Assembly: GCF_001469875.2 (NCBI RefSeq)
Contig: NZ_LOPW02000018.1
Coordinates: forward strand, 325,875 to 359,169
Length of the DNA: 33,295 bases
Source: Haloferax marisrubri
Lineage (GTDB): Archaea; Halobacteriota; Halobacteria; Halobacteriales; Haloferacaceae
Reading direction: 5' to 3'
In this document: piece after piece, positions 1 through 33,295 of the stretch
How the letters are laid out: the number at the start of each line of letters is the position of its first letter
Numbering within the stretch: the first letter of the stretch is position 1
Translations under genes and position numbers: made by a program
Notes under the pieces: generated by a model
What the model was told of the DNA's origin: nothing
The model's input: the letters and a program-made list of their open reading frames with translations, nothing else
The model's database searches: none

Positions 1-1
1 A

Positions 2-682
2 GCGGAGTTCGACCGCCATGTCACGGAAGGCGAATCGGCGATCTGGATTTGGGCGCCGATCATCACGACCCAATGCCCCGAGTGTGGGAACGCACCAAGC
101 TACCACGAAAACAGCGAGTGTGAGTACGACGAGACGCCGCCCGAAGAGTGGTCGGAGGGCCTCGTGGGCTTCAAGCCCGCACCCGTCTTCGACATTTCGC
201 AGACCGAGGGCGAGCCACTCCCAGAACTGGATACGGCGGCGACCGGTGAGGCTGACACACTCGTTGAGGATCTCACTAACATCGCGTCGGACCTCGGCGT
301 GACCGTCCGCATTGTCGATCCCGATGAGTGGCGGCATGGCGAAGCAAAAGGCGTCTGCCAGTCACGGAGTGTCCAAGACCTCACCCCACTCGTAGAAGTG
401 AAGGACCGGGCGAATCGCGCAGACCTCGCGTCGACGATCATCCACGAGTACGCCCACGCGATTCTGCACTTCGACATCACTGACGCGACCGAGCGGGCGA
501 AACGCGAGGTCGAAGCAGAGGCCGTCGCATACGTCGTCGGTCGCTATCTCGGCTTGGATACGAGTGGGTCGGCGTTCTATCTCGCGGCGTGGCAGGGCGA
601 CGAGACGGACGTGCTGCAAGAGCGACTGGGTCGGATTAGCGGGACGGCCGAAGAGATTCTGTCGACACTCGACGCGGTCTGA
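2..682 (+). CDS. ArdC-like protein with ImmA/IrrE-type zinc metallopeptidase domain (5' partial)
   Basis: The reading frame is open from base 2 to a stop at 680-682, so the start lies outside the window; the first internal Met (164) is not the likely start. The visible N-terminal part (AIWIWAPI, then a Cys-rich stretch CPECGNAPSYHENSEC) fits the end of an ArdC-type single-strand DNA-binding domain with a small zinc knuckle. The second half has the zincin motif HEYAH followed by a downstream helix with VEAEAVAYVV, which would supply the third ligand as in ImmA/IrrE-like peptidases. ArdC-family proteins protect incoming plasmid DNA from restriction, and their haloarchaeal relatives usually sit on plasmids. 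No neighbouring gene in the same operon is visible. The assignment rests on motifs; the antirestriction role is inferred from the family. Confidence 0.82.
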   Translation, partial: AEFDRHVTEGESAIWIWAPIITTQCPECGNAPSYHENSECEYDETPPEEWSEGLVGFKPAPVFDISQTEGEPLPELDTAATGEADTLVEDLTNIASDLGVTVRIVDPDEWRHGEAKGVCQSRSVQDLTPLVEVKDRANRADLASTIIHEYAHAILHFDITDATERAKREVEAEAVAYVVGRYLGLDTSGSAFYLAAWQGDETDVLQERLGRISGTAEEILSTLDAV

Positions 683-1426
683 GATCTCTTATCTGTGGTT
701 CAGCTGTTGCGGCTCTGTTGATGCCTCTTTGTCAGCTATATCTTGCCCTGCGACAGAGGGTGTTGAGGAACACTTTACAGGGTGTTGTTTTCGCAGGTTC
801 AGCGGTGAATCACCTGAGACATCGAGAAAGCCTGCTTATCAGCACCACCAATGGCACAGATATTCTTGAAAATTCTACACTAGAGTTGTATTGTCATCAA
901 AAACCTACCCGCTGCAGCACAGCTATCCAAAGCCAATGTACTTCTGAAAAGTTGGGAAAGGGGGCCCAACTAACCCTAAACCGGCCGGGCACCCGGATTA
1001 GGGACTTGCCGGTGTTAACACAGAGGCACCCCGGCATTGTGGATTTCACACATTTATTATTAAATCTATTGATTGAACAGATGTCTCTATAACATCTGGA
1101 GAAAACCAAACACAGTTGCTCGATACGGTCTCTATACAGAGCGGTACACACGAGAACCTCCACGCCAATGCTGCCCATCTTCTGCAGTAGGTCTGTAACC
1201 GTCACGACAAACATGAGCGAGAACACGCGTAACACGCTAGACCGCCAAAGAGCAACTCGTGAACCGCCTTCGGACCCAGTACAGCTTGTGCTCGCCTTCT
1301 TGCGGATGTCCATCGACTACCGGCCAGCACGACCCCGCGACGAAGCCGACGGCGATTGCACACACGAACAGCAACAACAGGCCACTTCGCTCTAATGTGG
1401 CGACTAGTGACGCGCGGCCGCCCCGC
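683..1426. other. Gene-poor stretch with clustered inverted repeats
   Basis: I see no convincing gene in this 744-base stretch. Short open frames exist on both strands but none has recognisable domains. The sequence just after the ArdC-like gene (about 700-740) vaguely resembles haloarchaeal IS ends, which I cannot confirm. Bases 974-1036 hold several nested dyads, listed separately. On the minus strand, a frame ending at 1237-1239 carries a hydrophobic stretch (SGLLLLFVCAIAVGFVAG) just downstream of arsM; it has no ATG of its own and may be a relic of a membrane protein. Confidence 0.5.
974..1036. repeat. Nested inverted repeats
   Basis: CCCTAAACCGG (974-984) pairs with CCGGATTAGGG (993-1003) with one mismatch across an 8-base loop. 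The perfect palindrome GTGTTAACAC (1012-1021) follows, framed by TGCCGG (1007-1012) and CCGGCA (1031-1036). This is unusually dense dyad symmetry for a non-coding stretch. It could be a recombination or replication site, a transcript-end structure, or an IS relic; nothing here decides. Confidence 0.55.
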
Positions 1427-2275
1427 TCAGTCGTCGAGGGTCGATTTCCGGGCTTCGATAGTGGCCGACACGAGGTACTCGCCGAGGTCGCGGTCGGCCT
1501 CCCAGTCGCTGATGAACTCAGTACTCTCGTCCTTGGGTGCGATCTCGACTGCCTCGAAGCCAGCGCGGTCAAGCATCTTCTCGAGCTTTCCGATGGTCGA
1601 GGCCCCGGCGACGCACCCCGTAAGCGAACCGGGGTCCATTGCAACGTCGTCGGGGAACGGCGCGGTCTGGACAACGTCGGAGATGGCGACGTGGCCGCCG
1701 GGCTTGAGGACGCGATACGCGTCGTCGAAGACACGTTGTTTCTCGGGTTCGAGGTTGACGACGCAGTTCGAAATGACGACGTCGACGGTCTCGTCGGCGA
1801 CCGGGAGGTGAGTAATCTCACCGAGACGGAACTCGACGTTCCGGGAGTCGTTCTTTGCGACGTTCTCGCGGGCCTTCGAGATCATCTCCAGAGTCATGTC
1901 GACACCGATGACGTGGCCGTCCGCGCCGACCTCCTGAGCGGCGAGGAAGCAGTCGAACCCCGCGCCGGAGCCGAGGTCGAGGACGGTTTCGCCGGGTGTC
2001 ATCGCGGCGAACGCCTTCGGGTTCCCACAACCGAGGCCGAGGTCCGCACCATCGGCGACCGACGCGATGTCATCGGCGTCGTACCCGAGGCGTTCGCTCT
2101 CGGACTGACTGTCGTCGTCACAGCAACCACTATCGCCCGCGACATCGAGCCCGACGTCGCTACAACAGCCCTGGTCGCTCGATGCGATTCCGGCGTAGCG
2201 TTCCCGTACCAACTGGCGAGTCGCCTCTGGATCGCGGTCGTCGGCTGTCGTGCCAGTCTGGGTGTCGTCACTCAT
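1427..2275 (-). CDS. arsM: Arsenite S-adenosylmethionine methyltransferase ArsM
   Basis: A 282-residue class I SAM methyltransferase. It transfers methyl groups from SAM to trivalent arsenic in the cytoplasm, giving methylated arsenicals. The Rossmann motif VLDLGSGAGFDC and the acidic loop VIGVDMTLEMI bind SAM. Conserved cysteines expected to hold As(III) appear in SNCVVNL and LTGCVAGA. The N-terminus carries two further Cys pairs (QGCCSD near residue 37 and SGCCDD near 50), typical of ArsM. The start at 2275 is chosen because the SAM domain is complete from there and the ATG overlaps the end of arsR2 by 8 bases, implying translational coupling. The frame stays open far upstream, but that part is a shadow of arsR2. 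The arsR2-arsM pair matches the arrangement known from Halobacterium plasmid pNRC100. Confidence 0.95.
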   Translation of the reverse strand: MSDDTQTGTTADDRDPEATRQLVRERYAGIASSDQGCCSDVGLDVAGDSGCCDDDSQSESERLGYDADDIASVADGADLGLGCGNPKAFAAMTPGETVLDLGSGAGFDCFLAAQEVGADGHVIGVDMTLEMISKARENVAKNDSRNVEFRLGEITHLPVADETVDVVISNCVVNLEPEKQRVFDDAYRVLKPGGHVAISDVVQTAPFPDDVAMDPGSLTGCVAGASTIGKLEKMLDRAGFEAVEIAPKDESTEFISDWEADRDLGEYLVSATIEARKSTLDD

Positions 2276-2627
2276 GGGTGCCTCGCAGGTCGTCGAGCGT
2301 TTCGAGCAGCGCCACGGTGGTCTCGGTCGGCTCGTAGTACCGCCAGGAGCCTTCTTTTCGGCGCGTGACCAGACCGGCAGCGTACAGCCGGGAGAGCGCC
2401 TGGCTGACAGCGCTCTGGCTGACGCCAACCGCCGCTTCGAGGTCGCAGACGCAGACGCCGTCGTCGGCGTTCGCGATGCGTCGGAGGAGCTCGTAGCGCG
2501 TGTCATTCCCCATGGCGGAGAGAACTTGGAGGTCAATCGCCATCGCGTCCGCATCGACGTCCCCAAGTGGAGTACAGCAGGCATCGGCGTCGCCTGTGGC
2601 CCCGTCGGCGACAGTATCCTGAACCAT
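2268..2627 (-). CDS. arsR2: ArsR-family metalloregulator (ArsR2)
   Basis: A 119-residue winged-helix repressor. The core has the metal-sensing pair C59-V-C61 inside the recognition region (GVCVCDLEAAV), as in As(III)-responsive ArsR proteins, followed by a DNA-recognition helix (SQSAVSQALSRL) and the wing (VTRRKEGSWRYY). An N-terminal C17-C18 pair could supply extra ligands. Binding of As(III) or Sb(III) is expected to release it from DNA. It is the first gene of a two-gene operon with arsM. An inverted repeat covers its own start codon and upstream region, consistent with autorepression. Confidence 0.93.
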   Translation of the reverse strand: MVQDTVADGATGDADACCTPLGDVDADAMAIDLQVLSAMGNDTRYELLRRIANADDGVCVCDLEAAVGVSQSAVSQALSRLYAAGLVTRRKEGSWRYYEPTETTVALLETLDDLRGTHE

Positions 2628-2661
2628 ATTAGCAATAGCTTATACAAGGAAATACTAATAT
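2626..2661 (-). promoter_or_regulatory. Promoter/operator of arsR2-arsM
   Basis: ATATTAG (2626-2632) and CTAATAT (2655-2661) form a perfect 7-base inverted repeat around an AT-rich core that includes TATAAG on the minus strand. One arm overlaps the arsR2 start codon, so a bound ArsR dimer would block both promoter and transcript start. The role is inferred from position and symmetry. Confidence 0.6.
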
Positions 2662-2730
2662 GTTTCTCTGGCGAGTCCCTCGTCTGCTCCACGTAGAGAC
2701 GCTCCGAGAGAACGTTGAGTACTGTCCAAC

Positions 2731-2761
2731 GGGTTCCAGCGAACCGAAGAGTTCCGAACCC
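2731..2761 (-). repeat. Compound inverted repeat downstream of hcsS
   Basis: GGGTTC (2731-2736) pairs with GAACCC (2756-2761), and the inner GGTTC/GAACC (2732-2736 / 2741-2745) can form an alternative hairpin. It lies between the end of the arsD-arsA-hcsL-hcsS operon and the arsR2 promoter, all on the minus strand, so a transcript-end or insulating structure is plausible. No clear U-tract follows. Confidence 0.35.
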
Positions 2762-2811
2762 AGGGCCCGTCTCGCGGCGAAGAACCCGAGTTCGGACTGC
2801 GAGTGCGTGTT

Positions 2812-3000
2812 CTAACAGCAGTCGTTGCCGGCGTCGCAGGCGTCGCCGTAGTCGACGCCGGTCGCCACAGTGATTGTTTCCGTGCAGTCGTCGAGGAGGG
2901 CTTCGAAGTCCTCTCGACTGCATTCTGTTTTCGCGTCGGCGAGCGCCGCACCGAGGGATTCCGCCGCGGTCAGCACGTCGTCAGCGTCGCTCAACAGCAC
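2812..3000 (-). CDS. hcsS: Small acidic protein ending in Cys-Cys (halo-CC-star protein, short form)
   Basis: A 62-residue acidic protein with cysteines at TECSRED, DDCTET, DACDAG and the extreme C-terminus NDCC. The start is a GTG at 3000, inside the last codons of hcsL, with a 10-base overlap; no ATG fits. The overlap and shared strand make it the last gene of the arsD-arsA-hcsL operon. I recall such C-terminal CC proteins in haloarchaeal annotation as HcsS and HcsL. The function is unknown; a paired C-terminal thiol in an arsenic operon suggests binding or handing over trivalent arsenic or another soft metal, which is inference. Confidence 0.7.
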   Translation of the reverse strand: MLLSDADDVLTAAESLGAALADAKTECSREDFEALLDDCTETITVATGVDYGDACDAGNDCC

Positions 3001-3359
3001 CCACCCCCAATCGACTGCGCGAACGCCTGCCCGGTGCGTTCGCTTACGATCTCGTCCGTCTCGGCGAGTAAGCTCTCGAACGCCTCGCGAGCCTCGCGGT
3101 GTTGCCTGACAGACTCGAGTTCCGAGAGGTCCTTCTGGATGCTCCGGAGTTCGCTCATGAGCGACGTGTCGAACTCGCCGTTTTGGAGTTCGCGCTCGGT
3201 CTCCCGGTACGCATCCAATAGTTCCTGAGCCTCGGCGTCAGCTTCGAGTGCCTCCCGTGCTTCGACCAACTCCTGATAACGTTCACACGTGAGGAGTTCG
3301 TCGACGAACGCTTCGAGTTCCGTCTCGACGTCCGCGGTCTCGACCAGGGGGTCGCTCAC
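2991..3359 (-). CDS. hcsL: YlbF/YmcA-like helical protein ending in Cys-Cys (halo-CC-star protein, long form)
   Basis: A 122-residue, almost entirely helical and acidic protein that resembles the Com_YlbF family (ELVEAREALEADAEAQELLD). It ends in GGGCC followed directly by the stop, and one more cysteine lies in LLTCERYQ. The ATG overlaps the end of arsA by 4 bases, so the two are translationally coupled. YlbF-family proteins act as adaptor subunits of larger complexes, and in Bacillus the complex carries Fe-S clusters. Here the terminal Cys pair suggests a metal or arsenite carrier working with ArsA and ArsD. The family call is moderate and the function is inferred from context. Confidence 0.75.
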   Translation of the reverse strand: MSDPLVETADVETELEAFVDELLTCERYQELVEAREALEADAEAQELLDAYRETERELQNGEFDTSLMSELRSIQKDLSELESVRQHREAREAFESLLAETDEIVSERTGQAFAQSIGGGCC

Positions 3360-5290
3360 GACACCGTCACCTCCTCGCGGTCGTCCTCGAGCAGACGAGC
3401 CAATCCCGTGACCTCCGTGCCGAACTCGCGGAGGTCGTCGAGGCCGACGGGTTCCTCCTGACGCAACGGTGCGAGCATCATCGGTACGTCGAACCGCTCT
3501 TTAATCTCCGTAAGGTACTCCCCTTGCTGTGCGCGTCGGTTCTCGAAGAACGCGTTGTTGCCGTCGTCTTTCGGGAGCAGGTAGTTCGCCACCACGAGCG
3601 ACGTCTCGATCCCGACCTGGTCCTTGAGGTCCATCGCGGCACGGTACGCCTCCATCATAGGGGTGAACTCGGGGTACATCACGAACGCGAAGGAACTCCG
3701 ACTGGAGTCCTGCATCGTATCGATGACCTCGTCGTACTTCCCACCGTTCGCGGGTGCAGCACCCTTCGTGAGCGACCCGAGATCCATGAATCCCTTCCAG
3801 TCCGACGGTAACTCCAGCAACCGCAACGTGTGCCCGGTCGGGGCCGTGTCGAACACGACAACGTCGTAGCCGTCCTCCTCGAAGTAGCTCACAAACTTCT
3901 CGAGGGCTGCCATCTCCTCAGCACACGGCGATTCCAGTTCCTCCTCGACGTTCGCGATGGCCGCCTCCACGTCGATCTGCGTGTCGTCTTTCTCGGCGTA
4001 CATCTCACGAACGTGATCGAGGACTTGCGTCCGGTACTCCTCGAGCGCGCGCTCCTGGTCGATGCGGGCCGCATCGAGGTTCGCCTGCCCGACGGACGTC
4101 GGTTCGTGGCTGACAGGTTGCTCGAAGATGTCCGCGAGGTGCGCGGCCGGATCCGTGGTCACGACGAGCGTCTCGTAGCCCGCTTCCGCGAGCGAGACTG
4201 CGGTCGTTGACGCGATCGTACTCTTCCCGACACCACCTTTGCCAGTAAAGAACAGGTACCGTGTGTCTTCGACGGGAGCGAGTTCCTCGGCGACCGCGTC
4301 CGAGGCGGTGAGTGAGTCGAAGTCGACAGCTTCGTGGTCACTCGCGCGTCGCGTCGCCGCATCAACATCGACGGTCGCCTCGTCGCCGTCGTAGAGGACG
4401 CCACCGACGTCAGAGAGCAGTTCGAGACCCGCGATTTCTCCGGGCTGGAGTGGGTACGTCGCGAGCGCCTGGCGCTCGAATGTCGACTCCACGCGGTCGA
4501 TGACGGCCTGTTCGTCCGCGCGCTTGCCCTCGAAGAACGGGTCGTCGCACACTGACTCCGGCAGGTAGCCGTTGACGACGAGGAGTTGAGATTCGATGCC
4601 GAGTTCAGCGAGGTCGCTCGTACTCCGCTCTATCTCGTCGATCGACGACGATTCAGGTTTCCCGACGAACGCGAACGACGTCTGAGACTCATCAGAGAGC
4701 GTGTCGATGGCCCGCTCGTAGTCCGCTTTCTTGTCGTCCATCGACGCCGCGGGTCCAATGCACGTCGAACCGCCCTTCTCGAGTTCCGCGTTCCAGTCGG
4801 ACGGCAGTTCCATCAACCGAATGGTGTGTCCGGTGGGTGCGGTATCGAAGACGACGACGTCGTACTCGGGGCTGTCCATGAAGTCGACGAAGTTGTCGAA
4901 CGCCGCAATCTCCTCGACGCACGGACTGTTGAGCTGCTCTTCGACAGTCTCGATCTCCTCGTCGTCGAGGAGTGCCCGCATCGGTTCGATGGTCTCCTGA
5001 CGGTACTCTTCGGCAGCGACGTCGGGGTCGATTTCGATGGCCGAGAGGTTCGGGACATCGTCGATGCCGGTGACCTCGTGGCCGATATCCTGATTGAAGA
5101 TGTCGGAGAGGTTCGGCGCAGGGTCGGTCGTCACGAGCAGTGTCTCGTAGTCGTTGTCGGCGAGCCACGTCGCGGTCGCGCAGCTGACAGTGCTCTTGCC
5201 GACGCCGCCTTTCCCGCTGAAGAAGACGAACTCGGTCTCTTCGCTCGTCGGCTCGACGACGGCACGTGCGGCAGTATCGCTTTGTCTCAT
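3356..5290 (-). CDS. arsA: Arsenite-stimulated ATPase ArsA (two-domain)
   Basis: A 644-residue pseudo-dimeric ATPase that drives arsenite or antimonite export with an ArsB-type membrane partner. Both halves carry the deviant P-loop GKGGVGKST (residues 26-34 and again near 350) and the signature DTAPTGHT. The three cysteines that bind the metalloid in E. coli ArsA have counterparts here: SPCVEE and STCIGPA in the first half and SPCAEE in the second. The length is normal for a full ArsA. The start at 5290 lies 3 bases after the arsD stop, and the 3' end overlaps hcsL. No arsB or acr3 gene is in the window, so the pump must be elsewhere or the ATPase works with another partner. Confidence 0.96.
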   Translation of the reverse strand: MRQSDTAARAVVEPTSEETEFVFFSGKGGVGKSTVSCATATWLADNDYETLLVTTDPAPNLSDIFNQDIGHEVTGIDDVPNLSAIEIDPDVAAEEYRQETIEPMRALLDDEEIETVEEQLNSPCVEEIAAFDNFVDFMDSPEYDVVVFDTAPTGHTIRLMELPSDWNAELEKGGSTCIGPAASMDDKKADYERAIDTLSDESQTSFAFVGKPESSSIDEIERSTSDLAELGIESQLLVVNGYLPESVCDDPFFEGKRADEQAVIDRVESTFERQALATYPLQPGEIAGLELLSDVGGVLYDGDEATVDVDAATRRASDHEAVDFDSLTASDAVAEELAPVEDTRYLFFTGKGGVGKSTIASTTAVSLAEAGYETLVVTTDPAAHLADIFEQPVSHEPTSVGQANLDAARIDQERALEEYRTQVLDHVREMYAEKDDTQIDVEAAIANVEEELESPCAEEMAALEKFVSYFEEDGYDVVVFDTAPTGHTLRLLELPSDWKGFMDLGSLTKGAAPANGGKYDEVIDTMQDSSRSSFAFVMYPEFTPMMEAYRAAMDLKDQVGIETSLVVANYLLPKDDGNNAFFENRRAQQGEYLTEIKERFDVPMMLAPLRQEEPVGLDDLREFGTEVTGLARLLEDDREEVTVS

Positions 5291-5293
5291 CAG

Positions 5294-5623
5294 TCAGGCC
5301 TCCGGCGCGGACTCACGGTCGGTGACCGCGGCTTTGAGGGCGTTGTAGGAGAGGTACTCAGACTTGGCGACGATTTCATCGTCGACAATCGTGATCGGGA
5401 GAATTGACGGGCCGTGTTCTTCGACGAGGTCGTAGATACGCTGCGTCTCGAGGAACTGGTCGATGTCGTGTTGCATATTCGCTCGGGAGACATCGAGGTC
5501 GTCAATCTCGGTCTCGAGCTGGTCGAGGGCCGCGCTGACTTCGACGAGCTCGTCGTCGGGGTCCGGGCCACAGACGCCCGTTGAGCAACACATCGCTTCT
5601 TCGTACAGTGTGAGTTCAGTCAT
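5294..5623 (-). CDS. arsD: Arsenic metallochaperone ArsD
   Basis: A 109-residue thioredoxin-fold metallochaperone that passes As(III) or Sb(III) to ArsA in the cytoplasm. Cysteines 12, 13 and 18 (MCCSTGVCGP) match the three functional cysteines of plasmid R773 ArsD. The ending (SILPITIVDDEIV, then YLSYNALKAA) is also typical. The frame continues upstream to 5788, but the family start is the ATG at 5623, right before TELTLYEEAMCC. It is the first gene of the minus-strand operon arsD-arsA-hcsL-hcsS and diverges from arsR. Confidence 0.95.
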   Translation of the reverse strand: MTELTLYEEAMCCSTGVCGPDPDDELVEVSAALDQLETEIDDLDVSRANMQHDIDQFLETQRIYDLVEEHGPSILPITIVDDEIVAKSEYLSYNALKAAVTDRESAPEA

Positions 5624-5937
5624 GAGTTGGATTGAGTCGTGTTTCAATTGTCGTCTGGAACGGCTGCCCGGTGAGTGGCTCTCACCAGCATCACAACCGC
5701 CCCATTCATCTGAGCAGTTACTCAAACATTTGGATAAATCTTCGGATTTCAGATAAGCCAAATAGTGAGCGAGATCGCCACAATACATGGAGTATATACG
5801 AGTTATACGAGCATATTTCGAATGAGCTTGGCGTTAGTACGTATTTGCTATTGCTCAAGTATCTCGACTCATTTGAATCGGTATTCATCTACAGCACACC
5901 CAGAAGTCTTAATGAAGTACCCACTCAATTCGAACCG
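5624..5937. promoter_or_regulatory. Divergent arsD / arsR intergenic region
   Basis: This AT-rich 314-base spacer must hold both promoters. Dyads include AAATC-TTCG-GATTT (5736-5749) and a wider ATTTGG (5728-5733) / CCAAAT (5758-5763) pair. Related 12-mers ATTTGAATCGGT (about 5871) and ATTCGAACCGAT (about 5929) lie close to the arsR start as an imperfect direct repeat. These are candidate ArsR operators; no single TATA box stands out. Confidence 0.5.
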
Positions 5938-6330
5938 ATGTCTTCCACCGATCGGCTCCAGCGATACCTCGCCGACGAACGCGGCGGATGTGGCGACGAA
6001 GCGGTCAACGAACGCCTCGCGGAACTCGAGGAACTGCACGTCGCCGCAGGTGGCCCGGAGCTCGACGACGATCTCAACCTGCTCGGAGCGCTCGCAAACG
6101 AAACCCGATACAAAATCGTCCGCATCCTCCACGTCGCCGATGACGAACTCTGTGTCTGCGAGTTCAGCCCGCTCCTCGACGTCAGCGACAGCGCCATCAG
6201 CCACGCACTCTCTAAGCTCACCGACGCCGGGCTCGTCACTCGACGGAAAGACGGCAAGTGGCGGAAATATCGTCCAACTCCTCGTGCCACTGCGGCACTC
6301 GTCGCACTCGACGGTTCCCGACAACTATGA
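5938..6330 (+). CDS. arsR: ArsR-family metalloregulator (ArsR1)
   Basis: A 130-residue winged-helix repressor with the thiol sensor C72-V-C74 (ELCVCEFSPLL), a recognition helix (SDSAISHALSKL) and a wing (VTRRKDGKWRKY). A further Cys lies at residue 18. It probably represses the divergent arsDA operon and its own arsR-arsC unit until arsenite binds. The frame is open back to 5632, but the upstream part is AT-rich promoter DNA, so the ATG at 5938 is chosen. It is clearly paralogous to the regulator encoded with arsM, so the locus has two metalloregulators. Confidence 0.92.
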   Translation: MSSTDRLQRYLADERGGCGDEAVNERLAELEELHVAAGGPELDDDLNLLGALANETRYKIVRILHVADDELCVCEFSPLLDVSDSAISHALSKLTDAGLVTRRKDGKWRKYRPTPRATAALVALDGSRQL

Positions 6331-6410
6331 ACCGCTCACCGTCGAGCCTCGATCAGCTATTGAGTGGACTATTGTCTATGGAAGCCAACATACAAACGGT
6401 CAAGTAAGCC

Positions 6411-6860
6411 ATGGAAAGTCAGAGTGGTATGGAAGAACCCACGAAAAAGCTCGGGTTCGTGTGCGTACAGAACGCGGGGCGGAGTCAGATGTCCGCAGCG
6501 TTCGCCGAGCGCGAACGCGACGAACGAACTCTCGGCGATCACGTTGCGGTCGTTACCGGTGGTACGCATCCCGCCGACAGCGTCCACGACGAAATCGTCG
6601 CCGTCATGGATGAGGTCGGCATCGACGTGTCCAACCGGACGCCACGAGAGGTATCGACGGAAACCCTGGAGTCGTGCGACGTCGTTGCGACGATGGGGTG
6701 TTCGACGCTCGAACTCGACGCAGAACGAGTCGAGATTCGTGATTGGAACCTCGATGACCCCCACGGTCAAGACATCGAACGTGTCCGGGAGATTCGCGAT
6801 GAGATCGAGACGCGAGTCCAAGACTTGTTTGACGAGTTCGTCGGCGATACCGAGTACTGA
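6411..6860 (+). CDS. arsC: Arsenate reductase ArsC, low-molecular-weight phosphatase fold
   Basis: A 149-residue protein that reduces arsenate to arsenite by a cysteine relay. The phosphatase loop is CVQNAGRS with nucleophile C18 and R24. Further cysteines C89 and C97 (SCDVVATMGCS) can form the relay disulfide, as in thioredoxin-coupled enzymes. The general-acid segment DWNLDDPHG is also present. The start could be 6411 or the in-frame ATG at 6429; the longer form is given. It follows arsR by 80 bases on the same strand, matching the arsR-arsC order of Halobacterium plasmid clusters. A plain tyrosine phosphatase is unlikely because of the extra cysteines and the context. Confidence 0.9.
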   Translation: MESQSGMEEPTKKLGFVCVQNAGRSQMSAAFAERERDERTLGDHVAVVTGGTHPADSVHDEIVAVMDEVGIDVSNRTPREVSTETLESCDVVATMGCSTLELDAERVEIRDWNLDDPHGQDIERVREIRDEIETRVQDLFDEFVGDTEY

Positions 6861-7169
6861 CAGGCTGACCGAGTCGGCCGAGCGTATCGGTATCTTGGGC
6901 TGATCGGCCCGATCAGCTGCTGTACGATTGCGGATGAACAACTGAGCGGCTATTGCTGCATTCACCCTCTGTATCGGCCACGCGGGTTGTGACAGATCTC
7001 AGGGACACTTCGATGCCTCACAGCAAGTAGCTCACCTGTATTGACTGCAGGACAATCAAGACAGGACAGCACAACGAATCCGACCTGATTCTGTATCACC
7101 TGTCACTCCGTTCGACAGCGTAGTTTTTCCATGCGCCCGAAGGGGTGCGCGCATTGCGCGCTGGCTACC
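6861..7169. other. Spacer with a strong palindrome after arsC
   Basis: No gene is recognised in these 309 bases. A perfect 19-base inverted repeat GCTGATCGG-C-CCGATCAGC occupies 6899-6917, about 40 bases after the arsC stop; it has no U-tract, so it is a weak terminator candidate or a protein site. GCGCGC-ATT-GCGCGC (7147-7161) lies just before the SWIM gene start. Confidence 0.5.
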
Positions 7170-7577
7170 ATGACTCCAGTACTACCAGAGTTCGACCCAC
7201 CTGTACGCGTCCTCAAGCGGGCGCAGTACGAGGCGTTCGCGTTCGAACTCCTCGACGGCGATGTCCGTGTACGCAACGAGAGCTATGCTGACCCAACCGC
7301 GCACGAGTACCGCGTTCGCATTCGGGATGGTGTGCCCGACTCGTGTTCATGTCCGGCTGACGCAAGTAGTGACGGTCCGTGTAAACATCGGGTTGCGGTC
7401 GCGATTCGCCCACGAATACTCGACCTCGCCATCCAGATGCGCGTCGTCGCAGATGGTGGGTCAACATCACGCGGCGATGACGACACAGCAGACCTGCCCT
7501 GCGAGTGTGAACAGCTCTCTGAAGCTCTTCCTTGTTGGAACTGTATCGACGCTGGGCGGCGTGACCTGTCTGAGTAG
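7170..7577 (+). CDS. SWIM zinc-finger protein
   Basis: A 135-residue protein with a SWIM-type zinc motif: C59-x-C61, then C71-x-H73 (SCSCPADASSDGPCKH). SWIM domains bind DNA or proteins. The N-terminal part (VLKRAQYEAFAFELLDGDV) and a second Cys cluster near the C-terminus (CECEQL and CWNC) are typical of a haloarchaeal family of unknown role, often on plasmids. The start is the ATG at 7170, because the upstream extension (from 7131) reads through the GCGCGC dyad and has no family character. It stands alone, convergent with the small gene that follows. Confidence 0.8.
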   Translation: MTPVLPEFDPPVRVLKRAQYEAFAFELLDGDVRVRNESYADPTAHEYRVRIRDGVPDSCSCPADASSDGPCKHRVAVAIRPRILDLAIQMRVVADGGSTSRGDDDTADLPCECEQLSEALPCWNCIDAGRRDLSE

Positions 7578-7614
7578 TCGTTGGTGAGAGTTTCGTACGT
7601 CAACCAGTCACTCG

Positions 7615-7800
7615 TCAGTCCTCGGACTGCTGGGACATAGCGTACGCACCAGCAAACTGCTCGCGCATCTCCCGACGGAGCAGTTCACTCATGACCTCAT
7701 AGACGACCGGTTGAGGGTACTTCTCGAGAAGGCGTTGGATGTCGGCTGCACATCTGCTTTTTTCAGTCGCAAAGTTCCCAGTCCATGGTGAGCTACTCAT
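7615..7800 (-). CDS. Small hypothetical protein
   Basis: A 61-residue frame with one Cys and a central amphipathic helical region (DIQRLLEKYPQPVVYEVMSEL), ending in a polar tail. I do not recognise a family. It starts with ATG at 7800 and converges with the SWIM gene across 37 bases. Composition fits a haloarchaeal coding sequence better than the competing frames, but no promoter is evident. Confidence 0.45.
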   Translation of the reverse strand: MSSSPWTGNFATEKSRCAADIQRLLEKYPQPVVYEVMSELLRREMREQFAGAYAMSQQSED

Positions 7801-8182
7801 ACAAGACTGTCATTTGTTGTCTCAGTTAACTGTTTGTTTGGTTAGAAACTCCTACTAACGCAGTCCGCAAACCGTGACTCACAGATATCCAATAACTCGA
7901 GTGTCGAGTGTACGAAACTCGGTGGGCACAAGGCCCACGAGGAAGTTATCAAGGGGTGGGCGCGGATGGCTTGGTACGCGGTTTCGCACCCGTTGCAGAA
8001 CAGGGCGCGTCTTGTGTGACACGACGAGCCTGCAACGATAATCCACCTGCTAGCATGTTTGGTGTTGTGGTTCAATCATTTAATGACCCCCCAACTGAAG
8101 CCAGCCTGTTCGAGACGGCGACGATGTTTTTGAGCTCCTGAAGGGTGCGGGGCGCAATGAGATGCGTCCCGTGGTGTTCGAG
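7801..8182. other. Spacer upstream of the TFB gene
   Basis: These 382 bases hold open frames on both strands (7908-8141 plus, 7842-8075 minus). The minus frame has several cysteines (a CHTRRALFCNGC stretch), but neither has a recognisable family or promoter. I leave both uncalled. No tRNA cloverleaf is present in the GC-rich part near 7955-8020. Confidence 0.4.
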
Positions 8183-9109
8183 ATGGCGACACGAGATGTC
8201 TACGAGCGACAGTTCGACGAATCGTGCGGGAAATCCTGCGGAAACGCCTCCTGTCCAGAATGTGGCGGCCAGGTCATTACGGACGCTGGTGAGCGGCGGT
8301 GCGACTCCTGTGGGCTCATCATCGACGGCCACGGCATCGACCACGGCCCGGAGTGGCGGTCGTTCGAGCGCAAGGAGCGAAAACGAGTGGGTGCGCCCCG
8401 AACGCCGACGCGGCACGACCATGGCCTCGCGACCGAGATCGGCCGACACGTCGACGCGAACGGGACACCGATCCCGGGCGAACGACGACAGCAACTCTCC
8501 CGACTTCGCACTCAGCACATTCGGAGTCGGTATCAGTCGAGTCGTGAGCGTCGACTCGCACATGGCTTGGACGAAGTCCGGCGACTCGTCGGTGCGCTTG
8601 ACCTCCCGGACAGCCTGCGTGACCAAGCCTGTCGGTGCTTTCGGTCCGCTCAACAGGCGAATTTGCTGCCGGGGCGGTCGATTGAAGCAGTCGCAGCTGC
8701 GAGCGTCCACGCCGCCTGTCGATGTGCAGGACTTTCGCGGACGCTCGCCGAACTCGTCCCGCTCGCACGGGTGGCTGAATCGCGTGTCCGGTCAGCGTAC
8801 AACGCACTCAATACAGAACTCGGGCTGCCTTCGAAGCCAGTCCCACCGGTTAAGTTCGTTCCACGGGTAGCGGATGTGCTTGACGTGACAGACCAGATTC
8901 GGCGACGAGCACGGTCGTTAGCTGAGACATCGAGTAATGAGTGGGCTCATCGGGGCGCGAAGCCGCATGCAGTCGCAGCAGCGTGTGTGTACACTGCTGC
9001 GACTGAGCGGGACTGGCCGCTCACGCAGGCGCGTGTTGCGACCGTGAGTGATACCTCAACTCAAACAATTCGGACGCACTACCAGACGTTGTGTGAAGCA
9101 CGTAGGTGA
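8183..9109 (+). CDS. tfb: Transcription initiation factor B (TFB)
   Basis: A 308-residue archaeal TFIIB homolog that bridges TBP-bound promoter DNA and RNA polymerase. The N-terminal zinc ribbon is C24-x2-C27 and C40-x2-C43 (CPECGG, CDSCGL), followed by a B-reader region and two cyclin-like repeats (first near residues 105-200, second near 210-305). The second repeat ends in a helix-turn-helix (VSDTSTQTIRTHYQ) that reads the BRE. Start codons at 8162 and 8183 are in frame; ATG 8183 gives the usual short N-terminus. Haloarchaea keep many TFB paralogs, and extra copies on accessory DNA can redirect transcription. It lies next to the toxin-antitoxin genes. Confidence 0.93.
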   Translation: MATRDVYERQFDESCGKSCGNASCPECGGQVITDAGERRCDSCGLIIDGHGIDHGPEWRSFERKERKRVGAPRTPTRHDHGLATEIGRHVDANGTPIPGERRQQLSRLRTQHIRSRYQSSRERRLAHGLDEVRRLVGALDLPDSLRDQACRCFRSAQQANLLPGRSIEAVAAASVHAACRCAGLSRTLAELVPLARVAESRVRSAYNALNTELGLPSKPVPPVKFVPRVADVLDVTDQIRRRARSLAETSSNEWAHRGAKPHAVAAACVYTAATERDWPLTQARVATVSDTSTQTIRTHYQTLCEARR

Positions 9110-9113
9110 ATGT

Positions 9114-9470
9114 TCACTTAGGCAGACTACTGGGTCCGAGATACTGCTTGCACTCTGCGATCATTTCGTCGGCGAATGACTTGGTCACTTGTCCCTGTGG
9201 ATTGACAATGGCATCATGTTTGATTGTCGTGACGACCCATGGAGAGCAATACGAGGTCTTGGTCGGGTCTTTGCCACTTACCCACTCATCTCCAACTTCG
9301 AAGTTTCGCGGGGGATTACTGGTTGTGAGAGCTGCACACAGATACTCCTCGCTAGGATACGGGAGTGAGTCTGCATGCAGAGCTGGACTCCAAATCTTCT
9401 GACGATGGGGGCTTTGCGAGGGTAACCAAGCGACGAGCAGGCCGACAAAGTTTTGGATACGTACATACAC
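9114..9470 (-). CDS. MazF/PemK-like endoribonuclease toxin
   Basis: A 118-residue frame. Its central and C-terminal parts match the haloarchaeal PemK/MazF-like family: an EEYLCAALTTS strand, then YCSPWVVTTIKHD and a closing helix (SFADEMIAECKQYLG). Such proteins cut mRNA at short sequences and arrest growth. The first 25 residues are less typical, so the start is uncertain; the ATG at 9470 lies inside the palindrome that precedes the divergent antitoxin gene. It ends 4 bases from the end of tfb, convergently. No dedicated antitoxin is adjacent on its own strand, so it may share the divergent ribbon-helix-helix regulator or be an orphan. Confidence 0.62.
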   Translation of the reverse strand: MYVRIQNFVGLLVAWLPSQSPHRQKIWSPALHADSLPYPSEEYLCAALTTSNPPRNFEVGDEWVSGKDPTKTSYCSPWVVTTIKHDAIVNPQGQVTKSFADEMIAECKQYLGPSSLPK

Positions 9471-9479
9471 TGTATGTAC
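9461..9479. promoter_or_regulatory. Palindromic operator of the toxin-antitoxin locus
   Basis: GTACATAC-ACT-GTATGTAC is a perfect inverted repeat with 8-base arms, ending one base before the antitoxin ATG (9480) and covering the start of the divergent MazF-like gene. Ribbon-helix-helix antitoxins bind such palindromes to repress their own operon. Here one site could control both directions. Confidence 0.75.
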
Positions 9480-9782
9480 ATGAGCACGAAACGGGTTAAC
9501 TTCCGACTGCCTGAAGAGTTAGTAGCACACGCGGATATCGCTGCCGAAGTCACTCACAAAAACCGAACGGAGATTCTCATCGAAGCACTCCGACAGTATC
9601 TCGAAGAGAAAGAGTCTGATGAGAGTTTCCGTGAAGCTGTTGTCGAACTGTATCTGAATAACCACATCGAGTTCGAGAAACTGGCCGAGATTATCGGGCG
9701 ACAGGATGCCGAAGCCGTCCGCGCTTCGAAAGAGGTACTTGATCGTGGTGAAGAACTCGCAGACAAACTCGCAGACCTCTAA
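9480..9782 (+). CDS. Ribbon-helix-helix antitoxin
   Basis: A 100-residue protein. The N-terminus (RVNFRLPEELVAHADIAAEV, then HKNRTEILIEALRQYL) is a classic ribbon-helix-helix DNA-binding fold. The acidic C-terminal half would wrap the toxin. The start is taken at ATG 9480, directly after the palindrome; an in-frame ATG at 9474 lies within it. The stop is followed immediately by the PIN toxin ATG, so the two are translationally coupled. It is expected to neutralise the PIN toxin and repress the operon. Confidence 0.88.
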   Translation: MSTKRVNFRLPEELVAHADIAAEVTHKNRTEILIEALRQYLEEKESDESFREAVVELYLNNHIEFEKLAEIIGRQDAEAVRASKEVLDRGEELADKLADL

Positions 9783-10283
9783 ATGCTCGTTGTAGACACG
9801 AGCGCATTCATCTCTCTTTCAGTCGGCGAAGTTCTCGACGTCTTCGTCACCGAGTTTGACGTCGCAACCACAGAGGCAGTTCTTGAGGAACTCCAAAGAA
9901 CTGCTGAGTACGATGACCGCCATGGAAAAGCCGCCACTGCCGTCCTCGATACGGCCGACGAGTTCACCGTTGTTGCTGTCGCTGGTGGTGAGTTTGTGAC
10001 GAGCCGAATCGACGATGGTGAAGCCAGCTGCGTAGCTGCAGTCCGTGAGGTGGATGCAGCGTTCTTGATTACCGACGACTACAGAGCTCTTCCTGAACTT
10101 CGAAAACTAGTGAGTGCAGAAGTTGCACTATCTCCGATCGTTCTCCGGGCGCTGGTCAAGCGCGATGCCCTCAGCGAGGAGGAAGCAAGAGTCACCTTCG
10201 AGGCAATGGCAGAAGGACGTGATTGGCTCGGTGCGCCGATCTACCGGTACGCTCGACAGATCCTCGAAGATACCTCAAAGTAA
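9783..10283 (+). CDS. PIN-domain toxin (VapC-like ribonuclease)
   Basis: A 166-residue PIN-fold nuclease. Acidic metal-binding residues appear in VVDTSAFI (residues 3-10), in the EAVLEEL helix, in DDGEASCVAA and in LITDDYRAL, the usual order for the Mg-binding site. The longer C-terminal tail (helices ending YRYARQIL) resembles the PIN subgroup paired with ribbon-helix-helix antitoxins in archaea. It begins at the base after the antitoxin stop, so the two form one operon. Toxic RNA cleavage is known for the family; the target here is unknown. Confidence 0.88.
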   Translation: MLVVDTSAFISLSVGEVLDVFVTEFDVATTEAVLEELQRTAEYDDRHGKAATAVLDTADEFTVVAVAGGEFVTSRIDDGEASCVAAVREVDAAFLITDDYRALPELRKLVSAEVALSPIVLRALVKRDALSEEEARVTFEAMAEGRDWLGAPIYRYARQILEDTSK

Positions 10284-10534
10284 GGCATCTCTTCTCAAAC
10301 GCTCCTTCTAACTCTACTGCAACAAGATGAATGGTACGGAACTAGTCATCCTCTGAAATTGTGTGTCGACACATCCTCGGAGAGTGGATGTGTGCGGGCC
10401 TTCTCAAAGACGATTTCGAGCTTAGATAAAATCTGATGGCGAGTCATCTGCACTCTGATCTGTTTTCTTCGGAAACGATGGGGTGTAAAGTTCGGATAGC
10501 AGCGGTTATTCAGAGATGTGACATCCACAAGTTA
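10284..10534. other. Spacer between the PIN toxin and the sugar transporter operon
   Basis: The region is moderately AT-rich. A 60-residue minus frame (10346-10528) has no recognisable family and is not called. The 3' ends of two convergent operons meet here. Confidence 0.4.
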
Positions 10535-10571
10535 AAATAGAATTTTAAAAATCTACGGCTGGGACAGCCGT
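10535..10571 (-). terminator. Hairpin and U-tract after the permease gene
   Basis: On the minus strand, ACGGCTG (10571-10565) and CAGCCGT (10561-10555) form a 7-base stem with a 3-base loop, followed by AGATTTTTAAAATTC and further T-rich sequence. The stem overlaps the stop codon of the last permease gene. This looks like an intrinsic-type terminator for the binding-protein/permease operon. Confidence 0.65.
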
Positions 10572-11437
10572 TATCCCTTCATTCCACTGAGGCTCATACC
10601 CTGGATGAAGTAATTTTGCGCGGCGAGGAACGCAATAATGACTGGTGCGACGATAAGGAGCGCTGCAGCCATCATCAGACCCCACTCTGCGAAGTACTGG
10701 TTTCGGACTGCGAACAGCGCAACGGGAAGTGTGTACATCTCATTGCTGTTGGCGATGATGAGCGGCCACTCAAAATTGTTCCACGCACCCATGAAGGTAA
10801 AGATACCAAGGGTTGCGAGAGCCGGTTTTGCTAGCGGTAAATAAACCTTATAGAAGGTTTGGAACTCGTTGCATCCGTCGATTTTTGCAGCATCACCGAG
10901 CGCCGACGGCAGACTCTTGAAGTGCTGTCGAAGCAGGAAGATACCAAAGGGATTGGCTGCGAGTGGAGCGATAAGTCCCTGGTAGGTGTTTATCCAATTG
11001 AGTTCGACGAGCAGTAGGTAGACCGGAATTAGCGTCACCATCCCGGGAATCATCATCGTGGAGATAAAGCCGAGAAAGAGCGTGTCGCGGCCCCAGAAGT
11101 CAACCTTTGCCAATGAGTAGCCTGCGAGGCTGTCGAACGCGAGGTTGAACAGCGTGACCGCAGTGGCAAAGAGAACCGTGTTGAGGAACCACCGCACGAG
11201 TAGAATGTCTGGGCGCTCCCAGAGCGTGACAAAGTTCCCAAGCGTCAACTCAGCCGGAATGAACGTCACGGATGACGCAGTCGGGTTTTGTGACAGTGCC
11301 GTTGTGAGTGTCCACCAGAATGGCAGCGTCATCCAGAGTGCCCCCAGGCTCACGACCGCGTACAGCAGTGTCGTCTTCGTCCAGTAGGTCGCACCACTCG
11401 CTTCGTATCCGGGATATTCGTAGTTCGAACGTGCCAT
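10571..11437 (-). CDS. Carbohydrate ABC transporter permease, MalG-like
   Basis: A 288-residue inner permease of a CUT1-type sugar importer with six predicted membrane helices (the first near residues 25-48). The cytoplasmic coupling loop that contacts the ATPase is visible as GDAAKIDGCNEFQTFYKVYL, the EAA-type motif, and the ending NYFIQGMSLSGMKG is typical of MalG relatives. It is the last gene of the three-gene minus-strand operon. Its ATG shares one base with the TGA of the MalF-like gene, giving coupled translation. A hairpin terminator overlaps its stop. Its ATPase partner is probably the gene at 17140. Confidence 0.93.
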   Translation of the reverse strand: MARSNYEYPGYEASGATYWTKTTLLYAVVSLGALWMTLPFWWTLTTALSQNPTASSVTFIPAELTLGNFVTLWERPDILLVRWFLNTVLFATAVTLFNLAFDSLAGYSLAKVDFWGRDTLFLGFISTMMIPGMVTLIPVYLLLVELNWINTYQGLIAPLAANPFGIFLLRQHFKSLPSALGDAAKIDGCNEFQTFYKVYLPLAKPALATLGIFTFMGAWNNFEWPLIIANSNEMYTLPVALFAVRNQYFAEWGLMMAAALLIVAPVIIAFLAAQNYFIQGMSLSGMKG

Positions 11438-12435
11438 CAGTAATCAACCTCCTCGCTCTGTCGGTAGCGGTACTGGTAGTAGCTGAACGCGAAGATGAGG
11501 ATGAACAGGAGGAACGCCATCGCGGCACCGACTCCCATCTGTCCCTCTTCAAACGCTCGCTGGTAGATGAGCAACACCGACGTTGTCGTCGAGTAGTACG
11601 GTCCACCAGCAGAGAACGCAAGTGCGATACCGAACACTTGGAACGAACTGATGATGGCCATCACAATGACAAAGAAACTCGTGTTTCCGAGATTCGGCCA
11701 CGTGACGTGTCTGAATTTTTCCCAATCGCTCGCACCGTCTATTCGTGCTGCTTCGTACAGTTCTTCGGGGATATTCTGTAATCCGGCGAGGAAGAAGATC
11801 ATGTTCGAACCGATCCCTCCCCAGATAGCCATGAGCATCACCCCACCGAGCGCAGTTGCTGGGTCTCCGGCCCAGTTGTGAGCCAATCCAATCGGCTCCA
11901 GAAGACCGTTGATGACACCATCTGCGGCGAGGAACCACCGCCACATCACAGCGCTGGCAGCCCCACTCAACATTACGGGCATGAAGTACGCGGCGCGGTA
12001 GATTTTCTTCCCGCGGACGCGCTTGTCGAGTAGCAGCGCAATTGCCAGTCCACCGAAGATCTGCAATGGGACCGTACCAATCGCGTAGACGGCGGTATTC
12101 TTCAGCGAGTACCACCAGAGGTTCACAGTTGGGTCTTTGAGCGCAGCGAAGTTGTTCTCCCACGGCCAAGGTTGCAAGATCTCTATGTAGTTTGTGAGCC
12201 CAACCCAGGTCCCTTCGTTCTTCAGAATATTCCAGTCTTGGAAGGAAATGAAGAACGCAAAGAGGACTGGTCCCAGGAGAAAGACCAAGAACATCACGAC
12301 GTTGGGAAGGACAAACATCCATCCCATCAGGTTGTCTTGGTCTCGGTTGATTCCAAGTTGCTGCTTTACAGACGTAGCCACTTCGAAGAGCGCAGATTCA
12401 GCGTCCGTGTCGGTACGTGATTCTTCGAATGACAT
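11437..12435 (-). CDS. Carbohydrate ABC transporter permease, MalF-like
   Basis: A 332-residue permease with a polar N-terminal tail of about 35 residues, then six membrane helices, the first at GWMFVLPNVVMFLVFLLGPV. The EAA-type coupling loop is EELYEAARIDGASDWEKFRH. Together with the MalG-like protein it forms the membrane channel. The start overlaps the last base of the binding-protein stop and the stop overlaps the next ATG by one base, so all three genes form a tight operon. Substrate specificity cannot be read from the sequence, but the debranching enzyme next door suggests glucose oligomers. Confidence 0.93.
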   Translation of the reverse strand: MSFEESRTDTDAESALFEVATSVKQQLGINRDQDNLMGWMFVLPNVVMFLVFLLGPVLFAFFISFQDWNILKNEGTWVGLTNYIEILQPWPWENNFAALKDPTVNLWWYSLKNTAVYAIGTVPLQIFGGLAIALLLDKRVRGKKIYRAAYFMPVMLSGAASAVMWRWFLAADGVINGLLEPIGLAHNWAGDPATALGGVMLMAIWGGIGSNMIFFLAGLQNIPEELYEAARIDGASDWEKFRHVTWPNLGNTSFFVIVMAIISSFQVFGIALAFSAGGPYYSTTTSVLLIYQRAFEEGQMGVGAAMAFLLFILIFAFSYYQYRYRQSEEVDY

Positions 12436-13772
12436 CAGAATACTTCGGTGTTGATCTTCTCTTGTGCCTTTGTCAGAGCCGCTTCTGCGGACTGCTGGCC
12501 GAGCATCGCCCCTTCGAGTTCGGGGTGAAGCCGATTCAGAAGCGCTTCACTGTTCGGACCGTAAGCGACTGGAACAGACCACTCACCCGCTTCGAGAAGG
12601 GTCTTGTACCGTGGGTGATCCTCGTAGAATTGGAGGCTTTGGTGTGATTTGCGTGCAGAGAGTGCGAGACCTTGTTCAGCCCACTTCTGCATGCCCTCTG
12701 AACTCGTGAGTCCTTTGATTAACTCGCGCGATGCTGCTGGGGAGTCGGTATTGTACGCGACACTGTACGACACCGTGTAAGCAGAGGTTGCCTTCTGCCC
12801 ACCCTCCGGAATCGGGAGGTGTGCAACGTCGATTTTTTCATCGACCTCGGGGTGGTTCTCAGCGAGGAACGGGAACGTCCACGGACCGATGATTGCAGCA
12901 GCGATTTCTTCAGTTCCAAGGCCAGCACCGTGCCACCCTGCGCCCAGTTCATCAGGCGTCGCCAGCAATCCTTCGTCACGAAGTTCAAGCATGTATTCGA
13001 GTGCTTCGACTCCTTCGTCGGATGCAAAAACCGCTTCACTTTCATCATCAGAGAGCATCTGTCCACCGTTTTGGTAGAGTAGAGCTTTCCACATCCGGGC
13101 GTTTCCGTACTCCATCATTGGTGCCTTAACATCCGTCTTTTCTGCAACAGCAGCGAGCGCTTGTTTTAATTCACTCCACGTCTCGGGAGCCTCGACACCG
13201 GCCTGATCAAACAGTTCGGTGTTGTAGAACAAACCAAGCGTTGAGAAGTCCTTAGGGACGCCGTAGAGGGACCCATCGTGCCGGAATGCGTCGATGAGAG
13301 GTTCGAAAAAGTCGTCGGTGTCTAGTTCCTGGTCGGCTTCGAGTTCGTCAAGCGAGAGGAGCACGTCGTTCGCCGCGAACGAACCAAAGTAATTCGCGTC
13401 CACGTAGAACACGTCAGGCGCGTTCCCTGCGCCGAGTTGTGTCTTCAGTTTCTGCTTGTACTTTGCTTGTACTGCACTGTAGCTCACGTCGATATTGTCG
13501 TGAGTTGACTCGAAGTCGGAGATGCGTTGTTTCAGCAGTTCAGATTCGGTATCATCTGCGGCCCAACCCGCGAGCGACAGGCTCGTCTGCGGAATTGGTG
13601 TCTCAGTAGCGTCTGCGTCAGTGGCCGTCTCGCCAGATTGGTCACCGCTTCCACTTGACTGTTCGTCTCCGTTTCCACCCAGACACCCACTCAGAAGTGC
13701 CGCGCTTGTTGCTCCCGTTGCCGCCATGACTTGTCGGCGGGTAACGCTAGTGCGTGAGTCTTTGCCAGACAT
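12435..13772 (-). CDS. Sugar ABC transporter substrate-binding lipoprotein
   Basis: A 445-residue extracellular binding protein of the MalE/UgpB class. The N-terminus has a twin-arginine signal (R12-R13 in TRRQVMAATG) and a lipobox LLSGC with lipid-anchored C30, then an acidic Ser/Gly/Asp-rich linker, so it is exported folded by Tat and tethered outside. The mature domain has the bacterial type 1 binding-protein signature region (NAPDVFYVDANYFGSF) and aromatic patches suited to carbohydrate. It is the first gene of the transporter operon. A TATA-like ATTTATTAA lies at 13799-13807, 27-35 bases before the ATG, and the shared palindrome lies further upstream. Confidence 0.93.
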   Translation of the reverse strand: MSGKDSRTSVTRRQVMAATGATSAALLSGCLGGNGDEQSSGSGDQSGETATDADATETPIPQTSLSLAGWAADDTESELLKQRISDFESTHDNIDVSYSAVQAKYKQKLKTQLGAGNAPDVFYVDANYFGSFAANDVLLSLDELEADQELDTDDFFEPLIDAFRHDGSLYGVPKDFSTLGLFYNTELFDQAGVEAPETWSELKQALAAVAEKTDVKAPMMEYGNARMWKALLYQNGGQMLSDDESEAVFASDEGVEALEYMLELRDEGLLATPDELGAGWHGAGLGTEEIAAAIIGPWTFPFLAENHPEVDEKIDVAHLPIPEGGQKATSAYTVSYSVAYNTDSPAASRELIKGLTSSEGMQKWAEQGLALSARKSHQSLQFYEDHPRYKTLLEAGEWSVPVAYGPNSEALLNRLHPELEGAMLGQQSAEAALTKAQEKINTEVF

Positions 13773-13798
13773 GTAGTTGTAATGTTCATGGTTCAGAG

Positions 13799-13807
13799 TT
13801 AATAAAT
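13799..13807 (-). promoter_or_regulatory. TATA-like box of the sugar transporter operon
   Basis: The minus strand reads ATTTATTAA 27-35 bases before the binding-protein ATG at 13772, so transcription would begin at or very near the start codon. The shared ACTACT-N2-AGTAGT palindrome lies 13 bases further upstream. Confidence 0.6.
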
Positions 13808-13819
13808 CCCTGGTGTTCT

Positions 13820-13835
13820 AACTACTGCAGTAGTT
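13820..13835. promoter_or_regulatory. Shared sugar-regulon operator, copy 1
   Basis: AACTACTGCAGTAGTT is a perfect 16-base palindrome in the middle of the divergent region between the binding-protein operon and the debranching-type glucosidase. It lies upstream of the TATA box on both sides. The core ACTACT-N2-AGTAGT recurs before the ATPase gene. The TrmB-type regulator at 18324 is the obvious candidate protein. A position upstream of TATA favours activation. Confidence 0.72.
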
Positions 13836-13847
13836 TGGAGGTAGCTT

Positions 13848-13855
13848 TTTATATA
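13848..13855 (+). promoter_or_regulatory. TATA box of the debranching-type glucosidase gene
   Basis: TTTATATA sits 26-33 bases before the ATG at 13881, the distance expected for leaderless haloarchaeal transcripts. The palindromic operator ends 12 bases upstream of it. Confidence 0.7.
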
Positions 13856-13880
13856 CTGGCTTGCAACACCGAAGTGAGAA

Positions 13881-15821
13881 ATGAAAACGGATAGTGCAGT
13901 TATCAACGGGTCTACATTCCTCGTAACGGATCTCAATGGTCGAGCAACACGGTATCACGACGGATTCTATCATGACGACACGCGTCATCTCTCTGCGTAC
14001 CAGCTCGAGGCCACGTCAACCGAACTCGAACCGTTAGAAAGTGCAACTCCCCGACCTGCTGAACGACTCGTTCACCAAGGAAGCGACGTGGTTCGCGGTT
14101 CTCGGACACTTCACCTAACTCGCCATCAAGTAGTGACCGATGGACTCTACGAACAAATTACGCTCGACAATCTCACGTCAGAATCTCGCTCGGAGACACT
14201 CCACCTCTCGCTTTCTACCCTCTTCGATGACCTCTTCGAAGTGCGTGGCCACACTACCTTCCGAACACGAGACATCGAAGTCGAAGTCGGCGATACTCGC
14301 GTCACATTTGTCTACGACCCAGACGATATCCAACAGTCATGGCAAACAACTGTGACCGCGACCGTAGGTGAGATTATTTCTACTGAGACCGCAGACGGGC
14401 GCACCGATGCGACCATGGAACTCACTTTCGATCTTGACCCACATGAGCAGGCGACCGCTTGGTTAGCCGTCGAGACCACAGATGTGACAGATGACCCGGA
14501 AGCCGCGTTCGATACTGCACGTAACGCTGTCACTGAGAGAGAACAGTCATGGTACGACGAGACCACCGAACATACCTTCGATGGCTGGGACAACGTACTC
14601 GAAGAAAGTCACCGAAACCTGCTCGAGCTCTGTTTGGATACTGAGTATGGTCCTGTCTTAGCCGCCGGAGTTCCGTGGTTTGCCACAGCGTTCGGCCGTG
14701 ACTCTCTCATTGCCGCTTATCAGTCACTTCCCATCTCGACCAAGATTGCCAAGGCAACGTGTCGGTATCTCGCTGCACACCAAGCAACCGAAATTGACGA
14801 ATTCCGCGACGCTGAACCGGGTAAGATTATGCACGAAATTCGACGCGGCGAGGCAACGATTCGAGATGATGTGCCACACTCTCCGTACTACGGAACTATT
14901 GACGCGACTGCGTTGTTCGTCGTGCTCGTCCATGAAACGTGGACGTGGACTGGTGACGACGGTTTCGTCCGTGACCTCTGGGACTCAGTCGTTGCAGCCC
15001 TCGACTGGCTTCAGTCGTACGGTGACCTCGATGATGATGGGTTCCTTGAGTACCCAACAGAGGGTGGTGCAGACGGGTCGCTCACCCATCAAGCGTGGAA
15101 GGACAGTGGCGATGGAATCATGCACCCAGACGGGACGCATCCAAGCGGCCCACTTGCAGTCGCAGAGGTGCAGGGCTATTACTACGACGCGATGGTTCGT
15201 GCTGCTGAGTTAGCCGAAGAAATACGACAAGACAGGGATTTTGCGGAGAGTTTGGTGGCACGTGCTTCCGACCTCAAGACTGCATTCGACGAAGCGTACT
15301 GGGTTGATGGCCTCGATTTCTATGCTGTTGCACTCGACGGAGACAACGCACCGGTCGAAACGGTGACCACGAACCCAGGTCACTGTCTTTGGAGTGGTAT
15401 CATTCCCGAAGAACGCGCCGATTCAGTCATCGACCGCTACCTCGAAGAAGATATGTTCACCGGATGGGGGCTCCGAACTGTTGCAAGCAGTCATGAGGTC
15501 TACAACCCGCAGAGCTACCACCTTGGAAGCGTGTGGCCACACGACAACTCTCTCGTCGTCCTCGGAATGGGTCGGTATGGACGCCGAGACGCTGCATTGC
15601 GTGTTGCGAACGGTCTTATCGACACTGCTGTATCACGTGGAAACGACCGACTCCCAGAGCTCTTCGGTGGGTTCGGCCGTGCTGAAACGTCGGTTCCGAT
15701 TTCGTATGGCGAAGCATGTGAACCGCAGGCGTGGGCCGCTGCGACTCCGTTTGCCCTCCTTCGTGCAATCGACGAAATCGAGGTTCCAGATCGTCTGCCA
15801 GTCAGCGTAGCAACGAAATAG
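13881..15821 (+). CDS. Glycogen debranching-type amylo-alpha-1,6-glucosidase
   Basis: A 646-residue cytoplasmic glycosidase. The N-terminal beta domain (about residues 5-200) has the signature of the GDE N-terminal family (GFYHDDTRHLSAYQL). The rest is a six-hairpin (alpha/alpha)6 catalytic barrel. The hallmark AGVPWFATAFGRDSLI lies near residue 262, and the region around DGTHPSGPLAVAEVQGYYYD matches bacterial and archaeal debranching enzymes. No signal peptide is seen. It probably trims alpha-glucosidic oligosaccharides brought in by the neighbouring ABC transporter, though exact linkage specificity is open. It diverges from the transporter operon and shares its operator, pointing to co-regulation. 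Confidence 0.9.
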   Translation: MKTDSAVINGSTFLVTDLNGRATRYHDGFYHDDTRHLSAYQLEATSTELEPLESATPRPAERLVHQGSDVVRGSRTLHLTRHQVVTDGLYEQITLDNLTSESRSETLHLSLSTLFDDLFEVRGHTTFRTRDIEVEVGDTRVTFVYDPDDIQQSWQTTVTATVGEIISTETADGRTDATMELTFDLDPHEQATAWLAVETTDVTDDPEAAFDTARNAVTEREQSWYDETTEHTFDGWDNVLEESHRNLLELCLDTEYGPVLAAGVPWFATAFGRDSLIAAYQSLPISTKIAKATCRYLAAHQATEIDEFRDAEPGKIMHEIRRGEATIRDDVPHSPYYGTIDATALFVVLVHETWTWTGDDGFVRDLWDSVVAALDWLQSYGDLDDDGFLEYPTEGGADGSLTHQAWKDSGDGIMHPDGTHPSGPLAVAEVQGYYYDAMVRAAELAEEIRQDRDFAESLVARASDLKTAFDEAYWVDGLDFYAVALDGDNAPVETVTTNPGHCLWSGIIPEERADSVIDRYLEEDMFTGWGLRTVASSHEVYNPQSYHLGSVWPHDNSLVVLGMGRYGRRDAALRVANGLIDTAVSRGNDRLPELFGGFGRAETSVPISYGEACEPQAWAAATPFALLRAIDEIEVPDRLPVSVATK

Positions 15822-15882
15822 AACCATCGTCAATTAACAGGTACCGACGTGCTTTTGTTCATACTCATCAGTCGATTTGGAG

Positions 15883-16563
15883 ATGTCAAGCGAGACTGAG
15901 CGGCTGGACCCGCTTGCGACGGTTTCAGCGTTTGGCCGGGCAGCGTACAGCGACCTCGTGACTGTCATCGTCGTGAGTCTCCTCTTTTGGATTGGTTCGC
16001 TTCCAATACTCACACTTGGTGCCTCTCTCGCTGCAGCGACCGAAACCATGCGCGCAGTCGTGGATGCGCGGCTCGATGGTCGTGGATTCAACGAGCGTTC
16101 GAGAATCGCACAGTTTAGCACTTCGTACAGGGGCAACCTTCAGAGGGGAATCCCCGTCAGTCTCGCACTCGTTGGAGTGGCTGGGGTGACGATGTGGTAC
16201 GCTATCGTTGGGACAGCACAACAGCGTGGTGTGTTTCTGGTGGCCGCACTCATCGGTTTCTACGGATTCACTATCGTCACCCTCCTCTCATTCCACGCTG
16301 CTGACTTCCGAACCGTAGAAGCCAGACTCTCACTGCGAGATGCGTTCTCTGTGGCGTCTCAGCGAGCGCTCGCATATCCCTCGTTTACAGTTTTGGAATC
16401 GACGTTTGCAGTCTTGATTACAATTCTTTGTGTTGCACTCGGCCTCACTGTCGTCCTCGTTCTCCCCGGATTAATCGCACTGCTGACTGTTGTGGCCGGC
16501 GAGGAGACAGAAGGAGCGAGTGCGGCGGCCGTCGTCAAAGCCTATCGAGGTGAACGCGCATGA
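15883..16563 (+). CDS. DUF624/YesL-like membrane protein
   Basis: A 226-residue protein with about five membrane helices. The N-terminal segment (FGRAAYSDLVTVIVVSLLFW, then GSLPILTLGASLAAATETM) resembles the YesL/DUF624 family, which accompanies carbohydrate ABC transporters and glycosidases in bacteria and archaea. The role is unknown; an accessory to sugar uptake is inferred. The frame opens with a TTG at 15877, but the ATG at 15883 is the natural start. It follows the glucosidase by about 60 bases and overlaps the next gene by 4 bases, so these genes form an operon. Confidence 0.75.
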   Translation: MSSETERLDPLATVSAFGRAAYSDLVTVIVVSLLFWIGSLPILTLGASLAAATETMRAVVDARLDGRGFNERSRIAQFSTSYRGNLQRGIPVSLALVGVAGVTMWYAIVGTAQQRGVFLVAALIGFYGFTIVTLLSFHAADFRTVEARLSLRDAFSVASQRALAYPSFTVLESTFAVLITILCVALGLTVVLVLPGLIALLTVVAGEETEGASAAAVVKAYRGERA

Positions 16564-17009
16564 AAAAACGAAAGCGGCTACTTGTAATCGCAGTCGTCAC
16601 CGCAGTATTCGCTGTTGGACTCGGAAACCATCCACTCGTTATGCTTCCGATGGTCGCCGGAGTCCTCCTTCCGGACCTCGACGCAGTTCGAGAAAAGACA
16701 CACCGCTCATGGGTATTGCACACGTTCCTACTCCCGGCTATTGCCTACCAATTCTTGCTTCGGTTCAGAGTCCTCGAGTCCTTCCCAAGCATTGGAGTTG
16801 GATTGAATTTCCTCACACTCGGCATGGCACTTCACTTCGGCTACGACTACGTGTACCCAAAAGAACAAACCAACCAGGGGGCTGCGTGGCCAGTTCGACC
16901 AGTCGGACCGTCGGCACCGTGGGGCTTACTCTGGTTAGGTACTTCGTGGATCTTACAATGGTACTTCTATCTCTCACCTGTGTTTTTACCTTGGCTTGTC
17001 GGCTATTGA
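16560..17009 (+). CDS. Membrane-bound metal-dependent hydrolase-like protein (YdjM/DUF457-like)
   Basis: A 149-residue protein with about four membrane segments. The motif GVLLPDLDAVREKTHRS followed by VLHT gives a D-x-D...HR...H pattern like that of the LexA-regulated YdjM (DUF457) family, predicted membrane-bound metal hydrolases. A second His/Asp set (LHFGYDYVYP) lies near residue 95. Its ATG overlaps the stop of the DUF624-like gene. It is shorter than many DUF457 proteins, so the family call is moderate and the substrate unknown. Confidence 0.65.
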   Translation: MKKRKRLLVIAVVTAVFAVGLGNHPLVMLPMVAGVLLPDLDAVREKTHRSWVLHTFLLPAIAYQFLLRFRVLESFPSIGVGLNFLTLGMALHFGYDYVYPKEQTNQGAAWPVRPVGPSAPWGLLWLGTSWILQWYFYLSPVFLPWLVGY

Positions 17010-17086
17010 GTCAGTATCTAACCAATATTTGACACTCTCGTTTATCACCCACTCCCCACACACAGTTTATAAACCAACTGTCTCAA

Positions 17087-17100
17087 ACTACTCTAGTAGT
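17087..17100. promoter_or_regulatory. Shared sugar-regulon operator, copy 2
   Basis: ACTACT-CT-AGTAGT has the same arms and the same 2-base spacing as the palindrome at 13821-13834. It ends 5 bases before a TATA-like ATATAT (17106-17111), which itself lies 29-34 bases before the ATPase ATG. Position and identity suggest the same regulator acts here. Confidence 0.72.
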
Positions 17101-17139
17101 AACACATATATGGCTTCAATGAATGGTTCACGATAGACT

Positions 17140-18276
17140 ATGACGACCGTCGAATACGACCACGTCACAAAACAGTTCGATTCCGGGGACCAGGAAGTCG
17201 TTGCGGTAGACGACCTGTCACTCGACGTCGAAGATGGCGAATTTCTCGTCCTTGTTGGACCTTCGGGTTGCGGAAAATCGACAACGCTTCGATTACTCGC
17301 TGGACTTGAGACTATCTCCGATGGCGAGATTCGAATCAAAGGTGATGTGATGAACGACAAGAAACCGAAAGACAGGGACATCGCGATGGTGTTCCAAAAC
17401 TACGCGTTATACCCGAATAAGACGGTTCGAGAGAACATGTCTTTCGGACTGGAGATGACCACCAATCTCACTTCTGACGAGATTGAAAGCCGAGTCCAAG
17501 AGACTGCATCAATGCTCGATATCAACGAGTTACTCAGCCGCAAGCCCGCCGCACTATCGGGTGGACAAAAACAGCGTGTGGCACTTGGACGCGCCATCGT
17601 TCGTGAACCAACGGTCTTTCTGATGGACGAACCGTTGTCGAACCTCGACGCAAAGCTTCGAACTGACATGCGTGCCGAGCTCCAGCAACTCCACGAAGCA
17701 ATCGGCGTTGCAACGGTTTACGTCACCCACGACCAAACTGAGGCGATGACGATGGGTGACCGAATTGCGATCCTCAACGATGGCGAACTCCAGCAGTTAG
17801 CCACCCCACTTGAGTGCTATCACGAACCAGCAAACGAGTTCGTAGCCAGCTTCATTGGATCTCCATCAATGAATTTCCTCAGTCTCAGCTACGAAACTAA
17901 CACTGGGATGGGGACGAGTGGCAGTATCACGTACAGATTCACCAACGAGCAGCGAGAAGAACTTGGGGAACAGACATCAGTACGTCTTGGCATCCGGCCA
18001 GAGGATGTCGAAATCGCAACCGAAGAAGGACCAGATACGGTCGAAGCAGTCGTTCGTGTACTCGAACCGATGGGGAAAGAGAGCATCGTCCACTTCGACG
18101 TCGCTGGAGAGTCCATGACTGCTTCAGTGCCAGCAGAATACAACTTCGAGTCAGGTGACAGAGTTCGACTGAAGTTGCCACGAGACAGAATCCATACGTT
18201 CGATACAGACGGTGGCGCAACCATCTTCAACCGCACGCGAACGACTGACGAAGTCCCTGCGAGCGCACGGCTGTAG
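17140..18276 (+). CDS. Sugar ABC transporter ATP-binding protein (MalK/UgpC-like)
   Basis: A 378-residue ATPase that powers the MalF/MalG-like permeases. It shows Walker A GPSGCGKST (residues 40-48), Q-loop VFQNYALYPNKT, signature LSGGQKQRVALGRAI, Walker B VFLMDEPLSNLDAKLR and the switch His in VTHDQTEAM. After residue 235 comes an OB-type MOBE/TOBE regulatory domain (GIRPEDVEI), as in MalK-type subunits. It has its own promoter with the shared operator and is followed after 47 bases by the TrmB-type regulator on the same strand. Separation of the ATPase from its permeases is common in haloarchaeal sugar loci. Confidence 0.94.
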   Translation: MTTVEYDHVTKQFDSGDQEVVAVDDLSLDVEDGEFLVLVGPSGCGKSTTLRLLAGLETISDGEIRIKGDVMNDKKPKDRDIAMVFQNYALYPNKTVRENMSFGLEMTTNLTSDEIESRVQETASMLDINELLSRKPAALSGGQKQRVALGRAIVREPTVFLMDEPLSNLDAKLRTDMRAELQQLHEAIGVATVYVTHDQTEAMTMGDRIAILNDGELQQLATPLECYHEPANEFVASFIGSPSMNFLSLSYETNTGMGTSGSITYRFTNEQREELGEQTSVRLGIRPEDVEIATEEGPDTVEAVVRVLEPMGKESIVHFDVAGESMTASVPAEYNFESGDRVRLKLPRDRIHTFDTDGGATIFNRTRTTDEVPASARL

Positions 18277-18323
18277 CAAGACTCGTGGGAAACGCTGAAA
18301 CAGGACGCAAACCTGCGTTCGAT

Positions 18324-19418
18324 ATGGACACAATAGAGCTTCGTGAGACCCTCGAGAAAACAGGGTTGACACAGTACGAGGCCGACGCATACATCACAAT
18401 CGTCGAACTTGGGAGTGCACCCGCGACCGAGATTTCGAACGCATGTGATGTCCCACAGGCACGGATTTATGACGTTTTACGCAATCTCGAGCGGAAGGGA
18501 CATATCGAAACGTACGAGGAGGGAAGTCTCCACGCACGAGCTCACGACCCCGAAGAAGTTGTAGATAGTCTCACTTCATTCGCCGATACAGCAAAGAGTG
18601 CTGCCTCAGAGATTCAAGAGCGGTGGGAGCGGCCAACAGTCCAGAACCATCGTGTGAGCGTTCTTCGACCTCTCTCCTCTATCTACGACCGAGTGCAAGA
18701 GACCGTCGAAAAGGCGAACAATGAAGTTCAGATTGCGGTCACGCTCGAGCAGTACCGGAAAGTAAAGGAGGTTCTTGCTGCGGCACATGAACGTGGCGTT
18801 GTTGTGAAACTCGCCATCACACCTGCAGTTGACGACGACCCACTTCCGTCGAAACTGAACTTCGACTTTGACGGCATCGCTACTGAAGTTCGTGTTCGAG
18901 AGCTTCCGACACCACTGGTTGTCATCTCCGATCGGATGCATGTCTGCTATGCTCCAGAAGAGGCAGCCCATCCGAGCCAAGAGTACGGCATCCTTGTGAA
19001 CGACTACTCACTGTCACGTATGTTCGACTGGTATTTCCAGACGGCGCTCTGGGAGACGTGGCAGCCGACGTACTCTGAACACGATGGTGGCGTCTCGTCG
19101 ATCTACACCGACGCGCGAGAGTGCATAGACGATATCGCACCGGTCTTGCAAGCGGGAGGAACAGTTATTCTCTCTGTACAGGGGCAGCGAAGAGACGATG
19201 GCTCAGCAGTCGAACTTACTGGGCGGGTATCTGACCTCGATTACGTAGTGAGTCCTGAAGAAGGGAAACTTCTCTCAAGCTTTGCTGAGCCAGCAACGAT
19301 TACGCTCGAAACTCCAGAAGAGACCCTTACTGTTGGTGGTTGGGGTGCACTCATTGAAGACATCGAGGGGCGTCGATTTATTGTCGAGGCTATCGAGTCG
19401 CCCGATGCGAAGATGTAG
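18324..19418 (+). CDS. TrmB-family sugar-responsive transcriptional regulator
   Basis: A 364-residue regulator with an N-terminal winged helix (about residues 1-75: LTQYEADAYITIVELG, ATEISNACDVPQARIYDVLR, LERKGHIE) and a long effector-binding domain related to the sugar-binding half of Thermococcus/Pyrococcus TrmB. Such proteins sense sugars and activate or repress transporter and metabolic genes depending on where they bind relative to TATA. The ATG at 18324 is preferred over the GTG at 18285 because the family begins with this helix. Its genomic position and the palindromes at 13820 and 17087 make it the likely controller of the whole locus. Confidence 0.9.
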   Translation: MDTIELRETLEKTGLTQYEADAYITIVELGSAPATEISNACDVPQARIYDVLRNLERKGHIETYEEGSLHARAHDPEEVVDSLTSFADTAKSAASEIQERWERPTVQNHRVSVLRPLSSIYDRVQETVEKANNEVQIAVTLEQYRKVKEVLAAAHERGVVVKLAITPAVDDDPLPSKLNFDFDGIATEVRVRELPTPLVVISDRMHVCYAPEEAAHPSQEYGILVNDYSLSRMFDWYFQTALWETWQPTYSEHDGGVSSIYTDARECIDDIAPVLQAGGTVILSVQGQRRDDGSAVELTGRVSDLDYVVSPEEGKLLSSFAEPATITLETPEETLTVGGWGALIEDIEGRRFIVEAIESPDAKM

Positions 19419-19421
19419 CAT

Positions 19422-19610
19422 TCAGTGAGCACATTGGGTTTCAGAGTATAGAACGTACATCTCTGGTGGGTCAATATTGGAAGAGAGCATTCCGACGTTA
19501 GTTGGGTCGAGGTCAAGAAGACCAACCCTGCTGAATTCCTTTGCTCCGTAGAATCCACGGAAACCGTCGTTCTTTGGATGGAACAGGATGACCGAGAGGT
19601 TGCCGTCGAG
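19422..19610 (-). pseudogene. Orphan C-terminal coding remnant
   Basis: The minus strand is open for 63 codons up to a TGA at 19611-19613, without an ATG. It reads like real protein (FHPKNDGFRGFYGAKEF, then VGLLDLDPTNVGM and PPEMYVLYSE). It abuts a decayed transposase and converges with trmB. I do not recognise the family. It may be the tail of a gene cut by the IS insertion; a chance frame is possible. Confidence 0.35.
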
Positions 19611-19649
19611 TCAGCGTCTGTCCATGTCGAACAGGTTTGCACGCGATGG

Positions 19650-19996
19650 GGTTCTTGTACGTTCCTTCAACGAAGTCGGATGGAGCGACTGTCTTCGCAA
19701 CGAATGCTCGTGTTCAGCCGGAAGAGGCTGAAGCGTTCTGTCGCCGATACAGTAGCCGCTGGCAGATCGAAAGCGAGTATAAGAGCAGTCAAGCATGATC
19801 TCTTGGCGAAGACCTCGTCGAAGGACTACATAGTCCGCCTGTTCTACTTCGTGTTTGCAGTCTCTTGTACAATATCTGGCGGCTCACCGATTTCCTGCTG
19901 AAAGCTGGTGCTGGGGGTGAGATGGACTACGCGTCTGTGATAACCGCTGGAGAGTGTGTTGAATTGGCCTCTTCGGCGCTGCTTCCACCTGACTAT
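19650..19996 (+). pseudogene. Decayed haloarchaeal DDE transposase (3' part)
   Basis: Pieces of one transposase occur in three frames. The first reads VPSTKSDGATVFATNARVQ then FCRRYSSRWQIESEYKSS. The second, from about 19789, reads KHDLLAKTSSKDY and VRLFYFVFAV. The third, from about 19862, reads LLYNIWRLTDFLLKAG and ends PPD. The YxxRWxIExEYK block is the C-terminal E-containing region of IS4/ISH3-type haloarchaeal transposases. At least two frameshifts and the missing 5' part make it non-functional. The IS630-type element is inserted exactly at its stop codon. Confidence 0.75.
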
Positions 19997-21040
19997 AGCA
20001 GTCGTTAGAAGTAATTACTCAATTTTGGAACTGAAAGTTGCTCAAGGGCAGTATCAATCGCTCTTGTTAACTCGTCAAGTGAGACGAAGAACCGGTTACT
20101 CAGAGCTGCTTGAAGCTGTCTCCAGTACTCCCCATCCGGGTTTAGCTCCGGCGAGTATGAAGGAAGCGTCACGAATGCGAGGTCGTCACGGGCCGCTAGG
20201 TCCGTGACGTCCGACGCTTGAAAGTACGGCGCTCCGTCCAGCACCACGAGCAAGTCATCTTCAAATTCTTTACATAGTGCTAAAATGAAATGTTTTGCGT
20301 GTTCAGCGGTGACGTACTCTTCGAATCGTAAGAAGAAGCGATTACCGTCCTCGGTGATCGCGCCCAGCAGACACCTCCAATCACGTTGACCAGAGAGTTT
20401 GACCGAGGGCCGCGTGTCGTGCGGAAACCACGCGGCTCGACTTGCACGGATTTCTTGCTTTGGTCGATACAAACTACGGTGGCGTCCATCTCCCGCCGCT
20501 TTTTTAGTTCTTCGTAGAACGCTTCTTGCTCGGATTCATCAGCTTCGGCGGCTTTCCGGCGTGGTTTCTGATAGCTCAATCCCGCTTCTTTCAGCAACCG
20601 CCGACAACTCGGGATTGAATACTCGACGCCGTATGTTTCCTCGAGAAAGTCTTGGGCAAGCGCCGGCGTCCAAGCCGGCGCGTCGATGCCGACTTCTTGG
20701 GGTGGTTCGTGAAGAGTTTCTTCGAATTCTTTTTGCTGTGTTTCTGAGATTTTTCGTTTTCTTCCAGTTCGCTTATCATCAGAAACGGCTGGCTCAAGCG
20801 ACTCGTCGGTGTCGAGTCGCTTGAGCCATCTGTAGATCGTCCGGCGCTGAACGCCGTATCACTCGGCTAGCTCAGTCTGTGCCACACCGTTCTTGTACGC
20901 GATAGCTGCTAAGAGCCGTTGTGTCGGCTTCTTTCCGTCCACGTTGTCGAGGGCGTCGTGCAATTCCTCGACGGTGATTTCGTCGAGATAGTTCATTATC
21001 TCTTATAAGAACCTTTGAGTAAAAATTCTAACGGTTACTA
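19996..21040 (-). mobile_element. IS630-type insertion sequence with TA target duplication
   Basis: The ends are imperfect inverted repeats: 5'-TAGCAGTCGTTAGAA at the left and 5'-TAGTAACCGTTAGAA read inward from the right, each continuing to ACTC. TA dinucleotides at 19994-19995 and 21041-21042 flank the element, the target duplication of IS630/Tc1-type transposons. Its length is about 1,045 bases. Removing the element with one TA restores GAC-TAG, the last codon and stop of the older transposase. Confidence 0.85.
20005..20996 (-). pseudogene. IS630-family transposase, interrupted
   Basis: From the ATG at 20994-20996 the frame reads a helix-turn-helix N-terminus (LLAAIAYKNGVAQTELAE), then an in-frame TGA at 20859-20861 where a Trp or similar is expected, then VQRRTIYRWLKRLDTD. 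The middle (PSCRRLLKEAGLSYQKPRRK) runs to VVCIDQSK near 20465. There the frame shifts, and the catalytic C-terminal part continues from RASRAAWFPHDTRPSV to the stop at 20005. Catalytic acidic residues survive in VVCIDQ, VVLDGAPYF and SPELNPDGEYW. With both a nonsense codon and a frameshift the enzyme should be inactive, though the ends could still be moved in trans. Confidence 0.85.
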
Positions 21041-21093
21041 TAGTCAGCACCGGTTATGACTACCGAATGGAAGAGCGATGAACAGTTCCCCGT

Positions 21094-22731
21094 TCAATCG
21101 CTCGAACTCTCAGCTTGCCGCGTCGACAAGTAGCTGACGAGACTGATGCTCTCAGGGTCTTCATTTTCGTCGTCCACCCCGTACCGTTCCGTGAGGAGAA
21201 CGGGGTAACGCTGTTCAAACTCCATCGTAAGGCCGACGATACAGAATCCGACGACAATAGCGATGGGAAGTCCCACAAGGACGACGAGGTCCTTCAGTGC
21301 AGCCAGTCCACCCATGATGATGAGCAACGACGTCAGGAACCCGACGAGCACACCCCATGCGACTCGGTTCGCAGTCGGCGGATTCGAGTCACCACCCGTG
21401 GTGAACATCGCGAGACTGAGCGTCGTCGAGTCGACTGTCGTGATGAGGAAGGTGAGCACCAACAGCAGGTAGAGCGCCGAAAACAATTTCCCAAACGGCA
21501 TCAGTTGTTCGAAAAGCGGGAATCCAGCGACTTCGATGCCGTATTGCGAGACGACACCGAGAATGTCTGCTCGGCCGGTGTTCTGTGCCCACAGCGACGA
21601 TCCTCCCATGATAACAAACCACGGGAAAGAAGCCGCACTCGTCCCGACGAGCCCTGCAAAGACAATCTGCCGAATCGTGTGACCACGACAAATCCGGGCG
21701 ATGAAGATGCCAATCATCGGTGCGAACGAGAACCACCACGCCCAGTAGAAGATGGTCCATGCACCGACCCACTCAGTCCCGTTACTCACGTTGGTGTAGA
21801 GGCTCATCTCGATGAACTGAGTAACATAGCCACCGAAAGCCTCACCACCGAGGTTGAGTAGGAATGCAGTCGGGCCGAAGATGAATGCCACGACTAACAG
21901 CCCTGCGAACAGGTACATATTGAATGACGAGATCCGTCGGATACCTTTCTTGACGCCGAGCGCCGCCGAAATCGTGAATCCGACTGTCAGTCCGACTGTA
22001 ATGAGGATAGTGCCAAGATTCCCGAACTCGATACCCCAGTTGTACGAGAGGCCGGTCATGAACTGCGTGACGACGAACCCGAGGGAGACGGCGACGCCGC
22101 CGACACTCACCACGACCATCCCAATGTCGAGGAACTTCACCCAGTTTTCGTCTAGGTTGCTGACGCCGATGAACGGAGCGAAGATAGTCGACGGTTTGAT
22201 TGGTGCGTCATGTCGGTGGACGTAGTACGCAATCGTGACGCCGACAGTAAGGTAGGCCGCCCACGGAGAGATTCCCCAGTGAAGCATGGTGTACTGGACT
22301 GCGCCAGGGATGATCCCAGCACTCTCTGCACCTGCCGAGAGGAGCGGTGGTCCAGAGGAGTAATGGAAGAGCGCCTCGGCGGGCCCGTAGAAGACGAGGC
22401 CAGTCGACAGTCCCGCAGAGAACAACATCGCGAAGAACTGGAAGAACGTGAACTCAGGGTCGTCGTCGGGGTTACCGAGTTTGATCTTCCCCCACGGACC
22501 GACCAGTAGCCACAGGCAGAACGCGACGGCGAGGAACATCGACCAGAGATACAGCCACCCGAGTTCCTTCCAGAGGAACGTGTTGGCGGTAGTGAGCATC
22601 TCTGCAGTCGTATCCGGGCGGATTGCGATGGCACCGATTGCGACGATAGTCAACAGGGCACCCACACCGAAGACGATACCGTCTGTTTCCTCACGGAATG
22701 CACCGAACAGTGAGTGGTTTTCACTCGACAT
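21094..22731 (-). CDS. BCCT-family transporter
   Basis: A 545-residue secondary transporter of the betaine/choline/carnitine family, with about 12 membrane helices. Diagnostic blocks are MLHWGISPWAAYLTVG near residue 150 and FYWAWWFSFAPMIGIFIARI, followed by the cytoplasmic RGHTIRQ, near residue 335. These aromatic blocks bind trimethylammonium or similar groups in characterised members. Uptake is expected to be Na+- or H+-coupled. It is the third gene of the amidohydrolase-Rieske operon; its ATG overlaps the last base of the Rieske stop. The catabolic context suggests nutrient uptake rather than osmoprotection, although osmoprotectant uptake is the usual role in halophiles. The C-terminal tail is acidic and short. 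Confidence 0.93.
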   Translation of the reverse strand: MSSENHSLFGAFREETDGIVFGVGALLTIVAIGAIAIRPDTTAEMLTTANTFLWKELGWLYLWSMFLAVAFCLWLLVGPWGKIKLGNPDDDPEFTFFQFFAMLFSAGLSTGLVFYGPAEALFHYSSGPPLLSAGAESAGIIPGAVQYTMLHWGISPWAAYLTVGVTIAYYVHRHDAPIKPSTIFAPFIGVSNLDENWVKFLDIGMVVVSVGGVAVSLGFVVTQFMTGLSYNWGIEFGNLGTILITVGLTVGFTISAALGVKKGIRRISSFNMYLFAGLLVVAFIFGPTAFLLNLGGEAFGGYVTQFIEMSLYTNVSNGTEWVGAWTIFYWAWWFSFAPMIGIFIARICRGHTIRQIVFAGLVGTSAASFPWFVIMGGSSLWAQNTGRADILGVVSQYGIEVAGFPLFEQLMPFGKLFSALYLLLVLTFLITTVDSTTLSLAMFTTGGDSNPPTANRVAWGVLVGFLTSLLIIMGGLAALKDLVVLVGLPIAIVVGFCIVGLTMEFEQRYPVLLTERYGVDDENEDPESISLVSYLSTRQAESSSD

Positions 22732-23198
22732 TAGAGATACACCACCACAGTACCGTGTTCGACTTCCACGTCGTACGTCTCGACTGGTGGCTCAGAGCCT
22801 TCGAGGTGAGCACCGCAGTCCCCACAACTGCTGCCACCGGAAGCCATCTTAGTGTCTTCGGCCTCTTCGACAGTCGCTTCGAAGGTCTTTGCCTTCACGC
22901 GGTGGGGGTTAAACACGGACTCACCAGTTGTCACGTCGAACTCCCACCCGTGCCACGGGCAGGTGACGATTTGGCCGTCACGTTCCCAGTTGTATTCACC
23001 TGGCGTATCCGACGTGTTAGTTCCTGTCAGCTTACCCTCACAGAGTGGTGCTCGCTGGTGTGGGCAGTCGTTCTTCATCGCGTAGTACTCGCCACCGACG
23101 TTGAAGACGCCGACGGAGAACCCTCCAAGGTTCTCGATACGGCGCTCACCGGGAGTAAGTTCCGTCGTTGGGCAAATTTCAAATCGTTTCTCTGACAT
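22731..23198 (-). CDS. Rieske [2Fe-2S] ferredoxin with extra CxxC loop (module A)
   Basis: A 155-residue soluble Rieske protein. The cluster ligands are C45-x-H47 (DCPHQRAPLCEG) and C80-x2-H83 (CPWHGWEFD), as in Rieske ferredoxins that feed electrons to oxygenases. Between the cluster domain and the last strand there is an unusual insert with C125-x2-C128 (SSCGDCGAH), which could bind an extra metal or form a disulfide. There is no membrane anchor, so it is not a respiratory Rieske subunit. It starts 2 bases after the amidohydrolase stop and overlaps the BCCT gene by one base. The likely job is electron delivery to its operon partner. Confidence 0.9.
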   Translation of the reverse strand: MSEKRFEICPTTELTPGERRIENLGGFSVGVFNVGGEYYAMKNDCPHQRAPLCEGKLTGTNTSDTPGEYNWERDGQIVTCPWHGWEFDVTTGESVFNPHRVKAKTFEATVEEAEDTKMASGGSSCGDCGAHLEGSEPPVETYDVEVEHGTVVVYL

Positions 23199-23200
23199 TT

Positions 23201-24313
23201 TTAGTTGAGATCTGTTGGGTCAGCTGGAAGGTCCCAGAGTTCCATCGCGTTCTCGTACATGACCGCACGCTCCATCTCGTCTTCCATCGGCGGGAGTCCC
23301 CACATGGGGTCGTCGCCATCCCAGTGTGGATAGTCACTGGCGAAGATGAGTATCTCGTCTGCGTGCATCATGTCGAGAATCTGATTGTGTTGCTCGGGTT
23401 CTTCTGGTTCCTCAATGGGTTGGCTCGCGAACCAGACGTTTTTTCGAATGTAGTGACTCGGTTTCTTTTCGAGCCACGGAACCTGTGAGCGGAGGCCTTT
23501 CCAGTTCTTGTCCAGACGCCACATGAAGTGGGGGAGCCAGCCGTAACCACCCTCGATAAGTGCTAAGCGGAGGTCTGGATACTCGACGAACACGCCTTCG
23601 GTGACCATGCTCGTGAGTTGACCCATGTAGTACGTCCCGAGGAGTGTGTGCCACTCGATGTACGAATTAGGGTGACCAGCTCCGGTCGGCGGGTTGCTCG
23701 TCCCGTGGCCTTCGGAGAATGGATGAATGGCGATTGCGAGGTTCATCTCCTCAGCCGCCTCGTAGAGGGGCCAGTACTGTGGTCGCCCGTAGGGAACCTC
23801 AGCCCCACCGGGAAGCATGACCTGGCGTATCTGCGGGTGCGATCCATACTCACGAATCAGCTCGGCCCCTTTTTTTGGAGCCTTCGGGGCGATGTACATC
23901 GACCCGAGGAACCGTTCGTCGACCGAGAGGCACTCATCGATCAACCACTCGTTGTACGCCCGTGCCAACTCGTTCGCGTAGTCACGATTAGGGAGTGCAC
24001 CGAGGTTGAACCAGGAGTTCCCGGTGAACATCCCGTAGTCGATATCGTGTTTGTCGAGGTGGTCCTCAACGATTTTCTGGGTGTCCGAGCCAGGTTTTCC
24101 ACCACCTTCAGAGACTTCGTCTTGTTTCAGGAATCCCCCAGGGTTACGGTAGAGCAGTTCTGGCGCGACGATTCCGTCGTCTTTGTAGCGTTCGGGAAGA
24201 TACTGGACGATTGCTTTGTCGTCAGCCCACCGCTGGTGGATATCTGCATCGAGCAACATCATCTCTGTACTGTGGCCCGGGTTGACGGTCTGGACCTGGT
24301 TATCTTCTACCAT
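23201..24313 (-). CDS. Amidohydrolase-fold metalloenzyme (module A)
   Basis: A 370-residue TIM-barrel protein of the Amidohydrolase_2 (ACMSD-like) family. Metal-ligand candidates are D24-x-H26 (DADIH) after strand 1, the His in AIAIHPF, the Glu of LIEGGYGWLP where ACMSD enzymes have a His, and D327 in FASDYPHWD. It is clearly paralogous to the protein at 27141: both share the C-terminal pattern R..VP.LEK.P..Y.R....FA.QP..EP. Known members are decarboxylases, hydrolases, or, with a Rieske ferredoxin, oxygenases (the AibH type). It is the first gene of an operon with the Rieske and BCCT genes. A TATA-like ATTTATATAA lies at 24341-24350. The reaction is inferred, not read. Confidence 0.88.
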   Translation of the reverse strand: MVEDNQVQTVNPGHSTEMMLLDADIHQRWADDKAIVQYLPERYKDDGIVAPELLYRNPGGFLKQDEVSEGGGKPGSDTQKIVEDHLDKHDIDYGMFTGNSWFNLGALPNRDYANELARAYNEWLIDECLSVDERFLGSMYIAPKAPKKGAELIREYGSHPQIRQVMLPGGAEVPYGRPQYWPLYEAAEEMNLAIAIHPFSEGHGTSNPPTGAGHPNSYIEWHTLLGTYYMGQLTSMVTEGVFVEYPDLRLALIEGGYGWLPHFMWRLDKNWKGLRSQVPWLEKKPSHYIRKNVWFASQPIEEPEEPEQHNQILDMMHADEILIFASDYPHWDGDDPMWGLPPMEDEMERAVMYENAMELWDLPADPTDLN

Positions 24314-24461
24314 AGTTCGTCCCCAGTGTTACATGGTTTATTATATAAATCTTAATGTCTTATCAAAATCGAGTACCGACAGAACAAGGCCATTAACCGA
24401 AGAATTCGTCCGATTAGAGGTTACGAACAGGACGATCTTATTTAAAAAAAACCGTCCAGTA

Positions 24462-24478
24462 ATTCGCATATACCGAAT
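24462..24478. promoter_or_regulatory. Candidate IclR operator, copy 1
   Basis: ATTCG (24462-24466) and CGAAT (24474-24478) flank a 7-base spacer. The same arms and spacing recur at 24593-24609. It lies about 150 bases from the amidohydrolase start and 150 from the IclR start. Confidence 0.55.
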
Positions 24479-24591
24479 CAGTACAGAGGTGGATACGAGG
24501 CGTCTGTAGTTCCCAATAAGCCGCGAAAGTGGCTCGTCTATATTCACAATATCTCTCGTCCCACGACCACGTGATAAACCATGGACAAGAA

Positions 24592-24610
24592 GATTCGACA
24601 ATTCCGAATC
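24592..24610. promoter_or_regulatory. Candidate IclR operator, copy 2
   Basis: GATTCG-N7-CGAATC lies 19-37 bases before the IclR ATG, where TATA/BRE would be, so binding should repress the regulator itself. Its core is identical in arms and spacing to copy 1. IclR proteins bind such dyads as dimers or dimer pairs. Confidence 0.6.
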
Positions 24611-24628
24611 TATTTGTGATGGTACAAC

Positions 24629-25408
24629 ATGGATTCAGTCATGACCGACGATGCAAACAGGCCGGTGAAAGCCTTGTTGACGATGGATGAAGTCGTTAAT
24701 GTGCTGGACAACGCTGGAAGAATGGGTGTGACAGAAATCGCAGAGCGCCTCGACCGCCCGCAGAGTGTCGTCCACGACTACTTGAGCACGCTGACACAAT
24801 TAGGGTACGTCGTCAGGACGAACGGGAAATACGAGCTCGGACTCCACTATCTCGAACTCGGGGGGCGGGTCCGCGACCGTATTCCACTGTACCAGGTGGC
24901 CCGGCCTGAGGTCCAACGACTCGCCGAGGAGTCGAGTAGTGAAAGTGTCACACTCTGTGTCGAAGAAAGAGGGATGTGTGTGGCCCTTGACGTCGTCCAG
25001 AGTAACGAGAGTATTACCTACGATTGGAGTCCCGGCTCGTACTTTCACATGCATCTTTCGGGCGCTGGCAAGGCGATGCTCGCAAGTTATCCCGAACAGC
25101 GAGTCGAATCGATTCTCGACAATCACGGCCTCCCAGCGCGCACGGAAAAGACCATCACCGAGAGAGCTGAACTGTACGAAGAACTCGAAGAAGTCCGAGA
25201 ACGTGGTGTCAGTTTCGAACGCGGAGAGTACAATACTGGGATGCATACTATCTCCGCACCCATCCTCGACGAAGAAGGAAAAGTCCTCGGTGGGTTGAGC
25301 GTCTCCGGCCCGGCACATCGGATGAACGAACCTGACGTCGAAGCAGAACTCGAAGACAAACTGCTTTCGTCGGTCAACATCATCGAACTGAACTACAACG
25401 CCCGGTGA
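24629..25408 (+). CDS. IclR-family transcriptional regulator (module A)
   Basis: A 259-residue regulator. The N-terminal winged helix (residues about 15-75: GVTEIAERLDRPQSVVHDYL, TLTQLGYVVRTNGKYELG) precedes the IclR effector domain (YEELEEVRERGVSFERGEY, APILDEEGKVLGGLSVSGP), which binds small organic acids or aromatics in known members. The ATG at 24629 is used; a second at 24641 is possible. It diverges from the amidohydrolase-Rieske-BCCT operon and is expected to respond to its substrate or an intermediate. It shares a similar plan with the IclR gene at 26260, so the two modules carry sister regulators. Confidence 0.9.
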   Translation: MDSVMTDDANRPVKALLTMDEVVNVLDNAGRMGVTEIAERLDRPQSVVHDYLSTLTQLGYVVRTNGKYELGLHYLELGGRVRDRIPLYQVARPEVQRLAEESSSESVTLCVEERGMCVALDVVQSNESITYDWSPGSYFHMHLSGAGKAMLASYPEQRVESILDNHGLPARTEKTITERAELYEELEEVRERGVSFERGEYNTGMHTISAPILDEEGKVLGGLSVSGPAHRMNEPDVEAELEDKLLSSVNIIELNYNAR

Positions 25409-25454
25409 GCGAACCTCCACTCGTACACGCTATATGTTGTGGGTACCAATATAT

Positions 25455-25779
25455 TGCAACCAGAACCCGATTATGCTGATCACATGTCAGTATACTTTGT
25501 CGAACCGGCGGTCTTCTCTGATATGTCCTCGGAGATGCGCATCGCGCAAGAGGAATCTTCGGGCCGGCTATCGGTGTCATTCCTGTGAATTCCTACGACG
25601 GGGCGGTTACCATTACAAGCGATGCGAAATACGGACTCTGGGCAAGCATCGTTACGGAGATCCCCAGCGAGGCACCTCAGTTCGTTGACGGCGTCGAAGC
25701 TGGAGTCATCAAGGTCAACGAGAAGACTGCCGGCCTCGACTTCTTCACGACGTCGAAGACAGTATACCCCAACTACTGA
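25455..25779 (+). pseudogene. Aldehyde dehydrogenase C-terminal relic
   Basis: The frame reads VYFVEPAVFSDMSSEMRIAQ plus EE, then a one-base deletion near 25554 shifts to IFGPAIGVIPVNSYDGAV, continuing with GLWASIVT and VEAGVIKVNEKT. The next bases jump directly to AGLDFFTTSKTVYPNY and a stop. Intact enzymes of this class have about 25-30 residues (the VPFGG region) between these last two blocks, so an internal deletion is evident. The N-terminal two thirds, including the catalytic Cys region, are absent. The nearest relatives by eye are the ketoglutarate-semialdehyde dehydrogenase-like haloarchaeal enzymes. It probably once served a pathway encoded here. Confidence 0.82.
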
Positions 25780-26259
25780 GCAGAGCCCCGCCCGTCTTTT
25801 TGCCACTCTGTTTCTCATTGCTAACTACGTCACTAGGTAGTTCCGTTCTACACGACGGTGCTTTTAGAGACCGTTCTACGTGCACGAACGATTCAATTTT
25901 TGCCGGTTTACTCGATATCGGGCACAGGACATTACAAAAATACAATTGTAATATTTGTTTCCAGAAAGCAGCATACGAAGAGTAGTTTTCGAACCGCACA
26001 ATCGAAATTAAGATAGCTATACGTAGAGGGCGTTCGATACTGTCGAACGGCTTGTCAATTAGGAAACGCTCCATGACATCCGCAGATACAATATACATAT
26101 GACCGACAAAGAAGCCGTGAACTGGTCTCGGTTAGATTGCTTGTCTGAGGGCGAACACAGTCGTTCCCAATCGGGGGTACGAACTAGTGTCTCAGAACAC
26201 GACGCATCTAATTTCGTGATGCGAAACAATAAAGTCCTTCGTGAAACTAGAGGTGGTAT
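25780..26259. other. AT-rich spacer with several dyads
   Basis: No gene is recognised in 480 bases. Notable dyads are ATTACAA-N8-TTGTAAT (25931-25952) and CGTTCGA-TACTG-TCGAACG (26031-26049, arms of 7). CCGTTCTAC is repeated directly at 25843 and 25871. TGTCTGAGG, part of the shared module B motif, occurs at 26142-26150. A 66-codon plus frame (26099-26299) overlaps the IclR start and lacks family character. Confidence 0.5.
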
Positions 26260-27036
26260 ATGCCACACAAAGCTAAGAATCCCATCAACTCCGATTTGAC
26301 GTTGCTCAAAATCCTGAACGGACTGGAAGAACTGGGCGGAGGACGCATCCAAGACATCGTCAACAAGACAGGAATCACGAAAAGTACGGTCCACAACCAC
26401 CTCAGTACGCTCCGTCAGCAGGGGTTCATCGTTAAGGACGGAGACCAGTACTACCTGGGGCTACGGTTCCTCAGGCTAGGGGAGGTCGCACGAAACCGCG
26501 GGCCGCTGTTCTCGTTCGGTCGCCCGGAAGCGGACAAAGTCGCCAACGAGACGGGAGAACTAACCAACTTATCGACCGTAGAACACGCCCGAGGTGTCTA
26601 TCTCTACCGGACTCAGAGCGAGCAGGAAGTGCGGTTTTCGACGGCCGCCGGCGAGTACCACGACCTCCACTGCTCCGCGACGGGAAAGGCGATACTTGCC
26701 TTCTCGCCGGAGTCGGTATTAGATAAATTCGAGGACATCCACGGTCTGACGAGATACACCGAGAACACCATCACGAACCGTGAGGAGTTCGAAGAAAGTC
26801 TCGAAACCGTTCGCGAACGCCAACTCGCGTTAGACCTTGAAGAGTACGAGAAGGGACTTCGGTGTGTCGCCTCCCCGATTCTCGACAAGGACGACCGCGC
26901 GCTCGGCGCAATCAGCGTCTCCGGGCCGGCGATGAAATTCACCGGAGAGTACTATCGTGAAACGCTCGCAGAAGCCGTTAAAAGCGCTGCAAACGTCATC
27001 AGTCTCAACATCACGCGGAGCGAGGAAACCTACTAA
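26260..27036 (+). CDS. IclR-family transcriptional regulator (module B)
   Basis: A 258-residue regulator with a winged helix (NSDLTLLKILNGLEELGG, IVNKTGITKSTVHNHLSTLR) and an IclR effector domain (YEKGLRCVASPILDKDDRAL, GAISVSGPAMKFTG). It lies 104 bases upstream of the amidohydrolase gene on the same strand, which has its own TATA box, so it is likely transcribed separately and regulates module B. It is related to the IclR protein of module A but has diverged in the ligand pocket, consistent with a different or overlapping effector. The ATG at 26260 is chosen; nothing upstream in frame looks coding. Confidence 0.9.
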   Translation: MPHKAKNPINSDLTLLKILNGLEELGGGRIQDIVNKTGITKSTVHNHLSTLRQQGFIVKDGDQYYLGLRFLRLGEVARNRGPLFSFGRPEADKVANETGELTNLSTVEHARGVYLYRTQSEQEVRFSTAAGEYHDLHCSATGKAILAFSPESVLDKFEDIHGLTRYTENTITNREEFEESLETVRERQLALDLEEYEKGLRCVASPILDKDDRALGAISVSGPAMKFTGEYYRETLAEAVKSAANVISLNITRSEETY

Positions 27037-27064
27037 TCATCCAGGAACGAGCTGTTTCGTGTGG

Positions 27065-27116
27065 CAAAACGTTTTGAAGTGCCTCTAGAATTCTGTCTGA
27101 GGAGAACATTTATAAC
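27065..27116 (+). promoter_or_regulatory. Promoter of the module B catabolic genes
   Basis: A 12-base perfect palindrome CAAAACGTTTTG (27065-27076) is followed by CTGTCTGAGGA (27093-27103) and a TATA box TTTATAAC (27109-27116), 25-32 bases before the ATG at 27141. CTGTCTGAGGA recurs exactly, at nearly the same distance from TATA, before the ABC transporter operon at 29787, marking a likely shared regulator site. Confidence 0.65.
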
Positions 27117-27140
27117 TATTGTATCTAACATTGGAGTCGT

Positions 27141-28301
27141 ATGGCTGACCAAAGCAAACGACTCGCCGAACGTAGTGAGCAAGCCAGGTCAAACCCCCTC
27201 GCAGACCAGCTCAAGGAAGTGCCGGTCATCGACATGGACGTTCACACGTCCTTCAGAAACGAGGAAATCCAACGAGACCTACTGAAACATCTCGACGATC
27301 CGTACAAGCGAGAAATTGAGTACTACCTGCAGCCGGGAACGTCCTCGTACGACGGGATGTACCCGACGGACAACTACAACCGCGACCTGAGCGGGAAACT
27401 CCCGACGGAACTGATGCAGGTCACGGATCCAAAAGAGGACATCGACGACGTGCTGTCGAGGGAGTTCCACGTCGACTACCCCATCGTCAACATGCTGCCG
27501 GAACTCAACATGGTCCGGCAGACCGACAAGGCGGTAGCACTCAACGAGGCAGCCAACAAGGTGCTCGTCGAGCGGTTCCTCGACGGACACGACAACTTCT
27601 ACGGCCTGGCGTCGGTCGTCCCACACGACCCGGCGGCCGCCGCCGAGGAAATCGACCGCTTCGCCAGCGAGGACCAAATCTGCGGCGTGTTCCTGAACTC
27701 GACGGGGACGAAGACGCCACTCGGCGACGAGAAGTACGACCCAATCTACCGCGCGGCGGAGGACAACGACCTCCCCGTCGTCTTCCACGGGGCAGCGGCT
27801 CCGGGACTCGCCCTCGATTTCCCCACGCTCCAACACGAACTGCAGACGTACATGGCGAACCACGCGCTCGCACACGTCTACTCGCAGTTCCTGACGCTGA
27901 CGAGCCTCTTCGAGAACGGGACGCCGGCGAAGTTCCCCGGTGTCGACTTCGTGTTCCAGGAGGCGGGCATCGCGTGGCTCTCGCTCATCTTCCGTCTGAA
28001 CCGGGAGTACAAGCAGCGCCGGAGCGAGGTTCCGCTGCTGGAGAAGACACCGGAAGAGTACGTTCGTGACCAGTTCTACTTCGCTACGCAGCCGCTCGAC
28101 GAGCCGAACGACCCGGTCATGATGAAACAACTCGTGGAGATGTGGGGCGGCGACGTGCTCATGTTCGCGACGGACCACCCCCACTTCGACATCGACAACA
28201 CGGAAGCGCTGCTGAAATACCTCGGCAACTTCTCCGAGGAGGACCGTAACAAGGTGTTGTACGGAAACTCGGCAGAAGTCTTCGACATCGACGTCTCATG
28301 A
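27141..28301 (+). CDS. Amidohydrolase-fold metalloenzyme (module B)
   Basis: A 386-residue paralog of the module A enzyme. Metal-ligand candidates are D33-x-H35 (VIDMDVHTSF), the His in LPVVFHGAA, the Glu of FQEAGIAWLS where ACMSD-type enzymes have a His, and D345 in FATDHPHFD. Additional histidines in MANHALAHVYSQF could shape a second metal site. The Rieske gene begins 4 bases before its end (ATGA overlap), the tightest coupling in the module. By analogy with AibH1/AibH2, it could be an oxygenase subunit; decarboxylase or hydrolase activity is the conservative alternative. The coding DNA here is distinctly more GC-rich than in module A, hinting at a different history. Confidence 0.88.
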   Translation: MADQSKRLAERSEQARSNPLADQLKEVPVIDMDVHTSFRNEEIQRDLLKHLDDPYKREIEYYLQPGTSSYDGMYPTDNYNRDLSGKLPTELMQVTDPKEDIDDVLSREFHVDYPIVNMLPELNMVRQTDKAVALNEAANKVLVERFLDGHDNFYGLASVVPHDPAAAAEEIDRFASEDQICGVFLNSTGTKTPLGDEKYDPIYRAAEDNDLPVVFHGAAAPGLALDFPTLQHELQTYMANHALAHVYSQFLTLTSLFENGTPAKFPGVDFVFQEAGIAWLSLIFRLNREYKQRRSEVPLLEKTPEEYVRDQFYFATQPLDEPNDPVMMKQLVEMWGGDVLMFATDHPHFDIDNTEALLKYLGNFSEEDRNKVLYGNSAEVFDIDVS

Positions 28302-28696
28302 GCCAGAACGCACAAAATCTTCCGCTCGACGACGACGAACACGTCGTCGCGCGGTCCGACGAACTCACCGACGGCGAACGCGTCATCGCGCTCCTGAACG
28401 GAAAGGAAATCGGCGTGTTCAACATTGACGGCGAGCTGTACGCCTACCCGAACTGGTGTGCTCACCAGGGCGGTCCCCTCTGTGAGGGGATGGTGAGCGG
28501 GACCGTCGAGGCGGAACACGACCGAGACACCCTCACGACCGAACTCGAGTGGTGTCGAGAGGGAGAGATTCTCAGCTGCCCGTGGCACGGCTGGGAGTTC
28601 GACGCCACGACCGGCGACTGCCTCGTCGACGACGGCTGTAAACTCCGGTCCATTCCCGTTCGCAACGAATCCGGCTACGTTGTCGTCACGCTGTAG
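28298..28696 (+). CDS. Rieske [2Fe-2S] ferredoxin (module B)
   Basis: A 132-residue soluble Rieske protein with ligands C54-x-H56 (NWCAHQGGPLCEG) and C94-x2-H97 (CPWHGWEFD). The insertion between the two ligand loops is longer than in classic ferredoxins and carries a further Cys (LEWCREGE). It lacks the late CxxC insert of the module A protein. Start and stop overlap by 4 bases with the amidohydrolase gene, implying equimolar production. No Rieske oxygenase alpha subunit or ferredoxin reductase is in the window, so the neighbouring amidohydrolase is the best candidate electron acceptor. The reductase would have to be supplied from elsewhere. Confidence 0.91.
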   Translation: MSQNAQNLPLDDDEHVVARSDELTDGERVIALLNGKEIGVFNIDGELYAYPNWCAHQGGPLCEGMVSGTVEAEHDRDTLTTELEWCREGEILSCPWHGWEFDATTGDCLVDDGCKLRSIPVRNESGYVVVTL

Positions 28697-28755
28697 TCGC
28701 CATTTGAGAACCACACCGCACCACGTACCACAACAACCCACACCAACCCAAACTG

Positions 28756-29442
28756 ATGATCAACCAATCCTCCTCAGAGAGAGAACGAGAAGTCGACAAA
28801 GAACTGCTCGCCAAATACGAAGGCCTGTACACGCCGGCGGTGGCGGACGTGATGCACGAGTACGGCTACGAAGAGCAGACGCTCGACCCCGAAATCACAC
28901 CGCTCGACGACGACATGACTGTCGTTGGGAGCGCCTTCCCCATCGTCGGGCGACCGAACCGAAGCGTCAACGCCGACGAGGTCCTCAGGCGCTTCCTCGA
29001 GATGCACGAGGACGTCCCCAAAGACGGCGTCATGATCTACGACACCAACGACACGAACTCGGCCCATCTCGGCGAGCTTGAGGTAACCTCGCTCCAACCG
29101 TCGGGCGTGGCCGGTGCCGTCATCGACGGCGGCGTCCGCGACACGAGCGTCATCCGAGAGCGCGGCTTCCCCGTGTTCAACCGGTACACTACTCCCGTGG
29201 ACTGCATCTTCCGCTGGGAGCTGCTCGACTGGGGCACCGACGCGGTCGTCGGCGGGGTCGAAGTCTCGCCGGGAGACATCGTCGTCGGCGACGGCGACGG
29301 CGTCGTCGTCGTTCCCCAGGAAATCGCCGAGGACGTCGCCGAGGACGCCCATGAGATGGCGTCGTCCGAGGACGCCGTCCGTGCCGCCCTCGAAGACGGC
29401 GTCGAGGCGTTCGACGCCTACGAGGAACACGAGACGTTCTAG
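28756..29442 (+). CDS. RraA-family protein, likely 4-hydroxy-4-methyl-2-oxoglutarate/oxaloacetate aldolase type
   Basis: A 228-residue protein of the RraA/HMG-CHA aldolase fold. The signature is GVAGAVIDGGVRDTSVI with R128 and D129 placed to bind Mg2+ and the substrate carboxylate, preceded by the GELEVTSLQPSG loop and followed by FPVFNRYTTPVD. Family members cleave hydroxy-oxo acids to pyruvate or decarboxylate oxaloacetate; the E. coli RraA protein instead binds RNase E, which archaea lack. The enzyme reading is therefore favoured. It follows the Rieske gene by 59 bases on the same strand and could act on a late pathway intermediate. The acidic C-terminal helix is a haloarchaeal addition. 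Confidence 0.85.
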   Translation: MINQSSSEREREVDKELLAKYEGLYTPAVADVMHEYGYEEQTLDPEITPLDDDMTVVGSAFPIVGRPNRSVNADEVLRRFLEMHEDVPKDGVMIYDTNDTNSAHLGELEVTSLQPSGVAGAVIDGGVRDTSVIRERGFPVFNRYTTPVDCIFRWELLDWGTDAVVGGVEVSPGDIVVGDGDGVVVVPQEIAEDVAEDAHEMASSEDAVRAALEDGVEAFDAYEEHETF

Positions 29443-29786
29443 GCGTTTCGAGACGACAGCGGAGCGTCCCATAACAACCTGCGAAGGACGACGACGCCGC
29501 GACACCCAAATGGGTGAGCACGGAGCAGCACGCTAGTTAATCGCTCGGAAAGACGGGAGTGCGTCGGGAGCTAGTCCGTTCCCGCGAGACCGGATTCCGA
29601 GGTCACTCGGCGGCTGCTCCGATCCGCTGGACGGGGGCGAGAGAGGGCGGTCATGTTACTTAGATGCGATCTGTGAATGTCCGTGCGCACATTGTCTAAG
29701 ACGCGTAGCGTTCGCCCAGTTTGGGCGGCAAAAACTGTCTGAGGATAAATTATAAATATCCCCAACCCAGTTCATCAGGATGAATC
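29443..29786. promoter_or_regulatory. Control region of the module B ABC importer
   Basis: No gene is recognised in these 344 bases. They hold a hairpin-forming dyad CGCCCA-GTT-TGGGCG (29713-29727), the shared motif CTGTCTGAGGA (29735-29745) and a TATA box TTATAAATA (29750-29758), 29-37 bases before the binding-protein ATG. The importer thus has its own promoter, probably controlled together with the catabolic genes. Confidence 0.62.
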
Positions 29787-30728
29787 ATGCACAACAGTAG
29801 GAGAGCGTTCCTTCAGTCAGCGGGAGCAATCGGTATCGCGAGCATGGCGGGCTGTTCCAGTATCGTAGATGGCGGCGGCAGCGGCGACAGCATCACCATC
29901 GGTTCGAAGCAGTTCGCGGAACAGGAGATTCTCGGGCACATGGCAATTGCCGCACTCCGGGAGAACACCGACCTGACGGTCAACGACGAGACGGGACTCG
30001 GCGGCACCTCCCAGTGCTTCAACGCGCTCAAGAACGACGAAATCGACTGCTACTGGACGTACACCGGGACGCTCTGGCATCAGATCCTCGGGGAGTCGAA
30101 CGTCATTCCCGACGGCGAGAAAATATACACCGAGTCGAAAAGCGCCGCCGAAGACGAGTGGGGACTGACGCTGACCGAACCCACGGGGGCTGACGCGTCG
30201 TGGACTATCGTCTCCCGACCCGACTGGGCAGAAGAACACGGTATCCAAACGATCAGCGACTTCGCCTCGTACGTCAACGACGGGAACACCGACATGACGT
30301 TCGTGTCCTACACGGAGTACGCAGAGCGGGAGGACGGTTTGCCTGCCCTCATCGACGACTACGGCATCGAGCAGTCCGCGTGGGACGAGGTGAAACTTCG
30401 GAAGGTCGGATACGGCGGCCTGAACTACCAGATTCTCAGCGACGGCCAGGCCGTCGCGACCTCTGGCTGGCAGACGCAGCCACAGATATACAAGTACGAC
30501 CTGCGCATCCTCGACGACGACAAGGGGCACTTCTCGAAGTACTGGATCGTCCCGATGATCCAGCAGGCTGCTGTCGAGGAGAATCCTGTCGTCAAGAAGA
30601 CGCTCAACGAGGTGGCACCGAGCGTCACGACCGAGAAAATGCAACAGATGGCGCTCGAAGCTAGTGAGGAAGACAGAGACCCAGCGAGCATCGCTCGCGA
30701 CCACCTGAGCTCCGAAGGTCTCATCTGA
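29787..30728 (+). CDS. Glycine betaine/choline-type ABC transporter binding lipoprotein (OpuAC/OsmF-like)
   Basis: A 313-residue extracellular binding protein. The signal is twin-arginine (R5-R6 in NSRRAFLQ) with lipobox SMAGC and lipidated C23. The mature part starts with ITIGSKQFAEQEILGHM, the hallmark of the quaternary-amine binding protein family, and includes the second-lobe block DEIDCYWTYTGT. Family ligands are glycine betaine, choline, carnitine, proline betaine and related compounds, held by aromatic residues. It is the first of four importer genes; the permease begins one base after its stop. The catabolic neighbours suggest the ligand is a growth substrate. Confidence 0.92.
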   Translation: MHNSRRAFLQSAGAIGIASMAGCSSIVDGGGSGDSITIGSKQFAEQEILGHMAIAALRENTDLTVNDETGLGGTSQCFNALKNDEIDCYWTYTGTLWHQILGESNVIPDGEKIYTESKSAAEDEWGLTLTEPTGADASWTIVSRPDWAEEHGIQTISDFASYVNDGNTDMTFVSYTEYAEREDGLPALIDDYGIEQSAWDEVKLRKVGYGGLNYQILSDGQAVATSGWQTQPQIYKYDLRILDDDKGHFSKYWIVPMIQQAAVEENPVVKKTLNEVAPSVTTEKMQQMALEASEEDRDPASIARDHLSSEGLI

Positions 30729-30729
30729 C

Positions 30730-31479
30730 ATGCAACCGACGACATCCCTCGAAGCGGCTCTCACCGCCCTCACGACGGTGACATTGAACTCCACGCTTGG
30801 ATCGTACCAGTCGTTTGTCTCCCGGTACGCCGGCGACTTGCTCGTGTTGACGCTGGAGCACATCGATATCATCGCGATTTCGATGTTGCTCGCGATACCA
30901 ATCGGTATCTCTCTCGGCGTCCTGATAACGTTCAACGACACCGCGGCCACAGTCGTTCTCTGGCTCGCCGGCGTCGCCATGACCGTCCCGAGTATCGCGC
31001 TGTTCGGACTGCTCATTCCCGTCTTCGGAATCGGGGAACCGCCAGTCATCGTCTCGCTGGTGCTGTACTCGCAACTACCACTCGTCAGGAACACCTATGT
31101 CGGGCTCAACGGCGTCGACGACGCAGTCATCCAGTCCGGTCGGGGGCTCGGTATGACTCGAATAGAGCGCCTTCGACAGATACAGGTTCCGATGGCGCTC
31201 CCAGTTATCATGACTGGGCTGCGGAACGCCGTCGTTATCATCATCGGCGTCGCCGCCATCGGGGCGTTCGTCGGGGCCGGTGGATTGGGAGATTTCATCT
31301 TCCAAGGCATCCGCGAGCGCAACATCCCGATGATCGTCGTCACGACCGTCGTGCTCGTGGTGCTGACGCTGGCGTTCGATTACTGCTTCGCGGTCAGCGA
31401 GCAGTTGTTCAGACTTCGTAACGGAGAGCAGATAGACAAAGCACGACCGACCCGCGCGATTTGGAGGATACTCTCATGA
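30730..31479 (+). CDS. Quaternary-amine-type ABC transporter permease 1 (OpuBB/OpuCB-like)
   Basis: A 249-residue permease with about five to six membrane helices. The coupling motif is QSGRGLGMTRIERLRQIQVP, the EAA-type loop of this family, and GAFVGAGGLGDFIFQGI is the conserved block after it. It has a longer N-terminal extension than the second permease. The ATG follows the binding-protein stop by one base, and its TGA overlaps the ATPase ATG in ATGA, so production is coupled. It pairs with the permease at 32503 to form a heterodimeric channel. Confidence 0.92.
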   Translation: MQPTTSLEAALTALTTVTLNSTLGSYQSFVSRYAGDLLVLTLEHIDIIAISMLLAIPIGISLGVLITFNDTAATVVLWLAGVAMTVPSIALFGLLIPVFGIGEPPVIVSLVLYSQLPLVRNTYVGLNGVDDAVIQSGRGLGMTRIERLRQIQVPMALPVIMTGLRNAVVIIIGVAAIGAFVGAGGLGDFIFQGIRERNIPMIVVTTVVLVVLTLAFDYCFAVSEQLFRLRNGEQIDKARPTRAIWRILS

Positions 31480-32510
31480 GTCAACACGCAATCGAGTTCG
31501 AAAACGTTCGCAAAGAGTACGGGCAGACGGTGGCGCTCGACGGTGTGAGTTTCAGCGTCGAAGCGGGGACGACGACCGTCCTCGTCGGGCCCTCTGGCTG
31601 TGGTAAGACGACCACGATGAAACTCGTCAACCGCCTCGAAGACCCGACCGACGGAACGGTCCGGTTCGAGGGCGAAGACGTACAGAACGTCGAGAAGACG
31701 AGTCTTCGGCGAAGCATTGGCTACGTCATCCAGGACATCGGCCTGTTCGACCACATGACCGTCGCGGAGAACGTGGGAACGGTCCCGCGACTGAAAGACT
31801 GGGACGAAGACCGCATCGAGAGCCGAGTCGACGAGCTCCTAGCGCTCATGGATCTCCCGCCGGACCAGTACCGGGAGAACTACCCGCGCGAACTGTCCGG
31901 CGGCCAGCGGCAGCGCGTCGGCGTCGCCCGCGCCCTCGCCGCGGACCCGGATCTGATGCTCATGGACGAGCCGTTCGGGGCGCTCGACCCCATCACCCGC
32001 GACAACCTCCAAGACGAGTTCCTCGAGATTCAAGAACAGATCAACACCACGATTCTGTTCGTCACCCACGACATCGACGAGGCGCTGAAGATGGGGGACA
32101 AAATCGCAATTTACGACGTGGGCGAAGTCGTCCAGTACGACACGCCCGAGAACATCCTCGAGAACCCGGCGAACGAGTTCGTCGAGGACTTCATCGGGTC
32201 GAACCGCGGCCTGAAGAAGCTGCAGGTGCTGCCGGTCGAAGACGTCATGGACACGGACGACTCGCTCGTCGGAACGTCCGTGTCCGAACTGCCCCGAGGC
32301 GGGTCGGAACCCGAGTCGGCCGCGGCGGACGGTGCGGGAGCACCGCCGCACGTCGCCCCTGGTCAGAGCGCCGAGACGGCGCTGTCAGTGCTGCTTGAAT
32401 CCGAGTGCGATGACCTCCCGGTCGTCCGAGACGGCAGCGTCGTCGGGACAGTGAACCTCGAACACCTCCACCACAGTAAGTCGCAGCGGGGGGAACTCGC
32501 GCATGAGTAA
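31476..32510 (+). CDS. Quaternary-amine-type ABC transporter ATP-binding protein with CBS-like tail
   Basis: A 344-residue ATPase. Walker A is GPSGCGKTT (residues 38-46), the signature LSGGQRQRVGVARAL, Walker B LMLMDEPFGALDPITR and the switch His in VTHDIDEAL. After the nucleotide-binding domain comes a regulatory tail with partial CBS-like segments (VEDVMDTDDSLV, CDDLPVVRDGSVVGTVNLE) separated by an acidic, Ala/Gly-rich linker. CBS domains in OpuA-type ATPases sense ionic strength or nucleotides. The start is ATG 31476, not the in-frame upstream position at 31461, because of the ATGA overlap with the permease. The end overlaps the next permease by 8 bases. Confidence 0.93.
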   Translation: MSQHAIEFENVRKEYGQTVALDGVSFSVEAGTTTVLVGPSGCGKTTTMKLVNRLEDPTDGTVRFEGEDVQNVEKTSLRRSIGYVIQDIGLFDHMTVAENVGTVPRLKDWDEDRIESRVDELLALMDLPPDQYRENYPRELSGGQRQRVGVARALAADPDLMLMDEPFGALDPITRDNLQDEFLEIQEQINTTILFVTHDIDEALKMGDKIAIYDVGEVVQYDTPENILENPANEFVEDFIGSNRGLKKLQVLPVEDVMDTDDSLVGTSVSELPRGGSEPESAAADGAGAPPHVAPGQSAETALSVLLESECDDLPVVRDGSVVGTVNLEHLHHSKSQRGELAHE

Positions 32511-33174
32511 CCTGCTCGTCGAGGCGACGAACTACCTGCTCAGCAACTTCGACACGTTCGTCGACCTGCTTCGCGAGCATCTCATCTTGGTGCTCGTCGC
32601 GCAGGTCGGTGCGATACTCGTCGCGGTGACGGCAGGTATCCTCGCGACGCGAAACGAGCGAACGAAGACGTGGGTTCTCTCGTCGGGGAACATCTCCCAG
32701 ACGGTCCCACCGCTGGCCGTCATCGCGCTCGTCTTCCCGTTCGTCGGTATCGGCTTCAATTCGGCGTTGCTCGCGATGTGGGTGTACGCGCTGTTACCCA
32801 TCATCACGAACACCATCGCCGGCATCGAAGACGTCGACGAGGGAACCATCCGAGCGGCGAAAGGGATGGGGATGACGGACTCGGAAATCCTCCGTCAGAT
32901 CCAACTGCCGTTGGCCGTCCCGGTCATCTTCGCGGGAATCAGGACCAGTACCGTGATGAACGTCGGGACTGCGTACCTCGCTATCTTCATCGGTGCTGGG
33001 GGACTCGGCGACTGGGTCGTCACTGGTATCCAACTGTTCAACACGCCGCAGATTCTCGCCGGTGCGATTCCGGGCGCGGTGTTGGCGATTTCGCTCGACA
33101 CCATTCTCGGCGTCGCCGAGCGGAATCTCGACACGCAGACCACGCAGAGCGGTGGTGCGGTCGCAGAGGCCTGA
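32503..33174 (+). CDS. Quaternary-amine-type ABC transporter permease 2 (OpuBD/OpuCD-like)
   Basis: A 223-residue permease with about five membrane helices. It has the family blocks NISQTVPPLAVIALVFP, AAKGMGMTDSEILRQIQLP (the ATPase-coupling loop) and FIGAGGLGDWVVTGI. It is the last gene of the importer operon and overlaps the ATPase end. The two permeases differ in their N-termini, as is usual for binding-protein-dependent members with paired permeases. No membrane-fused binding domain is present. Confidence 0.93.
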   Translation: MSNLLVEATNYLLSNFDTFVDLLREHLILVLVAQVGAILVAVTAGILATRNERTKTWVLSSGNISQTVPPLAVIALVFPFVGIGFNSALLAMWVYALLPIITNTIAGIEDVDEGTIRAAKGMGMTDSEILRQIQLPLAVPVIFAGIRTSTVMNVGTAYLAIFIGAGGLGDWVVTGIQLFNTPQILAGAIPGAVLAISLDTILGVAERNLDTQTTQSGGAVAEA

Positions 33175-33225
33175 GGCGACCCCAATCGAACCGGTCCCCG
33201 ATACTGCCGCCAGTTGTAGACGCTC

Positions 33226-33295
33226 TTACTCGCGTCGCCCGAGCCACACCAGCGGTATCGCTGCGAGTCCGAAGCCGACGAGTAGGCTCGCGAAC
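33226..33295 (-). CDS. C-terminal end of a membrane protein (partial)
   Basis: From the window edge the minus strand reads a hydrophobic helix (FASLLVGFGLAAIPLVWLGR) followed by RE and a TAA at 33226-33228. This is the last membrane helix of a gene whose body lies outside the window, convergent with the importer operon. The family cannot be told from 22 residues. Confidence 0.5.
   Translation of the reverse strand, partial: FASLLVGFGLAAIPLVWLGRRE

Follow-up and report, generated by a model that had tools for sequence, protein, structure and literature searches.

The ars locus of Haloferax marisrubri raises the question of what two small proteins, HcsL and HcsS, do beside the ATPase ArsA, and with it the question, now two decades old, of what ArsA drives in haloarchaea. 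Reviews covering Halobacterium salinarum NRC-1 report that deletion of arsADRC leads to As(III) and Sb(III) sensitivity, that loss of arsB makes no difference, and that these two results prompted the proposal of a novel pump (PMC1447603; PMC3600143). No genes other than hcsL and hcsS are constant companions of arsA, and the missing step is most naturally sought in these two. The original prediction, made on the 33,295-nucleotide stretch of DNA that was analysed here as a whole (the window), held that both proteins are coupled to arsA, that each carries a terminal cysteine pair on a scaffold of its own, and that these pairs point to a metalloid relay between ArsD, ArsA and a further acceptor.

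On the reverse strand of the window, arsD (5294..5623), encoding the metallochaperone (NF033727, 111.5 bits), is followed by arsA (3356..5290), encoding a two-domain arsenical pump-driving ATPase of 644 aa (NF041417 ArsA_halo, 1144.7 bits), and then by hcsL (2991..3359) and hcsS (2812..3000), whose products have 122 and 62 aa. Further along the same strand lie arsR2 (2268..2627), encoding an ArsR/SmtB regulator (NF033788, 74.7 bits), and arsM (1427..2275), encoding an arsenite methyltransferase (NF008823, 345.8 bits). Divergent from these, on the forward strand, are arsR1 (5938..6330), a second ArsR/SmtB regulator gene (NF033788, 76.1 bits), and arsC (6411..6860), encoding an arsenate reductase of the low-molecular-weight-phosphatase type (102.5 bits to PF01451; 79.7 bits to TIGR02689, which is under its cut-off). 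The arsA and hcsL genes overlap by 4 nt (3356-3359) and hcsL and hcsS by 10 nt (2991-3000). HcsS is translated from a GTG start and ends in AGNDCC, while HcsL ends in SIGGGCC, and the GGGCC and NDCC termini of the original prediction are thus confirmed. The cysteines of HcsS are found at positions 27, 39, 55, 61 and 62, with the codons of the terminal pair at 2815..2820; the codons of HcsL Cys121-Cys122 (2994..2999) occupy bases that also belong to the hcsS start (GTG CTG TTG). An identical gene order is found on pNRC100 of H. salinarum NRC-1, where hcsL and hcsS are already named in the NCBI annotation and where HcsL is 80% identical to that of the window.

The two genes are not new in themselves, as both belong to named NCBIfam families. 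HcsL reaches 142.9 bits against NF041416, over the cut-off of 140, as well as 52 bits against Pfam PF06133 Com_YlbF (cut-off 23.9), and HcsS reaches 82.5 bits against NF041415 (cut-off 55). With both NCBIfam cut-offs passed, the names HcsL and HcsS given in the original prediction are correct, as is the absence of a function, the families carrying a name only. In the collection of papers searched, none uses the term halo-CC-star and none was found for cory-CC-star. What is new here concerns the probable origin of HcsS from a single scaffold shared with HcsL, the ancestral nature of the tail, a range that extends outside haloarchaea and there includes operons with acr3, and the cysteine loss seen where ArsA is missing.

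Among 292 Halobacteria, the respective cut-offs are passed by HcsS in 56 genomes, by HcsL in 51 and by ArsA_halo in 52. The predicted coupling to arsA is borne out in every neighbourhood analysed that holds an intact hcsL (58/58): the gene comes immediately after arsA and is itself followed at once by hcsS, with arsD upstream in 53 of these loci. No membrane protein was found to be a constant member of the operon, Acr3-like and ArsP-like permeases each being near only about ten of 63 loci; arsM is likewise close to only about ten of the 63. In one genome (L096:8875-10580) an insertion of roughly 1.1 kb interrupts hcsL and arsA and hcsS are intact, and in another (L127:8840-10744) an ArsA_halo of 928 bits has no hcsL or hcsS adjoining it or elsewhere in the genome.

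As regards structure, HcsL has the RicA/RicF (YlbF) fold. Its profile matches RicA (2pih, E 1.4e-11) and RicF (6prk, E 1.1e-9) in the PDB, and its AF2 model (pLDDT 88) consists of five helices and a disordered C-terminal tail, superposing on 6prk and 2pih with TM 0.74-0.76 in Foldseek at weak E-values (2.8e-3 at best). HcsS has no Pfam match, and its AF2 model, a helical hairpin with a disordered tail (pLDDT 79.5), is without a fold match in the PDB. Profile-profile comparison by hhalign matches HcsS with the C-terminal portion of HcsL at 94% probability (E 1e-7) and with a housekeeping YlbF paralog at 92%. When the cysteine tails are removed it still aligns to HcsL at 82% (score 31.7) and to the housekeeping protein at 85% (score 32.7); a reversed control was run, and the maxima of 60 column shuffles were 16.2 and 20.3, respectively. 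These comparisons speak against two separate scaffolds, an element of the original prediction that is therefore not supported. On this sequence-profile evidence, HcsS is probably a YlbF paralog that has been shortened and is related to the C-terminal part of HcsL.

The cysteine endings themselves are well conserved. All 60 haloarchaeal HcsL C-termini end in Cys-Cys, as do 55 of 60 intact HcsS copies, the other five retaining one cysteine of the pair; within HcsS, Cys39 is kept in 58 of 60 and Cys55 in 59 of 60. Loss of the pair in close orthologs, which had been named as evidence that would speak against the prediction, is accordingly absent from HcsL and seen in part in HcsS. Only four of the 1263 remaining gene calls from these neighbourhoods have such an ending, with 0.11 expected from cysteine frequency, and the endings of HcsL and HcsS exceed chance. 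The hcsS start (RTG-CTG-TTG-A) coincides with the HcsL codons TGC-TGT-TGA in 52 of 59 loci, and, this stretch being read in two frames, the HcsL pair and the HcsS ending should be counted as independent only with caution. An origin of the HcsL pair as a by-product of the overlapping hcsS start is unlikely, given that two loci (L110 and L114) use different codons and that a paralog without any overlap has the same GGCC, which makes the pair a feature of the protein. Three degenerate HcsS remnants without an adjoining ArsA end in CW (L119), in SR (L124) and, in one case, still in CC (L125).

This paralog, a housekeeping YlbF encoded on the chromosome, is present in about three quarters of Halobacteria. 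In 21 of 21 genomes sampled, its C-terminus carries GGCC and then another two or three residues (GGCC-x-D/E), with no ars genes around and no gene overlap at the GGCC end. The pair is thereby ruled out as an arsenic-specific signature, and the idea that Cys-Cys in itself signals arsenic falls with it: the tail predates the arsenic role and is ancestral to the YlbF scaffold. Since the pair is ancestral and occurs in an unlinked housekeeping paralog, the tails of HcsL and HcsS need not bind arsenic. By analogy, the tail is best seen as a putative ancestral soft-metal-binding feature which would have been recruited to ArsA, not invented for arsenic. A gene for a MinD-like deviant Walker A ATPase follows the housekeeping gene in 10 of the 21 loci (L131:6143-7282 and nine among L154-L173), so that it is no obligatory neighbour; ArsA, which HcsL adjoins, belongs to this broad class of ATPases as well.

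When the search was extended to the rest of the phylum, HcsS also turned up in genomes that do not belong to the class Halobacteria, in Methanoregulaceae and kin. Two of these genomes (G477 and G356) contain a single same-strand run arsR-arsD-ahpD-arsA-hcsL-hcsS-acr3, with the Acr3 of G356 reaching 452.6 bits to the ACR3 model, and a Methanoregulaceae MAG (L183) contains arsR-arsD-arsA-hcsL-hcsS. The three ArsA proteins group in a single supported clade of the ArsA tree, which leaves both a single and a multiple gain of the pair possible. The HcsL proteins of these genomes fall under the NCBI cut-off (103 against 140 bits) and end in GGCC in three of three, and their HcsS proteins end in CDCGGKC or CGCGGTC, not in CC. 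Two sister genomes (G547 and G600) have tandem hcsL-hcsS pairs and no ArsA (best match 27 bits); there, all four HcsL copies end in GGCY or GGCR, and HcsS is without Cys39 and without any CC end. This comparison ties the retention of the cysteines to ArsA through, at most, one independent evolutionary event, the two being sister species. The tandem hcsL-hcsS-hcsL-hcsS array without ArsA at L176:9229-10513 lies near a KefB-like antiporter gene and a flavodoxin/ferredoxin gene. HcsL and HcsS were not found with close relatives of ArsA from Methanoperedens and Syntrophales; hence there is no general requirement of ArsA for them, and the pair is accessory to some ArsA systems only. In a deltaproteobacterial MAG (L195:8047-9034), arsA and a short ArsD-like ORF are followed by a zinc-ribbon ORF ending in CC, a YlbF ending in GGCC, a second YlbF-like ORF ending in GGC and then CoaBC, an arrangement which may be ars-linked or merely adjacent.

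Aligned to the solved ArsA 9nbl, the window's ArsA has Cys124, Cys177 and Cys456 at the As(III) ligand positions, and these three we take to be its As(III) site, by their role in R773 ArsA. The window's ArsD has only Cys12, Cys13 and Cys18, the chaperone site. A search of the window's genome gave no match for Acr3 or ArsB, and one ArsP-family permease is encoded on another contig. Across the 53 genomes with ArsA and HcsLS, Acr3 is full-length in 16, split or partial in two and absent in 35, and in 12 of the 53 Acr3, ArsB and ArsP are all absent. This scarcity of Acr3 and ArsB agrees with the NRC-1 genetics.

Taken together, these data lead us to favour, tentatively and with somewhat less than even confidence, a reading in which HcsL and HcsS form a soluble RicA/RicF-like adaptor of ArsA and, with their cysteine tails pooled, pass As(III) or Sb(III) on to a pump. 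It is favoured because of the 58/58 coupling, the RicA/RicF fold of HcsL, the conservation of the cysteines and their loss in relatives without ArsA, the operons that end in acr3, the three-cysteine site of ArsA and the NRC-1 genetics. By analogy with RicA and RicF, the two proteins would pair into a soluble heteromer that docks on the two-domain ArsA ATPase as its adaptor. The flexible tails, with Cys121-122 of HcsL and Cys39, 55 and 61-62 of HcsS, may then form one composite thiolate site that would accept As(III) or Sb(III) released from ArsD-ArsA. Placed between ArsA and the exporter, the heteromer would hand the metalloid on, the recipient being Acr3 where present and another, putative exporter in the many haloarchaea without Acr3 or ArsB, that of the window included. 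Outside haloarchaea, the hcsLS-acr3 operons offer a tractable version of the problem, the pump there being known. The original prediction is supported in the tight arsD-arsA link, the Cys-Cys endings and the family names, and by the loss of the HcsL pair in relatives without ArsA; the relay between ArsD, ArsA and an acceptor is a plausible proposal, and the two scaffolds and the pair as a sign of arsenic are the parts that found no support. Several observations count against such an adaptor: one cysteine of the HcsS pair is lost in 5 of 60 copies, the non-haloarchaeal HcsS lacks CC, the pair is ancestral, the cysteine loss in the sister genomes amounts to one event at most, some ArsA relatives do without the two proteins, and the AF2 tails are disordered. 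It is more doubtful whether the pair represents a class of its own among adaptors for metalloid transfer, in which a heteromer of the RicA/RicF type would join its two cysteine tails into a single As(III)/Sb(III) site on ArsA and serve different exporters, a putative haloarchaeal pump among them.

HcsL and HcsS could instead be a structural or allosteric adaptor, comparable to Get4/5 for the related Get3, which docks ArsA on a membrane partner or gates its ATPase, the cysteines holding the tails through a disulfide or zinc and no arsenic being carried. The kinship of ArsA with Get3 fits such a role, as does the fact that the invariant coupling is to arsA and to no single pump (full-length Acr3 in only 16 of 53 arsA-hcsLS genomes), and the HcsS pair can lose one cysteine. 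Support has also been drawn from the CC-ended YbdD/CstX proteins, which accompany ArsA homologues in CstA operons of some genomes (PMC2963123), although these share no sequence with HcsL and HcsS. The HcsL pair, however, is invariant, and several separate cysteines of HcsS persist only where ArsA is present, a pattern pointing beyond a mere structural disulfide. We consider a purely structural role rather unlikely.

As(III) attacks Fe-S clusters, and HcsL and HcsS might be shared carriers of a [4Fe-4S] cluster, as RicA, RicF and RicT are, serving as a sensor of redox state or metalloid damage or as a regulator of the operon or its mRNA. The tails of the two proteins jointly supply at least four thiols, and the fold is that of RicA and RicF, whose C-terminal cysteines (C134 and C146 of Bacillus RicF, C141 of RicA), with C167 of RicT, ligate such a cluster at the subunit interface; neighbouring cysteines, on the other hand, seldom ligate one and the same cluster (PMC6751060). 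The third subunit, RicT (PSP1), was found in none of 59 Halobacteria, with a positive control in B. subtilis, and since it is absent from all of them the Bacillus RicAFT complex as such is not the model and equivalence with it is ruled out. With two ArsR regulators already in the operon and cysteine loss going together with loss of ArsA, an Fe-S role appears improbable. Most improbable is that the pair buffers free cytosolic As(III)/Sb(III) or supplies ArsM in place of a pump, for although arsM comes after hcsS in the window and on pNRC100 and Acr3/ArsB are missing from many of these genomes, arsM is close to few loci, the next gene in two non-haloarchaeal genomes is acr3, not arsM, and a buffer would not need the invariant coupling to ArsA.

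Other small proteins tipped with cysteines have been found in the vicinity of these genes or in comparable settings. A 101-aa protein of the SelT/SelW/Rdx family, a redoxin scaffold ending in CSPGCC, is encoded directly downstream of hcsS in L072 (9856-10161) and L093 (10091-10396) and one gene further in L065 (11273-11578). In one genome (L121:9065-9520), a MoaD/ThiS-like protein encoded directly after hcsS ends in YPFIYCC where GG is usual. E. coli YbdD (L153:4183-4380), which partners CstA, a pyruvate transporter, has the C-terminus GARCC. Were HcsL and HcsS indeed a separate class of metalloid-transfer adaptor, they and the CC-ended YbdD/CstX proteins would suggest that ATPases of the ArsA/Get3 class repeatedly have small proteins with cysteine tips as partners.

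Compared with known systems, the YbdD/YjiX proteins (CstX, PF04328; relatives of the KCU-star selenoproteins) resemble HcsL and HcsS in being small, soluble and CC-ended (Cys-Sec in relatives) and in often occurring with an ArsA homologue; they differ in sequence and in serving pyruvate and carbon-starvation transport, not arsenic, and as PF04328 is absent from 78 of 78 Halobacteria they are ruled out as the haloarchaeal counterpart. With B. subtilis RicA (YmcA) and RicF (YlbF), HcsL shares the five-helix fold, and the pair shares a probable organisation as paralogs and cysteines near the C-termini, whereas it lies in ars operons and has one partner that is predicted to be cut down to a helical hairpin. 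The window matches the NCBIfam halo-CC-star families NF041415 (HcsS) and NF041416 (HcsL) in cut-offs, in the order arsA-hcsL-hcsS and in the CC ends, and to these entries the present analysis adds HcsS as a probable shortened relative of HcsL and a range beyond haloarchaea. The arsADRC/arsR2M cluster of Halobacterium NRC-1 has the order of the window, and its published gene list, arsMR2ADR1C, omits the hcsL and hcsS genes lying inside it. With the ArsD-ArsA-ArsB system of E. coli R773, the window has in common Cys12, 13 and 18 of ArsD and a two-domain ArsA with three arsenic-site cysteines; it differs in an ArsD without the C-terminal pairs Cys112-113 and Cys119-120 that R773 ArsD possesses (PMC4562236), in a genome without ArsB, and in the addition of HcsL and HcsS.
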